From: Herbinix luporum
Lineage (GTDB): Bacteria; Bacillota; Clostridia; Lachnospirales; Lachnospiraceae
Direction of reading: 5' to 3'
Assembly (NCBI RefSeq): GCF_900070325.1
Contig: NZ_LN879430.1
Coordinates: 1,543,379-1,607,378 of the forward strand
DNA: 64,000 bases
Numbering within the stretch: position 1 is the stretch's first letter; every line of letters begins with the position of its first letter. The position numbers and the translations under genes are program-made. This document shows, one piece after another, positions 1 to 64,000 of the stretch. The notes under the pieces were generated by a model, which searched no databases, was not told the DNA's origin, and was given only the letters and a program-made list of their open reading frames with translations.

Positions 1-30
1 GGAACCGAAATTGAGGTTGCAATTGAATAG
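1..30 (+). pseudogene. C-terminal tail of a large serine recombinase (cut by window edge)
   Basis: The first ten codons read GTEIEVAIE and then a TAG stop. This nearly matches the end of the recombinase remnant that finishes at 2679 (GTEIEVVI). Serine recombinases with a coiled-coil C-terminus typically end with a beta-strand of this kind. Only the tail is in the window, so it cannot be said whether the upstream gene is whole. It sits at the same place relative to toxin 1 as the 2037-2679 remnant does to toxin 2. Confidence 0.6.
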
Positions 31-129
31 AGGATTTAAGATAAGCCAGTTAGAGTGATGTATGGTCACTTTGACAGGCTCTTTTGCAATATATTAGAAC
101 ATTAAATAAATTTTTGTCACTTTATGGCG

Positions 130-201
130 GAAAATATTTACAATGAAATTATTGACAAATTTGTAACGTGGGGGGGTAGAATTATATTTGTAGACAAGCT
201 T
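130..201 (+). promoter_or_regulatory. Leader element of toxin cassette 1 (G-run promoter region)
   Basis: This is a conserved block upstream of the secreted protein. It contains GAAAATATTTAC, then TTGACA at 152-157, a run of seven G at 170-176, a TAGAAT -10-like hexamer at 177-182 and TGTAGACAAGCTTG. The same order of motifs recurs at 2798-2855 before the second secreted protein. The TTGACA to TAGAAT spacing is 19, long for sigma-A, so the promoter call is tentative. The conservation between the two leaders is visible directly. Nothing else was recognised in 31-279 apart from the AAGGAGG ribosome site before 280. Confidence 0.5.
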
Positions 202-279
202 GTTTATGTAGTTGATAGAACTATTTGATGGGGTAAATGTCATACCTTTACAAAGAAAATAGAAGGAGGATGAAACAAT

Positions 280-1050
280 ATGAAAAAATTCATATTTAAA
301 TTAATAAGTATATTAAGTATATTTACTATATTAATTGGAGCTAATTCCATTGATGTAGCAAATGCAGAGAGTAATGTAGAAAAACAAGAGTTAGTTAGAT
401 ATGTACAGGGATATGAGGATGAAATTTTGGGTAAAGCAAATAATAATACTGAAATTGAAATTAATAAAACCCAATCTTCTAAAAGCGACCTAATAACCCC
501 CAAAAACATACTACCTAATAAAGTGGTGTTAGATTGGGTTGCAACAGAAAATTCAATTATTCTAAAAATAACCAACTGGGGACTAGATTCAGTAGATTTA
601 GTATATGGCACTATTGATACTGGAAACATGAAGAAAAACTTTAATGTAGCTATTGTTAGGCCAGGAACTAGCACTCATACTATTACAGGAGTACCTTTAT
701 TAACTTGTAAAGAAAATATAAAAATAACATGGTCAGCTAAAGATGGAGAAAATGTTTTTGCATCTAGCGTTGTATCCACTGGAAGTCGAGAAATTCCATC
801 AGACTTATTAAATCTTTGGTCACCAGGAAGCAAGGGTTCAAGAAGTGCTTGTTTAGATTATCATTTTAATAAACATGGTAAGGAAGTATCAGCTTCAAAT
901 ATTTGCCAATATGTAAGAATGGCAGATAATGTTAGAAAAGATGTAATCAAAAAGAATTTAAAAACCAATAAGGTCAGTCCCTGGAGCAACAGCAAATTGT
1001 TATCGATACGAATATGGAATATATTATCTGCATGTAGTATGTGTAAATGA
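280..1050 (+). CDS. Secreted toxin-like protein 1, C-terminus frameshifted
   Basis: A 256-residue protein with a clear Sec signal peptide: a lysine-rich start, a hydrophobic stretch to about residue 25, and an ANA-E type cleavage site near 30. The middle (about 85-165) looks like a beta-rich domain of unknown identity. From about 185 a segment with the pattern CLDYHFNKHGKEV resembles C-terminal domains of secreted polymorphic toxins. A one-base change in the CCC at 979-981 appears to shift the frame. Read one base over, the protein continues GATANCYRYEYGIYY and ends at 1093 with VSFGKKY, a better fit to that domain type. A small acidic gene follows at 1154, as expected for toxin and immunity. 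The toxin role is inferred; no catalytic residues are certain. Confidence 0.6.
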   Translation: MKKFIFKLISILSIFTILIGANSIDVANAESNVEKQELVRYVQGYEDEILGKANNNTEIEINKTQSSKSDLITPKNILPNKVVLDWVATENSIILKITNWGLDSVDLVYGTIDTGNMKKNFNVAIVRPGTSTHTITGVPLLTCKENIKITWSAKDGENVFASSVVSTGSREIPSDLLNLWSPGSKGSRSACLDYHFNKHGKEVSASNICQYVRMADNVRKDVIKKNLKTNKVSPWSNSKLLSIRIWNILSACSMCK

Positions 1051-1153
1051 TGTACCATCTGGCGATTTAGTAAGCTTTGGCAAAAAGTATTAATTCTAAT
1101 ATTTTCATAATATAGAGTTAATAAATACAATAAACTAAAAAGGAGGTGATAGA

Positions 1154-1501
1154 TTGACTCCTATTGAATTTGGAATTATTGACAAGATAGATAATGATAA
1201 GGAATATATCAAATATGAACCAGAAAAATATAATTGTGTAACAATTGATGATGATATTTATATTGATGATTGGTGGGAAGATTTAAGCAAAATGAGAACA
1301 TATTTTGGTGATTTGAATACCCCTAATGTATCTTTAGATCGACATGGAGTTACATTAATACCACCGGAATCATTATCAATATTTGAAACTATAGTTTCTA
1401 ATGATCCTAGAATTAAACAAGATTATAGCCTTATGGAGTTGTTGAAACTAATCAGAAAAGCAAAACAAGAGAATAAATATATGATTCATTTTGGTGTCTA
1501 G
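1154..1501 (+). CDS. Putative immunity protein for toxin 1
   Basis: A 115-residue acidic cytoplasmic protein with no signal peptide. It starts at TTG 1154 behind a strong AGGAGGTGAT ribosome site. It is rich in Asp and Glu (DDDIYIDDWWEDL near 31-44) and contains a GVTLIPPESL stretch about residue 66-75. Its place directly after a secreted toxin-like gene, its small size and its acidity fit an immunity protein. I recall similar small clostridial proteins of unknown function but cannot name a family. It could also be an orphan immunity gene if toxin 1 has been inactivated by the frameshift. Confidence 0.5.
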   Translation: MTPIEFGIIDKIDNDKEYIKYEPEKYNCVTIDDDIYIDDWWEDLSKMRTYFGDLNTPNVSLDRHGVTLIPPESLSIFETIVSNDPRIKQDYSLMELLKLIRKAKQENKYMIHFGV

Positions 1502-1999
1502 TACTAACTAGATTTATGTCAGTAATTAGACAAAAAACTAGCTTATTATATTTATTACTTATTGCTGATTAGAAACAAAAAAATATTACGAATATGATAT
1601 ATTAGTATGATTAAGACGGTAAATAGATATTATAAAGTTTCAAATGATGTATACGAAGAAATTACAAAACACTTTTGAATATAACCTCTTTGTAAGTTAT
1701 AAAGAGCAGGCTATTATGTCCAATGTCATCAACTTAATATGTAAGTAATTAGGGAAACAAAAAAACAATTATTAAAAAAAACACTTGACTTATTTGTAGT
1801 ATGAAGTTAGTAATATTATTCTATACTCATATGAAAACATATAAGGTATGTTCCATTTGAGAAAAAATAGACAAACCTTCAAATAGAGAGAGGGTAAAAG
1901 GGGGTAAAACTCTTTTTTTGCGAAATACTATCATTATTCTATCAAAACACACGTTGAGTGCGTAGCACTTATAGAGAAGAAATAGCTTAAAATATCAGG
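1502..1999. other. AT-rich gap between cassettes
   Basis: No convincing gene. A 23-codon frame at 1607-1678 (MIKTVNRYYKVSNDVYEEI then KHF) looks like a fragment of some larger coding sequence. GGGTAAAAGGGGGTAAAAC at 1897-1916 repeats the G-run/TAAAA motif of the leaders. The cassette-end motif lies at 1937-1968. Confidence 0.4.
1937..1968 (+). repeat. Cassette-end motif, copy 1
   Basis: TTCTATCAAAACACA followed by CGTTGAGTGCGTAGCAC. The first 15 bases are identical to 4326-4340, and the ACGTTGAGTGCGTAG core (1951-1965) recurs on the - strand at 16592-16606. It lies after the immunity-like gene of cassette 1. Function unknown. Confidence 0.6.
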
Positions 2000-2036
2000 G
2001 GACGGAGAGCTTATGCTTACCGTCCTTTTTTCTTTT
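2000..2036 (+). terminator. Rho-independent terminator
   Basis: The stem GGACGG/CCGTCC (2000-2005 with 2020-2025) has a 14-base loop and is followed by TTTTTTCTTTT. It ends transcription of cassette 1 and abuts the recombinase remnant. Confidence 0.75.
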
Positions 2037-2679
2037 GCCCAGGAAGAAAGCAAAAATGTCAGTTATAATTTAAAGTGGAGGGTAAAAAAGAAGTTTGAAC
2101 GAGGAGAGCTGATTATAAATACCACAAGATTTTTAGGTTATGACAAGGATGAATACGGCGATTTAGTTATAAATCCTAAAGAAGCAGAAATAGTTAAAAG
2201 AATATTTGAGGATTATTTAAAAGGCAAAGGGACATTTACAATAGCCAAAGAATTAAATGCAGAAAATATTCCTACTGTTGCAGGCGGCAGATGGCAGGAA
2301 AGTTTGGAATTCTACAGATGAAAGGCTAAGAAGAGTTGTTTGCAGATGTAATAATAAGTACAAAGTTAAGGGGAAAAAGAGCTGTGAAAATAGGCATATA
2401 GATGATAAGGTTTTGTATCAAGCTTTTGTAAATACCTTTAATGCTATGGTGGAAAATAAGGAATATTTTATTGATAAGTGGGAGGAAGAATTAAATAATG
2501 AGAATGTGTTGGTAAGATACAGGGCAAAGCTGTTTATGGGGATTTTAGCCGATGCAGAACCAATAGAAGAATTTGATGTTGATATGTATTTTAGAATAAT
2601 AGAGAAAATGACAGTGTTTGATGGAGAAAAGATAATAGTTAGTTTGCTTGATGGGACGGAGATTGAGGTTGTAATTTAA
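2037..2679 (+). pseudogene. Serine recombinase remnant, catalytic domain missing
   Basis: The remnant begins in mid-protein (AQEESKNVSYNLKW), the conserved stretch just after the resolvase catalytic domain in full recombinases at 10369 and 12350 (for example [13 protein letters not shown]). It continues through the recombinase DNA-binding domain (TTRFLGYDKDEYGDLVIN, then EAEIVKRIFEDYL). Near 2310 the frame changes and the zinc-ribbon region is largely deleted. The second half (2308-2679) resumes at CRCNN and runs to the DGTEIEVVI tail. Catalytic Ser and Arg residues are absent, so this is not an active enzyme. It directly precedes toxin cassette 2, as the tail at 1-30 precedes cassette 1. Confidence 0.8.
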
Positions 2680-2797
2680 TAAAGGAATTTGAGGGAAGTT
2701 GAGAAGGATAGAGCAATTTTTTATAGATTTTTCATATTAAATAATAATATGGTATTAAATAACCTTTTGTCATTTCTTGTCGTAAAAAATTTCCAAA

Positions 2798-2855
2798 GAA
2801 AATATTTACATTTTTGTTATGGGGGGGGGTAAAATAACAAATGTAGACAAGTTTG
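2798..2855 (+). promoter_or_regulatory. Leader element of toxin cassette 2
   Basis: The block has GAAAATATTTACA, nine G at 2821-2829, TAAAAT at 2830-2835 and TGTAGACAAGTTTG. It matches the leader at 130-201 in motif order and spacing, while the proteins downstream share little beyond a signal peptide. This implies a common expression signal or cassette boundary. Confidence 0.5.
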
Positions 2856-2906
2856 ATTATAGATTTGAAAGAATTATCTAAGGTAAGTTCAAGGGGTGAT
2901 TAAATC

Positions 2907-3635
2907 ATGAAAAAATTGACAAGAAAAATTATTAGTTTTATACTTATGATATTGATGGTATCTAATATAAGTATTTCAGCGTTTGCAAGTGAAACTGAAT
3001 TAAGTTCTAAAAATACAAGTACTAATAAATGTAATATTGTTATTACTGATGATGGTGTATATATTAATGATGTTTATTATACACAAGAACAGTTTGTCAA
3101 ACTTCTTAATACTGCAGTAGAAGTAGATATAACTGAATTTAAAAACGATACTATTAAGAATAATAGAGCAATAAGAAGTGTAGGTGTGCAAAGCGCAACA
3201 GGGGTTCTTATTGCAGGTACATGGTGGATTCCAGTAGTTGGGGAAGTAGTGATTACTGCTGCTGGAGTAGTAATTATAGGTGGTACAGTAATAGCAGCAG
3301 GTACTTGGTTATATAACAAAGTTGTTGATTGGTTTGAAGCTAGAGCGGAAGAAAAAATAATTGATAAAGCTTTAAAAGATTTAGATGGACAGCCTAATAA
3401 GCAAAGACATATAAAAGATCCAAAACATGATTGGGATAAAATTATTAAGGGAACAATTACATGGGAAAAAGTAAGAGATATAATAGAAAAAGTTATGAAA
3501 AAAGGAACAGAAAGCAGATACGGTTCTGCATATAAAAGAGTTTTAAAAGTTGGGAAAGAAACAGTAACAGTAACATTTCAAAAGATAAATGATAGTATAT
3601 GGAAAATTAGCGATGCATGGGTAAATAAGAAATAA
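2907..3635 (+). CDS. Secreted polymorphic-toxin-like protein 2 (C-terminal domain resembles toxin type 35)
   Basis: A 242-residue protein with a signal peptide (residues 1 to about 28, SAFAS-E cleavage). A glycine-rich hydrophobic segment at about 96-135 (WWIPVVGEVVITAAGVVIIG) resembles the pretoxin membrane segment of SAR2788-type putative toxins. The C-terminal domain, about 165-242, has the pattern RHIKDPKHDWDKI, then GTESRYG, VTVTFQ and ISDAWV, close to what I know of polymorphic toxin type 35. The family assignment is from memory, not a search. The start is ATG 2907 behind AGGGGTGAT. The gene is followed 32 bases later by an immunity-like gene. Confidence 0.6.
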   Translation: MKKLTRKIISFILMILMVSNISISAFASETELSSKNTSTNKCNIVITDDGVYINDVYYTQEQFVKLLNTAVEVDITEFKNDTIKNNRAIRSVGVQSATGVLIAGTWWIPVVGEVVITAAGVVIIGGTVIAAGTWLYNKVVDWFEARAEEKIIDKALKDLDGQPNKQRHIKDPKHDWDKIIKGTITWEKVRDIIEKVMKKGTESRYGSAYKRVLKVGKETVTVTFQKINDSIWKISDAWVNKK

Positions 3636-3667
3636 ATAGAATATTATTTGAAAGGTTATGATGTACA

Positions 3668-4204
3668 ATGGATTTAGATAAGTTAGAGAGAATTATAAAA
3701 AATGAAAAATGGGAAGAACTTATAGGTTTTTTTGATGCTATTAATGAAGATTATTTAAAAACAGTTGAGAAATATGATCTTTTCAGAATTTCTTTTTACA
3801 CTTGGTATGTTCTGGCTGAATGGGGAAGATTATCACCAAAATTAGAAAAATGTTTAAACCAAGCAGAAAATATATTACTAGATGCCTTTAAAATAGCAAC
3901 TGAGAAATATTCAAATGACGGAGATTATTTGTGGTTTTATGGTTATTTAATTAGTGTTTTTCCGGAACACTTTGTATCAGTATATTCTGATTATTTAAAA
4001 GCAGAAAATACAGGAAAACAAATGTTAAATGTGGCTTCACAAATGCAATATACTTTAGCAATTATTTTTAATGAAAAGTTTTCGGAAAAAGATGTTTTGG
4101 AAAGTGGGAAAAAAGACTTAGAAAACATATTTGATAAAAGTACAGAAGTATATAATTATTTTATTAAAATGATAGAACTGATAGAGTCTGAGAATAAAAA
4201 ATAG
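3668..4204 (+). CDS. Putative immunity protein for toxin 2
   Basis: A 178-residue protein, predicted from composition to be all-helical and acidic, with no signal peptide. It has no catalytic motif I recognise. Aromatic-rich helices (FYTWYVLAEWGRLSP near 38-52, DYLWFYGYLISVF near 81-93) suggest a helical repeat fold. It is downstream of a secreted toxin-like gene in the same direction, probably co-transcribed, and this is the main reason for the immunity call. The ribosome site is weak (GAAAGG about ten bases before ATG). Confidence 0.5.
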   Translation: MDLDKLERIIKNEKWEELIGFFDAINEDYLKTVEKYDLFRISFYTWYVLAEWGRLSPKLEKCLNQAENILLDAFKIATEKYSNDGDYLWFYGYLISVFPEHFVSVYSDYLKAENTGKQMLNVASQMQYTLAIIFNEKFSEKDVLESGKKDLENIFDKSTEVYNYFIKMIELIESENKK

Positions 4205-4325
4205 AATATTTCAAATAGAAAAATATATAATGTTTCTGTTAAAGCAAAGTTATAAGCGTTCATCTTGAATTCATAGGGGGTAAAATTAAAATACTCCCTT
4301 ATTTTTCTGTGAAAATTTATCACCT

Positions 4326-4381
4326 TTCTATCAAAACACATGTGGAGTGCGTGACATTGATGTCAAGGGTTGAGAAATAAA
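4326..4381 (+). repeat. Cassette-end motif, copy 2, and intron-free target site
   Basis: TTCTATCAAAACACA is followed by TGTGGAGTGCGTGAC, then ATTGATGT at 4356-4363 and CAAGGGT from 4364. ATTGATGT and CAAGGGT are exactly the two exon edges of the group II intron at 19053-20953, so this is an uninterrupted relative of the intron target. It lies after the immunity-like gene of cassette 2. Confidence 0.7.
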
Positions 4382-4401
4382 AAACTGAAAAGCTTGTAAA
4401 T

Positions 4402-4583
4402 AAAGGGTTTCCAGACATTTAGTTTTTCTCGAGGCCGATCTGCTGGATGTGGCAATGTCAGGAAACCCTTATTTTGGTTGCTTGAGGGAACATATCAACC
4501 GTCCAGAAAATTAATAGTTGAGTTACCAGATTAGATAACCCCCTTTTTTACAGGGGGTTGAGGGTGCAGGATGGATGTATAAT
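4402..4583 (+). repeat. Conserved hairpin block, copy A
   Basis: A non-coding block. A long inverted repeat (GGGTTTCCAGACATT with AATGTCAGGAAACCC) encloses about 45 bases. It is followed by GGGAACATATCAAC, GTTGAGTTA, TTAGAT and CAGGGGGTTGAGG. The same series, diverged, occurs on the - strand at 18830-19008, in the same position after the cassette-end motif. A second hairpin AACCCCC/GGGGGTT sits at 4537-4559. It may be a structured RNA or an element end. Confidence 0.5.
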
Positions 4584-5495
4584 TTAATCTTCTCGCTCAG
4601 CATCCGTATCAAAAATTCTATCAAGTTCCTCGTTTGATGTAATGCCACGAACTTTATTTCTAACAGCTACTTTTGCCATATCAAGTCTATAGAAATGTTC
4701 ACGACCGTCTAATCCTTTCTTTTGCCGGATAAGTTGAATTCTTCCAAATTTATCCCAATGTTTCTCTGCGAATTTTGCTAGGCCAACTGCCTTGGGATAA
4801 TTGTCCTTACGGCTGGGGTCGTGTGGTTCTAGAATATCAAAAATGTAACCTTGTACATCAGCTCTCACTACCACTAAATCAGGAAACATAGAAGTGATAA
4901 CACCGCCGACCTCATATGGGATTTCAAGTGACCACTTTTTACGATCAAGATTACGTAACCAGCAAACGGCACCGTTTTTTAGTTCTTCTTCAATAACTCC
5001 CTTTTCCCATGGGTTTAGTGATGCTTGGAATGTTCCATCCTCAGAACAATAGAGGTGTCGATCAATTTTTATACTGTTATCTGAAACTGAAAAATCGATT
5101 GAATCTGGCAATACCCAAGGAATAGCTATTGGTTGAGCGGAAGCATTTATTAATCTTTCATAGATGTTTTTTCGAGCCTCATTTAATCTTGCAATAGAGC
5201 GTTTATTATTCTCATATAGACTAATAAATTTCTCTTCTGCAAAGGCGTTTATTCGCTCCATAGCAGCAGTATCACTTGTAAGCACAATGACTTCAATCTT
5301 TACTTCAATATGGTCTCGGGTACTGTGGCGAATCCAATACTCCTTATGTAAGCCTTCTCCCAATATCCTTCCAGCTTGTTCAAAATGTCGAGAAATGTCA
5401 AATTCGGTAACAGTCATGGTTTGTGTAGCTTCATCAAATGAATAAGCATTTTCTCCATAGTCAAATGTTAGCGTATTGGTGTTAGTATATAACTA
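4584..5495 (-). pseudogene. C-terminal part of a restriction-type DEAD/DEAH helicase-nuclease, 5' end cut by IS3
   Basis: An internal ATG at 5417 gives 277 residues, but the frame stays open upstream (TLTFDYGENAYSFDEATQ) to the insertion sequence at 5496, so the real gene began beyond the IS. The end carries FPDLVVV (about 182-188) and FDILEPHD (about 197-204), a PD-(D/E)xK-like nuclease core as in restriction helicases whose endonuclease is C-terminal. No helicase motif remains, so it is probably dead. It differs from the intact Res protein at 60400-63648. Confidence 0.6.
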
Positions 5496-5545
5496 TGGAC
5501 ACGGAAAGTTGAACATTCTATAATAAAATAAAGGAGTGTTCAAAC

Positions 5546-5803
5546 ATGGCAAAAAATCAAAAATCCTATACCCCAGAATTTAAACAGCAGATTGTAGATC
5601 TGCGCAATAAAGCTGGTAAAAGTGTAACAGAGTTATCAAACGAATATGGCGTTCCCAAAGGCACAATTTCTACTTGGGTAAAACTTCTTTCTCAAGTACA
5701 GGTTTCAGAAACAGAAACCATTTCTATGAAAGAGTATAAGGCTCTTCAAAAGAAAATGAAGGAACTAGAGATAGAGAATGAAATATTAAAAATAAGCTTA
5801 TAG
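5546..5803 (+). CDS. IS3-family transposase OrfA
   Basis: An 85-residue DNA-binding subunit. The N-terminal helix-turn-helix (YTPEFKQQIVDLRNKAGKS, then YGVPKGTISTWVK) is typical of IS3 OrfA. A leucine-zipper-like C-terminal helix (LQKKMKELEIENEILK) would mediate contact with OrfB. The start is ATG 5546 behind AAAGGAG. In this family an OrfAB fusion is made by frameshifting. OrfB here lies about 50 bases downstream in another frame with an in-frame stop between, so how the fusion forms is unclear. Confidence 0.9.
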   Translation: MAKNQKSYTPEFKQQIVDLRNKAGKSVTELSNEYGVPKGTISTWVKLLSQVQVSETETISMKEYKALQKKMKELEIENEILKISL

Positions 5804-5852
5804 CCAACAAGTTGGCTTTTGCCATATTTGCCAAAAATCAATAGCTGAGTAC

Positions 5853-6713
5853 GTGTCCTTTATTCAAGCTAATCTTGATAAATATACTATTAAACAAATG
5901 TGTAAGGTACTTAAGTTTCCTCGTAGTACCTACTATGCTGAAATTAATCATATTACATCTCAAAGAGAGATAGAATACAACAAATTTAGTGAAGAAGTTC
6001 AATTTTACTATGACCAGTCCAAGGGACGTTATGGTGCTATTAAGATACAGCGAGACCTTGAAGAAGCTGGTATCCCTTGTTCAGTCAAAAGAGTGCAGAG
6101 ACATATGGCTAAGTTTGGTCTTCGCAGTGTTGTGGTACGCAAATATAAATATCAAAGTAATCAGGGTAAGATTCCTGAGGATAAAGAAAATATACTGAAT
6201 CAAGATTTTAACGCTACAACAATAAATCAAAAATGGGTTACTGACATAACATATATACATGTTCTAGGCGAAGGCTGGACTTACCTAGCATCCGTTATGG
6301 ACTTATATAATAGAAAAATCATAGGTTATTCGTATGGTAAAAAAGCAACCGCCGAGTTGGCTAAAAAGGCTGTAGAAAACGCATGTATTAATGTAAAAGA
6401 TACTACAGGTATTATTCTTCATAGCGATTTAGGCAGCCAATATACAAGCACTGTATTTGAAGATATGATAACAGAAAAAAATATGAAGCATTCCTTTAGT
6501 AGAAAAGGAAATCCTTATGATAACGCTTGTATAGAGTCCTTCCATTCAGTATTGAAGAAGGAAGAAGTATATCTAAATACATATCATACATTTGAAGAGG
6601 CTGGAGCAGCTCTATTCGAATATATTGAGTCTTGGTATAACCGCAGAAGGAGGCATAGCGCACTGGATTATAAAACCCCACAACAGGTTGAAGATGAGGC
6701 TCTTGCAGCTTAA
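5853..6713 (+). CDS. IS3-family transposase OrfB (DDE integrase)
   Basis: A 286-residue catalytic subunit. The N-terminal HTH_21-type region (about 50-95, YGAIKIQRDLEEAGI) precedes a retroviral-type integrase core. The DDE triad is visible as WVTDITYI, HSDLGSQYTS and NACIESFHSVLKKE. The C-terminal YNRRRRHSALDYKTPQQ is characteristic. The start shown is GTG 5853, and the same frame is open upstream, as expected if the protein is normally made as an OrfAB fusion. It appears intact. Confidence 0.9.
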   Translation: MSFIQANLDKYTIKQMCKVLKFPRSTYYAEINHITSQREIEYNKFSEEVQFYYDQSKGRYGAIKIQRDLEEAGIPCSVKRVQRHMAKFGLRSVVVRKYKYQSNQGKIPEDKENILNQDFNATTINQKWVTDITYIHVLGEGWTYLASVMDLYNRKIIGYSYGKKATAELAKKAVENACINVKDTTGIILHSDLGSQYTSTVFEDMITEKNMKHSFSRKGNPYDNACIESFHSVLKKEEVYLNTYHTFEEAGAALFEYIESWYNRRRRHSALDYKTPQQVEDEALAA

Positions 6714-6772
6714 AAATCTTTCACTACGTATTAATGCTATGCAGGGAGAAAAAGTTCAACTTTTTGTGTCCA

Positions 6773-6800
6773 AAGTATTGACATAGGTCCACACCTCCTC
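6773..6800 (-). pseudogene. First codons of a trio-type serine recombinase, cut by IS3
   Basis: Reading the - strand, a GAGGAGGTG ribosome site and an ATG at 6784 align with the start region of the intact recombinase at 29162 (both carry CACCTCCT and TTTGGTAGG on the + strand). Only about four codons remain before the IS. This shows that the SHOCT-like gene at 6839-7084 was once followed by a recombinase trio. Confidence 0.6.
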
Positions 6801-6838
6801 TTTGGTAGGCCACATGTTACCGTTAAAACCCTTATATA

Positions 6839-7084
6839 TCAACGATTTAAGGGCATTATCTTCACTAAAATAGGTGAGAAAGTTTCACGATTTAATTCAT
6901 TAATTTTGTTAAATTCCACCTTGTCTATTAGCCCCTTATTAAACATTTTTTTCAGGATTCTTTCAGCCTGTGAATAGTTAAATTCTCCTTGCAGCTGGTC
7001 ATCAGATATTCTTGTAGATAAATTTTCCTCTTCTAAAATTGCATTGGATATTTTACTTGTCTTTTTATTTTCTATTTCTTTCAT
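6839..7084 (-). CDS. Small SHOCT-like protein, copy 1
   Basis: An 81-residue protein with a good TAGGAGGT ribosome site. Its C-terminal half (AERILKKMFNKGLIDKVEFNKINELNRETFSPIL) matches the proteins at 10116-10334 and 29215-29445 and has the short two-helix pattern of SHOCT domains. In both other copies the gene is directly upstream of the recombinase trio. A recombination accessory role is therefore possible but unproven. Confidence 0.6.
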   Translation of the reverse strand: MKEIENKKTSKISNAILEEENLSTRISDDQLQGEFNYSQAERILKKMFNKGLIDKVEFNKINELNRETFSPILVKIMPLNR

Positions 7085-7160
7085 ATGGCATTACCTCCTA
7101 CTTAATAGCCACAGGAAGGGCTATAGGTTGAGGTTTGAGAAAACATATCTAAAAAAAGGC

Positions 7161-7194
7161 ATAAAAAAATGCCTGCAGGAATTTTCCCACAGGC
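7161..7194 (-). terminator. Terminator after amidase remnant
   Basis: On the - strand GCCTG...CAGGC is followed by ATTTTTTTAT. It lies between the amidase tail and the SHOCT-like gene, as do the terminators at 29523 and 10047 in the other two modules. Confidence 0.65.
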
Positions 7195-7203
7195 TTATAT
7201 ATG

Positions 7204-7230
7204 TTAATCATATTTAATAAAGGCATTAAT
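7204..7230 (-). pseudogene. Last codons of an amidase (direct repeat, left copy)
   Basis: On the - strand this encodes NAFIKYD and a stop, the end of the SPOR-tailed amidase (TDAFIKYD). Positions 7204-7226 match 9638-9660 at 22 of 23 bases in the same orientation, so the cargo at 7231-9637 is flanked by direct repeats of the amidase 3' end. Confidence 0.65.
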
Positions 7231-7263
7231 CACTAGTAAAGGGTGGAGAATATTAGATGTTTA

Positions 7264-7902
7264 CTAAATCAGTAAAGTAATTATTCTGTTATTAATTTCA
7301 ATCAGTCCTTCATCCTTCATGTTTTTTAATTCACGAAATAAAGAAGGCCTTTGAACACCAAGATGGTCTGCAAGTTGTTTTTTACTTATGGGAAGATAGA
7401 TTGTTTTAGAATTTTGAATATTGGCTTGAGCAGACAGGTAGTTTGTGAGATTTTCTCTTAAAGATTTTTGGGTGTATATTGCAATTTTTCTATTAAGACC
7501 TTGTGAGTTAGAAGATAAAATTTTTATAAACTCTATTGCAAAAAGCTGATCTTTCAACAATGTGTCTACAGCAGATTTGGGGATATATATCAGACTAGTT
7601 TCCTCTATACTATAAATATTTAAAGGATATTTGTTATTATCACCAAACAAAAGATTAGCCCCTACTACACCACCACTAGTAAATTCAAATACAGTTGTTT
7701 CTGAACCATGACTAGTTAAAGAGTAAGCAACAAGCTTGCCTGATAGAATTACATCTATTCCAGAACAAACTTCGTTTTGGTCATGAACAGTTTTACCCTT
7801 ATTATAAATTCTATTTTGAAGATTATAGGTTCCAATTACATTTTTTAAAAGCAAAGTATCTACATTTCTAAAGAGTGATATATTCTTTAATATATTAATC
7901 AT
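7264..7902 (-). CDS. Crp/Fnr-family transcriptional regulator
   Basis: A 212-residue protein. The N-terminal cyclic-nucleotide-binding-type beta barrel spans about 10-120 and the C-terminal winged helix about 150-212 (KKQLADHLGVQRPSLFREL as recognition helix). It has a single cysteine, so it cannot hold an Fnr-type iron-sulfur cluster; an effector cannot be named. It starts at ATG 7902 behind AAAAGGGGAAC. It is divergent from the cupin/permease genes, with a 121-base shared control region holding an imperfect palindrome at 7939-7955, and probably regulates them. Confidence 0.85.
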   Translation of the reverse strand: MINILKNISLFRNVDTLLLKNVIGTYNLQNRIYNKGKTVHDQNEVCSGIDVILSGKLVAYSLTSHGSETTVFEFTSGGVVGANLLFGDNNKYPLNIYSIEETSLIYIPKSAVDTLLKDQLFAIEFIKILSSNSQGLNRKIAIYTQKSLRENLTNYLSAQANIQNSKTIYLPISKKQLADHLGVQRPSLFRELKNMKDEGLIEINNRIITLLI

Positions 7903-7938
7903 AAGTTCCCCTTTTTATTTTAATTATAACAAAAAGAA

Positions 7939-7955
7939 ACATAGGTGTCTATTGT
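7939..7955. promoter_or_regulatory. Candidate Crp/Fnr operator
   Basis: ACATAG-GTGT-CTATTGT is an imperfect palindrome with a four-base centre, the half-site spacing used by Crp/Fnr proteins. It lies in the divergent intergenic region between the regulator (7902) and the cupin gene (8024). Confidence 0.35.
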
Positions 7956-8023
7956 ATTTAGTTTTATGATGGTAAGATTGAAATATAAAATTTAATTTTA
8001 AAATAATAAAGGAGAGATTTAGA

Positions 8024-8338
8024 ATGATAGAAAAAACATTTAATTTATCAAAAGGCAATGAAAAAGCAGTAGAAAAAGTTATATTCGATGAAAATATACA
8101 TTATCTACACATGGTTTTTAATGAGAATGAAGGTTTACCAGAGCATTATTCAAACTCCAATGTCTATATGACTGTTATAAGAGGAGTTCTATCTATAGCT
8201 TTAGATGAACAAGAAGCTCATGAATACAGCTACAATACCTTATTAAAGATTCCAGAGGGGACAAAAATGAATGTAAAAAATCTTCATAAAGAAACACTAG
8301 AAATCATTGTTGTAAAAGCACCAGCTCCAAAAGCTTAA
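8024..8338 (+). CDS. Cupin-domain protein
   Basis: A 104-residue small beta-barrel protein. The region EGLPEHYSNSNVYMTVIRGVLSIAL fits cupin motif 1, although most metal ligands are not obvious (one His in PEHY). The second motif region is YNTLLKIPEGTKMNV. It starts at ATG 8024 behind AAAGGAGAG. It is the first gene of a cupin-permease-permease group controlled with a divergent Crp/Fnr regulator, an arrangement I recall from anaerobic Firmicutes. The substrate is unknown. Confidence 0.65.
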   Translation: MIEKTFNLSKGNEKAVEKVIFDENIHYLHMVFNENEGLPEHYSNSNVYMTVIRGVLSIALDEQEAHEYSYNTLLKIPEGTKMNVKNLHKETLEIIVVKAPAPKA

Positions 8339-8354
8339 AAGGAGGGCGATAAAA

Positions 8355-8837
8355 GTGGATATATTTACAATTATTTTATGGTTAATTACTCTTGTTTTTC
8401 TTTTCATATCCTTTAAAAAGGATGGAGCTAAAACGAAAAAGGCTTTAAAAATGGCACTTAATATGGGAAAAGGTATGGCCATAAGCATTTTTTCTATTAT
8501 TTTAGCAATAGGTCTAATCCTAACATTTTTACCCCCTACAGAAATTGCAAGCTTTGTAAGCAAGCAGTCTCTTTTTCTGGCAACTGTTGGTTCGGCTTTA
8601 TTTGGAACAATTACCCTCGTTCCAGCATTTATAGCCTTTCCTTTGATAGGAACTTTAGTAGATGCAGGAGTAGGTATTGTCCCTTCAGTAGCTTTCTTGA
8701 CTACTCTTACCATGGTTGGATTTGTTACATTTCCACTGGAAAAAAAGGAGTTTGGTACTAAATTCACCTTAGTTCGTAACGGCTTTAGCTTTGTTTTTGC
8801 AATAGTTATTGCACTTGTAATGGGGGTAATTATATGA
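8355..8837 (+). CDS. Permease subunit (COG0701/UPF0718-like), first half
   Basis: A 160-residue membrane protein with about four or five hydrophobic segments. It starts with GTG at 8355 behind AGGAGGGCGAT. The pattern GTITLVPAFIAFPLIGTLVDAG is typical of the DUF318 permease family, where two such halves form one transporter. It overlaps the next gene by four bases (ATGA), indicating translational coupling. Related proteins include arsenic permeases, but no substrate can be assigned. Confidence 0.7.
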   Translation: MDIFTIILWLITLVFLFISFKKDGAKTKKALKMALNMGKGMAISIFSIILAIGLILTFLPPTEIASFVSKQSLFLATVGSALFGTITLVPAFIAFPLIGTLVDAGVGIVPSVAFLTTLTMVGFVTFPLEKKEFGTKFTLVRNGFSFVFAIVIALVMGVII

Positions 8838-9550
8838 ACATAATTAAAAAAGCAAAAGATAATTTATTTTTTATACTAGTTCTTCTTGTATACCTTTTAA
8901 TAAGTATTTTTAGGCCAACAATGGCCTTTGAGTCAGTCAAAAATAGTGCTTATTATATAAAAGAAATGTTAATAATAATGCCTGTAATTTTTGTTTTAAC
9001 AGCCCTTTTAGATTTATGGGTTCCTAAGGATAAGATAATGCAACTTTTAGGAAAGGAAGCAAAGGGAAAAGGGTTAGTCTTATCATTTATAATTGGTAGC
9101 ATTTCAGCAGGTCCTATTTATGCTGCCTTCCCAATGTCAATAATGCTTCATAAAAAAGGAGCTTCTATAAGAAATATTGTAGTTATTTTAAGCTCTTGGG
9201 CTGTAATTAAGATACCAATGCTTTTAAGCGAGGCAAAATTCCTAGGTCCTAAGTTTATGATCATACGTTGGGTTCTAACTGTTTTAGCTATAATCATATT
9301 TTCTTGGATTGCTGATAAAATAATAAAAGATGAAGATATTCCGAATAAGGAAGAAGTAAAAGTTGGTATAGAAATTAATAAAAAGGCTTGTATTGGATGT
9401 AGCTTATGTGTTAAAACTTACCCTGAAGTATTTAAAATGGATGGGAAAAAAGCTTTTGTTAAGGATTATGATGAAGATACAGTAAATAAGGAAAAACTTA
9501 ATGAAGCAGTAAAGGTTTGCCCAGTTAAGGCAATTGAAAGTGATTTATAG
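8834..9550 (+). CDS. Permease subunit with C-terminal ferredoxin domain
   Basis: A 238-residue protein. The first about 165 residues form a DUF318-type membrane domain (SIGSISAGPIYAAFPMS-like segment near 88-103). A cytoplasmic 4Fe-4S ferredoxin domain follows from about 178, with CIGCSLC and VCPVKAI supplying four cysteines for one cluster. The fusion implies that transport is coupled to, or sensed through, an electron carrier. It is coupled by overlap to the preceding permease half. A terminator follows at 9576. Confidence 0.75.
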   Translation: MNIIKKAKDNLFFILVLLVYLLISIFRPTMAFESVKNSAYYIKEMLIIMPVIFVLTALLDLWVPKDKIMQLLGKEAKGKGLVLSFIIGSISAGPIYAAFPMSIMLHKKGASIRNIVVILSSWAVIKIPMLLSEAKFLGPKFMIIRWVLTVLAIIIFSWIADKIIKDEDIPNKEEVKVGIEINKKACIGCSLCVKTYPEVFKMDGKKAFVKDYDEDTVNKEKLNEAVKVCPVKAIESDL

Positions 9551-9575
9551 ATTCATCAAATTAAAACCATGAATA

Positions 9576-9617
9576 AAGACCATGCCTAGATTTTAATCTA
9601 GACAGCATGGCCTTTAT
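9576..9617 (+). terminator. Terminator after permease operon
   Basis: A long hairpin (GACCATGC, CTAGATT / AATCTAG, GCATGGCC) is followed by TTTATCATT. The stem is nearly symmetrical and could act in both directions. Confidence 0.6.
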
Positions 9618-9637
9618 CATTGTGTAGTAAATAAATA

Positions 9638-9826
9638 TTAATCATATTTTATAAAGGCATCAGTGAAGCCAGCTTTTTTAGCTTTTGCTAGTTGAGTTTC
9701 AGCATTAGCTTTAATGGAATAGGCCCCTATTTGGACTCTATAGAGTTTCTTTGTAGCAGGGGTACTAGTAGCAGGCTTACTTTCCCCAACTAATAATTTC
9801 TTAACATCTGCCCTAAAAGTATCCAT
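9638..9826 (-). pseudogene. Amidase C-terminal fragment (SPOR domain), - strand
   Basis: 62 codons encode MDTFRADVKKLL, a linker, then LYRVQIGAYSIKANAETQLA and AFIKYD. This matches residues about 175-234 of the intact amidase at 29576-30277. The N-terminal amidase_2 domain is absent. The fragment ends abruptly at the centre of a perfect palindrome, where a second copy begins in the opposite direction. Confidence 0.85.
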
Positions 9827-9846
9827 ACTTTTAGGGCAGATGTTAA
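9801..9846. repeat. Perfect 46-bp palindrome at an inversion joint
   Basis: Two 22-base arms are separated by CC (9823-9824). The arms begin TTAACATCTGCCC and end GGGCAGATGTTAA. Each arm is the coding sequence for FRADVK of the amidase, so the palindrome is the head-to-head junction of two amidase copies. Confidence 0.9.
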
Positions 9847-10024
9847 GGCAACACTATGTTGCAAAAATGATTTAAAAAAGACACCTGCATCTCCCCCATC
9901 ATCCTCCCCTACTAAACTATATAGAGTTCAAGTAGGAGCATATGCTGTTAAAGCTAATGCTGATGCTATGTTAAAAAAGGTTAAGGCTGCAGGTTTTACT
10001 GATGCCTTTATAAAAACTGAATAA
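9825..10024 (+). pseudogene. Amidase C-terminal fragment (SPOR domain), + strand
   Basis: In the frame of ACT TTT AGG the + strand reads TFRADVK, a short linker, then LYRVQVGAYAVKANADAML and DAFIKTE with a TAA at 10022-10024. It is a second, diverged tail of the same amidase family, with no N-terminal domain and no start codon. A terminator, a SHOCT-like gene and the recombinase trio follow, the same order as in the prophage at 30277 down to 25608. Confidence 0.8.
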
Positions 10025-10046
10025 TTAAATTTTTACTACGGATTTT

Positions 10047-10085
10047 CCCCCTCACTGTCCTTTAGATAGTGAGGGGTTTTTCTTT
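10047..10085 (+). terminator. Terminator after + strand amidase fragment
   Basis: CCCCTCACT pairs with AGTGAGGGG and is followed by TTTTTCTTTTT. Confidence 0.8.
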
Positions 10086-10115
10086 TTCCCTTAATACCTT
10101 TAAAGGAGAAAATAC

Positions 10116-10334
10116 ATGAAAGAGAATCCAAATCTAGAATTTACTCAATTATCAAACAAACAACTAGAAGATGAAGTCAGCTATTTTATTGCTCAGAAAC
10201 TATTATCCTCTTTGCTGGATAAAGGACTAATAAGTACTACAGAATACCAAAAAATCACTTTTCTAAACAGATCCTCCTTCTCTCCTATTTTAGCTGCAAT
10301 AATGCCTGAAACCCTTGATATAAGTGAACTGTAG
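10116..10334 (+). CDS. Small SHOCT-like protein, copy 2
   Basis: A 72-residue protein, ATG behind AAAGGAG. The pattern AQKLLSSLLDKGLISTTEYQKI, then LNRSSFSPILAAIMPE, matches the other two SHOCT-like copies in the window. It lies 34 bases upstream of the first recombinase of the trio, probably co-transcribed. Function unknown; its constant place suggests it belongs to the recombination module. Confidence 0.6.
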   Translation: MKENPNLEFTQLSNKQLEDEVSYFIAQKLLSSLLDKGLISTTEYQKITFLNRSSFSPILAAIMPETLDISEL

Positions 10335-10368
10335 AGTTAACATGTGACACTGACAAGGAGGTGAAAAC

Positions 10369-11931
10369 TTGAGAAAAGTAAAAATAATCGAGCCCTTAGC
10401 TAATGAAACAAGTAATATAGAGAAATTAAACGTTGCAGTCTACTGCAGAGTATCTACTGACAATACAAAGCAACTAGATAGTCTAGATGCTCAAATAAGA
10501 CATTATGAAAGTTATATTAAATCAAATAATAAGTGGACGTTAGCTGGAGTTTATTATGATGAAGGGATGACAGGAACAAGCAAGGACAAAAGAACTGGGC
10601 TTCTTAATCTAATTAAGGACTGCAAAGAAGGTAAAGTTAATTTAATTATTACAAAGTCTATCAGTAGATTAGCAAGAAATACAGCCGACTGCTTAGAACT
10701 AGTTCGGAGCTTTACAGAACTTGGGGTTTATTTATATTTTGAAAAAGAGAATATAAATACTCAGTCTATGGAAAGTGAACTCATGCTCTCCATCCTAGCT
10801 GGACTGGCCGAGAATGAATCGTTATCTATTTCTGAAAATACTAAATGGTCTATTAGACGTAGATTTCAAAATGGAACTTATAAAGTTTCTGATCCACCCT
10901 ACGGCTATGATGCACGAAATGGAAAACTAGTTATCAATGAAGAAGAAGCTAATATAGTTCGACATATTTTCTCTGAAACCTTGGCAGGCAAAGGTGGTCA
11001 AAAAATAGCTAACGAATTAAATAAAAGAAATATAAAAAGTAAAAGAAACTCAAAATGGACTGCTAATACAATACTTGGCATGTTACAGAATGAACGATAC
11101 ATCGGCGATGCTCTTTACCAGAAAACTTATATGGACAGTAATTATAAGCGACATACAAATTATGGGGAAAGGGATATGTACTATATTAGGGATAATCACT
11201 CCCCTATCATTAGCCGTGAGGACTTTGAAGCCACTGCCTTAGTTTTAGAACAAAGATCCAAAGAAAAAAACATTACTAAAGAAGATAGTAAATACCTAAA
11301 TCGATACGCCTTTTCTGGAAAGATTAATTGCAAACATTGTGGGGCTAATTTTAGAAGAAGAACTCACACAAGTGGCCGACACCCTATCGCTTGGTGTTGT
11401 TTCACCCATATTAGTAACATAAAAGCTTGTCCTATGAAGTATATACCTGATTCCTCTTTTAAACATGCATTTATAACCATGTTTAACAAGCTAGTTTTTG
11501 GATACGAAAAAATCTTAATTCCTCTTTATACTAGTCTACAAAACTTTAATAACGAGGATAATTTAAAACTTCTTGAAGATATAGAAATTCAACTTAAGGA
11601 AAACCATCAACAAAGGGATGTCTTAGTTGAGCTTCTAGCAAAAAATTATCTTGATCCTGCAATTTATAGAGAAAGTAATAACAAACTCCTTCAGGAGGCT
11701 AAAAAGCTACAAGAGGAAAAAAACACTTTAAACCGCATGATAACTAGTAGCTCTGAGGAACTCAAGGAACTGAATAAACTATTACTTTTCTTAGCTAAGG
11801 CTGATATGATAAACAATTTTGAAGATAAGCTTTTTAATGATATTGTAAAAGACATTTCAGTTTTTTCAAGAGAAGAAATAAATATAAATCTAAAATGTGG
11901 ACTAAGTCTTAAAGAAAGGCTGGTGATATAA
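10369..11931 (+). CDS. Large serine recombinase, trio A gene 1
   Basis: A 520-residue protein starting with TTG behind AAGGAGGTG. The resolvase catalytic domain is at about 20-170, with the nucleophilic Ser in YCRVST, then SISRLARNT and ENESLSISENTKW. The recombinase domain is at about 185-290. A zinc ribbon follows with CKHC (about 323-326) and later cysteines (WCC, ACPM), then a long coiled coil about 400-480 and a beta tail. All expected catalytic residues are present. The next gene begins directly after the stop codon, so the three genes are one operon. Enzymes of this kind integrate and excise phages and conjugative or mobilisable elements. Confidence 0.9.
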   Translation: MRKVKIIEPLANETSNIEKLNVAVYCRVSTDNTKQLDSLDAQIRHYESYIKSNNKWTLAGVYYDEGMTGTSKDKRTGLLNLIKDCKEGKVNLIITKSISRLARNTADCLELVRSFTELGVYLYFEKENINTQSMESELMLSILAGLAENESLSISENTKWSIRRRFQNGTYKVSDPPYGYDARNGKLVINEEEANIVRHIFSETLAGKGGQKIANELNKRNIKSKRNSKWTANTILGMLQNERYIGDALYQKTYMDSNYKRHTNYGERDMYYIRDNHSPIISREDFEATALVLEQRSKEKNITKEDSKYLNRYAFSGKINCKHCGANFRRRTHTSGRHPIAWCCFTHISNIKACPMKYIPDSSFKHAFITMFNKLVFGYEKILIPLYTSLQNFNNEDNLKLLEDIEIQLKENHQQRDVLVELLAKNYLDPAIYRESNNKLLQEAKKLQEEKNTLNRMITSSSEELKELNKLLLFLAKADMINNFEDKLFNDIVKDISVFSREEININLKCGLSLKERLVI

Positions 11932-12345
11932 ATGAGCCACACACCCATTGGCTATCAAATAAAAGATAGAAAAGCCCTTATTGACAAAGATAAGGCTAAA
12001 CAAGTCCAACTTTTATATGACGTCTATTTAACAGGCGCATCTTTAACATCAACTGCAAAATCAGTAGGTTTGAATCTAACTCATTCTAGTGTAGGTAGAA
12101 TACTTCAAAACACCTCTTATTTAGGTGATGATTATTATCCGCAGATTATTAAAAAAGAGACTTTTGATGCCGTTCAACTAGAGCGGGAAAAAAGAGCCAA
12201 AAAACTAGGCAGATTCTTTCCTAAAAAAGAAAAGACGCCTGTCTGCTACCCAAAGACATTTAGATTAGAAAAGCAAGAAAAAAAGTACAATGACCCCTTT
12301 AAACAGGCTGAATATGTTTATAGCTTAGTTCAAATAAAGGAGTGA
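11932..12345 (+). CDS. Recombinase-domain protein without catalytic domain, trio A gene 2
   Basis: A 137-residue protein that corresponds to the recombinase DNA-binding domain alone (HTPIGYQIKDRKALIDKDKA, then LQNTSYLGDDYYPQIIKKETF). It has no resolvase domain and no catalytic serine motif. The C-terminal third is basic, with a terminal NDPFKQAEYVYSL segment also found in its counterpart at 27183-27596. It is translated directly after gene 1. It may be a DNA-binding or directionality partner for the two full enzymes. Confidence 0.8.
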   Translation: MSHTPIGYQIKDRKALIDKDKAKQVQLLYDVYLTGASLTSTAKSVGLNLTHSSVGRILQNTSYLGDDYYPQIIKKETFDAVQLEREKRAKKLGRFFPKKEKTPVCYPKTFRLEKQEKKYNDPFKQAEYVYSLVQIKE

Positions 12346-12349
12346 TTAA

Positions 12350-13924
12350 ATGGTAAGTGATAAGAAAGTTACGGTGATTCCTGCAAGGAAAACAAAGGAA
12401 AGAACAAAAGATAATAAAAACCCTAAGCTTAGAGTTGCTGCTTACTGCCGTGTTTCTACTGAAAATGAAGAACAAGCATCAAGCTATGAAACTCAAATCA
12501 GTCATTATACTTCTTATATTAAGAATAGGCCCAATTGGAAACTGGCAGGTATTTTTGCTGATGATGGTATCTCAGGAACAAATACTAAGAACAGAGAAGG
12601 CTTTAATAAAATGATAGACGACTGTATGACTGGAAAAATAGATATGATTATCACCAAGTCTATTAGTAGATTTGCTAGAAATACTTTAGACTGCTTAAAA
12701 TATATAAGAATGCTTAAAGATAAAAACATAGCAGTATTCTTTGAAAAAGAAAACATCAACTCAATGGACTCTAAAGGTGAAGTTATGCTAACCATTATGG
12801 CTTCTTTAGCCCAGCAAGAGAGTCAGTCCTTAAGCCAAAATGTTAAAATGGGCATACAATACAGATATCAGCAAGGCGAAGTTAGAGTAAATTGCTCCAG
12901 GTTTCTTGGTTACACTAAAGATAAAAATAAAAAACTTGTAATTGTACTTGAAGAAGCTGAGGTTGTTAAACGCATATATCGTGAATACTTAGAAGGTAAC
13001 TCTATGCTTAAAATTAAAAGACGCCTAGAGGCTGATGGAATATTAAACGGAGCAGGTAATAAGATATGGCATACTAGTAATATTTCTAAAATACTGCGAA
13101 ATGAAAAATATATCGGTGATGCTCTTTTACAAAAAACCTATACTGTTGACTTCTTAACTAAAAAACGGGTCAAGAACAATGGTTTAATACCCCAATACTA
13201 TGTAGAAAATAACCATGAACCTATTATCCCAAAAGATATTTATATGCAGGTACAAGAGGAATTAGCCAAAAGAAGGTCCCCCTATACCAGCCCTAGCGGG
13301 AATAAAAGAACTTACAGTAGCAATCATTGTTTTGCTAACATAGTTATTTGTGGAACTTGTAAAGAAATCTACCGCAGAGTCCATTGGAATAATCGTGGAA
13401 AGAAATCCATTGTATGGAGATGTGTTAGTAGGCTAGAAAACACTGGACAGTTTTGTGATGCTAGAACAGTCCACGAGAAAGATATAGAAGAATCTATTAT
13501 AAAAGCCATCAATAACATTTTAAATAAAAAGGATTGCTACCTCCCTATCTTGAAAAATAATATAGCTTCTGTTTTAAATAATGAGAAGAACAAAGAACTA
13601 GATAATATAGAAAACAAGCTAAATGATTTGCAGCAGAAACTGTTAAGCTTAGTACATTCCAGCTCCAACTACGATGAGATAGCAGAGGAAATTCATCAGT
13701 TGAGGGATAAGAAGCAAGACCTTCTTCTGAAAAACGCAAGGCAGGAAGAAGTCAATAAAAGAATTGAAGAAATGACAAACTTCCTAAATGAACAAGATAC
13801 CACCCTCATAGAACATGATGAAACTCTTGTAAGACGAATTGTTGAAAAAGTCTGGATTTATGAAGATAAATTTACAATAGAATTTAAGTCTGGCTTGGCG
13901 GCAGATGTTAATGAACAAGGCTGA
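12350..13924 (+). CDS. Large serine recombinase, trio A gene 3
   Basis: A 524-residue protein. The catalytic domain is at about 25-170 ([44 protein letters not shown]). The recombinase domain is at about 190-300 and a zinc ribbon (CGTC, WRC, FCDA) at about 340-385. A coiled coil runs through about 400-490, followed by a beta tail ending AADVNEQG. It appears complete. It follows gene 2 by four bases and is closed by a terminator. It is most similar to the third gene of trio B (25608-27179), not to gene 1, so the two full enzymes of each trio are distinct lineages. Confidence 0.9.
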
Positions 13925-13930
13925 AAACAA

Positions 13931-13977
13931 ACAAGGCACTCTACGAAATGATAACGTAGGGTGCCCTTGTCTTTATT
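13931..13977 (+). terminator. Terminator of trio A
   Basis: ACAAGGCACTCTACG pairs with CGTAGGGTGCCCTTGT and is followed by CTTTATT. The stem is long and nearly perfect. Confidence 0.8.
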
Positions 13978-14060
13978 ATGGGTCGTGACCCTGTTGAGCA
14001 CGCAAAGCGTGCGAAATATAAACCACCCGCTATGCGGGTGCGCGACGATTGTTATACAAA

Positions 14061-14125
14061 AAAATCACCTTTCCGTTATAATAAGGTTGTTCAAGCCAAT
14101 TTATAACGAAAGGAAAGGTGATTTT
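14061..14125 (+). promoter_or_regulatory. 5' inverted repeat hiding the tnpA ribosome site
   Basis: AAAATCACCTTTCC, then GTTATAA (14061-14081), pairs with 14101-14125, which holds the AAAGGAAAGGTG ribosome site just before the ATG at 14127. In IS200 a comparable 5' structure suppresses translation from outside transcripts. Confidence 0.6.
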
Positions 14126-14126
14126 A

Positions 14127-14588
14127 ATGGCTAATAAATCAAATAGCCTGTCACATACTAAATGGATGTGTAAATATCACATAGTGTTCACTCCTAAATA
14201 TAGGAGAAAGATAATATATAATCAATACAAAGAAAGTATAAGAGATATATTAAAACAACTATGTGCATATAAGGGTGTAGAAATATTGGAAGGACATTTG
14301 ATGTCTGACCATATACATATGCTTGTAAGCATACCACCCAAACTGAGTGTATCACAATTCATGGGATATCTCAAAGGGAAAAGTGCACTAATGATATTTG
14401 ATAAGCACGCAAATCTCAAGTATAGGTTTGGAAATAGACATTTCTGGGCAGAGGGATATTATGTGAGTACAGTAGGGCTTAATGAGGCAACCATAAGAAA
14501 ATATATTCAAGAGCAAGAAAGACACGATATTGCTATGGATAAATTAAGTGTAAAAGAATATGAAGACCCCTTCAGGGGTGGCCGGTAG
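14127..14588 (+). CDS. tnpA: IS200-family Y1 transposase TnpA
   Basis: A 153-residue HUH-type single-strand transposase. The HUH motif is visible as HIHMLVSIPP (about 62-71). The tyrosine helix is near YIQEQERHDIAMD (about 126-138). The N-terminus KWMCKYHIVFTPKYRRK is characteristic. ATG 14127 was chosen over the GTG at 14118 because it is well spaced from AAAGGAAAGG. The 3' region of the element carries three further hairpins (AATACCC/GGGTA, GCCAGCG/CGCTGGC, GCCCC/GGGGC). Confidence 0.9.
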   Translation: MANKSNSLSHTKWMCKYHIVFTPKYRRKIIYNQYKESIRDILKQLCAYKGVEILEGHLMSDHIHMLVSIPPKLSVSQFMGYLKGKSALMIFDKHANLKYRFGNRHFWAEGYYVSTVGLNEATIRKYIQEQERHDIAMDKLSVKEYEDPFRGGR

Positions 14589-14752
14589 TACCAATACCCT
14601 TTTAAGGGTAGCTACGAGTCAAGGGCATTAAGGCTTGAACAAAGTGAAAGCCAGCGCCTTTAGACGCTGGCCGGTAACTGCCCCTTATAGGGGCGAGCAA
14701 ACCACCCGTTTGACGGGTGGTCATGATTTGTTTCATGCTGGAAGATAAAAGA

Positions 14753-15676
14753 TTATTCAACTAATGATTTCATTATGTCAACAAGCTGCTTATCTGTTTG
14801 TTTATATCTCTCAAGGCTTTTTTCTTTATCAACAACACCATCCTCCTGTACGAAATCAGCTTCTGCTTCGATTACAACTGATATACCATTCTCCACATAT
14901 ACGAGTTTTCTCACATGAGGTACCTTTACATGTACATTGCCCGGCTCGGGAAAATCGCTTATACTGATCTCACCGTTTGTTGTACTAACGTTTTTCATAT
15001 GCTCAAGTGCATCTGATTCGAAGTACTGCTCCGCAAAATAAAAGACACTAAATCTATTTTGAAATTCCAATGTGTTTTTATTGAAAAAGTAATAAACCGT
15101 CTGATACGCAATAATATTCTCAGTGGCCTCATCAACTAACACATACTGTTTTGTCGTGTAATCGCCGTCGGGGAGATTTGGGCTTTTTACGGAAGCTTGT
15201 AAAGCTGATTCTACATCATTCTTTGTATATTTATGTTCCTCCCAACGCACCCCGTTGTTCTTAATGCCTGAATTAATTCTGACCAGGGCAATTAACTTGT
15301 TATTAAAGAAAAATCCGAATGGTACTTTTGCCGAAGATATCTGTCTAATCAGCTGTGATGCATCAACGTCGTGATATACCGCGCTACTTTGCTCTATAGT
15401 GTTTAATTTATCTTGACGAGGATTAGGGTCCCCTGCTGCATTTGGTATATTTGAATTGCTTCCATTTGGTGTTGTATTCCATATGTTCATATGCGGATAG
15501 ACACCTATAATGAAAAATAACATTACCGTGGCACATGCAGCCACAGATATATATTTTCTTAAATTGTTTGTTCCAATATGTTGGCGAGTAGGACTTTGGG
15601 TTAACCTATACATGATCTTCTCATGTAAAGTTTCATCAACAGACAAATTGTCCATATAATCCTTATAATCTTTCAT
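14753..15676 (-). CDS. Probable anti-sigma factor, membrane protein
   Basis: A 307-residue protein. A short cytoplasmic N-terminus (about 1-42) precedes one transmembrane helix (about 43-61, YISVAACATVMLFFIIGVYP), and a large extracellular part of unknown fold follows. It starts at ATG 15676 behind AAAGGAGG and overlaps the sigma-factor stop by four bases. A single-span membrane protein coupled to an ECF sigma gene is the usual arrangement for an anti-sigma factor. No zinc-binding HxxxCxxC motif is present. Confidence 0.65.
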   Translation of the reverse strand: MKDYKDYMDNLSVDETLHEKIMYRLTQSPTRQHIGTNNLRKYISVAACATVMLFFIIGVYPHMNIWNTTPNGSNSNIPNAAGDPNPRQDKLNTIEQSSAVYHDVDASQLIRQISSAKVPFGFFFNNKLIALVRINSGIKNNGVRWEEHKYTKNDVESALQASVKSPNLPDGDYTTKQYVLVDEATENIIAYQTVYYFFNKNTLEFQNRFSVFYFAEQYFESDALEHMKNVSTTNGEISISDFPEPGNVHVKVPHVRKLVYVENGISVVIEAEADFVQEDGVVDKEKSLERYKQTDKQLVDIMKSLVE

Positions 15677-16155
15677 TTCAACTCCTCCTTTAGGATTGAT
15701 TTAAGTTTTTGACGGGCGCGAGTTAGATGACTTCTTACTGTAGATTCCTTTTGCCCAGTCAGCTCAGAAATGTCCTTAATGGAATACCTCTCATAATAAA
15801 ACAAATGGATGACTGTTCGATATTTGGTTGGTAATGTCATAATTTGCTCCAGTAATTCATGTTGCTCTGGTTCCGAAGCTGGGTAAGAGTCAAGAAGGGG
15901 AACTATTCGCTTACGCCAAGGGGATCGCAATCGGCTATTGCAGAGGTTTACGGTTACCCTTATGAGCCATGCCTTTTCATGTTCTTCTGTTTCAAAATCA
16001 GGAGCTCTCTCATAAGCACGTAAGAATGCCTCTTGCACTATGTCCTCGGCATCGGACATGTTTCCTGTAATAGCGAGTGCAGTGCGATATAGTCTATTTT
16101 CATGTTTTGTTACAACCGCCTCAAAGTCCTCCGGCCGATAGGACTTATATGCCAT
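15673..16155 (-). CDS. ECF-type RNA polymerase sigma factor
   Basis: A 160-residue sigma-70 family protein with regions 2 and 4 only. Region 2 includes DAEDIVQEAFLRAYERA (about 34-50) and region 4 includes LPTKYRTVIHLFYYERYSIKDISELTG (about 103-129) and STVRSHLTRARQKL. ATG 16155 was chosen because AAGGAGGTG lies eight bases upstream; the GTG at 16164 lies inside the ribosome site. It is co-translated with the membrane protein that probably restrains it. The signal is unknown. Confidence 0.9.
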   Translation of the reverse strand: MAYKSYRPEDFEAVVTKHENRLYRTALAITGNMSDAEDIVQEAFLRAYERAPDFETEEHEKAWLIRVTVNLCNSRLRSPWRKRIVPLLDSYPASEPEQHELLEQIMTLPTKYRTVIHLFYYERYSIKDISELTGQKESTVRSHLTRARQKLKSILKEELK

Positions 16156-16235
16156 TTGCTTCACCTCCTTAACCTATATACGCTTTAGATGGCAAAAAGG
16201 CTGCAAAGTTTTCTAAAAAAGCTAATACTCAATAT

Positions 16236-16280
16236 AAAACCGAGCAGTCCCTCCATCTATACGGAAACAGTCTGCTCGGC
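16236..16280 (-). terminator. Hairpin/terminator upstream of the sigma operon
   Basis: CCGAGCAG (16240-16247) pairs with CTGCTCGG (16272-16279). On the - strand it is followed by TTTTATATT, so it would stop transcripts coming from the 16.4-18 kb side. A promoter for the sigma operon would have to lie between here and 16155. Confidence 0.55.
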
Positions 16281-16324
16281 AAATTCTGATTTATCGCTCG
16301 CATAAATTATCAGTTTCATGCTAT

Positions 16325-16440
16325 ACATCCAACCCGACAACACAACCTCAAAAATGTCCGAAAAAACATCTAACCTGACCACTCGCCAAGGCTGACATCT
16401 AACCCGACCACTCGCGGGGCTATGACATCCAACCTGACCA
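16325..16440. repeat. Short tandem repeats with unit ACATCYAACCYGACCAC
   Basis: Units start at 16366, 16395 and 16425 (29-30 base period), with a degenerate copy at 16325. Each holds ACATC(C/T)AACC(C/T)GACCAC and then a variable GC-rich tail. They resemble multiple transposase-binding repeats near insertion-sequence ends, but no transposase is adjacent. The rest of 16441-16743 holds the cassette-end motif and no gene. Confidence 0.55.
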
Positions 16441-16581
16441 CTTGACTATAAAATACTGCCTTTATGGACTTGTTTCCGCGAAGCGATATTTTCATGTTTT
16501 TCGCTCAATGGGTTTCACACCCATATGTGCAAAAAGCCTTGATATATAAGGGTTTTTCTCAAACTCAATCTTTTGTCCTTG

Positions 16582-16606
16582 TTATCAATACTACGCACTC
16601 AACGTG
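16582..16606 (-). repeat. Cassette-end motif, copy 3
   Basis: Read on the - strand: CACGTTGAGTGCGTAGTATT, then GATAACAAGG. The core is identical to copy 1 over 15 bases, and the ATTGAT-CAAGG part matches the intron exon junction. It follows the small gene 16744-17076 in that gene's direction, as the other copies follow immunity-like genes. Confidence 0.6.
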
Positions 16607-16743
16607 AAGTTTTTAGGCTATTTCACACTTTCCAAAAATGCAGCAAGAATGCTGTGTTTATGCTGGTTTGATATCCATCCTGTCCTCTCGCTAAATAATT
16701 CTCGATTAGGCTATTTGATTTTACGTCTTTAAAAATTTGTGCT

Positions 16744-17076
16744 TTATATTCCTAAGATTGTAAATACTCCTTCATTTTCGAATACATTTTTTACCCAAGC
16801 AGCAGCTTCAGTAAGGGCTGGTTTTGCTTCAGTATCCAATTGCGATGCATAATCAAGTATAGCTTCCCATTGCGATTGATTAACTTGTGTTTCTCCATAT
16901 GGATCATAGTCAGGAAGAACTGCGGTAAATGCTTTATATAGTTGTAACTCTTCAAGAGTATCATCATGCAATAGTATTGAATCTGATTTCCAGAAGGTTT
17001 TACCGTCCCATTTCCCTTTGTAAAATTCATGATAACATGTTCCCACACGGTCACTTACATAACAAAAATATTTCAT
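16744..17076 (-). CDS. Small hypothetical protein, possible immunity protein
   Basis: A 110-residue acidic soluble protein. The N-terminal half is aromatic and beta-rich (MKYFCYVSDRVGTCYHEFYKG, DGKTFWKSDSILL). The C-terminal half is helical (ALTEAAAWVKNVFENEGVFTI). No known motif was recognised. It lies 41 bases downstream of a serine recombinase and is followed by a cassette-end motif, the position held by immunity-like genes in the 1-4585 array. No toxin gene is beside it, so it would be an orphan. Confidence 0.45.
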   Translation of the reverse strand: MKYFCYVSDRVGTCYHEFYKGKWDGKTFWKSDSILLHDDTLEELQLYKAFTAVLPDYDPYGETQVNQSQWEAILDYASQLDTEAKPALTEAAAWVKNVFENEGVFTILGI

Positions 17077-17117
17077 AAATGCACCTCGCTAGATATAAAA
17101 AACTCCCTTTTCTAAAT

Positions 17118-18041
17118 CTACTTCTTCGAACTGTATTTTTTGCTTTTTCGCTTACTTCCTTTTTCGTCCTCGATAACATTGCTTCGATGCTGTTTTTCAA
17201 TCTGCACCGCTTGGAAAGTTTCCTTTGAAACTATTGCAGGATTGTTATTCTCTGCCTGATAATATGAATCGTGTTTTCCGTTATCCAACAACCGAACGGT
17301 GCCCGTATATTTTTCATTACTGAGCATTACGTCAATTGTTCTCTTAGGCCAAGTTGACTTCCCGGTAGGGGATTTGATCCCCAGCCGTTCCAGATCTTTC
17401 ACAATACCTAAAACGCTTTTACCCTGAAGATAGAGGTTATATATTAAACGAACATTTTTTGCTTCTTCCTCATTAATGACCAGATTACCATCTTCGTCAT
17501 TATAATACCCATAGCATTTTCTATTATAAAGCTTTGAGGTACCTTGCGCAGCACGTTGTTTGATTCCCCACTTAATATTTTCACTGCGTGATTCGTTCTC
17601 TGCCTGCGCTATTGATTCGATTATGGAAATCATGAGATCATTATCCGTATCAGCTGTATCAAGCACTTCCTGTTCAAATATAACGCGGACTCTCAGTGTC
17701 TTTAGTTGATTTAAGGCTTCAAGTGTATCAACTGTATCCCTGCCAAATCTGCTTATGCTCTTAGTAAGTATAATGTCTAGATTATTAGATTGACAATCTT
17801 CAAGCATACGAGCAAACTCTTTACGAGAAGATCCTGTTTTACTTGAAGCAATATCTATATAGATATCAGAAAGTAACCATTGTGGTATAGCAGCTGTTAA
17901 TCTAGTAAGAGCAGATACTTGAGCTGTTAAACTTTTCAATTGTTCAGCACTATTACTGCTAACTCTACAGTATATGCCTACTCTTTTTTCTCGTTTTGGA
18001 GGTAATGGTGGTATGAAATGTATTTTGGGGTTATACGGCAT
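17118..18041 (-). CDS. Short serine recombinase (resolvase plus recombinase domain)
   Basis: A 307-residue protein with a catalytic domain at about 15-160 (VGIYCRVSSNSAEQLKSL with the nucleophilic Ser, then LTKSISRFGRDTVD and AENESRSENIKWG). The recombinase DNA-binding domain is at about 175-285. It ends in a lysine-rich tail (SKRKSKKYSSKK) and lacks the zinc ribbon and coiled coil of the trio enzymes. ATG 18041 is preferred over GTG 18050, which is too close to the GAGG. It is flanked by two unknown small genes in the same direction. Confidence 0.85.
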   Translation of the reverse strand: MPYNPKIHFIPPLPPKREKRVGIYCRVSSNSAEQLKSLTAQVSALTRLTAAIPQWLLSDIYIDIASSKTGSSRKEFARMLEDCQSNNLDIILTKSISRFGRDTVDTLEALNQLKTLRVRVIFEQEVLDTADTDNDLMISIIESIAQAENESRSENIKWGIKQRAAQGTSKLYNRKCYGYYNDEDGNLVINEEEAKNVRLIYNLYLQGKSVLGIVKDLERLGIKSPTGKSTWPKRTIDVMLSNEKYTGTVRLLDNGKHDSYYQAENNNPAIVSKETFQAVQIEKQHRSNVIEDEKGSKRKSKKYSSKK

Positions 18042-18106
18042 AAGACACACTTCCTCAATATCACTTTTTTGCTAAATAAACGATATTTAAAATATTTAAT
18101 TTGTAT

Positions 18107-18757
18107 TTAGATTTTCCAGTACACGTTATTAGGTAGTCTACGTAAATAGCCTTCGCTTTTTTCTATTATTTCTCCTGTTTGAATGTTTCTTACTATTACA
18201 TTTTCATGATATTCGGGATCTTCATACCATTCAGATAGATACAACCTATCCCCATCCCGAAATAATACTGTCTCTGTTTTTCCAATTGCAATTTTCTTTT
18301 TTTCTGGCCAAACAATTTCATAGAAGCCATCATTTCCACTTCTTCCAAGAGTAAGTGGCGTTGTTTCAAGCTTTAAGTTATAGCAGTCTTCAACTTCTGA
18401 TAAAGACAATTCAGTAATAACTTCTAATTTTTGTTTTTCTGGGATATATTTTTTAATTTTAATTAGCTTTTCATGAAAATCAACAACTAAAAAATTAAAT
18501 ATCCCATTATTCCATATAGGTTTTTCAACATATACATTCCCTTGGATTTGAAATGGTGAATGTACTTCCCCATCAGGATAATGGATTAAGTGATAATTCA
18601 TTCCTTTAAAAAATCCATCGTTATTAAATATCTCTTGCGCTTCATATAAGTCACAATATTCAACTGTTCCTTCTCTGCATGAATACCATTCATTTGTTCC
18701 TTCAATTTCTTCTGGATAACTATTTGAAATACCTTTTATATTAGTAATATTTATCAT
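18107..18757 (-). CDS. Hypothetical protein upstream of short recombinase
   Basis: A 216-residue soluble protein with no signal peptide or membrane segment. It is beta-rich with many aromatic residues (EWYSCREGTVEYCDLYEAQEI near 24-44, LYLSEWYEDPEYHENVIVRN near 175-194). I do not recognise a family. It starts at ATG 18757 behind AAAGGGG. A TTGACA lies about 50 bases upstream on the - strand. Its place between a cassette-end/hairpin block and a recombinase suggests cassette cargo. Confidence 0.55.
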   Translation of the reverse strand: MINITNIKGISNSYPEEIEGTNEWYSCREGTVEYCDLYEAQEIFNNDGFFKGMNYHLIHYPDGEVHSPFQIQGNVYVEKPIWNNGIFNFLVVDFHEKLIKIKKYIPEKQKLEVITELSLSEVEDCYNLKLETTPLTLGRSGNDGFYEIVWPEKKKIAIGKTETVLFRDGDRLYLSEWYEDPEYHENVIVRNIQTGEIIEKSEGYLRRLPNNVYWKI

Positions 18758-18829
18758 TTATTTATTCCCCTTTATAAAATAAGCCTATTTAACATTGTGT
18801 CAATAATATGATATTATGATTAGTCTATT

Positions 18830-19052
18830 TATTCACTTTATCACATCTATTCCATCTCCTCAACCCCTACAAAAAATCTAAGCTGTCAACTCAACCCTAT
18901 TATTTTCATGGCAGTTGATATGTTTCCCCAATCAATAAAAATAAAGGTTTCCCAACATTGATATCTCCGGCAAAGTAGCCGAAAGGAAAACTCAATGTCT
19001 GGAAACCTACTATTTATCAATATTTCGATTAGTACCTATTTTCCCACCCTTG
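18830..19052 (-). repeat. Conserved hairpin block, copy B (intron 3' exon side)
   Basis: On the - strand, after the CAAGGG exon edge, the block reads GGTTTCCAGACATT, a loop with CGGC/GCCG, TCAATGTTGGGAAACC, GGGGAAACATATCAAC, GGGTTGAGTTGAC, TTAGAT and GTAGGGGTTGAGG. This is the same series as 4402-4583. The two copies preserve the outer stem although its sequence is not identical. Confidence 0.5.
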
Positions 19053-20953
19053 ATAGAGTAGAACAGTGGGGTTACCACCGTCCCCTCATCAAACCGTACG
19101 TGCGGTTTTCCCGCATACGGCTTTCCGATATTCTTCTTCCTTCAGCTTTCAGCCACACATACTTGCTAGTCCTGCCTGTTTAGTCAATTCTCTGACCTTT
19201 GCTGCATTTCCTAGCCTATAATTGCGTTGTTTCTTCCGATTGTACCACCGAGTAAACTTGAAATTGATATACTTATCTATCTTCCATAACCATGGTCTGG
19301 TAAATCTTCTGGTATAATAGTTTCTCATGCCAATGATTTTAGGATTGAGTAGCTTCACCATCTCTTCCATACTTAACAGTAGCTTGCTTGGACTGGCAAA
19401 CACCTCTTTTATGTTAGCCCTCATTTTCTTCATAGCCTTCTTAGACGGTATCTGTTGTAGCGTCCAATACCACTGCCAGTTTTTATTTCTAAAACGCTGA
19501 AATCTATTATTGAAGCCAAGAAAATCAAAACTGTCCTTTCCGAAATACATATCAACTAGCCTTGTCTTCTCACTATGTAGTGTTAGTTCCAGCTTTCCCA
19601 TTATCCACTTCACAGCGCGAAAGGCTTCTTCTGCATGAGATAACCTCTTGCACAATATCACAAAATCATCTGCATAACGCACTAATTCACCCAGATGTCC
19701 AAAGGCTTTATTCCAATACACATCAAAATAATTCAGATATATATTGGACAATAGTGGAGAAATAACTCCTCCCTGTGGTGCTCCCAGTGTGCTCTCACTA
19801 TACCTACCGTTTTCCAATACCCCCGCTTTTAACCAGCCTTTTATCAGCTTTAACACTCTACGGTCAGTTATTCTTTGTTTGACTAGCAAAAGTAGCTTAT
19901 CATGATTGATGCTACCAAAATAATCTTTTATGTCAGCATCTATTACCCATAGTGCACCACCTTTGTCAGAAACTTCAAATATCCTGTCCATTGCTTGTTT
20001 GGCACTTCTTTTCGGTCTAAATCCATACGAACAGGGTTGAAAATCTGCTTCAAACACAGGCTCTATCACTATCTTTGCTGCCATCTGTACTATTCTGTCC
20101 TTAATCGTAGGTATCCCCAATGCTCTTTTTCTACCATCCGGTTTTGGAATATAACTTCGTCTGACAGGCTTACACCGGTACTTCCCAGTCCTCAATTCTT
20201 CCGCTATTTCGCCCAGCAGTTTTTCTTCGCCGTACGTTTTCACATCATCAATGCTGACTTTATCAATACCGCCTGTTCCACCATTCTGTTTTACCCGTTT
20301 CCATGCTTCTTCTAAGATATCGTTACGGTATATCTTGTCATACAACGCATAGAACCTTCTCTTTCGGTCAGCTTTGGCTGTAAGGTATAGTCTGTTTTGG
20401 AAGTCTCGTACTTTTTCATGGGTGTTTATAGCTTTTTCGGCAATCACCGGTACCTACCTCCTTTACAGACTTGAATAAAGTTGTGCCCCTTCCCTATGCA
20501 CAGTTTTGTTGTCTGTACAATCCTTGGTACTATGAGCACTTCTGACTGCCTCTTTGCAGAAAGCAACTTCGCTTTTGCTTATATGCTTCCTATTTACAGT
20601 TTCCTGTGCAAAGTAGGCTCTCTCCAGTTCCGACAAATACTTTCCTGACGTGTCGTTACCTCTACACCGCAGGGTTCTTAGGTATTGCATTTAGGGTTCT
20701 TCATACCGTCTGCTGTCTTCGCTGTTGATGTCGCAGCTCGACTCCCTGTTGTTTCCTTTCGGAAATGTAAATAACGGTGCGGCAGTATTCACTTTATGTT
20801 ACAACCCGCCAGTTTGCCTGCTCCTTTCGGAACATTCCGTAACGCTTCAACGCATAGATTACTCCATACGCTGGTTACTGACTAAGTGGCTGCCCTACCT
20901 TTACCACTGCAGGACTTTCACCTGCTAGCATTTGCCAGCTTAGCTGGACGCAC
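19053..20953 (-). mobile_element. Group II intron, 1901 nt
   Basis: The - strand begins GTGCGTCCAGC (20953 downward) and ends CTCTAT (19053), matching the group II GUGYG start and AY end. A domain V hairpin is visible at about 19092-19125 (GCCGTATGCGG, GAAA-type loop, CCGCACGTACGG), followed by a domain VI stem with a bulged A. It encodes its own reverse transcriptase. The boundaries are supported independently by the uninterrupted site at 4356-4370, where ATTGATGT is joined to CAAGGGT. The inverted orientation relative to that site follows the target. Confidence 0.9.
19149..20447 (-). CDS. ltrA: Group II intron reverse transcriptase/maturase
   Basis: A 432-residue protein. The reverse-transcriptase domain spans about 65-315, with GIDKVSI, RRSYIPKPDGRKRALGIPT, SYGFRPKRSAKQA, APQGGVISPLLSNI and the catalytic RYADDFVIL. 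The maturase X domain follows at about 330-400 (GMRNYYTRRF). There is no HNH endonuclease domain, so mobility would use nicked or replicating DNA rather than intron-made second-strand cuts. The gene lies in domain IV of the intron and appears intact. It promotes splicing and retrohoming. Confidence 0.95.
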   Translation of the reverse strand: MIAEKAINTHEKVRDFQNRLYLTAKADRKRRFYALYDKIYRNDILEEAWKRVKQNGGTGGIDKVSIDDVKTYGEEKLLGEIAEELRTGKYRCKPVRRSYIPKPDGRKRALGIPTIKDRIVQMAAKIVIEPVFEADFQPCSYGFRPKRSAKQAMDRIFEVSDKGGALWVIDADIKDYFGSINHDKLLLLVKQRITDRRVLKLIKGWLKAGVLENGRYSESTLGAPQGGVISPLLSNIYLNYFDVYWNKAFGHLGELVRYADDFVILCKRLSHAEEAFRAVKWIMGKLELTLHSEKTRLVDMYFGKDSFDFLGFNNRFQRFRNKNWQWYWTLQQIPSKKAMKKMRANIKEVFASPSKLLLSMEEMVKLLNPKIIGMRNYYTRRFTRPWLWKIDKYINFKFTRWYNRKKQRNYRLGNAAKVRELTKQAGLASMCG

Positions 20954-20982
20954 ACATCAATACTACACACTCCACATGGCTC
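20954..20982 (-). repeat. Cassette-end motif, copy 4 (intron 5' exon)
   Basis: Read on the - strand: GCCATGTGGAGTGTGTAG, then TATTGATGT, ending at the intron. It matches 4339-4363 closely. Between here and 21144 there is no gene. Two copies of a GGAACATATC-type motif occur at 21022-21038 and 21062-21078 on the + strand. Confidence 0.65.
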
Positions 20983-21144
20983 GAGTTGATGGCATTGATG
21001 TCATATTACTTTGCCCGTCTGTGGAAACATATCAGCAGCATTTTTGGAACTATCGGTAGACGGGAACATATCCAGCGGTTTTTGACCATTTTAAGAAATT
21101 TCGGTATGAGAGAACCTATCAATGGAATTCTCAACACCAGCCTT

Positions 21145-21933
21145 TTAGAGATTAAGGGAAGACTCTATAGACTTCTTCATATTATTAACGAGTTCAGTCA
21201 CCTCAGAATCCATTCCTTTCCACTTATCAATATACCCTCCTAGATAAGCCTTTCTTGCTTTGTCAAGTAAAATGGCATGCTCATAAGGTAATTGAGGTAT
21301 TGCCCATTCAGCTGCCAGATCTTTTGATCTGATTTCACCAGTAGATGCTGTCACCCACATTCTGGCTAAAGTTAAAATCACATTGCGTTCGTCACCTTTA
21401 ATGCTAGTTATCAACCCGGGCAACGATTCTTTAATTGCTTTTCGAATATCTGTCATTGGCACAGGCTCAATTACTTCTGTTGCCTTTGGTCCCAAAAGGT
21501 TAATACTATTTTTTCTTAGTTGTGCTAAAAGTATTGCTAAATCCGGATCATAAGTCGACTCAGGAATTTCTCCCTTTTCAAACTGCTCTCTTAGCCACTC
21601 GCCATACATAAATTCATATTTGGGGGGGAAATGCCAAGGGACAATATCCTTTTGATTTATGACCGTAACTTCAAGAGGCCTCATATCTTTTATGTTTCCT
21701 ATTTTCCCAGATATAAGCATTAACCTATTTGTAAGATTCCTTCGAGTTTTTTCAGATAAACTTTGATTTGTTATTACCAAAATATCTACATCGCTATTCA
21801 TACGTAAACCACCCATTACTGCCGAACCATACAAATACACCCCAATTAACATATTATCAAGTAGTTCCGCTATAGTTTTTAATGCTTGAATTGCTTCTTT
21901 CGGAATTTTTTTGTTATTTAAATCTATACTCAA
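21145..21933 (-). CDS. ant(9): Aminoglycoside (spectinomycin) 9-adenylyltransferase, ANT(9) type
   Basis: A 262-residue protein that closely follows AAD(9)/AadA-type enzymes, which transfer AMP from ATP to spectinomycin. The nucleotidyltransferase motif is GVYLYGSAVMGGLRMNSDVD (about 31-50), followed by RPLEVTVINQ and GDERNVILTLARMWVT. The start is TTG 21933, eight bases behind AAAGGAG. Length matches the family (about 260). It is the last gene of the resistance cluster and follows apt and ant(6). All key acidic residues are present, so it is probably functional. Confidence 0.85.
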   Translation of the reverse strand: MSIDLNNKKIPKEAIQALKTIAELLDNMLIGVYLYGSAVMGGLRMNSDVDILVITNQSLSEKTRRNLTNRLMLISGKIGNIKDMRPLEVTVINQKDIVPWHFPPKYEFMYGEWLREQFEKGEIPESTYDPDLAILLAQLRKNSINLLGPKATEVIEPVPMTDIRKAIKESLPGLITSIKGDERNVILTLARMWVTASTGEIRSKDLAAEWAIPQLPYEHAILLDKARKAYLGGYIDKWKGMDSEVTELVNNMKKSIESSLNL

Positions 21934-22064
21934 CTTCGATCTCCTTTCGTCTGAAAACTGTTTTTTAACGCCTCTTAAAATTTATAAAAAAAGAGTAAAC
22001 ATCTTTCGTTGTATTGTAAATTAACGCCATCCAAAATTTTGATTCAAGATTTTCTTTCGGTTTA

Positions 22065-22592
22065 TTATATGTTTGAGCCAATATAAGCTACAAAACTGCT
22101 GTCTATCCATTTTTGAGTAACCTCATTTATATCAATCCCAATAGTAGCCAACCCAATAATGCTGCAATCCAATTTCTCTAACAAAGCTATTAAAGCCTTC
22201 ATTTGAGAACCTGTCTCTATCCAATCATCTACAATCAAAACTCTTTTGTTCCTCACAATAGAACTCTTAGATATTTCAAAGCTTTTATCTTGACCTGAAT
22301 AGTCGGTAAAATGTGTCGAAATAATCTCTTCTTTTGCGTATGGCAGCTTATCACCTTTTCTTACTCCAATAAACCCCACTCCAAGTTCTTTGGCTATGGC
22401 AGTGCCTAGTATCCATCCAATTGCTTCTGGGGCAGCCACATAATCTACTTTATTTTGAAAATCCAATGATAGTACTTTTACAATTTTATCAAAAACGGTT
22501 TTATGTGTAAAAATAGTTAGTAAATCATATTTTCCAATTGAGTTACGAGGTAATATACCTCTAATTTCATTTATAACATCAGTACTTTCCAT
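22065..22592 (-). CDS. apt: Adenine phosphoribosyltransferase-like protein
   Basis: A 175-residue PRTase-fold protein. The PRPP-binding motif is VLIVDDWIETGSQM (about 118-131). The central YVAAPEAIGWILGTAIAKEL fits purine PRTases. In Gram-positive resistance islands an apt-like gene commonly lies between aadE/ant(6) and a spectinomycin-resistance gene, the order found here. Its direct role in resistance is not established. It starts at ATG 22592 behind AAGGGG. Confidence 0.8.
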   Translation of the reverse strand: MESTDVINEIRGILPRNSIGKYDLLTIFTHKTVFDKIVKVLSLDFQNKVDYVAAPEAIGWILGTAIAKELGVGFIGVRKGDKLPYAKEEIISTHFTDYSGQDKSFEISKSSIVRNKRVLIVDDWIETGSQMKALIALLEKLDCSIIGLATIGIDINEVTQKWIDSSFVAYIGSNI

Positions 22593-22635
22593 ACATTTAC
22601 ACCCCTTGCTTATGGTTAATAATCTTTGCTAATCT

Positions 22636-23499
22636 TTAAAAATAGTCATTTTCAACATATTTTTTATACATGTCCTCGGTATATCTTGTTATGTTCTTAC
22701 CATACTCTGGATAATCAAACCCCAGTAGTTCTGCTACCTCTTTGGACACTTCCCTGAACAATTGGTGGCATATAAATAATGACTTCCAAATATTTTCATA
22801 GGAATCCATGCGATATGTAGATAATAATCTATTCCATAGATCTTCATCAATGTATTTGTTAATATACTTATAATTTTTCCCAACACTTAATGAAAATTCT
22901 GTCTTTATCCCAACCTTCCACGACATCATCCTAAGTAGTTCAAACCGTAGAATCTGGTTCAGATGATCGATTGCAAACAGTATCTCTTTGCGGCACAATC
23001 CTTTAATAACATAAGGTGTTACATTCCAAAATTCATTGCAGCAATCATCATACTCCCTTGCGCTTGGCTTTCTTACATGATAATCTATATCAGTCGGAAC
23101 TATGTCCCTTTTAATTCTACAATCTTTATCAATTAGAACCTTTATTAATTTATCGCCCTTTAGGTAATTATCTAACTCTTCCAAGGGCAATAAGGTAAGA
23201 TCAATTTTATTGTAATCATCAAATAGCATAAGATAGGAAAATCCCTTTTCTTCAGGTGGGAATAATTCCATATCCTCCGGCTTTTGCATCATTATTATAT
23301 TCCCAAATTGATTAAGCCAGTCATCATTAGATATAAACGGTTCTATATCACTTACAAAATATGTAATATCATAATCCTGAAATTCATCTTTAGGTATATT
23401 AATATTTGCGCGTGACCCCTCAAGGGTCACAATTCGAATACGTTCATCCTGTTCTGCTAAAGAAAGTACTAAATCCATCATTTCTTTTTCTGATCTCAT
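22636..23499 (-). CDS. ant(6): Aminoglycoside (streptomycin) 6-adenylyltransferase
   Basis: A 287-residue ANT(6)/AadE-type protein. The nucleotidyltransferase signature is TLEGSRANINIPKDEFQDYD (about 24-43), with the second acidic strand in YNKIDLTLLP. The later FWNVTPYVIKGLCRKEILFA and GKNYKYINKYI are typical of the family. Length is close to the usual 285-300. It starts at ATG 23499 behind AGGAG. It inactivates streptomycin by adenylylation. It is 43 bases upstream of apt, in one operon. Confidence 0.9.
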   Translation of the reverse strand: MRSEKEMMDLVLSLAEQDERIRIVTLEGSRANINIPKDEFQDYDITYFVSDIEPFISNDDWLNQFGNIIMMQKPEDMELFPPEEKGFSYLMLFDDYNKIDLTLLPLEELDNYLKGDKLIKVLIDKDCRIKRDIVPTDIDYHVRKPSAREYDDCCNEFWNVTPYVIKGLCRKEILFAIDHLNQILRFELLRMMSWKVGIKTEFSLSVGKNYKYINKYIDEDLWNRLLSTYRMDSYENIWKSLFICHQLFREVSKEVAELLGFDYPEYGKNITRYTEDMYKKYVENDYF

Positions 23500-23531
23500 T
23501 TACATACTCCTCGTTTATTTTTTCTATATTA

Positions 23532-24266
23532 TTACATCTTCTTTTTTGCCGATACAATCAGCATCATTGGGCGTCGCATTTCATCCGCCATCCCCGGAAT
23601 ATCCATCATGTTCTCTGGCGGCTGTGGCTCCACAATCTGATTTATTATAAAACTATTTGAAAGCAGTGTATTTAGATATGTGGTCAGTGTTCTATGATAT
23701 TTTGTAACCTTTTCTTCCAAAAACATAGCTGTCCGTTTGCCCTCATAATAATAATTGTCCACCGGGAAATGCAGTATTTCTCCTTTTTCGTTATAATACC
23801 AGTCTTGTGTTCCATGAGCAGTAAAAACAGGATGTTCAACTGTAAAAACTAAATTGCCACCAGCCTTCAGCATCCTATATATCTTTTTTATTAAATTCTC
23901 ATAGTCTGCTACATAATGAAACGCAAGCGAACTTAGTATTACATCAAAGCTCTCCTCTGGGAAATCCACATCTTCTATGGCACAGCATTCATATTCAATC
24001 TGTGGAAAATGGGTTTTTCCTTTTGCTACTTCGAGCATTTTATGAGAAATATCAACACCTACTACAGAGGAAGCACCGTTTTCCATCGCATATATACAGT
24101 GCCATCCATAGCCGCATCCTAAATCAAGCACACGCTTACCCTTAAAATCAGGTAGCATCTTTTTCAAAGTCTCCCATTCTCCCGCACCAGCCAGTCCTTT
24201 CTGCGAGCGACTCATTTGACTGTATTTTTGAAAAAATATATTATCATCATATTTGTTTTCTTTCAT
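23532..24266 (-). CDS. Class I SAM-dependent methyltransferase
   Basis: A 244-residue protein. SAM-binding motif I is VLDLGCGYGWHCIYA (about 45-59), motif II is VVGVDIS, and the strand LSSLAFHYVADYENL follows. It is a small-molecule type methyltransferase (Methyltransf_11-like). It lies between a nucleotidyltransferase and ant(6), overlapping the former by 20 bases. The same neighbours occur in Gram-positive resistance clusters as I recall, but the substrate is unknown. Confidence 0.8.
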   Translation of the reverse strand: MKENKYDDNIFFQKYSQMSRSQKGLAGAGEWETLKKMLPDFKGKRVLDLGCGYGWHCIYAMENGASSVVGVDISHKMLEVAKGKTHFPQIEYECCAIEDVDFPEESFDVILSSLAFHYVADYENLIKKIYRMLKAGGNLVFTVEHPVFTAHGTQDWYYNEKGEILHFPVDNYYYEGKRTAMFLEEKVTKYHRTLTTYLNTLLSNSFIINQIVEPQPPENMMDIPGMADEMRRPMMLIVSAKKKM

Positions 24267-25116
24267 CTGAACTCTCCTCGTTTAAAAAGTTATTTATCTC
24301 CGATACAATTTCATTCACTTCATTATAAAGCTTCTCGGTCATGTCGTAGCATTCAAAAAGTGAGATACCGAGTACTTCAAAAATATGATTTACCTTCTCG
24401 GTATATTTTTCAGGTTTATGTTCAAAAGTTTCAAGCAGTTTTATAGCTTTCTTTTCGTTGATACAATAAGCATTATTACATGCAAATAACACTTGATTTA
24501 AACATGAAACTATACGAAAAACATGACCCGCAATATAATATTTATCGTCTGTTCCCGAATTTGCTTTTACAAACATTAAAGAGAACCCTGCTTCAAACAT
24601 AAAAAAGTTAACTAAACTTTTCTGCAAAGCATTGGGATAAGTTTCTGCCTGTTTTTTTAATTCGCATAAGCTTTCATTCTTAGCATATAGTATTTTGCTA
24701 ATCGCTAATTCTCCTCGATACATTGCACTAATATAACCATGGGGATGCCCAGTCTGATAATTGGCAGTAACAATTCCGTGCTCTGTATCTTTCATTATTT
24801 GTTCCACACGTTTAATATCACGTAAAATTAAATCCACATGATACCCGTTTATGACTAACCATCCGCCGCCATTAATCCAATCACCCCATGCTCCGGGAGG
24901 TACAACAAGGTTATTTCTATGCTCATCATCCAGCTTTGTAGCGAATTGATTAATAGTATTTATGTCAAATGATTCTGAATTGTAATAGATGCCGATATCT
25001 ATATCCGAATCCTCTGTATGGGTGCCCCTTGCACGTGAACCACCTAAAACAATACCTTCTATATAAGACAGAGAGGATAATTTCTCTGCTACTGATTTAA
25101 TAATATTATCTACCAT
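24247..25116 (-). CDS. Nucleotidyltransferase-domain protein (aminoglycoside-type)
   Basis: A 289-residue protein with the Pol-beta nucleotidyltransferase signature GIVLGGSRARGTHTEDSDID (about 22-41), an active-site GS and paired Asp. A third acidic residue is probable in HVDLILRD. The C-terminal half is helical. ATG 25116 was chosen because AAAGGAG lies eight bases upstream; an earlier in-frame ATG at 25164 has no ribosome site. It could modify an antibiotic or be a MNT-type toxin-like enzyme; context favours resistance. Confidence 0.75.
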   Translation of the reverse strand: MVDNIIKSVAEKLSSLSYIEGIVLGGSRARGTHTEDSDIDIGIYYNSESFDINTINQFATKLDDEHRNNLVVPPGAWGDWINGGGWLVINGYHVDLILRDIKRVEQIMKDTEHGIVTANYQTGHPHGYISAMYRGELAISKILYAKNESLCELKKQAETYPNALQKSLVNFFMFEAGFSLMFVKANSGTDDKYYIAGHVFRIVSCLNQVLFACNNAYCINEKKAIKLLETFEHKPEKYTEKVNHIFEVLGISLFECYDMTEKLYNEVNEIVSEINNFLNEESSDERKQI

Positions 25117-25218
25117 CAAGCATGCTCCTTTTATCGATTCACTGCTGTAAAAATTCCAAGCCAAATCTTTTGCTTCTACTCAACATATTTATAATTTTTT
25201 TAATTTCACAAAAGATAG

Positions 25219-25464
25219 TTAAAACTTATCAATTGTCTTTTTATACCTCTGCTGATTAGATGAAGTCTTTTCAATAGCCTTTAAATTACCATTCATTTTG
25301 CTAACATGGTTTAAAAATAACGTTCCAAGCAGAAGTCGATCCTTTCTGGGTATCCTATTCCACACATATCCCTTGAATAAATCTTTAACAAGAAAAACTT
25401 CGCCATCATTTAGATTTTCAGTTTCTCTAATAGCTTCTTCCAATAGCTCATTTACATCAATCAT
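25219..25464 (-). CDS. DUF1413-like small protein
   Basis: An 81-residue soluble protein. The core ELNDGEVFLVKDLFKG-type segment, here NLNDGEVFLVKDLFKGYVWN, with IPRKDRLLLGTLFLNHV, is characteristic of DUF1413 proteins. It starts at ATG 25464, eight bases after AAGGAG. It is the first gene after a strong promoter and its palindrome overlaps the transcription start, so it may be an autoregulator of the resistance cluster, but no HTH is obvious. Confidence 0.65.
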   Translation of the reverse strand: MIDVNELLEEAIRETENLNDGEVFLVKDLFKGYVWNRIPRKDRLLLGTLFLNHVSKMNGNLKAIEKTSSNQQRYKKTIDKF

Positions 25465-25482
25465 GTTGTCCACTCCTTATTA

Positions 25483-25516
25483 ATAATAATATCAACAACA
25501 TTGTTGATATTATTAT
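25483..25516. promoter_or_regulatory. 34-bp palindrome, probable operator
   Basis: Perfect 16-base arms (ATAATAATATCAACAA and its complement) have a CA centre. It overlaps the -10 box and predicted start of the 25512-25540 promoter, the position of a repressor site. Confidence 0.7.
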
Positions 25517-25540
25517 ACGTATATTCACAGTCAAAGTCAA
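25512..25540 (-). promoter_or_regulatory. Sigma-A promoter of the DUF1413/resistance operon
   Basis: On the - strand: TTGACT (25540-25535), a 17-base spacer, then TATAAT (25517-25512). This is near consensus. All genes from 25464 down to 21145 point the same way with short gaps, so it may drive the whole cluster. Confidence 0.8.
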
Positions 25541-25544
25541 TCCG

Positions 25545-25595
25545 TAAATAAGAAAAGCCACCAATCAAGGAAGTAACACCTCTCAATTGGTCGCC
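25545..25595 (-). terminator. Terminator of recombinase trio B
   Basis: On the - strand GGCGACCAATTGAGAGG pairs imperfectly with CTTCCTTGATTGGTGGC and is followed by TTTTCTTATTT. It ends the prophage recombinase operon before the resistance promoter. Confidence 0.65.
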
Positions 25596-25607
25596 ATTTC
25601 TGATATC

Positions 25608-27179
25608 CTATATCTCAATATCTATTTCAACACCTGATTTAAATTCAACAGTGAGCTTATCATCAAATACCGTAACTTTTTCAATAAGCCGCCTTACTAA
25701 TTGCTCATCATATTCCTCCAACTCGCAGGATTGTTCATTTAAGAAATCAGTCATTTCAGCGATTCGTTGCCTTTTTCCTTCACGCTCTGCATTCTCTGCA
25801 AGTGCATTTTGCTTCAATTCTCGAAGGCGGTAAATTTCATCAGCCACATCTTCATAGTCATTCTTGGACTTTGCTTGTATAAGAAGCTGTTGTTGTAATT
25901 CTTCCAATTTGCCATCAATATCATCGGTGGCATTATCATTTTCTTCATTAAATACAGTAGCTATGTTTTTCTGCAAGGTTGAGAGGAAGGGTTCTTTGTT
26001 AGCCAAAAGCTCGTTAATAGCCTTGACCACTGCTGTCTGCAATGTTTCCTCGTTTATGGTAGGAGCAGTGCATTCAGAGCCTTTTTCCTCTAAACGACTG
26101 ACACATCTCCAAACAATAGACTTGTAGCCTCTGTTATTCCAATGTACCCGTCGGTAAATATCGCCGCAGTGTCCGCAGTAAACAATACTCGATAAAGCAT
26201 ACTTGCTGCTATAGACTCGCTTTTTACCGCCTTTGCGGCCACGAAGATTTGCTCTTCGAACCATCTCTTCTTGAACTTGCATAAAAAGCTCCCTTGGAAT
26301 AATCGGCTCATGGCTGTTTTCTACATAATACTGGGGAACGATGCCGTTATTCTTGACCCGCTTTTTAGAAAGGAAATCAACCGTATATGTCTTTTGTAGA
26401 AGGGCATCACCGATGTACTTTTCATTCTGCAATATCTTTTTTAGTGTTTCTGGTCTCCATTTGGCTTTGCCTGCCGCTGTAAGAATACCGTCTGCTTCTA
26501 GTCCTCTTGATATTTGTAAAAGACTAGCTCCTTCAAGGTACTCTCTATAAATCCGTTTAACAACCTCTGCACCCTCGGGGTCGATGACTAGTTGCTTGTT
26601 TTCATCCTTGGTGTATCCAAGGAAACGCTTATGGTTGACCTGGACTTCACCTTGTTGATATCGATACTGAATGCCCAGCTTAACGTTCTGACTTAAGGAT
26701 TGGCTTTCCTGTTGGGCAAGGGAAGCCATAATAGTCAGCATAATTTCACCCTTGGAATCCATGGTGTTGATATTTTCTTTTTCAAAGAATACAGCGATGT
26801 TTTTATCTTTTAACTGACGGATGTATTTAAGGCAGTCTAACGTGTTTCTGGCAAATCGGCTGATGGATTTTGTAATGATCATGTCTATTTTTCCTGCCAT
26901 ACATTCCTCAATCATGCGGTTGAACTCTTCACGCTTTTTGGTATTTGTACCTGTGATACCATCATCCGCAAAAATCCCTGCCAATTCCCATTCCTTGTTT
27001 TTCTTAATATAGTTTGTATAATGTTCAATCTGAATTTCATAACTTGAAGCCTGCTCCTCACTATCCGTTGAAACACGACAGTAAGCAGCCACTCGTATTT
27101 TGGGTTTGCTCTCACTAGTTTTATTATTTCCGACTCGTTTAATTGCCGGAATCACTGTGACATTTCTACTCACTGCCAC
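25608..27179 (-). CDS. Large serine recombinase, trio B gene 3
   Basis: A 523-residue protein starting with GTG 27179. The catalytic domain spans about 25-170 ([47 protein letters not shown]). The recombinase domain is at about 190-300, a zinc ribbon with CGHCGD and WRC at about 340-390, a coiled coil at about 410-490 and the [11 protein letters not shown] tail. It appears intact. It closely parallels 12350-13924. It is the last gene of the prophage operon and likely one of the enzymes for integration or excision. Confidence 0.9.
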
Positions 27180-27182
27180 TTG

Positions 27183-27596
27183 TTACACCTCACTTTCTAT
27201 CAAACTGTAGGCATATTCCGCCTGCTTGTATGGGTCTTCATATTTTTGCACCAGAGGTTTTACTTTGAACTTTACAGGGTAATCCCTTACCGGTTCATCT
27301 TTAGGCTCCCATATCCTTCCGAGCTTTTCTGCTCGTTTTTGTTTTTCTACTTTGGCTTTTTCAAATGTCTCCTCATCAATAATTGGAGGGTAGAATTCAT
27401 CGCCAAGGTAGTGCTTGTTCTGCAACATCTTACTTGCTGTGGCATGGTAGCAGTCTATTCCAGCTTGTTTAGCAGCATCCTTTAAAGAAAGGCCTGCCAA
27501 ATATCCTGAATACAATTCTTTTACCTGCTCTGATGCTTTTTCATCCACAACAGCCTCTCCATCTTCAATTCTATATCCATATGGTGTGTGACCCAT
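27183..27596 (-). CDS. Recombinase-domain protein without catalytic domain, trio B gene 2
   Basis: A 137-residue counterpart of 11932-12345, the same length and order. It carries GHTPYGYRIEDGEAVVDEKASEQ and LQNKHYLGDEFYPPIIDEETF, the recombinase-domain pattern, and no resolvase motif. The C-terminal YEDPYKQAEYAYSLIE is conserved with trio A. The gene starts one base after the stop of gene 1. Keeping both length and position in two diverged trios argues that it is functional rather than a decayed recombinase. Confidence 0.8.
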   Translation of the reverse strand: MGHTPYGYRIEDGEAVVDEKASEQVKELYSGYLAGLSLKDAAKQAGIDCYHATASKMLQNKHYLGDEFYPPIIDEETFEKAKVEKQKRAEKLGRIWEPKDEPVRDYPVKFKVKPLVQKYEDPYKQAEYAYSLIESEV

Positions 27597-29162
27597 CTAA
27601 TTCACCAACCTTTCCCTCAATGTGATTCCACATTTTAATTCAAAACCGACTTCCTCCCGTGAAAAGACAATAATCCTCTCTACGTAATCTTCAAACAACT
27701 CATCCTCATAAGCTGTGAGCATTTTGGACTTAGTGGCAAACTTAAGCAGACGGTCAACCTCATCTACCTTTGCAATATTGCCATTGACGGAACGAGTAAG
27801 TTGATCCTTTTCGGCAAGAAACCTTTCTCTTTCTGCCTCCAGTGCATTCTTTTCTTTATTAAACAGAGCAGGTTCCAGATACCCTTTGGCCATTAAACCT
27901 GTCAGTACCTGGCTCTGCTCCATGTTGTTTACAATTTTAGTTTCCAACTCTTCAATTCTACGAAAACTCGCTGCATTGTTCTGGTTACGTAACCCCTGCA
28001 AAAGTGGTCTTAATATGAACTTCTGACCAAATATGAGTTTATTCATCATCGTAACAAATGCAGTCTTTATATCTTCATCTCGAATGAACTGCATAGAACA
28101 TTCCGTTATATTGCTTATATGCTTACTGCAGCACCAAGCAATGTATTTTCTTGGACCGGATGAATGAATCCGTCTTTTAAAGGTACTGCCACATTCCGAG
28201 CAGATAATTTTGCCAGAGAAAGAATATCGGTTTAGATATTTACTGTTGCGCTTTTCGATGCCTTTTTCCTTTGCCCTTTGATTGAGAATGGCATCTACAG
28301 CTTCAAAATCTTCATGGCTGATAATTGCTTCATGGTGGTTTTCTACTAGATACATATTTTCCTCACCATAATTGGTGTGCCTGTTAAAATGGCTGTCAGT
28401 ATAAGTCTTTTGCAAAATAGCATCCCCAGTATATTTCTCATTTTTTAATATCCCTCGAATTGTAGTAGCAGTCCAACGAGCACCTCTTTTAGGGGGGATG
28501 CCCTTTTGATTAAGATCATCTGCAATTTTCTGTGTACCTTTGCCCGATAATACTTCTGCGAAAATATACTTCACGATTTCTGCCTGCTCAGGGTTTACCA
28601 CCATTTGACCATCAATGTTGTCATAACCATATGGTGGGTATGAAATCTTAAAAGTACCGTTTTGAAATCTCCTTTGTATTGCCCATTTGTTGTTTTCCGA
28701 AATGGAAATGGACTCGCTTTCTGCAAGTCCACTTAATATAGAAAGCATCAACTCACTTTCCACTGACTGGGTATTGATATTCTCTTTCTCGAAATAGATG
28801 TAAATACCCAGATCCAACAGCTTACGAACCATCTCTAAACAATCCGTTGTGTTTCTTGCAAACCTACTAATGGACTTTGTAATAATTAAGTCAATCTTCT
28901 TGTTTTCGCAATCTGATAGCATTCTAAGAAGTTCTGACCGGTTTTCTTTTTTGGTCCCACTGATCCCCTCATCATAATACAAGCCAACATATTCCCATTC
29001 TGGGTTTGCCTTTATGTAAGTCTCATAATGGGATTTTTGTGCTTCTAGGCTCACTAACTGTTCATCACTGTCCGTAGAAACACGACAATAAGCAGCTACT
29101 CGTAATTTTGGCTTGATAATTGATGTACCCTTATTCCCGTCTATTTTTGTTATCTTTTTCAT
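27597..29162 (-). CDS. Large serine recombinase, trio B gene 1
   Basis: A 521-residue protein. ATG 29162 was chosen because AAAAGGAGGTG lies just upstream; an earlier ATG at 29189 precedes the ribosome site. The catalytic domain is at about 20-170 ([48 protein letters not shown]). A recombinase domain, zinc ribbon (CSECGSTFKRR, WCC) and coiled coil follow, ending CGITLRERLVN. It is most like 10369-11931. It should act with the 523-residue enzyme and the small middle protein. Confidence 0.9.
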   Translation of the reverse strand: MKKITKIDGNKGTSIIKPKLRVAAYCRVSTDSDEQLVSLEAQKSHYETYIKANPEWEYVGLYYDEGISGTKKENRSELLRMLSDCENKKIDLIITKSISRFARNTTDCLEMVRKLLDLGIYIYFEKENINTQSVESELMLSILSGLAESESISISENNKWAIQRRFQNGTFKISYPPYGYDNIDGQMVVNPEQAEIVKYIFAEVLSGKGTQKIADDLNQKGIPPKRGARWTATTIRGILKNEKYTGDAILQKTYTDSHFNRHTNYGEENMYLVENHHEAIISHEDFEAVDAILNQRAKEKGIEKRNSKYLNRYSFSGKIICSECGSTFKRRIHSSGPRKYIAWCCSKHISNITECSMQFIRDEDIKTAFVTMMNKLIFGQKFILRPLLQGLRNQNNAASFRRIEELETKIVNNMEQSQVLTGLMAKGYLEPALFNKEKNALEAERERFLAEKDQLTRSVNGNIAKVDEVDRLLKFATKSKMLTAYEDELFEDYVERIIVFSREEVGFELKCGITLRERLVN

Positions 29163-29214
29163 CGACTCACCTCCTTTTTGGTAGGTCACATATTACCTCT
29201 GAACGCCCAGTATA

Positions 29215-29445
29215 TCAAGGAATATCGGGCATTATCTGTGCTAACATAGGTGAGAAAGTTTCACGGTTTAATAGCATAATTTTGTTGAACTCTTCCTTTG
29301 AAATAAAACCCTTATCAAGCATTTGATGTAGCAACTTTTCTGCCCTATAATAATCAAATTCTCTTTGAAGAGCCTCAGCACTTAGATATTTCCTTTTTGG
29401 ATTTAATAGTAGATCTTGTTTATCTGTAATTTTAGTAATCTGCAT
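29215..29445 (-). CDS. Small SHOCT-like protein, copy 3
   Basis: A 76-residue protein. ATG 29445 follows GGAGGTTACCTAT; an upstream in-frame ATG at 29460 contains the ribosome site and is rejected. The conserved part is AEKLLHQMLDKGFISKEEFNKI, then LLNRETFSPMLAQIMP. It lies between the amidase and the recombinase trio, as copies 1 and 2 do. Confidence 0.6.
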   Translation of the reverse strand: MQITKITDKQDLLLNPKRKYLSAEALQREFDYYRAEKLLHQMLDKGFISKEEFNKIMLLNRETFSPMLAQIMPDIP

Positions 29446-29522
29446 ATAGGTAACCTCCATTTCTACAGGGAGACCCCTGCACCTATATGCAAAAATCCCT
29501 AATGATTCGAACCCCTAAAGAG

Positions 29523-29565
29523 CAAAAAAAATGACCCGAAGAGCTATTACACTCCTCAGGTCATA
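29523..29565 (-). terminator. Terminator after the amidase
   Basis: On the - strand ATGACC, an inner stem, then GGGTCAT is followed by TTTTTTT. It separates late lysis genes from the integration module. Confidence 0.65.
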
Positions 29566-29575
29566 GGTAAAAGTG

Positions 29576-30277
29576 TTAATCATACTTTATAAACGCATCC
29601 GTAAAGCCAGCCTTTTTCGCTTTGGCAAGCTGGGCCTCTGCATTGGCTTTTACGGAATAAGCACCGATTTGAACGCGGTAGTATTTCTTTTTCTCTGTTT
29701 CTCCAGATTTAGCTCCTTCACTTAAGAGGCTTTTTACATCTGCACGAAATGTATCCATGCTCTTTCCATGCTTAGGAAACCAGTTTTTCGGATCACCATG
29801 ATTACTTGCGATTCCTCTTTGATAGCCTTCATAATGGCCAATAATATCTTTTTCAGTTAGATTGTATAATTTGCAAAGATAAACACAAAGCTCTACCGCT
29901 TCTTTATAAACCGCATTAAAATACGAGGCATCGGTCAATCCATCCTCGCATATTTCAAAACCTATATGGGTATCATTCGCTGCACCTCCAGCATGCCAGC
30001 CACGATGGGTCCATGGCAATGTCTGATAGGTTGCAATTGAACCATCTGCCAACTTGCCTATGAACGCATGAACACAAACCTGTCGACCATCGGGTTTGTC
30101 TTGATTCCAGTGATTGCCGTATTGATTTTTACCCAACAGGCCATCATCAGGTGCTACATAGCGCTTCAACCAAGGATTGTTAGCCCCAGTTGAATGAACC
30201 ATGATACCTTTCGGCGTTATTGTCCTGTTTGCCTTAAAGCAGGCATTGTTAGTAAGTATTTGTTTTCGTAAATTCAT
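29576..30277 (-). CDS. N-acetylmuramoyl-L-alanine amidase with SPOR domain (endolysin)
   Basis: A 233-residue protein. The amidase_2 domain spans about 20-165, with zinc ligands suggested by MVHSTG (His about 28) and ASNHGDPKNWFP near 158 and an EICEDG segment. A linker leads to a SPOR domain (YYRVQIGAYSVKANAEAQLA, about 198-233) that binds glycan. It cleaves the peptide stem from muramic acid at lysis. ATG 30277 has GAGGTGAT upstream. Two truncated relatives lie at 9638-10024. Confidence 0.9.
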   Translation of the reverse strand: MNLRKQILTNNACFKANRTITPKGIMVHSTGANNPWLKRYVAPDDGLLGKNQYGNHWNQDKPDGRQVCVHAFIGKLADGSIATYQTLPWTHRGWHAGGAANDTHIGFEICEDGLTDASYFNAVYKEAVELCVYLCKLYNLTEKDIIGHYEGYQRGIASNHGDPKNWFPKHGKSMDTFRADVKSLLSEGAKSGETEKKKYYRVQIGAYSVKANAEAQLAKAKKAGFTDAFIKYD

Positions 30278-30304
30278 CACTTATCACCTCAATTAATAGC
30301 ATGA

Positions 30305-31723
30305 TTATAGGTCTGCCGGGTACAGGTGGTAGGTAAATTTCAGATCGCAATATGCGGTTGATGATGTGCCATTGCTTCCCATACGAATATACAGTCCATA
30401 TCCTACAGGAACCCGGGCCTGCCGCATTTCAATCTGAACATGCTGAGCTTCAGCACTGCTGTCTGCTCCGATTGGCGTACTGCGACAGATTCTGGTGAAG
30501 TTCTGTTCATCGTTTGAAATATACAGGTCTAGCTCCTTTTCGCTTGTATCCGATTGTCGGCAAAGGGTTATCAAATGGCAGTCATATCTTGTCGGTGAGA
30601 GATTTCCCCCTTGTCCTCCAATAACTACACTTCCAATAGGCAGTATTGTGTGTAAAGGCCCTCTGGTGCTATTGGTGCCACCTGCACCGGAGACATTTCC
30701 GGACAGAACGTATCTCACATGTGGAGCACGAGTAAAAGCATTGATACTTGCAACAGCGGTAGTAGTCATCGGCAAGGCAGTGGTCACATTCTCAGCTTTT
30801 TCAAGTAAGAACAGACTCTCGCCGGGGGCGATGGTACTATCACCAACAGAAAACCTCTGACTTGTCCAATAAGCAGTACAAGTTGGATGGGGATCTGTCC
30901 CTGTGCCGTAGGCTATGTTTGCATCATCTTGGGCACCTCTTATGGCTTCAGCAAGCTTCTTAACGGTATTGCGTAGATTTTCTTGTATAAGCACCTGGGC
31001 ATTATTATCAGCCGGGCTGCCCAAAACTGTGACAAAAGTATATGTTACTGGGCCAAGTACAAAATTGTTGCCGTCTACTATGTTTGAAAATGTTATGGCC
31101 GCTCTGCGACTTGCCATATCTGGAGCAGTAGCTGTTTCCACTGGATGCCAATGGTTGAGTAGTATTCCTGTTCTTTGGTAGAGTGTGTTCCTTGTTTCTC
31201 CAAGCAGATTGTAGGTATCACCAATCTGAGATGTGGCACTGACTAAAAGACCGTGCGTGGTATTGAGTAGCGCATAGTTACTGTTTAATAGGTTGTAAAT
31301 TTGGTTTAGTAAGCTATTTATTTCATCGACATCGAGCGCAGCTAAAGCTGACAAAACCTGATTTAACCACTCCTGTGCGGGAGGCTCCGGTGGTTCGACT
31401 ATACCGTCAGCAAGAGCCTCCTCAACGATAGTGAGTATTCGTACACTTTTCCCGACTACTTCACCTTGTACTACCCTTATCTCAAGACGTCCTACACCAA
31501 CAATCTCTGTATCGGCAGAGTTGGGAGACCATGTCAAAACACCATCGGCATAGCTTGTGACAACGGGATAAGCAATTCCATCAGGCCTTTTGTATATTGC
31601 GTTTAAGGCCGTACCTGGATATTCATCACCAAGCAAGCTTGAGACATCAAACTCTATTTTACGGAAATGATGCTCACCACGCCGTCCAATAAACACCGTT
31701 GCAACTTTTGTTAAGTCAATCAT
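30305..31723 (-). CDS. Phage structural protein, baseplate/tail-fibre type
   Basis: A 472-residue protein. The N-terminus (VATVFIGRRGEHHFRKIEFDVSSLL) and the region to about 120 resemble BppU-like baseplate N-terminal domains. A helical segment with repeated LLN/LLG motifs (about 140-180) may form a trimeric coiled coil. The C-terminal half is beta-rich and GT-rich, like receptor-binding tips. The assignment is from composition and position between holin and tail genes. It overlaps the holin gene by four bases. Confidence 0.6.
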   Translation of the reverse strand: MIDLTKVATVFIGRRGEHHFRKIEFDVSSLLGDEYPGTALNAIYKRPDGIAYPVVTSYADGVLTWSPNSADTEIVGVGRLEIRVVQGEVVGKSVRILTIVEEALADGIVEPPEPPAQEWLNQVLSALAALDVDEINSLLNQIYNLLNSNYALLNTTHGLLVSATSQIGDTYNLLGETRNTLYQRTGILLNHWHPVETATAPDMASRRAAITFSNIVDGNNFVLGPVTYTFVTVLGSPADNNAQVLIQENLRNTVKKLAEAIRGAQDDANIAYGTGTDPHPTCTAYWTSQRFSVGDSTIAPGESLFLLEKAENVTTALPMTTTAVASINAFTRAPHVRYVLSGNVSGAGGTNSTRGPLHTILPIGSVVIGGQGGNLSPTRYDCHLITLCRQSDTSEKELDLYISNDEQNFTRICRSTPIGADSSAEAQHVQIEMRQARVPVGYGLYIRMGSNGTSSTAYCDLKFTYHLYPADL

Positions 31724-32154
31724 GTTCCATCACCATCCGATGGTGGCTCCTCATCACGCCCATGAAGCTGCTGAAGAATAGCTTTGAGTTTATCAGGGAT
31801 GGGCAGCCCAATATGTCCTGCGTTTTCAAGAATAGAAATACCCTCATTACTTAAATAGAAGAAAATTACCGCCGTTCGCAGAGCACCTCCGTTCTGACTT
31901 CCTAATACCTGAGTGTCTAAAATGTGAGCGATACCCACCAGCACAAAGATGAGTACCTTTTTAAAGATACCTTTTGCCCCAATTTCACTTGACAGCTTCT
32001 TATCAATAATTGCACAGATAACTCCAGTAAAGTAATCAATGGCAACAAAAGCGACAAGGGCGTAAAGGAAGCCATCTAGTCCGCCCAAAAACCATCCAAG
32101 AAAGCCCCCGATAACCGTGAGCGCTGTCTGAATCCATGTCCATATCGTTTTCAT
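31720..32154 (-). CDS. Phage holin (toxin-secretion/lysis holin family)
   Basis: A 144-residue membrane protein with about three or four hydrophobic helices (ALTVIGGFLGWFLGGLDGFLY, ALVAFVAIDYFTGVICAI, GIFKKVLIFVLVGIAHILD). The KKLSSEIGAKGIFKK and LSNEGISILENAGHIGLPIP motifs are typical of phage_holin_4. ATG 32154 follows GGAGGTATTGATC. It forms membrane lesions to release the amidase. Confidence 0.9.
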   Translation of the reverse strand: MKTIWTWIQTALTVIGGFLGWFLGGLDGFLYALVAFVAIDYFTGVICAIIDKKLSSEIGAKGIFKKVLIFVLVGIAHILDTQVLGSQNGGALRTAVIFFYLSNEGISILENAGHIGLPIPDKLKAILQQLHGRDEEPPSDGDGT

Positions 32155-32183
32155 GATCAATACCTCCAGTCCAAATTTGTATA

Positions 32184-32218
32184 TAGAAAAGCACTCCCAT
32201 TGGTTGTAAGAGTGCTTG
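32184..32218 (-). terminator. Terminator between tail-fibre gene and holin
   Basis: AAGCACTC (32189-32196) pairs with GAGTGCTT (32210-32217). On the - strand TTTTCTATAT follows. Confidence 0.65.
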
Positions 32219-32231
32219 TAAAAATGAAGGC

Positions 32232-34703
32232 TTATAGAGTCAATAGCAAGTCATAAAGCTGGTTCATCACATCTGCTCTCGGTCTTCCGCTTCCAATGGA
32301 CAGCCACGTGACAGGCGGCACATCAAAAGTAGATGAATCATCGAAACCGTTAATCATTGTAATAACCGGCTCAATAGCCTTTCTAATCTCAAGAATATGG
32401 AATGGCCAATTCTTTATAGTGGTCTTTCCAACAATGATTTCCTCGTTCCAGCTTATCGGTGTCAAGTAGTGATAATTGCGTACCGTGTTCACTGCAGTTC
32501 TAAGGGTCTGAATATGTGCTGCTTTCACATGTGTCAGGTTTTCGGTAATCACTTCAAAAGGTGACGGCAGTACCGTAAATGTTCGAGTAACCTCCGAACT
32601 TGCTGACTCGATGTCACTATCTCGACATCTGAAGGTAACGGTATGGTTCCCGGGAGCCAGCGTTGCTGCCTGATACATTGTTTTGACACCATTTCCAAGG
32701 TAACCACTCACGGAGAAAAATTCGGGATTATCGACACTGTTGTGCCATTCACCTAAATCAATCCTTACTTCAACAATTTGAAGCTGTCCATCCGGCTCGT
32801 TGCCCGTAGTAATCATAAAGCGTGGTGTAGTGTTATAAGTCGAACTGCCTGACATCGGGCAGCTGACTACTGGTGCTGCGGGTGGACTATTTTTCTTTAC
32901 AGCATTACTAAGTACATAAGCAGAAACTGCATCCAATACATCCGTTACACCAATTCGGTACCGGGTATACATTCCGGCTATTGAAGACGCATTTGTCTCG
33001 TAAGTTCCGGATGTCGCGCTTGAAGGAACAATCGCTAAAGCCTCAAATGGAGACCAGTTCGTACCATCTGAAGATGTAGATCTCTGGATGACATATTGTT
33101 TTATGGCACTGGTTCCTAGTACCGTACCGCTCCATGAGAGAGTAACAGTGTTGATTTCATAAATGACAGGGGAAGCAGTAAAGGATGATGGCGGTATAGG
33201 CAGTACGTTTTTTCGGACACTATTGCTCGATATCCTCCAGTCAGAGTAAAAGCTCTCACCAGCTGTTCCGCGAGTCCTTATCCGGAATCGGCGGTAATTG
33301 CCTCGCGTGGTAGGTGGGCTGACACTCAAACTGCCGTTTGTAGCAGATGTATTCACTGTAGTTAAAGCCATCCAATCGCCCCATGCGCTGTTATCGACAG
33401 AGTCACTGTATTGTATTTCATAGGATGTAATGGCATTGCCCGCTCCGCTTGCTGCACCACTCCATGATAAAGTTATATTTCCTTCAGCCACCGTGGCACT
33501 TACTGTACAAGAAGTTGGCGCTGCACAGGCAGTAATATCGCAGTAGATGCTGTTACTGATCTTCTCTGATGAGAAAACATCGAGATTATCTATCGTCCAA
33601 ATACCAAATTGCGTATATGTGCCTGGAGTTCTTGATACATTTGGTGTATAACTGCCACCACTTGAAGACAAGGTTAGAGTGGCTAAAACATTCCATGAAC
33701 TCCATGTACTGTTATCCGTGGATGTCCTACTAGCAATCTGGTATCCCTTGATAGCACTGGTTCCGCCAGAAGCTCCGCTCCATGTCAGTGTAATGGTCTC
33801 GTTACTGTAGTTTGAAGGTGAAGCAACTGCAGTGGTGGGTGGACTTGGTACTGTATTTCTTCTGACAGAATTCGTTGATACCTTCCAGCCAGAATAATAG
33901 TTCGCTCCTGCCGCTCCACGTGTCCGTACCCGGAATCTACGGTAATTGCCTCTTGTGGAGGACGGTGAAGTTGCAACACTTCCGCTGGTGGCAGACGTAG
34001 AAACAATAGTAAGTGGTATCCACTCACCCCATGTAGCATTATCCGTCGATTCGCTATATTGAATTTCGTAACCGGTTATTGCATTGTTTGTTCCACTTTT
34101 TGCGCCGCTCCATGATAAAGTGATACCACCTTCAGAGAGTGTGCTACTTACTGAACAGGAAGTTGGTGCCCCACAGGCTGTTGTACGGCTTGCCCAGTTG
34201 ATGGTCAGTACAATCTTGCTTAAATCATCTCTGCCTGTAAAACCCATATAATTAACGGTGCTAGAGCCGCAATCAATAAACAAGCAGTTGCTGGCTCCGC
34301 TCCCGATTGAGTCTATCAGGGCAGTGGAAATAGTAATATCTTTTGCGCCTTGACCCGCCGGAATAGTGTAATTATATCCAGTCGTTACCTTTACAGGTCT
34401 ACTTGCAGATACATTTGAATTAGATCCAACAGCTGGAATTCCATATTGATTTCCTGCATAAAGCGTCATGGTTCTGGCAGAACCCCAATCACCTGCTGCC
34501 ACGCGATTTAAGTGAAGGCTGGCAGATGTGGGATAATATCCGGCATAGGTATTCCTAATACTGGTTAGATCAAAAACCATGACACCAACATTCTCATAGT
34601 TGTTAGCCTGTGTATATACTCCTTGCCTTACATTTGGCGTAACTCCTGGAATCCAGCTTCCGTTTCTCCATGTACATGCGTTAATGGCTTGATAAGTTGC
34701 CAT
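32232..34703 (-). CDS. Phage tail protein with fibronectin type III repeats
   Basis: An 823-residue protein. The N-terminal about 170 residues form a carbohydrate-binding/DNRLRE-like beta domain (LTSIRNTYAGYYPTSASLHL). Four FN3-like repeats follow in an alternating A-B-A-B order. The A units begin CGAPTSCSVSS and CAAPTSCTVSA; the B units begin PSPPTTAVASP and PIPPSSFTASP. The repeats share long near-identical stretches (GNYRRFR), a sign of recent internal duplication. The C-terminus is a separate domain. It is probably a surface-exposed fibre. Confidence 0.7.
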   Translation of the reverse strand: MATYQAINACTWRNGSWIPGVTPNVRQGVYTQANNYENVGVMVFDLTSIRNTYAGYYPTSASLHLNRVAAGDWGSARTMTLYAGNQYGIPAVGSNSNVSASRPVKVTTGYNYTIPAGQGAKDITISTALIDSIGSGASNCLFIDCGSSTVNYMGFTGRDDLSKIVLTINWASRTTACGAPTSCSVSSTLSEGGITLSWSGAKSGTNNAITGYEIQYSESTDNATWGEWIPLTIVSTSATSGSVATSPSSTRGNYRRFRVRTRGAAGANYYSGWKVSTNSVRRNTVPSPPTTAVASPSNYSNETITLTWSGASGGTSAIKGYQIASRTSTDNSTWSSWNVLATLTLSSSGGSYTPNVSRTPGTYTQFGIWTIDNLDVFSSEKISNSIYCDITACAAPTSCTVSATVAEGNITLSWSGAASGAGNAITSYEIQYSDSVDNSAWGDWMALTTVNTSATNGSLSVSPPTTRGNYRRFRIRTRGTAGESFYSDWRISSNSVRKNVLPIPPSSFTASPVIYEINTVTLSWSGTVLGTSAIKQYVIQRSTSSDGTNWSPFEALAIVPSSATSGTYETNASSIAGMYTRYRIGVTDVLDAVSAYVLSNAVKKNSPPAAPVVSCPMSGSSTYNTTPRFMITTGNEPDGQLQIVEVRIDLGEWHNSVDNPEFFSVSGYLGNGVKTMYQAATLAPGNHTVTFRCRDSDIESASSEVTRTFTVLPSPFEVITENLTHVKAAHIQTLRTAVNTVRNYHYLTPISWNEEIIVGKTTIKNWPFHILEIRKAIEPVITMINGFDDSSTFDVPPVTWLSIGSGRPRADVMNQLYDLLLTL

Positions 34704-34714
34704 AAGAAGTCACC

Positions 34715-35218
34715 TCACTCATATACCGCCGATACAAGGGAATTCACCAGGCCACATAGATTCGTATTCAACCGTGTATCCGTGATATTGTTCGCAGCTA
34801 TAGATGTTGCAGCTGCAGGCACTAAAACGTCTGCAATACAAAGCTCATATACATCAGTTGTTCTTGTGAGTGCCGGTGCAGTTGGTGTAACTGCAGGAGT
34901 TCCAGTAACAGCAGCTAGCTGAATACTCCGGTTGATCATGCTTAGCCGAACCACAATTCTGTCAATGCGAGGATTGCTACCGTTTGCAGTAGCAAGTGGA
35001 ATATCCATGGCATCAGTATTTTCATACCTATAACCATTAATCCATGCACTTCCTGCTGCCACGCTCACCGCTAAACCGGTACCGGGCGATACCTGCAAGT
35101 TTGTAGGAGTGGTATAAAATATCCCATTAGAGACAAGGCTCCCGAAATACGCTGCAAAATCCGTCGCGTCATAGACCCTGTCTCCGTCAGATGAGTTAAA
35201 GAAACCGCTTTTCTCCAT
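34715..35218 (-). CDS. Phage structural protein (tail/baseplate accessory)
   Basis: A 167-residue protein. The start MEKSGFFNSSDGDRVYDATDFAAYFG is a common opening of clostridial phage baseplate or fibre proteins. A short beta region (GTGLAVSVAAGSAWINGYRYENTD) follows. No enzymatic motif is visible. It lies between the FN3 protein and the Gp37-like tail protein in the same direction with a GGAGG ribosome site. Confidence 0.65.
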   Translation of the reverse strand: MEKSGFFNSSDGDRVYDATDFAAYFGSLVSNGIFYTTPTNLQVSPGTGLAVSVAAGSAWINGYRYENTDAMDIPLATANGSNPRIDRIVVRLSMINRSIQLAAVTGTPAVTPTAPALTRTTDVYELCIADVLVPAAATSIAANNITDTRLNTNLCGLVNSLVSAVYE

Positions 35219-35233
35219 ACTGATTTCCTCCTG

Positions 35234-37162
35234 TTAAGCTCTCGCGTAAGAGCAAGATATAATATAAAACCCTGTAGGCAATGTGGAAGCGGCGGCGTTC
35301 GCCACCACACCGTTTGCGTTAATCGTAATCGGCATACTAGTACCACTACCACCGACCGTAATCGCAACAGAACGTACAGTCGAGTAGGGGTAAAAGTTCG
35401 GGTTTGTTATTGTTAGAAGCGTTCCGCCGGAGGGAACTCCCGAAGCCCCTACGTTAATCTGCATCCCGATTGAAATAACACCCTTATTTACAAATGACAT
35501 GTTATAGCCCATGGTCACGCCACTACCAAGTGAGTAAGTGAGGGATGTATCAGCTTCCTGCGCCACCTTTTCTGTAGTGACAGCACCGTTAGCTATTCTC
35601 GCACCTGATACAGGTGCATTGTAAACATTGTTGATACTTGACGCAAAAGTGCTTCCTCTTACTGCGGCTGCAATATCTGTGAGATTACCAAGGGGAAAAC
35701 TCAACCAGTTAGCCTGGCCGGACGGGTTATTATACAAGAAAACCGATATTACATAAAACGTCATGGTGTTCCTGCTAATGAAAAAGCCCATAGCCCGCTG
35801 GTATCCATTTCCTGTGTTATCGCCATTATGCTTCACTAAAAAGATATGTCCATCGTCACTTGGCTGGTCGCTGAACTTATTTCCGCTCCATGAGGTGAAA
35901 TAAATGGTATCCCCGGGAACCATATGGTGCATGGCATATTGACCGATAGAAATGGTTCCTTCACCTACATTTACCTCAAGAGCAGGAAGTTTACCGAATA
36001 GATTGTTAATTGTATCTGTAACGGTGTCTCCTTGAATCTTCGGATTTACATCCTCTAAGTCACCTAAGACTTCTACCACCTCGGATATTCCTGACGGGGC
36101 TTGCAGGGCTGTTTTAACCTGGCTCATATCAGAGTTGAGCTTCTGTGCAATGGAAAGCACCGACTTTCCAAACGTCACACCGATGCTTAAGCCAGTTGCA
36201 TCGTATGTCTCCTCGATTTCCATGATACGGGTTGACATTGACACGCCCCAAGGCTTTGAGATTACTTTGACAGTCTGTCCTAAGTCAAAATCTGTTTTGT
36301 AGACAAGGTTACCGTGTGGATTGACAGACACATCAAAGGAATAACGTATGGCCAATTCACTGAGCCTGCTCTGCCCTCGGAAGGTCAATGCTTCAGCGTA
36401 GTCTGTACCGAAATCATCCTTTCGCAGGTCTTTGGCATCAACAAATATCTCACGGCGATCCTCTCCAGAACCGCCGGTAATAGCGACAAATGTACGTTCA
36501 GACCCTTCTCCTTCGCCACCGACAAGAGCAGTGTTGGCATAATCCGCAGCGCTTTCTGTGTATGTCTGCTCTGTCAGATTCTCATATTCCTTAGAGAACA
36601 CTGCTTGAGAAGCTGTACCTTTATACAGCGTTACCGTAAATGTCCCCTGTGCCGGTGTGAATACAGTCTTAATTCCGATACCCGAAGCATCACAAAGCTC
36701 TGTAACCGCTTCCATCAGGTTGCGATACGAGATCTGTGTATTTATTGGCACATCAAGAAACGGCGATAAGAATGAAATACCCGTAATTTGTCGTGCTGGA
36801 TCGGAAGGATTAATAAGGTTCTTATTAAGAAGCTGTTCCACACAAGATGACAGGTCACCTGTGAGAGACTCTGTCTCCCAGATAATGCGACGAGCCAGGA
36901 AAGAGGTAGCAAATCGTCCGGTAGCTGTGATGATTTCACTGTCGGTTTGGGACAGTTCTAAATGCTCTATAATACCGGCTTCTTCATCATCACTCTTCCA
37001 AAGAATGTTACCAGCCTTAAGAAGTGCAGTATTCTCCGGTGTGGCTATAGCTTTTAGTTCAAAAGAACCGCACTGAGAGTAGCGCCGCGTCCAACGCAGG
37101 TATTCGAAAGACTCTACAATACCAGCAAGTTGCCGGCTTGAATTAAAAACATATAACTCCAT
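35234..37162 (-). CDS. Siphovirus ReqiPepy6 Gp37-like tail protein
   Basis: A 642-residue protein. The N-terminal about 345 residues match the Gp37-like (tail-associated, gp27-like hub) pattern: LYVFNSSRQLAGIVESFEYLR, RYSQCGSFELKA, LARRIIWETESLTG and GEGSERTFVAITGGSGEDRREIFVD. The C-terminal half is a beta-rich receptor-type region. ATG 37162 sits seven bases after GGGGG; GTG 37168 is an alternative. It follows the distal tail protein directly. Confidence 0.75.
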   Translation of the reverse strand: MELYVFNSSRQLAGIVESFEYLRWTRRYSQCGSFELKAIATPENTALLKAGNILWKSDDEEAGIIEHLELSQTDSEIITATGRFATSFLARRIIWETESLTGDLSSCVEQLLNKNLINPSDPARQITGISFLSPFLDVPINTQISYRNLMEAVTELCDASGIGIKTVFTPAQGTFTVTLYKGTASQAVFSKEYENLTEQTYTESAADYANTALVGGEGEGSERTFVAITGGSGEDRREIFVDAKDLRKDDFGTDYAEALTFRGQSRLSELAIRYSFDVSVNPHGNLVYKTDFDLGQTVKVISKPWGVSMSTRIMEIEETYDATGLSIGVTFGKSVLSIAQKLNSDMSQVKTALQAPSGISEVVEVLGDLEDVNPKIQGDTVTDTINNLFGKLPALEVNVGEGTISIGQYAMHHMVPGDTIYFTSWSGNKFSDQPSDDGHIFLVKHNGDNTGNGYQRAMGFFISRNTMTFYVISVFLYNNPSGQANWLSFPLGNLTDIAAAVRGSTFASSINNVYNAPVSGARIANGAVTTEKVAQEADTSLTYSLGSGVTMGYNMSFVNKGVISIGMQINVGASGVPSGGTLLTITNPNFYPYSTVRSVAITVGGSGTSMPITINANGVVANAAASTLPTGFYIISCSYARA

Positions 37163-37164
37163 AC

Positions 37165-38016
37165 TCACACCCCCAGAAATTGCGGTCGATAGTAAAGACT
37201 GACTTCAAGCAGTTCCATATTAACTGTGGCATCATAACGCAGGATGTTTTGCCCAGCAGCAAGCTGAAAAAAGGTTGAACCTGTATCCAATAACGAAAAG
37301 GCGTTTGTTTCTGTTGAGCCATCCACACTAACCACGCGTTTCCCAGCAAAGTGGGTGTATACCCTTACTTCATCACCGGCATTCATTGTGGTAAGTAAGC
37401 GTATATACTCGCCGGTATCTATATTTAAAAGCTCAGGGTTTATGACCGTTCCGAGCGCCCGGAACACAATCTCGCAGCCACAAGCTACATCACCGATGTT
37501 GTTCACAGTTATAATCTGGCTTGGCTGGCGCATCCCAAACTCCATGCCTGTTTCAGGTATCTCCAGTGCAAACTCAAACATCGGTATCCACGATGCCAAC
37601 TCCTGCCGCACCTCGTCAGGTGTTTCAAAGAACGGCGATGGACAGAGCAAACTAACAAAGAAGTTCGGTATTCGATGTCGGGTGGATACTGTGAACCCAG
37701 CCTCCTCCACAATACAAGCAATCTGCCGTTCTCTGTAAAGAAGCGTGCCTCTTAGTTTCGGGCTGAATATATTTAAAAAGTGCTTTCGAAGCTCGTATGC
37801 TTCATCAGGTGTAACCGCAATAACCGTACCTTCTAATGTAATGTTTCTCATATCCAAAGTGGAGGAGATATAAAAAGCACCATCCTGATCCGGTGCCTTG
37901 AAGGTATTTATGGTTTGACGGATATTGCCCGTACCATCAATTTTAGTAAGAAAATACGGACGGCTTTGTTTAAGTGTAATGCTCTCGCCGTCCGCGTTCG
38001 TGTATGTTAACTCCAT
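37165..38016 (-). CDS. Phage distal tail protein (Dit-like)
   Basis: A 283-residue protein of the phage tail/Dit family. The N-terminal LTYTNADGESITLKQSRPYFLTKIDG and DGAFYISSTLDMRNITLEGTV are typical, followed by FLNIFSPKLRGTLLYRERQIAC. The C-terminal GDVACGCEIVFRALG belongs to the galectin-like part. It connects the tail tube to the baseplate. It is downstream of the tape measure gene as usual. Confidence 0.8.
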   Translation of the reverse strand: MELTYTNADGESITLKQSRPYFLTKIDGTGNIRQTINTFKAPDQDGAFYISSTLDMRNITLEGTVIAVTPDEAYELRKHFLNIFSPKLRGTLLYRERQIACIVEEAGFTVSTRHRIPNFFVSLLCPSPFFETPDEVRQELASWIPMFEFALEIPETGMEFGMRQPSQIITVNNIGDVACGCEIVFRALGTVINPELLNIDTGEYIRLLTTMNAGDEVRVYTHFAGKRVVSVDGSTETNAFSLLDTGSTFFQLAAGQNILRYDATVNMELLEVSLYYRPQFLGV

Positions 38017-38028
38017 GTGCCGACCTCC

Positions 38029-40773
38029 TCAATATGCCAGGGCTAGTTTGCGGGACAGGTTCTTAAACTCCCGTGCCAGTTCCTTCTCGGACAGGGCTTT
38101 AGGTGTAACTACGGAAATACTCTGGTTTATAACGGTTCCGTTCGCTCCGAGAGCCCCTGCCCCTCGAGATAATGAACCTGCCAAATTAAGCCCTGCATCA
38201 ACCTCGAAGTCTGTAGGAATAGCCTTTCTCATGTCTTCACTGACGCGATCCATCGCCTGCTCGAAGCCAACACCTATGCCGAGCCCCATATTGCTACCCA
38301 GTTCTGCAAACAGGGAAGATGGGCTGTGTATTCCGAAGAAGTTCTTGATCTTGGTCATTACATTTCCGAAGAAACCGGATATCTTTTCCCACAGCCATGC
38401 AGCGGCGTCATTTATGCCTTGCCACAACCCTTTAATGAGGTCAAGACCAGCTTTAGCCATCTCGGGAATATTCTCAATTATTGCCCCAACTATGGCGACA
38501 ATGATTTCCGGAATTGCTTTGACAACCTCCACAATGATTGTCGGCAGATTGGCTACCAAAGCGACCAGCAGCTGGACGCCTGCAAGAATGATCTTGTCAA
38601 TGTTTCCAACTATGGCACTCACAAGTGAAGTTATGATTTTAGGTATAGCTGCCACAATAGTAGTAATGATCTTCGGCAGATTCTGGATAAGTGCAACCAG
38701 CAGCTTGATGCCTGCTTCCACGATCAAAGGTATTGCTTCAAACACGGCGGCAAGAATGCTGTCGATAATCTCAGGTATTGCCTCCACGATCGCATCAATG
38801 ATCTCTGGTAAAGCATCCACAAGGGAAGTTAAAAGCTCAATACCTGCTTTCACAATCTGGGGCAGAGCATCTAGTACTGCTCCAACGATTCCGTCAATAA
38901 TCTGCGGCACTGCCTCAAGTATCTGTGTAATTATGGATGGAAGCTCCTGCACAAGAGACACGAAAAGAGCTACACCCGCCTGCACAATTTGAGGTATGTT
39001 CTCAGTTATCATCGTAACCAATGCCTGCACAATCTCCGGTATGACTGCCACGATTTGAGGAATGGCGCCTGTGACAAATCCGATAATCGCATCAATTACT
39101 GCAGGAAGCGACTCAATAAGCACCGGTATAGCTTCAACAATACCCTGGGCCAAGCCAAGCATCAGCTGAAGTGCCGCATCAAGCAGCAGCGGCAGGCTTT
39201 CTATGAGAGCCGTCTCAATCTGAGTTACAGCAGAAACAGCTGCCGGGATGAGCTCAGGCAGCGCATTAGCAATGCCGGTAACAAGTGTCGCTATCATCTG
39301 GACTGCCGCTTCCACTATCGCAGGAAGATTGGCTATAATTCCGTCGACCAGCGCCAGTACAAGCTGTAGAGCACCCTCCGTGATTCCCGGAAGAGCACCT
39401 ACTAATGCCTGAAGGAGTGTATTTATAATTTTACTGGCCGCGTCTACGATAACGGGCAGGTTATCAATTATCGCCGAGCCTATAGAGGTTACGATGCTCA
39501 AAGCCAATTCTATAATATCGGGCAGCTGTTCCAGAAGCATATTTACAATGCCCCCCACGGTATTGCCGATAACCTCACTGATTTTCGTCCAATCACCATT
39601 GGCTTCATTCAGTCCCCGGGTAAACTCACCCAACAGGCTTACACCATCGTCTGCTAACACCTGAAGCTGCGGGAGGAGCACCATACCAAGAGCATTCTTG
39701 GCTGCTTCACCTCCAGACTTGAGCCGCTGCATAGAATCATCAAACTTACCGAGGGCTTCCAAAGATTCCTGACTCATAACAGCCCCCATCGCCTTGGCTT
39801 CCTCGGTAAGTTGATTTATACCTTCTGATCCTTGTGCAATAAGAGGATTTAACTCTTGGGCACTCTTGCCGAAAAGCTGCATGGCAAGAGCATCTCTCTC
39901 GGTTTCATTTGCTACGTTACCTAGTGCATCGATAGTCTCCCAGTACACAGTTTCTGAATCCCTGAGGTTACCGTTGGCATCGGTTATAGAAATGCCCAGT
40001 GCTTTGTACGCCTGTGAAGCTGCACCAGTACCCTCGCGAGCCGAGTTCATGGAACGTATATTTCTCGCCATACTGCCGGTTAAGGTTTCCATTGAGGTAT
40101 CTACCAGTTCGGCGGCATATTTATATGCTTGCAGTGATTCAGTACTCATGCCGGTAACAGTTGACATGGTGAGAATATCGTCCGCATACTGTGAAGCACC
40201 AACAGTCATATCGGTGAGAGCTTTAGCCGCTCCAACCGCAGCCGTTCCAATAGCTGCAAACGCGGCACCCATGGCCACACCTATTCCTTTTAATGCCGAG
40301 CCGAGTTTTTCAAGTTTATTTGAGGACTCCTCGACATCATCAACGGATTCTTCTACGACATTGCCGAACTCATCAACCTTTTGTCCTGCATCGTTATACC
40401 CACGATTCACATCACGGAGTGATTTTTCGTTTTCAGCCAGCTCACCCTCCATGCCGTTGAGCTCAGCCTGTGCCTTATTCAGTTGTATCTGCCAGTTTTG
40501 CGTGCGTCTGTCATTTTCACCGAAGGAGGCGGCGGCGTTGTCCAATGCAGCCTTTAGTGTAGCGATTTTCTCCCGCTGTGCATCTATTTCTTTATTCAAA
40601 ACCGCATTTCGGGCGGTAATCGCCTGAACAGATTTGTCATTCTTATCAAATTGACTGGATACGAGTGTCATCTCGCTACCCAATACTTTAAAGGATTGAT
40701 TGATTTCCCGCAGGGCATCCTTAAATTGCTTCTCTCCCTCAAGACCAATCTTCAGGCCAAAGTTATCCGCCAT
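38029..40773 (-). CDS. Phage tail tape measure protein
   Basis: A 914-residue protein. An N-terminal coiled coil (about 1-140) precedes a hydrophobic region (GSALKGIGVAMGAAFAAIGTA, about 158-180) and a minor-tail domain with MSTVTGMSTESLQAYKYAAE. A very long array of roughly 17-20-residue amphipathic repeats follows (about 430-830), with units such as LPEIIDAIVEAIPEIID and LPQIVKAGIELLTSLVDA. Repeat length sets tail length. Its large overlapping + strand reading frames are shadows of this repeat. Confidence 0.95.
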   Translation of the reverse strand: MADNFGLKIGLEGEKQFKDALREINQSFKVLGSEMTLVSSQFDKNDKSVQAITARNAVLNKEIDAQREKIATLKAALDNAAASFGENDRRTQNWQIQLNKAQAELNGMEGELAENEKSLRDVNRGYNDAGQKVDEFGNVVEESVDDVEESSNKLEKLGSALKGIGVAMGAAFAAIGTAAVGAAKALTDMTVGASQYADDILTMSTVTGMSTESLQAYKYAAELVDTSMETLTGSMARNIRSMNSAREGTGAASQAYKALGISITDANGNLRDSETVYWETIDALGNVANETERDALAMQLFGKSAQELNPLIAQGSEGINQLTEEAKAMGAVMSQESLEALGKFDDSMQRLKSGGEAAKNALGMVLLPQLQVLADDGVSLLGEFTRGLNEANGDWTKISEVIGNTVGGIVNMLLEQLPDIIELALSIVTSIGSAIIDNLPVIVDAASKIINTLLQALVGALPGITEGALQLVLALVDGIIANLPAIVEAAVQMIATLVTGIANALPELIPAAVSAVTQIETALIESLPLLLDAALQLMLGLAQGIVEAIPVLIESLPAVIDAIIGFVTGAIPQIVAVIPEIVQALVTMITENIPQIVQAGVALFVSLVQELPSIITQILEAVPQIIDGIVGAVLDALPQIVKAGIELLTSLVDALPEIIDAIVEAIPEIIDSILAAVFEAIPLIVEAGIKLLVALIQNLPKIITTIVAAIPKIITSLVSAIVGNIDKIILAGVQLLVALVANLPTIIVEVVKAIPEIIVAIVGAIIENIPEMAKAGLDLIKGLWQGINDAAAWLWEKISGFFGNVMTKIKNFFGIHSPSSLFAELGSNMGLGIGVGFEQAMDRVSEDMRKAIPTDFEVDAGLNLAGSLSRGAGALGANGTVINQSISVVTPKALSEKELAREFKNLSRKLALAY

Positions 40774-40786
40774 ACCGTTTCACCTC

Positions 40787-41361
40787 CTACAATCCCGTCG
40801 GGATAATATCATCGATCGTTATCGTTTTCTTTGGCTTCTCGATACCGTGCCACTGCTTATGGCAGGCCCACAAGTCAAGAAACAGACCGATGGGCATAAG
40901 CCAGAATTCATCTGCGCTCATGCCCATCTGCACTGTGCCGTAATAGTAAAGTCGGGTAAAGACCTCATCGTCTGTTACCCGACTTCCACGTTTTTTGATG
41001 CTTCTTCTTCGCTTTCTATATTACGCTTTGTGCCTTTGAACATCGCCTCAGTGATAGCGCTCTTATATGAAGCCAGTTCCAGTGGTGAAGTCAGAAGCTC
41101 TACATCCTCTTCTTTGAGAATTTCTTTAGGATTATCCTTGTTCTTTAAGTTGTGAACGAGGATAGACTGATTTGCCAGAAGGGTGATCAGCCACACTATT
41201 TCATCCAGAGCCATTTCAAAGTTTTCTGATTTCAGCAGCTTATCTCCCAAATTTTCCAATCCACCATAACGGCGTGCAATCTCCTTTGTAGCTCTGGTAG
41301 TAAGTATAAGCTCAAATTCCATTCCACCAATATTGATAACAGCGTTTCGTTCATTATCCAT
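40787..41361 (-). CDS. Tail assembly chaperone, -1 frameshift product (gpGT type)
   Basis: The fusion reads the first gene (41361 to the slip site at 40996-40990), then shifts to the -1 frame. It continues RGSRVTDDEVFTRLYYYGTV, then MSADEFWLMPIGLFLDLWAC, and ends at TAG 40789-40787. The extension has no start of its own. Long-tailed phages make such G and GT proteins in a set ratio to load the tape measure protein. The position directly before the tape measure gene fits. Confidence 0.8.
40975..41361 (-). CDS. Tail assembly chaperone, unshifted product (gpG type)
   Basis: A 128-residue protein, ATG 41361 behind AGGAGGAGTGAG. The start MDNERNAVINIGGMEFELIL and RATKEIARRYGGLENL are typical of phage tail chaperones, and the end is acidic (EEDVELLTSPLEL, ESEEEASKNVEVG). 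Its last codons contain the slippery heptamer. An upstream in-frame extension to 41646 overlaps the major tail protein and is rejected. Confidence 0.8.
   Translation of the reverse strand: MDNERNAVINIGGMEFELILTTRATKEIARRYGGLENLGDKLLKSENFEMALDEIVWLITLLANQSILVHNLKNKDNPKEILKEEDVELLTSPLELASYKSAITEAMFKGTKRNIESEEEASKNVEVG
40990..40996 (-). promoter_or_regulatory. Programmed -1 frameshift site A_AAA_AAC
   Basis: On the - strand the zero frame reads TCA AAA AAC GTG, so the heptamer A AAA AAC has the canonical X XXY YYZ phase. Slipping back one base opens the frame to 40787. Confidence 0.8.
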
Positions 41362-41365
41362 TTTC

Positions 41366-41965
41366 TCACTCCTCCTCTGGCTCCGGTGTATAGACTGGTT
41401 CATATACCTGTGCAAACCAACTAGAAATAGTAGTGGATGATACACCTGGATCACCTTCGGTGACCTCTGCTTTCCACGGGTGTTTTCCCATACCATCCAG
41501 CTTATTGCGGCGCATGACTGTCCCTTCAATGGTAGGTGTAGAAAAGGTGATCGAATCAGCCTTTGTCTGCAGGTTAGTGGCTGGAAGTCCAAACACCACA
41601 CGGTATAACCAAAAATATCTGTATGTGCCGTTAGCCTTTTGTGCACGAAAGCCCACCGCGACCGGTGTCCCGGAGTTCTCGCTGGCTGAAATCAGAACTC
41701 CATTATCATCAGTAGTTGCACCAGTCAGATCCGCCGCAACAGTGGGTCCAATATCATCGATACCAAGGGTAAGCGTACCGCTGTTGAACTCCTTCACTAC
41801 CTCAGCAGCTCCGTCGTCTGCATATAGTATCGCTTCAACTAATTCAACCGAAAGCTCGGCAGTAATAGCTTTAGCGAGTACAATAGGTGTTCCATATGTT
41901 TCTTCGCCGTTGGCATCTTCGGTTATCTTTGAATAATACAGTCTGTCAAGACCGATGGTTGCCAT
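41366..41965 (-). CDS. Phage major tail (tube) protein
   Basis: A 199-residue protein. MATIGLDRLYYSKITEDANGEETYG and the later LTLGIDDIGPTVAADLTGAT, VAVGFRAQKANGTYRYFWLYRVVF and FSTPTIEGTVMRR are typical of the major tail protein family (phi13-type). It polymerises into the tail tube. It lies upstream of the chaperone and tape measure genes, the usual order. ATG 41965 follows GGAGG. Confidence 0.85.
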   Translation of the reverse strand: MATIGLDRLYYSKITEDANGEETYGTPIVLAKAITAELSVELVEAILYADDGAAEVVKEFNSGTLTLGIDDIGPTVAADLTGATTDDNGVLISASENSGTPVAVGFRAQKANGTYRYFWLYRVVFGLPATNLQTKADSITFSTPTIEGTVMRRNKLDGMGKHPWKAEVTEGDPGVSSTTISSWFAQVYEPVYTPEPEEE

Positions 41966-41968
41966 ACA

Positions 41969-42310
41969 TTATTCCTCCAATCCATAGTTTTTTGCCACAT
42001 CGATGGCATAATGGTGATAGCCGGTATCGTCCTCGTGTCCGATATACCGTCGCTCGGTTACTATGAAATCTGCATTCAGCAAGGCAGCAATGATTTGCTT
42101 TTTACGCAGCTGATAATTCGCCTTTGAAAACAGTGATATCCGCGCTTCCTGTACCTCAAAGCCAGGACGGTTATCTGCATGAACTTCGAAAATGTCCGAA
42201 AGCGGGAGAATGACTACATATTCATCCGGCGCCATACCTGAAAAAACGCCGGTCTCCACAGGAAGTGGCACGGCGGATATAAGGGTATTTAGTTCCGATA
42301 AAATACTCAT
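41969..42310 (-). CDS. Phage tail terminator/minor tail protein
   Basis: A 113-residue protein starting at ATG 42310, which overlaps the previous stop (ATGA). The sequence SELNTLISAVPLPVETGVFSG and YVVILPLSDIFEVHADNRP is typical of tail-terminator-like proteins between the HK97 gp10 gene and the tail tube gene. A longer in-frame start at 42358 lacks a ribosome site. Confidence 0.65.
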   Translation of the reverse strand: MSILSELNTLISAVPLPVETGVFSGMAPDEYVVILPLSDIFEVHADNRPGFEVQEARISLFSKANYQLRKKQIIAALLNADFIVTERRYIGHEDDTGYHHYAIDVAKNYGLEE

Positions 42311-42738
42311 AACTTGCCGATTTCCTCCTCCAGTTTGGCAATCATGGCTTCGGTGCATGACTTCCGGGACGCCGACTGTGCAGGCTTAAGAAATGGCTTG
42401 GCTGGCTGACCGTGTTTGCCATATTCGATAATGTTGGCAATCTTGGCATTGCTCTCTCCATCTGATCGTGGCTCAGCAAAGCCAACCTTAATATTGAAGT
42501 TGCCATCCCTGTCCTGCTTGGCTTCCGAAAGTCCCAAAGATGATAGCATCTCACCAGTTGCTCTCGATGGGTATTTTGTTTCCTTGCCAATGGATGTACT
42601 AAGATTACTCTTAACCTTTTCCAACACAACTTTGCCACCTACTTCGAGCACACGTGGTGCGATAACGTCTATCTGATCACCAAGTCTGGATATACGCAGG
42701 AGGAATTCATCAGGCATCTTTATACTGACTTTTGCCAT
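42307..42738 (-). CDS. HK97 gp10-family phage protein
   Basis: A 143-residue protein. ATG 42738 follows GAGGTGAGATAT. The pattern MPDEFLLRISRLGDQIDVIAPRVLEVGGKVVLEKVKSNL and EYGKHGQPAKPFLKPA is characteristic of the HK97 gp10 family, head-tail joining proteins. It is part of the connector block between head closure and tail tube genes. Confidence 0.8.
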   Translation of the reverse strand: MAKVSIKMPDEFLLRISRLGDQIDVIAPRVLEVGGKVVLEKVKSNLSTSIGKETKYPSRATGEMLSSLGLSEAKQDRDGNFNIKVGFAEPRSDGESNAKIANIIEYGKHGQPAKPFLKPAQSASRKSCTEAMIAKLEEEIGKL

Positions 42739-42743
42739 ATATC

Positions 42744-43088
42744 TCACCTCACTGACGGCTCCAACCGTTCGGCCAGAACCTCGATATACATACCACGACC
42801 TCGAACGTCCTCTGCACTGAGTATCCGGTACCGACCGTCAGCGCAGGTGATAATCATTCCAGCTGTAATCTCCAGGTTAGGTATCTTTCTGAACCTGAAT
42901 AGGGAGGAGGCCGTAGAGAACACCGCCATATTACTCCATCGTTCGCTGCCATGGCGATCCTCCTTATACGCCCGAACAGATGCAAGAATGGTATCAGTTT
43001 CGGCAGCGAAACCTTCTGCGTCCTTGGCAGGCGCTGTGCTGATAACATCAATGAATGTGTTCATCTTTCCAAAGCTCACATTAAACAC
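42744..43088 (-). CDS. Phage head closure protein
   Basis: A 114-residue protein, SPP1 gp16-like. The motifs KMNTFIDVISTAPAKDAEGFAAE and VRAYKEDRHGSERWSN, then FRFRKIPNLEITAGMIITCADGRYRIL are typical. It closes the portal channel after packaging. It overlaps the upstream connector gene by eight bases. Confidence 0.8.
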   Translation of the reverse strand: MFNVSFGKMNTFIDVISTAPAKDAEGFAAETDTILASVRAYKEDRHGSERWSNMAVFSTASSLFRFRKIPNLEITAGMIITCADGRYRILSAEDVRGRGMYIEVLAERLEPSVR

Positions 43089-43401
43089 CCCACTCCCGGT
43101 CGAGCCTTAATAACAAATTTACCGTATTCCATACCTGTTGCCCCGCCTGAACGTTATCCGCATAAAAGCCTGCTGTCGAGCCATCTCTGCTTTCATAGAA
43201 ATGGCTCGACAGCATAATAATCGCCTGTTCTGTGGTTGGCGGCATTGTGTGTGTTTCATACCATCCTGCAGTAACGTGCTGGTAGCTCTCGGCGTAGGAC
43301 ACAGCGGCTCTAATGAAGCTTAGTAGAAGGTCATCGTCCGTGTCGTGAGTGAGGATAAGGTTGGCTTTGACCTTGGGTAAAAGATTATCTGATACCGCCA
43401 T
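43081..43401 (-). CDS. Phage head-tail connector protein (gp6-like)
   Basis: A 106-residue protein. LLPKVKANLILTHDTDDDLLLSFIRAAVSYAESYQHV is the recognisable helical core of the gp6-like/DNA-packaging connector family, followed by EQAIIMLSSHFYESRDG. It forms a ring under the portal. ATG 43401 follows AAAGGGGG. Confidence 0.8.
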   Translation of the reverse strand: MAVSDNLLPKVKANLILTHDTDDDLLLSFIRAAVSYAESYQHVTAGWYETHTMPPTTEQAIIMLSSHFYESRDGSTAGFYADNVQAGQQVWNTVNLLLRLDREWGV

Positions 43402-43420
43402 GCTGTACGCCCCCTTTCGC

Positions 43421-43801
43421 TCACTCTTCGTCAGGCACCATTAATCCAGCCGCTTTCAATTTCGAGAGAAGCGCATTGAAGTCCGTTACAAGTGTGGCTG
43501 TGTCCTCAGCTGTACTGTCGGCTTGATTCGCAGCCATTTTCACCAATCCTGCGGCTTGCTCTGTAGCATCGGTAGGATACGCTGGAGCATACAGCTTCCC
43601 ATCTTCGCCTATTTTAACTTCAACGGTGTCACTCTCGCCTGCGGCAGCAGCTTTTACACCGCCGAGAGTCTCCTCGGTTGCCATAAGAAGCGGATTGGCA
43701 GAAAGTCCTGTTACTGTAGCTCCTTCTTTGATTTCAAGTGTTCCGCCTATTACAGTTTTCTCTCCGCCTTGTTCGGTGTAGTTTTTAGTGTTATAGCTCA
43801 T
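43421..43801 (-). CDS. Probable phage head fibre protein
   Basis: A 126-residue low-complexity, Ala/Thr/Glu-rich protein with few aromatics. The segments GGTLEIKEGATVTGLSANP and LGGVKAAAAGESDTVEVKIGEDGKLYAP resemble head fibre or head decoration proteins encoded just after the major capsid gene. No membrane or catalytic motif is visible. The assignment rests on position and style. Confidence 0.55.
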   Translation of the reverse strand: MSYNTKNYTEQGGEKTVIGGTLEIKEGATVTGLSANPLLMATEETLGGVKAAAAGESDTVEVKIGEDGKLYAPAYPTDATEQAAGLVKMAANQADSTAEDTATLVTDFNALLSKLKAAGLMVPDEE

Positions 43802-43813
43802 ACTGCACCTCCG

Positions 43814-45019
43814 TTAAGCTTTCTGCTGGAGAACTTTTATAGCCTCCGGTAAAATCAGCTTTCCGTCTACACGCTGAGTAGCGACAAAACCGACCTGTCC
43901 GGTGACGGCATAAAGCTCGTTGAGTCGCTTAAATACACGCCCTTGACGATCTGCCACCCAGTAATAGCTGAAGTCACCAAAGACAATAGTCTTTGCCGAC
44001 GCAGCAATAGTGGGCACATATGCCGAAGTATAAAGCGGTCGATTTAGGATGGTGTCAGGTGTACCTGCCTGAACAGACGGCTGCCAGAGGTACTGGCCCT
44101 GACCATCCTTTAGTTTGCGGATAGCCTTGACAGTCGCATCGTTCATGACAAACACTGCTCTGTTACGATATGGTGCTTTCAAACTGTAGAACAGATCAAG
44201 CACCTCGTCCATAGTGATTGCCGTTGCACTTGCAGTAGTAACACCAACTTGGGCTCCTCCTGTAGTAGCAAGAATACCAGTTGGCTTGCCAGAGCCATCG
44301 CCAGTGAAAAATGCTTCTTCTTCCTTGTTACCGATACGGCGTGCGAACTCTCTGGAGATGTAGGCTTCAAGGTCAAACACAGAGTCATTCAGCAGTTCCT
44401 CGGAAACCTTTATCAAGGTGCCCAGCTTATATGCCCCAATAGATACCTGACCAAAGCTGTCATCGCTCTCAGGAATAGTGCCTTCCTCGTCGATCCATGC
44501 GGCAGTACCTTTAGTAGCAACAACTGGTATTTTTCTATCGCCAGAAGAAGTGGTGATAACGTTGGCCAGGGTACGGAAGATATTCTCATCCTCAAGTGCT
44601 TCTACAAGAGTACGTTCAAACTCATCGGGAACCAGATAGCCTCCCTCTGAATCAGTACCGATCTGCAGGGCATTTCTTACGGTTGGATCAAGTCCTTCTC
44701 CTGCACGAGTACGCATAGCACTCCAAAAAGCTTTTTTGTACTCTGCGGATGCACGACCAGTCTTTTCCTCAGCCACCTTGGTAGGCGCATTTGTAATAGG
44801 ATTGCTGGTAGCTTTGGAAAGCTCTAAATCAATTACTGCTTGGCGCTCAAGACGTTCGATTTCCTTGCCCAGAGCCACAACTTCGTTTTCCATTTTTTCA
44901 TAGGTAGCAGTATCCTCGGCTGACAGAAGCCCATCGCCGCCACGCTTGGCGTCAAGGAACGCTTTTGCAGCATCCCACGCCTTTGCACGCTTTTCACGCA
45001 GTTCAAGAATCTTATTCAT
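43814..45019 (-). CDS. Phage major capsid protein, HK97 fold
   Basis: A 401-residue protein. An N-terminal delta-like coiled coil (about 1-70, YEKMENEVVALGKEIERLERQ) is probably removed by the protease. The mature part has the HK97 landmarks ALQIGTDSEGGYLVPDEFERT (about 117-137), KVSEELLNDSVFDLEAYI and FFTGDGSGKPTGIL. It follows the ClpP-type protease gene, as in related phages. Confidence 0.95.
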   Translation of the reverse strand: MNKILELREKRAKAWDAAKAFLDAKRGGDGLLSAEDTATYEKMENEVVALGKEIERLERQAVIDLELSKATSNPITNAPTKVAEEKTGRASAEYKKAFWSAMRTRAGEGLDPTVRNALQIGTDSEGGYLVPDEFERTLVEALEDENIFRTLANVITTSSGDRKIPVVATKGTAAWIDEEGTIPESDDSFGQVSIGAYKLGTLIKVSEELLNDSVFDLEAYISREFARRIGNKEEEAFFTGDGSGKPTGILATTGGAQVGVTTASATAITMDEVLDLFYSLKAPYRNRAVFVMNDATVKAIRKLKDGQGQYLWQPSVQAGTPDTILNRPLYTSAYVPTIAASAKTIVFGDFSYYWVADRQGRVFKRLNELYAVTGQVGFVATQRVDGKLILPEAIKVLQQKA

Positions 45020-45039
45020 TTTGATGTTCCTCCTTCAAA

Positions 45040-45741
45040 TTAGTGAGAAATTAAAAAGAGCCGCTTTTCCAGCTGCTCTATTGGGGTACCGGTTTTCGGT
45101 TTTGGTTTCTTGGGCATCTTCCCAAGCAGAGAGTTGTACACCGCTGCGCGAGAGAATATAAGGCCTTGTCCTGTATCCAGAGGAATGCGCTCATCGTTCT
45201 CCATGAACAGAACTTTATCTGCAAATCCGAGTTCAATAGCTTTATTCGCATTCATCCATGTCTCAGCATCCATGAGATGGGAGATCTTTGCTCGCGAAAG
45301 GCCTGACTTCAGTTCGTATGCGTTGATGATGCTTTCCTTGACCTCATCCAGCAAGGCCTTGGCACGGAGCATTTCCTCGCTATCACCGATGGCGATTGTC
45401 GAAGGGTTATGGATCATCATCATGGATACCGGCGACATATATACATCGCCGCCAGCCATTGCAATTACAGAAGCGGCGCTTGCAGCAAGGCCATCAATTT
45501 TAACTGTGACCTTGCCGGTATAATCCATCAACATGTTATATATCTGCGCAGCCGCAAACACATCCCCTCCGGGCGAGTTAATCCAAACCGTGACGTCACC
45601 TGTGCCTGCCATCAGTTCGTCTCTGAACATCTTTGGCGTCACTTCGTCGCCATACCAGGTCTCGTCTGAAATTTCTCCGTTGAGGTATAAGGTACGTTCT
45701 CCGGTAGTTTCATCTCGTACCCAATTCCAAAATTTCCTCAT
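45040..45741 (-). CDS. ClpP-type head maturation protease
   Basis: A 233-residue serine protease of the ClpP-related prohead type. VWINSPGGDVFAAAQIYNML (about 52-71) holds the oxyanion region. IDGLAASAASVIAMAGGDVYM contains the probable nucleophilic Ser near 90. MMMIHNPSTIAIGD carries the His, near 112. It trims the capsid scaffold. The start overlaps the portal stop (ATGA). Confidence 0.9.
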   Translation of the reverse strand: MRKFWNWVRDETTGERTLYLNGEISDETWYGDEVTPKMFRDELMAGTGDVTVWINSPGGDVFAAAQIYNMLMDYTGKVTVKIDGLAASAASVIAMAGGDVYMSPVSMMMIHNPSTIAIGDSEEMLRAKALLDEVKESIINAYELKSGLSRAKISHLMDAETWMNANKAIELGFADKVLFMENDERIPLDTGQGLIFSRAAVYNSLLGKMPKKPKPKTGTPIEQLEKRLFLISH

Positions 45742-46985
45742 TGGCTGTTAACCTCCTTTTGATAAAAATTGCCTGCCTTTGAAAGAGGGAGCATGTTACC
45801 GTTCACCAGATACAGGTCTCCGCCTTCTTCAGCAGGGATACGATTCATATCTTCAAGCTCCCGAATATCATTCGCTGACAGCCAGCCATTCTGCCGTCCA
45901 ACTGCATATCCGTTCATCCGGCTCTGGTAGTCACCACGAAGCAGACCGTCAACATTGAACTTGATGAAGATTGAGTTCTTCTCAGATGGCAAGAGTAACG
46001 ATTGCTGAAGACTCTGCTCCCATCGCACCACCCATGGGTTAAGCGTGTATTTTACAAACTCCAGCGATTGCTGCTCAATGTTGGAGAAACTGGACTTTTC
46101 AAGGTCACCCACCATGTGCGGAGGTATACGGAATATCCTTGCAATTTCGTTAATCTGGAATTTTCGTGTCTCCAAGAATTGAGCCTGCTCCGGAGGAATA
46201 CCGATTGCCTGAAACTTCATTCCTTCCTCCAGCACAGCGATTCTATGGGCGTTTCCGCTGCCTTGATAAGCGCTGTTCCAACTGTCCTTGACTCTCTGGA
46301 TGTCCTTGATTACACCAGGGTGCTCCAGTACGCCACCTGGATTTGCTCCGTTTGCGAAGAAAGAAGCACCGTATTCTTCAGTCGCGAGCGACATGCCGAT
46401 GGCGTTTTTAGCCATAGCAATAGGACTGTATCCTATAAGTCCGTCAAAGCCGAGACCAGGTATGTGGAGTATCTCATCTCTGCGGAGTATCACTGTTCCG
46501 CTGTTGGGATTGAGCCGGCTTTCTTCGGAATCCCTGCGGTAGGTATATATCAGTTCTCCGTTTGTAGCTCTGCTAACTTCCATCTTGTTAGGAAGCAGTG
46601 GGTACAGTGCAATAGGCTGTCCGCGACCATTCCTTAAAATCTGCGCATAGGCATTGCCCCAAAGTAAAAGATGACTCATCAGTGTTTCTCTGAACACAAA
46701 TGAAGTCATCTCCGGGTTAGGTTCGTTATGAAGCAGATAGTATAGCGGATGTTGAGGTATACGTTCTTTGCTTCCGTCCATTCGGTACTGATAAACGTGT
46801 AGCGGAAGTCCGGCTATAGCTTCGGATAGTATCCTCACGCAGGCATACACTGCAGCTGATTGCATTGCCGTCCGTTCGTTAACTGTCTTTCCACTAGTAG
46901 TGCTGCCAAACACAAACGAAAATGCACTGCCGATACGATTTTTAGGCTTATCACGTGATCGAAAAAGTCCTTTTATTAAACTCAT
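45738..46985 (-). CDS. Phage portal protein, HK97 family
   Basis: A 415-residue protein. ATG 46985 follows GTGGAGG; the longer frame to 47000 has no ribosome site. Typical segments are AVYACVRILSEAIAGLPLHVY (about 40-60), LLHNEPNPEMTSFVFRETL, GNAYAQILRNGRGQPIALYPL and NEIARIFRIPPHMVGDLE. It forms the dodecameric DNA entry ring. The + strand HTH gene promoter overlaps the region just upstream. Confidence 0.9.
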   Translation of the reverse strand: MSLIKGLFRSRDKPKNRIGSAFSFVFGSTTSGKTVNERTAMQSAAVYACVRILSEAIAGLPLHVYQYRMDGSKERIPQHPLYYLLHNEPNPEMTSFVFRETLMSHLLLWGNAYAQILRNGRGQPIALYPLLPNKMEVSRATNGELIYTYRRDSEESRLNPNSGTVILRRDEILHIPGLGFDGLIGYSPIAMAKNAIGMSLATEEYGASFFANGANPGGVLEHPGVIKDIQRVKDSWNSAYQGSGNAHRIAVLEEGMKFQAIGIPPEQAQFLETRKFQINEIARIFRIPPHMVGDLEKSSFSNIEQQSLEFVKYTLNPWVVRWEQSLQQSLLLPSEKNSIFIKFNVDGLLRGDYQSRMNGYAVGRQNGWLSANDIRELEDMNRIPAEEGGDLYLVNGNMLPLSKAGNFYQKEVNSQ

Positions 46986-47015
46986 GCATTTTTCCTCCAC
47001 TTTTTATTTTTGATA

Positions 47016-47062
47016 TTGACACTATACTAACTCCGTGTTATAGTGTAAGTGTAATACTTACA
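47016..47062 (+). promoter_or_regulatory. Sigma-A promoter and palindromic operator of the HTH gene
   Basis: TTGACA (47016-47021), 17-base spacer, TATAGT (47039-47044). A perfect palindrome TGTAAGT-GTAAT-ACTTACA (47044-47062) covers the predicted start site. An outer pair ACACTATA/TATAGTGT also spans the promoter. This is a textbook repressor layout. Confidence 0.75.
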
Positions 47063-47098
47063 CAAGTATGTACGATAATAATGAAAGGAATTGATACT

Positions 47099-47536
47099 AT
47101 GGATACTTCTCAAATCATTAAAATTATCAAGGAAGAACTCTCAGAAGCCGAGACACGCATTATACAAAGATTGAGTGCCGAAGAATCTTCACACTCGGAA
47201 GATAATGCTCCTTTAAAACCACTGCCAGAAAATGAAAACTACGCAAAAGCCCTAAAATCTTATCTTGCAGGGGGTACGCATTCAGGTACAGCAAAAGAAC
47301 TCGGCGTAAGCATGGCGCAGGTCAAAAAATACTATACTTGGCTTGTTAAAAACGGCTATCTCCCAATTGAAAATGCTGAATTGTCCGAGGCCGAGCAGCG
47401 TGTCGTAGACTGCATTTACGAAAGGAAGATGTCCCTAAGGGAGACTGCTCAAGAACTTGGGTGTTCTGTAAGCAACGTAACATACCGCCGAGATAGCGCT
47501 CTGCGCAAAGGTTATGTGCCAAAGAATACAAAGTAA
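47099..47536 (+). CDS. Two-HTH regulatory protein on the opposite strand
   Basis: A 145-residue protein, ATG 47099 behind GAAAGGAATTG. An acidic coiled-coil N-terminus (about 1-35) precedes two helix-turn-helix segments: GTHSGTAKELGVSMAQVKKYY (about 61-81) and SLRETAQELGCSVSNVTYRR (about 113-132). It is the only + strand gene in the prophage, sits between portal and terminase genes, and has its own promoter and operator. It is probably a transcription regulator, perhaps made in the lysogen. An earlier ATG at 46955 is not supported. Confidence 0.75.
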   Translation: MDTSQIIKIIKEELSEAETRIIQRLSAEESSHSEDNAPLKPLPENENYAKALKSYLAGGTHSGTAKELGVSMAQVKKYYTWLVKNGYLPIENAELSEAEQRVVDCIYERKMSLRETAQELGCSVSNVTYRRDSALRKGYVPKNTK

Positions 47537-49141
47537 TCACAGAATTATTAACCCCCTCTCGTTATACACAGACTCGCCACTGCTTCCATGTCCACAACGA
47601 ATGGCGCGGTCAAGTGCCATAATGGTTGCTACCGCGCCATCTATTCTTTCTGTACTCTTCTCCTTATCTGGCTTTATGTTTCCTGCCGGATCGGTCTTAA
47701 TGTAGATGTTATCCATCATCCAGCGGAGTACAGGATGGCCGCCGTGAGCGATTTTCTGCTCAAGTGTCAGTTTCATTAGTTCCTTGGTAGGTGGAGACAT
47801 ATCTTTAAAGCCCTGTCCGAAAGGAACGACTGTAAACCCGAGACCCTCAAGGTTCTGTGTCATCTGAACAGCTCCCCATCGGTCAAAGGCAATTTCTCGG
47901 ATGTTATACTTCATTCCGAATTGCTCAATAAAGCTTTCAATAAAGCCGTAATGCACAACATTTCCTTCCGTCGTCATAAGGTGTCCCTGTTTTACCCAGA
48001 GGTCGTATTGGACATGATCACGACGTACCCGGAGATCAATGTTATCCTCCGGCATCCAGAAAAACGGAAGTATCTCATACTTGTCCTCCTCGTTCTGTGG
48101 CGGGAATACCAGCACAAAAGCTGTAATGTCCGTTGTAGAGGAAAGATCAAGCCCACCATAGCATACCCGCCCTTCTAAGCTGACAGCATCAACCGGGAAT
48201 GCACAGGCATCCCACTTTGCCATTGGCATCCAACGTACAGCTTGTTTAACCCACTGATTAAGTCGGAGCTGTCTGAAGCTGTTTTCTTCAGCCGGATTCT
48301 GCTTTGCACTCTCACAAGCAGCCCGAACCTTATCAATTCCAACCGTTATTCCAAGGGAAGGATTCGCTTTCCTCCATACTTTTGGATCAGTCCAATCATC
48401 ATCTTCCTTGGCACCATAGATCACGGGATAGAAAGTAGGATCATGCTTTCTGCCTTCTATAATGTCCAACGCCTTTTGGTGTGTTTCGTAGCAAATACTC
48501 TGTGTATCTGATCCCGCCGTGGTGATGAGAAAATATAGCGGCTGCATTCTTGCATCACCAGAACCCTTTGTCATGACATCAAACAATTTCCTGTTAGGCT
48601 GGGTATGCAGTTCGTCAAACACCACACCGTGGATGTTGAAGCCGTGTTTGGAATAAGCCTCAGCTGACAGCACCTGATAGAAGCTGTTGGTTGGAAGATA
48701 TATCAGTCGCTTTGTTGAAGCCAGTATCTTTACACGCCGGGACAGTGCCGGGCACATCCGTACCATGTCAGCTGCTACCTCAAAAACAATCGATGCTTGC
48801 TGGCGATCAGCCGCACAGCCATACACTTCGGCACGTTCTTCACCGTCACCGCAGGTCAATAAAAGAGCAATAGCTGCAGCAAGTTCTGATTTGCCTTGTT
48901 TCTTTGGAATCTCAACATATGCAGTATTGAACTGACGGTAACCATTAGGCTTAAGAATGCCGAATATGTCACGGACAATCTGCTCTTGCCAGTCAATTAG
49001 CTCAAATGGTTTACCTGCCCAGGAGCCTTTCGTATGGGAAAGAGCTTGTATAAAAGAAACCGCATAATCTGCGGCATCTTTATCATAATAAGAGCCTTCG
49101 GCCATGAAGGCGGTTGGCTTGTATTTCTTTAATTTACGCAT
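47537..49141 (-). CDS. terL: Phage terminase large subunit
   Basis: A 534-residue packaging motor. ATG 49141 follows AAAGGAGGCGG. The ATPase has Walker A VEIPKKQGKSELAAAIA (about 78-94) and Walker B GVVFDELHTQ (about 174-183). The nuclease part holds CYGGLDLSSTTDITAF and IAFDRWGAVQM, with acidic residues for metal binding. The start VSFIQALSHTKGSWAGKPFELIDWQ is typical of the phage terminase_1 family. Its stop abuts the convergent HTH gene. Confidence 0.95.
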   Translation of the reverse strand: MRKLKKYKPTAFMAEGSYYDKDAADYAVSFIQALSHTKGSWAGKPFELIDWQEQIVRDIFGILKPNGYRQFNTAYVEIPKKQGKSELAAAIALLLTCGDGEERAEVYGCAADRQQASIVFEVAADMVRMCPALSRRVKILASTKRLIYLPTNSFYQVLSAEAYSKHGFNIHGVVFDELHTQPNRKLFDVMTKGSGDARMQPLYFLITTAGSDTQSICYETHQKALDIIEGRKHDPTFYPVIYGAKEDDDWTDPKVWRKANPSLGITVGIDKVRAACESAKQNPAEENSFRQLRLNQWVKQAVRWMPMAKWDACAFPVDAVSLEGRVCYGGLDLSSTTDITAFVLVFPPQNEEDKYEILPFFWMPEDNIDLRVRRDHVQYDLWVKQGHLMTTEGNVVHYGFIESFIEQFGMKYNIREIAFDRWGAVQMTQNLEGLGFTVVPFGQGFKDMSPPTKELMKLTLEQKIAHGGHPVLRWMMDNIYIKTDPAGNIKPDKEKSTERIDGAVATIMALDRAIRCGHGSSGESVYNERGLIIL

Positions 49142-49219
49142 ATGCGCCGCCTCCTTTATAAAAATAGGCAAAATAAAAGAGCCTCCGTAGAAGCCCTTTG
49201 CCTTTACCTATTTATTCTT

Positions 49220-49408
49220 TTAGTCTGCTTCTTGCGTTTCACCGGTTAAAATGAAACGACAGTATTCAGCTTTATGGTCAATAAGGTAAGCTACCAGTTC
49301 GTAGTAGCCGCGCTCGTTTGCTTCATATTGCACACGATTCACATCAAACATATTTGTGACACCACTATCTCGTATAGCGAGGATTTGCTCCTTAATTTTT
49401 TCATTCAT
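49220..49408 (-). CDS. DUF5049-like small phage protein
   Basis: A 62-residue protein. MNEKIKEQILAIRDSGVTNMFDVNRVQYEANERGYYELV closely fits the DUF5049 family found beside phage packaging genes. It overlaps the cyclotransferase-like gene by eight bases. Function unknown. Confidence 0.75.
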   Translation of the reverse strand: MNEKIKEQILAIRDSGVTNMFDVNRVQYEANERGYYELVAYLIDHKAEYCRFILTGETQEAD

Positions 49409-49859
49409 CAGTAGGTATCTCCTTCTCCGCAGAGTCAATGGTGGCCTGGTGCAGGATATCCAAGTCAAAGCCCGCGTCCTTGTAGCCTTCCAAAATAGTG
49501 GTATAGTAATAGCAACTTGGCTGGCCAAGCGGTCTACCCTCGTTCATCACATACATCATAGCTTTGACATTCTTTCCCCCCAGTTTTACCTTTACCGTTT
49601 CCTTTCGATAAAGAAAGGGCCAACCTTCATAGCGGTCGAGCGCAGCTTCGTCTGTAGAAGTTAGTTCCCAAACCAATACAGGAACGCTTCCGCCCTTAAA
49701 GGGTTCTACTGTTGCCACCGCACTCGCATGTGCGCCCCGGAACAGGAGCCGCCAATCTTTCAGCATGCTGGCACCCACTACCTTTGCTGTGGGGCACCGG
49801 TTCGCCATTTGCTTTATGTTAAGGTTTGAGCCGTAGGCAATGTACAGTTTTTTATCCAT
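49401..49859 (-). CDS. Gamma-glutamylcyclotransferase-like (AIG2/GGCT) protein
   Basis: A 152-residue protein. ATG 49859 follows AAGGAGGATAC. The GGCT fold is shown by LYIAYGSNLNIKQMANRCP (about 5-23), with the substrate-binding YGSN, and by LDRYEGWPFLYRKETVKV (about 75-92) with the catalytic Glu in YEGWP. It cleaves gamma-glutamyl amine bonds in known members. It lies just downstream of an amidoligase gene, a pairing noted in studies of amidoligases, suggesting making and removing of isopeptide tags. Confidence 0.8.
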   Translation of the reverse strand: MDKKLYIAYGSNLNIKQMANRCPTAKVVGASMLKDWRLLFRGAHASAVATVEPFKGGSVPVLVWELTSTDEAALDRYEGWPFLYRKETVKVKLGGKNVKAMMYVMNEGRPLGQPSCYYYTTILEGYKDAGFDLDILHQATIDSAEKEIPTDE

Positions 49860-49903
49860 TATTCTTTGTATCCTCCTTCTTAAGCTTAGGTTTCTCGGAC
49901 GGT

Positions 49904-50803
49904 TCAGGCCGCCCGAAATCGCCATGCCGCCGACCCGTTCAAGTGTGCTGTCAGGTGTTCGCGGCAGTTTGCAAACTCCTCACCGATAAAGCCAATGCGG
50001 TTCAAGTAAGTACGCATTGCGAACTTTTCGTTCTCTGTCTGCGGCTTCTTTGCTGAAGCACATTTTTGTGTTAGCGCCTGATGGTTAAGGGCTAAGGCTA
50101 AAACCACATAGCTTCTTATCTTGCCAGCATGTAGCTCACTGTTAAAACCCCTAAGCTCTACTGTGTGATTACCGGTGAAAAAGCTGTGTAAGTTCAGGAA
50201 GTGGTAGCGGCTGTTGTGATAATGCCTGTCGCGGCTTTCACTGTAGCCTTCATACCAAATTTCCTCAATCGCTCGCATGGTTTTAGGCTTGCGACGGTTC
50301 ATTTTGTCAACCAGTATGCTGTCCATCTTCTTGCAGTAGCTCATCCTCTCCGGCGCTATCTGAAGTGCCTTGTAAAAGAGGTCATTCTTGCTGGCGATGA
50401 TGTTTATAAAGTTTCGAATGCTCCTTGGTGTGTGGTTGGAACCGTCTAGGTGAATGTGTATACCGCAGGAAGCATTTGCAAAGGCCCCGGCTTTTCTCAA
50501 CCGTCTGACTAATTCCTGCAGGCATTCTATGTCTTCTCGATAGGTGAGGATGGGGCTTACCAGTTCCACACTGTATTCACGAGTAGCCGTTACCTTTCGA
50601 CGGCCGTTTCGCTTTTGGCATGAGATACTTCCATCACTCATAAGCTTCCAAACTCGTCCGTCGGGCGCTATGACCTTCTTGGTGTCGTAATAGTCGCCTA
50701 TGCTGGTTATTGTCCCACAAAGGTATTCAGCAGCAACTCTTGCTGCTTCGTTCCTTGTAATACCTGTAAATTCAATTTCTATTCCAAATCTGCTTGTCAA
50801 CAC
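49904..50803 (-). CDS. Amidoligase-family protein
   Basis: A 299-residue protein of the glutamine-synthetase-like amidoligase family. FGIEIEFTG (about 6-14) holds the metal-binding Glu pair. REYSVELVSPILTY (about 77-90), ASCGIHIHLDGSNHTPRS (about 110-127) and HTVELRGFN complete the active site. GTG 50803 was chosen because AGGAGG lies nine bases upstream; the longer frame to 50908 runs through a conserved non-coding element. It should form amide bonds between an amino acid or peptide and an amine. Confidence 0.85.
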   Translation of the reverse strand: MLTSRFGIEIEFTGITRNEAARVAAEYLCGTITSIGDYYDTKKVIAPDGRVWKLMSDGSISCQKRNGRRKVTATREYSVELVSPILTYREDIECLQELVRRLRKAGAFANASCGIHIHLDGSNHTPRSIRNFINIIASKNDLFYKALQIAPERMSYCKKMDSILVDKMNRRKPKTMRAIEEIWYEGYSESRDRHYHNSRYHFLNLHSFFTGNHTVELRGFNSELHAGKIRSYVVLALALNHQALTQKCASAKKPQTENEKFAMRTYLNRIGFIGEEFANCREHLTAHLNGSAAWRFRAA

Positions 50804-50849
50804 CTTGATTTTCCTCCTGTACTTGTATGCTTTGTGCCTTTCGGCATGT

Positions 50850-50891
50850 ACATATATCACTCTAAAAGGCTTATATAGCAAGCAATATTCA
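50850..50891 (-). promoter_or_regulatory. Conserved upstream element, copy 1 (amidoligase gene)
   Basis: The + strand string ACATATATCACTCTAAA, then ATAGCAAGCAATATT recurs at 51884-51925. On the - strand TTGCTA and GATATA are 17 bases apart in both copies, so a promoter is possible. Confidence 0.45.
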
Positions 50892-50945
50892 GGAGAAAAA
50901 ATACACAAATATATGGGTAGGGGAGCCCGTACTTAGCCTAATCCT

Positions 50946-51170
50946 TTACAGCTTTTTCACTAAATCCTCACCATACACGACACCAAGGCTTGAACCTCTA
51001 TCCCAAGTACAGAATATCGTACCCGTATCATCCACGAAGTCCACTGTACCTTTGTCTCCGGGTCTCAATTTAGAGTACTGGTCATTCATCCGTACCAATT
51101 CAACACGAGTTCCAGCCGGGTATTGCTTTCGTAGTCTCTCCACAGTCTCCTTTGAAGGGAACTTATTCAT
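50946..51170 (-). CDS. DUF4314-like small phage protein
   Basis: A 74-residue protein. YPAGTRVELVRMNDQYSKLRPGDKGTVDFVDDTGTIFCTWDRG is the hallmark of DUF4314, an SH3-like small barrel. It overlaps the upstream gene by eight bases. Function unknown; it travels with the amidoligase group. Confidence 0.8.
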   Translation of the reverse strand: MNKFPSKETVERLRKQYPAGTRVELVRMNDQYSKLRPGDKGTVDFVDDTGTIFCTWDRGSSLGVVYGEDLVKKL

Positions 51171-51852
51171 AATCTGATACCTCCGTCACTTTGGCTGGAG
51201 CACCATTCTTAAATGCGCTATTACCAGATAGGTTTCTGAGCAGGATTTTTCGCGCAGTTTTATACTCGTCGCCCACAAAGCCCAATCTTATCAGGAACAC
51301 TCGAAAAGCGAACTTTTCATTCTCAACAGGTTTATCCTTAGCAGTCACGCGGTGCTGTTCCTTTGCAGCTGCACAAAGGGCACCAATAAAGCGAGAGTAA
51401 GCAGAAAGCTCCTCTGGCTCAATCCCGAAGCGGAACCATGGAAACCTAATTGTTGTTTCTGTCCGCTCGATAGGCAACTTATCTACTCCGATTGCCTTTT
51501 TAATGAGAGACTCTTTGCTTGCAATGAGCCGTTCCAGATTCTCCAGTGCTGAGTCGGTAAACCCATCAAGCGGCATTTCTATCGTAAGCGTGTCACACAT
51601 TTCACCGGTGCCTGCTTCGTCAGTTTCGTAGGTAAAGCCGAGTTCCAGAAGTTTTTTCAGTAAGTTCTGGATGGTAATCTCGTCCGTGCGATCATCACAT
51701 GAAAGAGTCCCATCCTTGCTGATGTTGATATTGCCTACAACATAGGCAAAGCTCGGTGCACCTTTATAAACAGGTTCAAGGCCGAGGGCTTCTCCTATTG
51801 CCTTGGCGAGTGCTTTTCTTGCCTCGCCGGATACATTGAATCTTGCTTCCAT
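51163..51852 (-). CDS. Phage 'virulence-related' protein, amidoligase neighbour
   Basis: A 229-residue protein, ATG 51852 behind AAGGAGG. The N-terminal half holds ARKALAKAIGEALGLEPVYKGAPSFAY and NINISKDGTLSCDDR. The C-terminal EKFAFRVFLIRLGFVGDEYKTARKILLRNLSGNSAFKNG closely resembles the end of the amidoligase protein (ENEKFAMRTYLNRIGFIGEEF). The two neighbouring genes therefore share a C-terminal domain. Function unknown. Confidence 0.65.
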   Translation of the reverse strand: MEARFNVSGEARKALAKAIGEALGLEPVYKGAPSFAYVVGNINISKDGTLSCDDRTDEITIQNLLKKLLELGFTYETDEAGTGEMCDTLTIEMPLDGFTDSALENLERLIASKESLIKKAIGVDKLPIERTETTIRFPWFRFGIEPEELSAYSRFIGALCAAAKEQHRVTAKDKPVENEKFAFRVFLIRLGFVGDEYKTARKILLRNLSGNSAFKNGAPAKVTEVSDYE

Positions 51853-51883
51853 TTTCGTTAGCCTCCTTAGCTTTTTGGTGATT

Positions 51884-51925
51884 ACATATATCACTCTAAA
51901 GCTGTGGAATAGCAAGTAATATTGA
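51884..51925 (-). promoter_or_regulatory. Conserved upstream element, copy 2
   Basis: A second copy of the 50850-50891 element, placed upstream of the gene starting at 51852. The bases between the conserved blocks differ, so the blocks appear to be selected. Confidence 0.45.
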
Positions 51926-51942
51926 GCAGGAATAAATGTGCA

Positions 51943-53175
51943 TCAGGCTGATTCAACCTCGGTGAAAGCCATCTTCATACCGTCCCGAATGAGAAACACA
52001 TTATCCTTGCTGCCAACCTGCTGGATATATCGTTTTACGATTACATCACAGAACTTCTCATCCAATTCTACTGTATAGCAAATCCGCTTGGTCTGCTCGC
52101 AAGCGATAAGGGTACTTCCCGAACCACCAAATGGATCTAGTACAATACACCCTGTCATGCTGGAGTTTAGGATAGGGTAGGCCACCAGCGGAACCGGCTT
52201 CATCGTGGGATGGTCAGCATTCTTTTTGGGCTTGTCAAACTCCCAGATGGTTGACTGCTTGCGGTCGGAATACCAGGCATGCTTACCGTTTTTCTTCCAG
52301 CCGAACAGGATTGGCTCATGCTGCCATTGATACGGTGATCGTCCAAGCACCAGCGATTGCTTCTTCCAGATACATGTGCCGGAAAGGTAAAATCCGGCGG
52401 CATCAAAAGCACGACGGAAATTAAGCCCTTCGGTGTCAGCATGGAATACATAAATAGACGCGTCCTTCGCCATCGCTTTTTCAGTGAGGGTGAACGCGTC
52501 TAAAAGAAACTGATAAAACTTTTCATCCGCCATATTATCGTTCTTAATCTTTCCGGCTGTGCCTTCGTAGTTAACATTGTACGGAGGATCAGTCACCGTT
52601 AGGTTGGCCATCTTTCCGCCCATGAGCAGATTAAAGGTCTCTACCTTAGTACTGTCACCACACACGAGCCGATGCTGTCCAAGTAGCCACAGATCACCCA
52701 GCTTCGTAATAGCAGGTTTTGAAAGTTCTTCGTCCACATCAAAGTCATCGTCTTTGACATCCTCAATACCGCCCAACAGCTTATTTAACTCTGCATCGTC
52801 AAAGCCCAAGAGCGACAAATCAAAATCTACACCTTGTAATTCAGAAAGTTCTACCGATAACATTTCAGTATCCCATCCTGCGTTCAAGGCAAGGCGGTTG
52901 TCAGCGATTATGTATGCTCGCTTCTGTGCTTCGGTCAGATGTTCCGCAAATACACATGGAACTTCGGTGATACCTTCTTCTTTAGCAGCAAGAACACGGC
53001 CATGCCCTGCGATTATATTTAAGTCTTTATCCACTATGACTGGATTGACGAAACCAAACTCCCGTAGGCTCGCACGAAGCTGGAGAATCTGTTCCTTGTT
53101 ATGTGTACGAGCATTCCTTGCATATGGCACCAGCTTATCAATATTTACTTTTTCTAATCGTTCAGTTGTATTCAC
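51943..53175 (-). CDS. DNA adenine methyltransferase with ParB-like N-terminus
   Basis: A 410-residue protein. The ParB/Srx domain spans about 10-95 (DKLVPYARNARTHNKEQI, INPVIV-like FVNPVIVDKD, IIAGHGRVLAAKEEG). The N6-adenine methyltransferase follows, with catalytic VTDPPYNVNYEG (about 202-213) before the SAM-binding DPFGGSGSTLIACEQT (about 352-367), the beta-class order. It probably protects phage DNA from restriction or marks packaging sites. It starts with GTG 53175. Confidence 0.85.
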   Translation of the reverse strand: MNTTERLEKVNIDKLVPYARNARTHNKEQILQLRASLREFGFVNPVIVDKDLNIIAGHGRVLAAKEEGITEVPCVFAEHLTEAQKRAYIIADNRLALNAGWDTEMLSVELSELQGVDFDLSLLGFDDAELNKLLGGIEDVKDDDFDVDEELSKPAITKLGDLWLLGQHRLVCGDSTKVETFNLLMGGKMANLTVTDPPYNVNYEGTAGKIKNDNMADEKFYQFLLDAFTLTEKAMAKDASIYVFHADTEGLNFRRAFDAAGFYLSGTCIWKKQSLVLGRSPYQWQHEPILFGWKKNGKHAWYSDRKQSTIWEFDKPKKNADHPTMKPVPLVAYPILNSSMTGCIVLDPFGGSGSTLIACEQTKRICYTVELDEKFCDVIVKRYIQQVGSKDNVFLIRDGMKMAFTEVESA

Positions 53176-53181
53176 AATCTT

Positions 53182-53760
53182 CTACCGTCCTCTCCTACCT
53201 GAAAGCAGAGCTTCCATAATATCGTCCTGCGGATTACCAATGAAAGCCGTGGTACAGTTTTGCTTGACTATGTCAAAGATCTCATACCAGAGCAGGTTAG
53301 CCTGTTTTTGAAATGACTGACTCATTTGCACGAATGGACTGGCAATCGCACCTCCTGTTGTTGGGTGCTTGCCTAAAAGGCCATATGTGCTTATTGCTTC
53401 TTCACACTGGATGTATCGTGTAAACGACTGTGCATAGGCTTCGACGAGTCTGGGATTTACGAATTTTTCACAACCACGTTCCTTGAGCCATTTCCATGTT
53501 TCGATAAATAGGGCATCAGCACCCAGTGGTTTACCATCTTTTTGCCGTGCGCTGAGGTATTCACTCGGCGTCGGCATATCTTCACCATTCAAGTCTGCTG
53601 TATCATCCAGTTCGCTTGCTTCGAGCATGGACTCTGGCTTAAACTCTGGCGCCTCCAAAATCCGTGCGGCTTTACCTGCTGCGATCTTTTCCGCAAGAGG
53701 TTGTGGTTTGTCCCCGGCACGCACGCGGCGCCCACCTCTATTTGTACCGTCTTTTGCCAC
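53182..53760 (-). CDS. terS: Phage terminase small subunit, P27 family
   Basis: A 192-residue protein starting with GTG behind AAGGAGGTGAAG. MAKDGTNRGGRRVRAGDKPQPLAEKI, GADALFIETWKWLKERGCEKFVNPRLVEAYAQSFTRY and the C-terminal KQANLLWYEIFDIVKQNC fit the P27 terminase small-subunit family. It recognises packaging DNA. It is the first gene of the preserved late operon. Confidence 0.85.
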   Translation of the reverse strand: MAKDGTNRGGRRVRAGDKPQPLAEKIAAGKAARILEAPEFKPESMLEASELDDTADLNGEDMPTPSEYLSARQKDGKPLGADALFIETWKWLKERGCEKFVNPRLVEAYAQSFTRYIQCEEAISTYGLLGKHPTTGGAIASPFVQMSQSFQKQANLLWYEIFDIVKQNCTTAFIGNPQDDIMEALLSGRRGR

Positions 53761-54018
53761 GTGCCTTCACCTCCTTGCTGTGGCAGGGTTTAATACCCCG
53801 TTTGAACCTGAATTTTTTCGCGCGTGACCCCACGCCCGTTTCCGGGGTGAAAAGTGGTAGAGATTTAGACCCCCCTACCCTATAAACTGCAGAAAATCTC
53901 AAAAGTTAAGCAGTTCTTTGAATTTCGTGAGATTTTTTGCATCTATTTTAAGCCGTTTTTCGGCATTGTTTTCAAACGAGGTATTTGCCCCTGTTAAAAA
54001 AGAAGTGAGTGTTTTTAT
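53761..54018. other. Gap between terminase gene and IS21 element
   Basis: No gene. It includes GC-rich phage DNA to about 53880, then AT-rich DNA with a CCGTTTTTCGG hairpin at 53953-53963. The end of the IS21 element is somewhere between about 53930 and 54000. The expected HNH endonuclease gene of this phage type is absent. Confidence 0.4.
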
Positions 54019-54705
54019 TTACTTGTCAGTCAGACGAACAATTTGACAATTGACCGTCATTCTGTCCAATAAAGTCTGGCAAAGGTGCTTGTATTCAACT
54101 GCATCTATCCATGCTGACAGTTCACGATTGGTTATAAAAATAATGCTTCTGGCTTCATTAAGAAAGGTAACTGCCCGGTAGAAAACCTGCAGTTCTGCCC
54201 TGGTTGGTTCCACATAAAAGACATCATCAATAATAATTAAGTCACATTCCTGCATATAAGAAAAGATCGCTTCTGCTTTTGAATTTGTGGCTTTCTTTTC
54301 TGCCACTGCGATAAAATTATCAAAAGGCGCATAATAGGTTTTATGTCCATTGCTGATTGCAGTTTCTCCAAGCTGCGCTGCAAGACCGGTCTTACCCGTC
54401 CCGCATTTTCCCAGCAGGATTAAGTTTTGCTCTTCCTTAAGCCATGTCAGGTTGGATAACTGTTTAATCTGCCATTTTAAGCCCTTGTTTGAGTTCGATG
54501 CGTCAAATGCTTTGTTTGGAAGCTTACTCGCCTTCCTCAGCTTGGTGTGTTTTTGCCTGGCTCTAATCTCCAATTCTTTTTCTAACACCATCTTAAGATA
54601 GTCAAGGTTTGATAGTTTCTCATCGTTCAAATCAATGTATCCCCTTGCGATATTCCAAAGGTTGAGCTTTTGGGCCAATTCACGGATTTCTGTTATATCA
54701 GCCAT
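54019..54705 (-). CDS. istB: IS21-family helper ATPase IstB
   Basis: A 228-residue DnaA/DnaC-like AAA+ ATPase. Walker A is LLGKCGTGKTGLAAQL (about 97-112) and Walker B is CDLIIIDDVFYV (about 153-164). The N-terminal helical domain (about 1-70) is typical. It assembles on DNA and directs IstA to the target. It overlaps istA by eight bases. Length is a little below the common 250 residues but all motifs are present. Confidence 0.9.
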   Translation of the reverse strand: MADITEIRELAQKLNLWNIARGYIDLNDEKLSNLDYLKMVLEKELEIRARQKHTKLRKASKLPNKAFDASNSNKGLKWQIKQLSNLTWLKEEQNLILLGKCGTGKTGLAAQLGETAISNGHKTYYAPFDNFIAVAEKKATNSKAEAIFSYMQECDLIIIDDVFYVEPTRAELQVFYRAVTFLNEARSIIFITNRELSAWIDAVEYKHLCQTLLDRMTVNCQIVRLTDK

Positions 54706-56170
54706 CGATTTCCCTCCTTATTTCTTTACTCCTCGCCAAATGGTTAAAATACTGCTGATTCGGCAAAAACTTCTTAGCTATATGCTCTCCGTACTGATAC
54801 ATGAGATAAGCCAAAAGCTCATAGGCACTGCAGCGTTCAGTATCAATACAGTATTCTATTCCATTAAGCAATTGTCCAATTGTATAAAACTTTGTCATCC
54901 GGTATAATCGAATGCAATGTGTATTAAAATATTTCGACTGTTGCTGCTCCATCCGGCGAATGAATTCCTGAGCTATTTCGTATTCTGCAAAATATTGTTT
55001 TATGATGGTTAAAGAAACCCTGTCTCTGCTGTAATTTTCTTCTGGTTTGAACAACTGCCCGGTATCTTCTGTGACTGGATATTTAGCCAATAAATCATTT
55101 GTTTCAGCGTCATAGAACAAAAACATTTCACCATCATCTTCAATGCGAATGCGTTTATGAGCATCCATCATACCTGTATTAATCAGATAACGGTTGCCTT
55201 TATAACTTACCACTCCATCCTTATCAAAGGAGGCAACAGTGCTTGATACTTCGGAATAAGGTTTGACATGGAACAGGTATTTTTGCTCTTCCATGAACAT
55301 TTCACGCGGCACTTTTCTGGTCACAGTATGTATTCGCCCGTTGCCTTCCCTATCTAACCATGCAAGGGCAGCACTGTTAGGGCTATCAATTCCGGTGTAT
55401 ATCCTGCCCTCAAGAAAACTTTGCTTTATGTATCCAATCACCTCTTCAACCTTGCCTTTACTTTGAGGATCTCTTGGTCTACATAGCGAAACATTGTAAC
55501 CTATACGCTTAACATATTCTTCAAAGGCGGGTACGAATATGATATTCCCCAGATTTTCACTGACTACATAGACACGGTCAAGGTCATAAAGAATAGTCTG
55601 TGTTCTTCCTCCAAAATATTGGAATGCATAGTTATGAGCTTTAATGGCTGTTTTGGTTGTAAAGGGATCCGGTGAAAAATAAACAAATTTCATTCTGCTA
55701 TAACTCAGAACCATGCAAAAGAAATATATTCGTACAATTCGCCCGTACATATCCTTAAGTTTGTATTGACCAAAATCCGCCTGCGCTTCATATCCCGGCG
55801 GAGAAATTTCACGGGGTGAGGTTTTACGTTTACTGGCATGCGGATACCCGTGCTGTTCTCTTAAGGCTTTCATATAGCGGTAGAATGTAGCTCGTTTAAC
55901 TTGTAGATCAGGGAAGGCCTCCACCAATTTGATATAGATGTTTGTATCCCTCATTTGTGGACAAATTTTCAAATGTTCCAATATGTACTGACGATAGTTA
56001 TCCATGTGGTACCTTTCCTTTTCAGCTTCCCTTACATAATCTTCTTCGCTCATATTCCAGTATTTGCTGACAGAAGAATAGGTTATCCCCAGTGCTTTTG
56101 CGGTTCTTGTCTGAGCAAGTCCAAGTGCTTTGTACTCCTGGATTTTTCGGTATTGCTCGATTCCAATCAT
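54698..56170 (-). CDS. istA: IS21-family transposase IstA
   Basis: A 490-residue DDE transposase. The N-terminal HTH is at about 5-40 (KIQEYKALGLAQTRTAKALGI). The integrase core has EAQADFGQYK (about 128-137), the second Asp in ILYDLDRVYVV and the Glu in DPQSKGKVEEVIGYIK. The C-terminal beta-barrel region follows. It starts at ATG 56170 behind AAAGGAGG. It appears intact. Confidence 0.9.
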   Translation of the reverse strand: MIGIEQYRKIQEYKALGLAQTRTAKALGITYSSVSKYWNMSEEDYVREAEKERYHMDNYRQYILEHLKICPQMRDTNIYIKLVEAFPDLQVKRATFYRYMKALREQHGYPHASKRKTSPREISPPGYEAQADFGQYKLKDMYGRIVRIYFFCMVLSYSRMKFVYFSPDPFTTKTAIKAHNYAFQYFGGRTQTILYDLDRVYVVSENLGNIIFVPAFEEYVKRIGYNVSLCRPRDPQSKGKVEEVIGYIKQSFLEGRIYTGIDSPNSAALAWLDREGNGRIHTVTRKVPREMFMEEQKYLFHVKPYSEVSSTVASFDKDGVVSYKGNRYLINTGMMDAHKRIRIEDDGEMFLFYDAETNDLLAKYPVTEDTGQLFKPEENYSRDRVSLTIIKQYFAEYEIAQEFIRRMEQQQSKYFNTHCIRLYRMTKFYTIGQLLNGIEYCIDTERCSAYELLAYLMYQYGEHIAKKFLPNQQYFNHLARSKEIRREIDG

Positions 56171-56271
56171 TATTGATTTCCTCCTTTGGTTTTGTTATTA
56201 AGGCCGAACATCTATAGCGGTACAAGCATAGGCATCACCTCATTATCAGGGGTCTATAAACCAGACTTAAT

Positions 56272-56302
56272 TATAAAAACAAAAAACACCCATTTGGGTG
56301 TT
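56272..56302 (-). terminator. Terminator downstream of the defence operon
   Basis: AACACCC (56285-56291) and GGGTGTT (56296-56302) form a stem. On the - strand TTTTTGTTTTT follows. Confidence 0.75.
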
Positions 56303-56602
56303 CTTCTCATGTCAATGTTTTTTTAATCCTGCAATTTACTATTCATAGCAACTCTTATTACTTGATAAATTCTGATTATTAAAATAAAATGTGTGGTTTT
56401 AATCCTTTCGCAGGAACAATCTTATATATATATCACTGACTCCACTGTATTACAACCCTTGTTAATATTATGCACAACCTGACAACCCGATAAGGGTAAA
56501 GGTGCGCATTTTACATATTTCACGTAATGCTTTTCCAACCAGTAGAGTTTCTCGTACAAATAATACCGAATTTCCAATTTACCCCTTTAGCGTTTGCATA
56601 TA
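56303..56602. other. AT-rich gap between GajB-like gene and terminator
   Basis: No gene seen. ACAACCTGACAACCCGATAA at 56474-56493 weakly resembles the tandem repeat unit at 16325-16440. Confidence 0.4.
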
Positions 56603-58291
56603 CTATGAGCAATTTTCTATTTCAAAACCAACTTTCATAAGCCTATCTTTTACTTCGTCATTTATTTTTGGAATTGAGATAAAAAGTTTTTCTCGAGCAC
56701 GACTAAGAGCGACATAATAAACACGATTTTCTTCAAAAGCAATATTAGGATTTAGTATGAAATCAAGCCCATAATTAGTTTTATCATCGCTCTCTGGAAT
56801 AATAACCATAACACAGTTGTTCTCATCACCTTTGGCTTTATGGATCGTTCTGTTTATGCAATCATCATCGTCAATTTTGACAGCAAGAGCCATATCGCTG
56901 TATTTTTTCGAATCGTAAAAGTCTTTGACGCTTCCTTTAGTGATTTTGCTTTTGTCAAATACTTTTTCATCAAAATATGTATTATAGAATTCTGTAAGTG
57001 TCTTATCTTTGATAATCTCATAATTATCAAGAAAATACTGTAATTGATATAAGGCCGTCCGGTCAGCATCTTCTTTACGCATTGCTCGTTTCATGAATTT
57101 AAGAGCATCCTTTATCTTGTTATCTCTGGCATTTTCAATAGAAGAAATAACATAATAGAGTTGTTTTGCACGTTTTGGATTGCTATCGTTGGTTATAATA
57201 TCTTCCAGAATAATATTTTCATCTTTTACATCATATCCATTTTTTAAACAATTTGATGTAACATTTTTATAGCAAAGCGTCCATAGGGTCTGCTTGCCGC
57301 AAATTTGCTTAGCCCGCTTATAAGTCGCCATAACATCGCCAACCATTATTCGAGGCTTGCATCCATGTCTGTTTTCAGGACTATATTGAACAAATGTTGG
57401 ATCATTTCTTACGATATTCAAAATACTGATAATTTCTTCTGTGCTGCGATGGTTTCCTTCAATTTTATATTCTTTCATTCCATTAAGATTAAAATTAATA
57501 AACTGATTGACATCAGCTCCCTGAAACTTGTATATCGATTGAGCCTTGTCTCCTATTACGCCAACTATGCTTTCTTTTTCTGCTATTTTTTTTAATATTT
57601 CCGCTTGAATTGGATTAGTATCTTGAAACTCATCAACAAAAATATATGGAAATTTAGCCCTTAAAATATCAAGAATAGAAGGAAATTCATTAATAAGACG
57701 CCAGCTAAAGTATAAGACATCGTCGTGGTGCAATATACCCATGCTCCAGCAGATTTTTTTATAGATGATATATGTTTCTTTTTTAATTTTAAATTTAAAT
57801 ATTTTACGAGGTAAGACTTGCAAAATGCCCTTACTGTCAAATTTCCACTGTAAATCAAGTAAAGCTTCCAAGAGATCTTTATCTTTCAAATATACTTGTT
57901 TGGATTGTTCCTTTACGCTGTACAGAATCGATTTATTTGGACCATAATCATCGTGCCCCTTTATTTCTTTGACAGCTAATTCCGGAATATTTAAAAATGA
58001 AACATATGGTTTGACAATATGTTTATATAAAAAAGAATGAATTGTACCAATTTCAACGTATTCGCATGCATCACCGAGATTCGAAATAATCTTACCTGCT
58101 GCAACGTTGGTATATGTAATGCAGGCCACTTTTTTTACTTGTCCGAGGCGATTGGAATGCTGAACTACATTTCGAATGTGATTGATAAGCCACGTAGTTT
58201 TTCCTGCTCCCGGTCCAGCATTAACTTTAAAATGATGTTCAATATCAATTTTCTCATAACTATCTCTTAAGGTAATTATTCCAGAACCCAT
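56603..58291 (-). CDS. gajB: UvrD-like helicase, Gabija GajB-like
   Basis: A 562-residue superfamily 1 helicase. Motif I is NAGPGAGKTTW (about 24-34), motif II IFVDEFQDTNP (about 223-233), motif III GDKAQSIYKFQG, motif V IHKAKGDENN and motif VI YVALSRAREKLF near the end. It overlaps the OLD-type nuclease gene by 16 bases. A UvrD-like helicase directly after an OLD-like ATPase-TOPRIM nuclease is the Gabija anti-phage arrangement. At 562 residues it is longer than the reference GajB (about 494). Confidence 0.8.
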   Translation of the reverse strand: MGSGIITLRDSYEKIDIEHHFKVNAGPGAGKTTWLINHIRNVVQHSNRLGQVKKVACITYTNVAAGKIISNLGDACEYVEIGTIHSFLYKHIVKPYVSFLNIPELAVKEIKGHDDYGPNKSILYSVKEQSKQVYLKDKDLLEALLDLQWKFDSKGILQVLPRKIFKFKIKKETYIIYKKICWSMGILHHDDVLYFSWRLINEFPSILDILRAKFPYIFVDEFQDTNPIQAEILKKIAEKESIVGVIGDKAQSIYKFQGADVNQFINFNLNGMKEYKIEGNHRSTEEIISILNIVRNDPTFVQYSPENRHGCKPRIMVGDVMATYKRAKQICGKQTLWTLCYKNVTSNCLKNGYDVKDENIILEDIITNDSNPKRAKQLYYVISSIENARDNKIKDALKFMKRAMRKEDADRTALYQLQYFLDNYEIIKDKTLTEFYNTYFDEKVFDKSKITKGSVKDFYDSKKYSDMALAVKIDDDDCINRTIHKAKGDENNCVMVIIPESDDKTNYGLDFILNPNIAFEENRVYYVALSRAREKLFISIPKINDEVKDRLMKVGFEIENCS

Positions 58292-60324
58292 TTGATAGCC
58301 TCCTCAATATATGGCGGTATCATAAACACGAAAGAGCTTTTAAGATAATCAGCTTCTTTTTCATATAAAACTTCGGCTATTTCCTGAGCAGACTCGGCTT
58401 TACTAACATTAAGCAAATATAATGCAGCAATGAGTTGAGCTTTATTTTTCGTACCTTCCAAGCCTTTTTTTATGCGCTTACATCCCTTGCTATCGCCTAT
58501 GGTCGCAACCAATTCTTCATATTCTAAAGCGTAATTATCCATTAGATATAGTAGAGTTTCTTTGTTACTAATACTCGGTACAATCAATTCTTTACAAGTG
58601 AAATTGTACAGTAATAGTTCATATTCAAAAGTACAGCCAATATTTTTCTCTTGAGTAAAAACACTAATTGATTTTTTACGATCCGAATAAAGATCGACAA
58701 TATCATTTGAAGTAGCTTTATATTCATAACTATTATCTTTATTCAATTCAAATGGATAACATGAGGAATATCGAGCGTCTTTGATACTCTTTTTCTTTCT
58801 TACCGGATCTAAATCGGTAATTACCGCCACCCGTTTATTTATAGCATACTCACTTCTTTCTCTATCAAAAAGTTTCAAGAAGTGTGAAAAATATCTGCCT
58901 CCAATATTGATAACAGTAACATGACTGTCGACCAAGTCTCTTTTTAGATATCGAGTAAATATAGGCAACAGAAGTTGTTCACTAATGCCTTCGACCAAGA
59001 TAATTCTTTTGGCAAATAGCATATCAGATTTAGTTACATCAAGGTATCTTTCAACATATGACTTTGAGACTTTATCATCCTTGTTTTTCAGATCAAAGAC
59101 TCTGCCTGGATAAGCAATTTCAATTTCATCTTTTTCTTTATTAAGGACAATAAGATTATCTAATTTAGAAGCTGCAGTAATGTTAGGTGAATGTGTACTG
59201 ATAAATATTTGCCTTACATTGGATTTCATATTGTCATTTAAAAATTTAAGAAACCGATATTGAAGCGACGGATGCAGGTGTGCTTCCGGTTCCTCTATTG
59301 CCAAGATAGAAAATAGTTTAGCATTACTTCCATAATATTCACCCATAGCTCCTTTTTGCATTTTTGCAAGTAGTAACGCAATGTATATCAGATTATTATA
59401 GCCCAAACCGTTGTTGGTTGGTGGCAGCTTAATACCTGTTTTATCTTCCAGATTAAGTCTTAAAGCGGAGTATAGAGCTGTTTCGTTTAAAACTCCGCTG
59501 AAATGAGGCGAAGTTTCGTCATAAGACGCACCGGTTTTATTCGCATATGTCACGATATGTTTTTCACCAGCAGTAAGACGACCTTGTAATTTGGACATTA
59601 GTTGCTGTGACGATTCAGCAAATTCTCGTTTCACTTTTTGCAAATCGCTTTTAATTTCATCCTTGGTTTTTGTAGTATCATTTTTGATTTCATAATCGAT
59701 AAAAAAGTCGATGACTTCTTTTAAAAGAGAATTACTCCCTGTACTTAAATCTCTTTCAACGTCTCTGATAGGTGGTACATACTCGAAATCAAATTTACTC
59801 AGAATATCATTATCAACTACCATTTTTAACTTATCATCACCGCCGTATAACTTCCATACATATTTACTTAAGAAGGAATGCTCGATTTCACTCCAATATT
59901 CTTCGATGTTCGTACTGGAAATGGCCGCCATTGCAGTCTTATATTCTTCAATTTCCTTTTCAGGCAGAAAAAATTCGTAAGTTATTTTAGCTTCGTAAGG
60001 CCGCTGAATTTTTGTCAGCATAGTTGAAACTAAAACGATATCCTCGGAATATATAGATTCACCTTCGCTTTCCTTAAGAGTTGATGAGATCTTGACACGC
60101 GGAGGATTAGCCTTTAAATCTTCGATAGATATTTTTCGATTAAAATCATGGATGCCAAGCTTTTTTGGATAAGAAGTATCAAACAGGATTTGGAGAGCTT
60201 TAATAATCGTTGTTTTCCCTGAGTTATTATGACCGATGAAAATATTAAATTTATCATTGAATTCAATTACTTTTTTGCCGCTAAACCCTCTGAAATTTTC
60301 TATTTCAATATCAGCAATATACAT
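58276..60324 (-). CDS. gajA: OLD-family ATPase-TOPRIM nuclease, Gabija GajA-like
   Basis: A 682-residue protein. The ABC-type ATPase has Walker A FIGHNNSGKTTI (about 29-40) and Walker B LAIEEPEAHLHPS (about 343-355), with ISTHSPNITAAS as H-loop region. The TOPRIM domain follows with ILVEGISEQLLL (about 442-453) and AVITDLDP (about 504-511), supplying the Glu and Asp metal ligands. GajA is a sequence-specific nicking endonuclease held in check by nucleotides. It starts at ATG 60324 behind GGAGGGA and lies 75 bases after the res gene. Confidence 0.85.
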   Translation of the reverse strand: MYIADIEIENFRGFSGKKVIEFNDKFNIFIGHNNSGKTTIIKALQILFDTSYPKKLGIHDFNRKISIEDLKANPPRVKISSTLKESEGESIYSEDIVLVSTMLTKIQRPYEAKITYEFFLPEKEIEEYKTAMAAISSTNIEEYWSEIEHSFLSKYVWKLYGGDDKLKMVVDNDILSKFDFEYVPPIRDVERDLSTGSNSLLKEVIDFFIDYEIKNDTTKTKDEIKSDLQKVKREFAESSQQLMSKLQGRLTAGEKHIVTYANKTGASYDETSPHFSGVLNETALYSALRLNLEDKTGIKLPPTNNGLGYNNLIYIALLLAKMQKGAMGEYYGSNAKLFSILAIEEPEAHLHPSLQYRFLKFLNDNMKSNVRQIFISTHSPNITAASKLDNLIVLNKEKDEIEIAYPGRVFDLKNKDDKVSKSYVERYLDVTKSDMLFAKRIILVEGISEQLLLPIFTRYLKRDLVDSHVTVINIGGRYFSHFLKLFDRERSEYAINKRVAVITDLDPVRKKKSIKDARYSSCYPFELNKDNSYEYKATSNDIVDLYSDRKKSISVFTQEKNIGCTFEYELLLYNFTCKELIVPSISNKETLLYLMDNYALEYEELVATIGDSKGCKRIKKGLEGTKNKAQLIAALYLLNVSKAESAQEIAEVLYEKEADYLKSSFVFMIPPYIEEAIKWVLE

Positions 60325-60399
60325 AACAATCCCTCCAAAAACACACGATGATTAATAAATAATAATGATAAAAAACATAGTTTACATATGTCAAATAAG

Positions 60400-63300
60400 C
60401 TATTCCAATTTTAATATTTTCGCTATCATACCATCGATGCAGTCGTCTTCATCAAGGCAAAACACATTCTTCGCTCTACGTTCCAGCTTGCCTTTTCCCC
60501 ACCACTGACGCAAATCCTCGGAACGGGTACAAGACATTATAAAAGAGTTCAGCACAATTTTCTTATCACCGCTTGAGGGCTGGAGGCGCGCTTCAAGTTC
60601 TTTAATAGTGTCATGGAACTCTATCTTGGGATCATCCCATTGCAAATAACGCAATCCTTTTGGGTCAACAAAGGAAATATATTGCGCATCGGGCGTATCA
60701 ATCCATAACACATAGTCCGGATAAAAATTGCCTGCTTCGAAGAATCCCATTCCTACCTTGCTCTTGTTGCGGAGCAAGTATAGTTTTTTACCCTCGAAAA
60801 TTGCAGCATTTGCATCTACATATGCCTTAAGTTTATCAACAAACCATTTCTCGTCTTCATTCAGACTGACCGGTGATACAGTCAGTTTCAAACCACCCGC
60901 TCTCAGACAGATGAGCGGTGTGTAGAGGTGATGCCGGAAATCAAAAGCTATCAGTGAATTGCTAAGTATACCTTTTTCATATTTTGGTATACCGCTATGC
61001 TGATTAAGCAGAGCCTTCAAATCCTCAACAAACTGCTCCACTGTCCCGGCGGTTGGATCACCATCATAGGCATCATAATACGAAAGTTTATATTCAGCAA
61101 CAAAGTTTCCATCTCTGTCACTCAATTCCTGGTATTCAAGGAACCTGTCCTCCCACTTTGCTTTTTCGTATTTGTAGAACTTATCAATATAACATTTCAG
61201 CACCATAATGGCTATGTCAGTTATAAGAACAAGCTTTTCCATACTGTCAAGTTCGAGGTGCTTCTTCGGAATGATAAGCAAATACCAACCGTCAGTTTCT
61301 AAAATATCCTTGATACCATCTTTAGTAATAGAAATATTATAATAAAACTTCTCGTTCTTATAGGTTTCAAGTTCGTCAAGAATGCGGTCATAATCGAGGA
61401 ATGGTATATACTGCTTATCAATTGTATGTTCTTCGGGGATAGATTCAATCTGCATGCTGAATGTAGATTCAATTTTCTGCACTTTTGAACGGCAATCGAG
61501 CATCACCTTGTTCTTGTTCAAATAACGTAAAAACCCCTCGTCAGGTTTACCGAGTAAAAGTCTTGCAGCTTGTTTTTTAAAGTTTACACCCTCTTTAACT
61601 TTGATGACCCGCAATTCTCTGTGCTCATCGGGATTATACCGGCTTAATACAGGAAGCGTGTACTCGTGCGGCCTTTCGTTGGCAGGCATATCCTCCATTT
61701 CAAGATACCTTTTAAAGTCTTCCATATACTGGGCTTTTATTCCGAATATAGTCAGCGTTTCAAGCAGCTCAATATATTTCGGTATGATAACAGAGCTGTC
61801 ATCCAATCTGTGACTGCGTTTTAAACAACCACCGTAGCCACGCAGGCGAACTCCGCGTCCAAAAAGCTGGATGGCTTGTGAGCCTTCGCCTTTAGCAAAG
61901 TTAATAAGCCCCATCGTAGAAACACGCCACGAGTTCCAGCCTTCGGTAAACTTGCGTGAACCAATGAGAATATTTATGTTCGAATTTCGTTCGTTGATGT
62001 TGCGGAAAAGGGATTCAGAAACAAACTCCTCTGTTCCGGTGGTAATACCTTTTGCCTCGCAGTTTTTAATTAAGCCTGCCGTGTCGCCAATGCTTACCAC
62101 ACCAAAATATTCGCCGTCGGAACCAATTCGGAGTGCAATTTCTCCTTGTACCTGACGCAAGTTTATGACGTGCAGGCGTGGGGAGTCAGATGTGGTATCG
62201 CTGTTGAAAACAAGGCGGAGAATATCCTTATAAACATCTTCAGCTTTAGGAGTTCCTCCGAACAAAGAATTTAGAGCGTTGAAGTTTTGGGAAAAAAGTT
62301 CCCGGCCGGCGCTGTCGGTTAGTCCGGTGTCACCACTTAACACAGTGTCGATTCGGTTTATGGTTTGCTCCTTGCGGTTGACAAACTTATCAATAAAGTC
62401 CAATACTTCCTCAACATCGGTCATTTCTGCGACGGATGTTTTTGCCGTTACACGATTGCCCACAAAAACAAGTAGAGGCTTTTCAATTCGAAAAGGTGCG
62501 TACTCCTTGCCTTTTTCACAAAACAACTTCAATTGCTGATAAAATGACAACAAGCAGCCTACGAGGTATAACTGCCTCTGTTCCTCTTCAATACTGTCCC
62601 GCAAGTTATAAATGCGGTATTCCTTGCCGTATCCGTCTTCATAAAAGTACTTGTAAGAGTAATCAATTATAATTGAACGAAAATATTCATCAAGGCGTTC
62701 TTTCCATTCTTTCTGAGAAATATTGCTTGGTTTGTTCGATTTCATCGCCTGCTTTAATGTTGCAGAGTATTCAAAGGCAAATCCGCCATCCGCAGAAAGT
62801 CGTGAGCGGTAATCATACCACACATCTCCCGCGAGGCCGCGGTGTGCTTCGTCCACAAGCACGAGGTTGTTCTGCTCGAAGCTGTCAACTGAAACGGTTT
62901 TGACTTTACCTTCCTCTTTCAGCTTGTTCATGTCAATAACAATAACATCAGCGGTTGTGCCAAAGCCGCCCTTTGAGAAAGGCTCTGCGGATATGTCCGA
63001 TAGTTTCAACTCCTCCAAATGCTGGTTTGACATTCCCTCGTTCGGCGCAAGGACAATAATTTTGTTAATGTCCAAGCGCGGGTTGGTCAGCTTCGCCCTT
63101 TTCAGGTAATAGCGAAACTGCAGGATGTTTATGTGCATAATCAGTGTTTTGCCGCTGCCGGTGGCGCACATAAATGCCAATTTATTCATATTCTCCGGTG
63201 AAAAAGGCTCAATATCAATAGCACCGAAACTTTCTACCTTAACCTTTTCGATAAAAGCGTTCAAGTCAGCCGCAAAGGCTTCTTTGTCGGTAAAATAGCG

Positions 63301-63648
63301 ATCAAGATACATTTCGGTGAAAAGACAGGCTATATACTGAAAATACTTCAGTTTTATTCCGCTGCGCTTTTCGCCAATTTTCTTGACATAGCGGCAAATA
63401 CGCTCATCATATTCCCGCAGAGTATCCCGGCTGATTTTTGCCTCTGCACCCTGTCGCATCAGCAATAAATCCAGTTCGCCCCAAAAGTATGTATTCTGGT
63501 TTTCGTCAAAGCCTTCGTATTCAGAGCTGTTCATTTTGCCAGCAAGTGCAGCAAGGCTGTCTTTACCAAACAGGCTAAGGAAGTAGCGAAACAAAATTAA
63601 TTGGTCGCTCCATTTGAAGGCAGGAGCAGCGTTTTTTCTTTTTGCCAT
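60400..63648 (-). CDS. res: Type III restriction enzyme, Res subunit
   Basis: A 1082-residue DEAD/DEAH helicase-nuclease. Motif I is FMCATGSGKTLIM (about 161-173), motif II LVDEAHRG (about 263-270), motif III EYSATLKQ. The C-terminal PD-(D/E)xK nuclease is seen in NFYPDYVLWID and YISFVDPKGLRYL (about 980-1010). The start overlaps the mod stop (TAATG). It translocates after Mod recognises an unmethylated site and cuts the DNA. Confidence 0.9.
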   Translation of the reverse strand: MAKRKNAAPAFKWSDQLILFRYFLSLFGKDSLAALAGKMNSSEYEGFDENQNTYFWGELDLLLMRQGAEAKISRDTLREYDERICRYVKKIGEKRSGIKLKYFQYIACLFTEMYLDRYFTDKEAFAADLNAFIEKVKVESFGAIDIEPFSPENMNKLAFMCATGSGKTLIMHINILQFRYYLKRAKLTNPRLDINKIIVLAPNEGMSNQHLEELKLSDISAEPFSKGGFGTTADVIVIDMNKLKEEGKVKTVSVDSFEQNNLVLVDEAHRGLAGDVWYDYRSRLSADGGFAFEYSATLKQAMKSNKPSNISQKEWKERLDEYFRSIIIDYSYKYFYEDGYGKEYRIYNLRDSIEEEQRQLYLVGCLLSFYQQLKLFCEKGKEYAPFRIEKPLLVFVGNRVTAKTSVAEMTDVEEVLDFIDKFVNRKEQTINRIDTVLSGDTGLTDSAGRELFSQNFNALNSLFGGTPKAEDVYKDILRLVFNSDTTSDSPRLHVINLRQVQGEIALRIGSDGEYFGVVSIGDTAGLIKNCEAKGITTGTEEFVSESLFRNINERNSNINILIGSRKFTEGWNSWRVSTMGLINFAKGEGSQAIQLFGRGVRLRGYGGCLKRSHRLDDSSVIIPKYIELLETLTIFGIKAQYMEDFKRYLEMEDMPANERPHEYTLPVLSRYNPDEHRELRVIKVKEGVNFKKQAARLLLGKPDEGFLRYLNKNKVMLDCRSKVQKIESTFSMQIESIPEEHTIDKQYIPFLDYDRILDELETYKNEKFYYNISITKDGIKDILETDGWYLLIIPKKHLELDSMEKLVLITDIAIMVLKCYIDKFYKYEKAKWEDRFLEYQELSDRDGNFVAEYKLSYYDAYDGDPTAGTVEQFVEDLKALLNQHSGIPKYEKGILSNSLIAFDFRHHLYTPLICLRAGGLKLTVSPVSLNEDEKWFVDKLKAYVDANAAIFEGKKLYLLRNKSKVGMGFFEAGNFYPDYVLWIDTPDAQYISFVDPKGLRYLQWDDPKIEFHDTIKELEARLQPSSGDKKIVLNSFIMSCTRSEDLRQWWGKGKLERRAKNVFCLDEDDCIDGMIAKILKLE

Positions 63649-64000
63649 TATTCCGCCTCCTCAAACATCTTTTCCCTGAATACAGGTTCAATACGCTGCA
63701 CTTTCCAGTTTTCGTCATCCAGGCGCAGGTTTTCAAGGTTGTTGTCACCGTTGACATAGATAACATCAAACTCACGGTCAGCGGGGTTAATCCTGTATTT
63801 TGTGAAATATGAGTCTAATGCAGCATTGCTTTGTATCAAGTCACTTGTGATGGTGCGCCAGATTACAAGCGCTCGTCTGCCATCAGGTAGTCTGCCCTCA
63901 ATTTGCTTAAAGCCGTACTCGCCGCTGTTATCCCGCTCCAATCTGACCGCTCCTTCGTATAAGCCTTCTCTTTTCCATTCCTCTTCAGTCAGTTTTACAA
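63648..64000 (-). CDS. mod: Type III DNA methyltransferase, Mod subunit, C-terminal part (cut by window edge)
   Basis: The frame is open to the right edge of the window (VKLTEEEWKREGLYEGAVRLE, then RDNSGEYGFKQ). GRRALVIWRTITSDLIQSNAALDSYF and EFDVIYVNGDNNLENLR are the usual C-terminal signature of type III Mod proteins. The catalytic DPPY and SAM motifs would be beyond the window. It pairs with the res gene by one-base overlap. Confidence 0.8.
   Translation of the reverse strand, partial: VKLTEEEWKREGLYEGAVRLERDNSGEYGFKQIEGRLPDGRRALVIWRTITSDLIQSNAALDSYFTKYRINPADREFDVIYVNGDNNLENLRLDDENWKVQRIEPVFREKMFEEAE

Follow-up and report, generated by a model that had tools for sequence, protein, structure and literature searches.

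The window, i.e. the whole 64,000-nt stretch of Herbinix luporum DNA analysed here, carries the 3' ends of two different SPOR-tailed endolysin genes, joined head to head at a palindrome. Tail A (9638..9826, minus strand) encodes 62 amino acids and starts at the internal Met of KSMDTF, and tail B (9827..10021, plus strand) comprises 65 codons without a start of its own, followed by a stop codon at 10022-10024; each of them begins at (MD)TFRADVK. Both tails match Pfam SPOR and the PHROG 15001 'endolysin' family (phrog_15001). The initial annotation had described each palindrome arm as coding for FRADVK of a SPOR-tailed amidase, once leftwards and once rightwards. The coding and its two directions stand, as TFRADVK of an endolysin; the amidase catalytic domain itself is absent from both tails, whose profile match begins only at position 187 or 189 of 367. 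The statement that the two copies have diverged beyond the palindrome agrees with our comparison, the SPOR parts being 75 % identical at the DNA level (over 112 nt) and the whole tails 61 % identical at the protein level. Identical residues use the same codon in 7 of 7 cases within the arms vs 16 of 29 outside; arm-to-arm copying was considered for this codon identity and dropped, since the full-length A parent described below makes copying unnecessary.

The palindrome occupies 9800-9847 and is perfect over 48 bp. Its 23-nt arms (left, 9800..9822, where TFRADVK reads leftwards; right, 9825..9847, where it reads rightwards) are 100 % complementary and flank the centre CC (9823..9824), which is GG, the natural orientation, in the sense of A. 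The initial annotation had the place, the perfection and the two-base centre right, and fell short only in length (46 bp, 9801-9846, with 22-nt arms), one further base being paired on each side. This is the longest perfect hairpin arm of the 64-kb window (loop up to 10); once it is masked, the longest one remaining has 16 pairs, and the longest arms in simulated windows range from 8 to 13 (first-order Markov, n = 12). The 48-bp palindrome is far above chance expectation. As single-stranded DNA it folds with -23.2 kcal/mol, against a shuffle mean of -3.9.

Several candidate functions of the palindrome were rejected. It has no T-run, which rules out a functional terminator, and terminator-like sites were found only at 10048-10076 (plus strand) and 9604-9583 (minus strand). 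Two promoter-like sites, both inside the palindrome and each with 9 of 12 matches, were discarded as promoters, 2.3 being expected from shuffles; there is one on each strand because the palindrome is symmetric. That the internal ATG serves as the start of a small SPOR peptide was ruled out as well: inspection by eye revealed no ribosome-binding site, and the hairpin covers the start.

To the left of tail A lies the cargo of prophage A (7227..9630), made up of a Crp/FNR-like regulator (minus strand), a small protein of 104 aa and two ArsP-like permease halves; of these, the first narrowly misses the Pfam cut-off and the second has a ferredoxin domain. On its far side stands a second copy of the endolysin A 3' end (7197..7226, minus strand, 27/30 nt). 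The cargo is bracketed by two such copies (7197-7226 and 9631-9660), and the Peptoniphilus stercorisuis locus introduced below has both too. Next comes the SHOCT_2 small ORF of prophage A (6839..7084, minus strand). On the other side, tail B is followed by an intrinsic-terminator-like hairpin (10048..10076, plus strand), a SHOCT_2 small ORF (10116..10334, plus strand) and three serine recombinase ORFs (520, 137 and 524 aa; 10369..13924, plus strand). The two large recombinase ORFs match the phrog_95 integrase, and the 137-aa ORF is assigned by its Pfam Recombinase domain only. The locus resembles those of SPOR-tailed endolysins (phrog_15001) adjoining multi-recombinase integration modules, sharing with them the tail, its SPOR domain, the SHOCT_2 ORF and the serine recombinase ORFs; unlike these endolysin genes, both genes are broken here and only their 3' ends are present.

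Full-length relatives of the two sides

Relatives were found by pattern scans of one genome per species (2 matches) and of viral contigs (5 matches), scans that may leave out records of the window's own genome. An A-type full-length gene of 235 aa is present in P. stercorisuis DSM 27563 (L225), where it adjoins the same cargo genes. Identity between the window and this locus amounts to 97.8 % over 2,765 aligned nt for positions 7071-9833 and to 95.8 % for positions 6792-9833; similarity ends at 6792, next to ORFs (5546-6713) recognised by eye as an IS3-like element. In the 4.5 kb upstream of the A gene, up to the contig end, P. stercorisuis encodes a surface-like protein, large and repeat-containing, and inspection by eye recognised no phage structural gene there; the A parent could therefore be a remnant as well.

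B-type full-length genes of 240 aa were found in IMG/VR contig L027 and in Clostridium sp. cel8 (L226). Positions 9814-10089 of the window are 97.5 % identical to L027 over 276 nt, with IMG/VR contig L029 aligning likewise, and 96.4 % identical to Clostridium sp. cel8 over 278 nt. The L027, L029 and L226 alignments all end at 10089, just past the hairpin at 10048-10076, and the recombinase module beyond 10089 is of another type than in B-type phages; the terminator may therefore mark a module boundary. Among other hosts, only Clostridium sp. cel8 was found to carry a B-type together with an A-like endolysin on one contig. Its B-type and FIKYD-type (A-like) genes (G051:C1:52698-52892, plus strand, and 78621-78791, minus strand) are about 26 kb apart, tail to tail. 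Plasmid records gave no match. Among phage records, 8 were found with tail B, only one of which covers at least 80 % of it, at 61 % identity; another search returned 103, and the 20 listed all match from window position 10275 rightwards, i.e. on the SHOCT/recombinase side.

The left flank being 97.8 % identical to the P. stercorisuis A locus and the right flank 97.5 % identical to the IMG/VR B contigs, the earlier proposal that the two copies come from different prophages is borne out. Its corollary, that the joint is not a fold-back of one copy, holds with it, as there are two separate full-length parents.

A quasi-palindrome shared by both parents

At the site of the palindrome, both full-length parents read GGTAAAAGTATGGATACTTTTAGGGCAGATGTTAA. 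This contains a natural 20-bp quasi-palindrome, TAAAAGTAT-GG-ATACTTTTA, with 9-bp arms and the codons K-S-M-D-T-F. Present in the full-length relatives of both sides, it has been retained in the window as a single copy (9814..9833, TAAAAGTAT CC ATACTTTTA). It is spanned by an exact run common to the A and B parents, 128 nt long between A and L226 and 129 nt between A and L027, and this shared block ends at GTTAA(G), the same point as the window arms. Aligning the two tails outward, the check suggested by the initial annotation, gives the same picture: identity stops at the arm ends, where the parental block also ends. Because the 14 nt after the quasi-palindrome are identical in both tails, the 9-bp arms grow to 23 nt and the palindrome is perfect over 48 bp.

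Shared parental sequence suffices to explain the perfect identity of the arms, and parentage alone accounts for the palindrome, since the end of the arms coincides with that of the parental block. The initial annotation gave no reason for the identical arms; it lies in a quasi-palindrome placed within a 128-129-nt block that both parents share. Hairpin-guided repair was also considered for the arm identity and is needless, the parents already being identical there.

The quasi-palindrome is uncommon among homologues. We compared 113 other distinct loci fitting M[DET]TFR.[DE][VIL], with gene C of the window among them and loci of identical surroundings entered as one, drawn in one case from the best 80 of 130 and in another from the matches listed; arms at this site are 9 bp long in two of them, 8 bp in one and at most 5 bp in the remaining 110. 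Two of the three exceptions, L027 and L028 (both with 9-bp arms), were fetched only by a pattern requiring the left arm, L025 being reached by another search too, and the frequency of the quasi-palindrome is therefore more likely overstated than understated. Gene C, the full-length endolysin of prophage C (29576..30280, minus strand), belongs to the same family and lacks the quasi-palindrome; it served for comparison only. By itself, the natural quasi-palindrome is a weak hairpin: the parental sequences fold with -7.8 and -6.5 kcal/mol, and 13 and 19 of 200 shuffles, respectively, fold at least as well. Upstream of the palindrome, the endolysin cores of the two parents are 83-84 % identical over 510 nt.

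The join itself can be placed narrowly. Leftwards from 9833, 68 nt of the window agree fully with the A parent; over the 59 nt rightwards from 9814, the two centre bases are the sole differences from the B parent L027. The match to A thus holds up to 9833 and that to B from 9825, which leaves an interval of 9 nt (9825..9833) for the switch from A to B. The centre bases derive from the A gene, since they read GG in the sense of A, opposite to the full-length B genes.

Proposed origin of the joint

Most probably, the palindrome is a rearrangement scar without a function of its own, left where two prophages were joined and the DNA between them was lost through a short-homology deletion. The end-to-end fusion of two prophage remnants that had been put forward earlier is supported, the flanks matching two different full-length parents; the deletion and its short-homology mechanism are what we infer.

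In the precursor, the A and B genes would have stood head to head in two prophages. The two quasi-palindromes would then have been near-perfect direct repeats (18/20), a palindrome having the same reading on either strand, and would have bounded, on the outside, inverted copies of the endolysin core; the cores of the relatives would form inverted repeats inside the direct repeats (510 nt, 83-84 % identical). All DNA between the quasi-palindromes would have been lost and one copy kept, with the centre of A and the switch within 9825-9833. Strand exchange could have occurred by slipped mispairing across the stem or by a template switch at a broken fork, the product being the same for both. With two whole prophages between them, we estimate that the repeats would have been tens of kb apart, farther than in the DIRex cassette discussed below. 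Given this distance and cores that are only 83-84 % identical, the model may require that DNA had been lost earlier or that a template switch acted over a long distance.

Neither the endolysin search nor the DNA of the A and B relatives found a 5' half of A or B in the 2.61-Mb genome, which favours deletion with fusion over a balanced inversion. Tails aside, B-relative DNA gave only matches of 68-84 % at other places (40 of 43 candidates scored), and DNA from upstream in the A relative yielded a single match of 70 %, at prophage C (40 of 46 candidates scored). No genome in our searches showed the head-to-head precursor, and the Clostridium sp. cel8 pair counts against the model, being arranged tail to tail and not head to head. 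The joint was not found in the 33 further genomes of the genus, which in many cases are incomplete: among the 34 searched, own genome included, 14 reach a completeness of 90 % or more with contamination no higher than 5 %, and for a few not all candidates were scored. Nor does it occur among the matches of the viral-contig or one-genome-per-species pattern scans; it is known from one assembly.

Alternative explanations

Inversion was the other origin named in the initial annotation. The two prophages would have had the same orientation, the segment between their endolysin genes would have been flipped at the quasi-palindromes, and the reciprocal 5'-to-5' junction would have been lost later. 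Such a course would yield the same local sequence, and the endolysins of prophage C and at 1627678-1628238 point as A does, with B opposite. We regard it as unlikely, although it is the best placed of the alternatives. The endolysin search of the whole genome (a single contig of 2,609,352 bases, scored 99.98 % complete) gave four matches at E up to 1, i.e. two long genes and tails A and B; none of them is a 5'-to-5' junction, and inversion is not borne out. A balanced inversion should have left both 5' halves united at another place; with neither the reciprocal junction nor a 5' half found in the genome, a further loss has to be assumed. Moreover, in same-orientation prophages the 128-129-nt blocks are direct repeats, between which recombination leads to deletion and one whole hybrid gene, and an inversion must use the quasi-palindrome, which is much shorter than these blocks.

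A chimera of two contigs, formed during assembly or library construction at the shared palindrome, has in its favour that one assembly only is available and that palindromes are awkward templates. We hold it to be very improbable: the genome forms one 2.61-Mb contig, 99.98 % complete, and at no other place in it was either parent gene found, although a misjoin of two real loci might leave them; no more than about 20 nt are shared, and the join is exact.

Large serine recombinases act on quasi-palindromic sites with a two-base centre, and their joining of two like half-sites requires that this centre be self-complementary. The three resident ORFs begin about 0.5 kb to the right of the palindrome, and the centre of the site is indeed two bases, which is what would suggest site-specific recombination at the quasi-palindrome. 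The joint, however, unites two like half-sites around a centre, GG/CC, that is not self-complementary. The site is not a conserved attachment site either, because it is coding sequence and the arms reach at most 5 bp in 110 of the 113 other distinct homologues. Recombination of this kind is hardly credible. Even less can be said for a reading of the tails as alternative 3' ends of one endolysin gene, in which the palindrome would be a recombinase crossover swapping the cell-wall-binding tail and the window would show the excised or re-joined state; we give it scarcely any weight.

Lastly, a fold-back (U-turn) duplication of a single copy followed by divergence, as in tandem inversion duplications, has practically no chance of being correct: the perfect arms and a natural quasi-palindrome suited to a snap-back speak for it, but the two separate parents refute it, since past the arms the two sides have their near-identical full-length counterparts in different genes of different genomes, so that the divergence is older than the joint, and the flanking genes differ, with cargo on the left only.

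Comparison with known rearrangements

Precise excision of Tn5 and Tn10 consists in the loss of DNA between short direct repeats that flank inverted repeats, an arrangement from which exact loss is known in enteric bacteria. The deletion proposed here resembles precise excision as known for Tn5/Tn10, MIRAGE and DIRex in that one repeat of about 20 bp is left, the intervening DNA has been lost and the ends are joined exactly. For DIRex, 20-bp direct repeats outside inverted repeats are reported to suffice for precise excision in S. enterica, the inverted repeats being identical and about 800 bp long (PMC5576700). Two features set the present case apart from the DIRex type. The repeats are here themselves a quasi-palindrome with a mismatched centre (18/20), which gives a longer perfect palindrome as product, and the part of the inverted repeats would fall to two prophage genes of 83-84 % identity, presumably separated by a great distance.

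Tandem inversion duplication in S. enterica and ODIRA in yeast produce a head-to-head joint at a natural short inverted repeat. The joint in the window likewise is head to head and formed at such a repeat; unlike in those processes, where one locus is duplicated, its sides are two different prophages. Microhomology-mediated template switching in E. coli is reported with 3-30 bp at embedded inverted duplications (PMC3161906), and an inverted join with microhomology, here of 9 nt, is common to both. Those events are amplifications in starving cells under selection (PMC3161906), whereas we see a single old joint and no change in copy number. A prophage fusion of this kind was not met in the literature searched (titles and abstract openings, most subscription journals being outside its coverage).

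The event is of a known kind and reveals no new system. The scar is ordinary, and the evidence for what was joined, and where, is unusually complete: full-length relatives of both sides are known and the crossover is placed within 9 bases. This makes it an unusually well documented natural case of a short palindrome in coding sequence directing the fusion of two prophages. It further illustrates that where two genes are fused at a perfect palindrome, neither an active element nor gene conversion has to be invoked, as sequence common to the parents is enough.

Prophage surroundings

This stretch of the chromosome is a prophage graveyard, holding the A and B tails, the endolysin of prophage C, another one outside the window and the end of a decayed holin gene. 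The endolysin outside the window is full-length (G000:C1:1627678-1628238) and on the minus strand like C. The decayed holin gene lies just left of the window on the plus strand (G000:C1:1542690-1543013, i.e. L230 1501-1824); past it, an apparent endolysin start and a recombinase end form a further prophage relic, as judged by eye. This holin relic was tried as the missing half of A or B and rejected, being only 68 % similar and then running into other, frame-broken sequence (by eye).

A resistance island (21145-25164, minus strand) adjoins the recombinase end of prophage C. It carries ANT(9) and ANT(6) aminoglycoside nucleotidyltransferases above the NCBIfam cut-offs, together with apt-like, methyltransferase-like and nucleotidyltransferase-like genes below them. 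Beside the resistance genes stands a 432-aa ORF (19149-20447, minus strand) that looks by eye like a group II intron reverse transcriptase. Finally, two IS3-like copies that have a 286-aa ORF in common (by eye) are located at window positions 5853-6713 (plus strand) and at L235 16533-17393 (minus strand), about 8.5 kb apart, and the segment between these opposed copies could be invertible.
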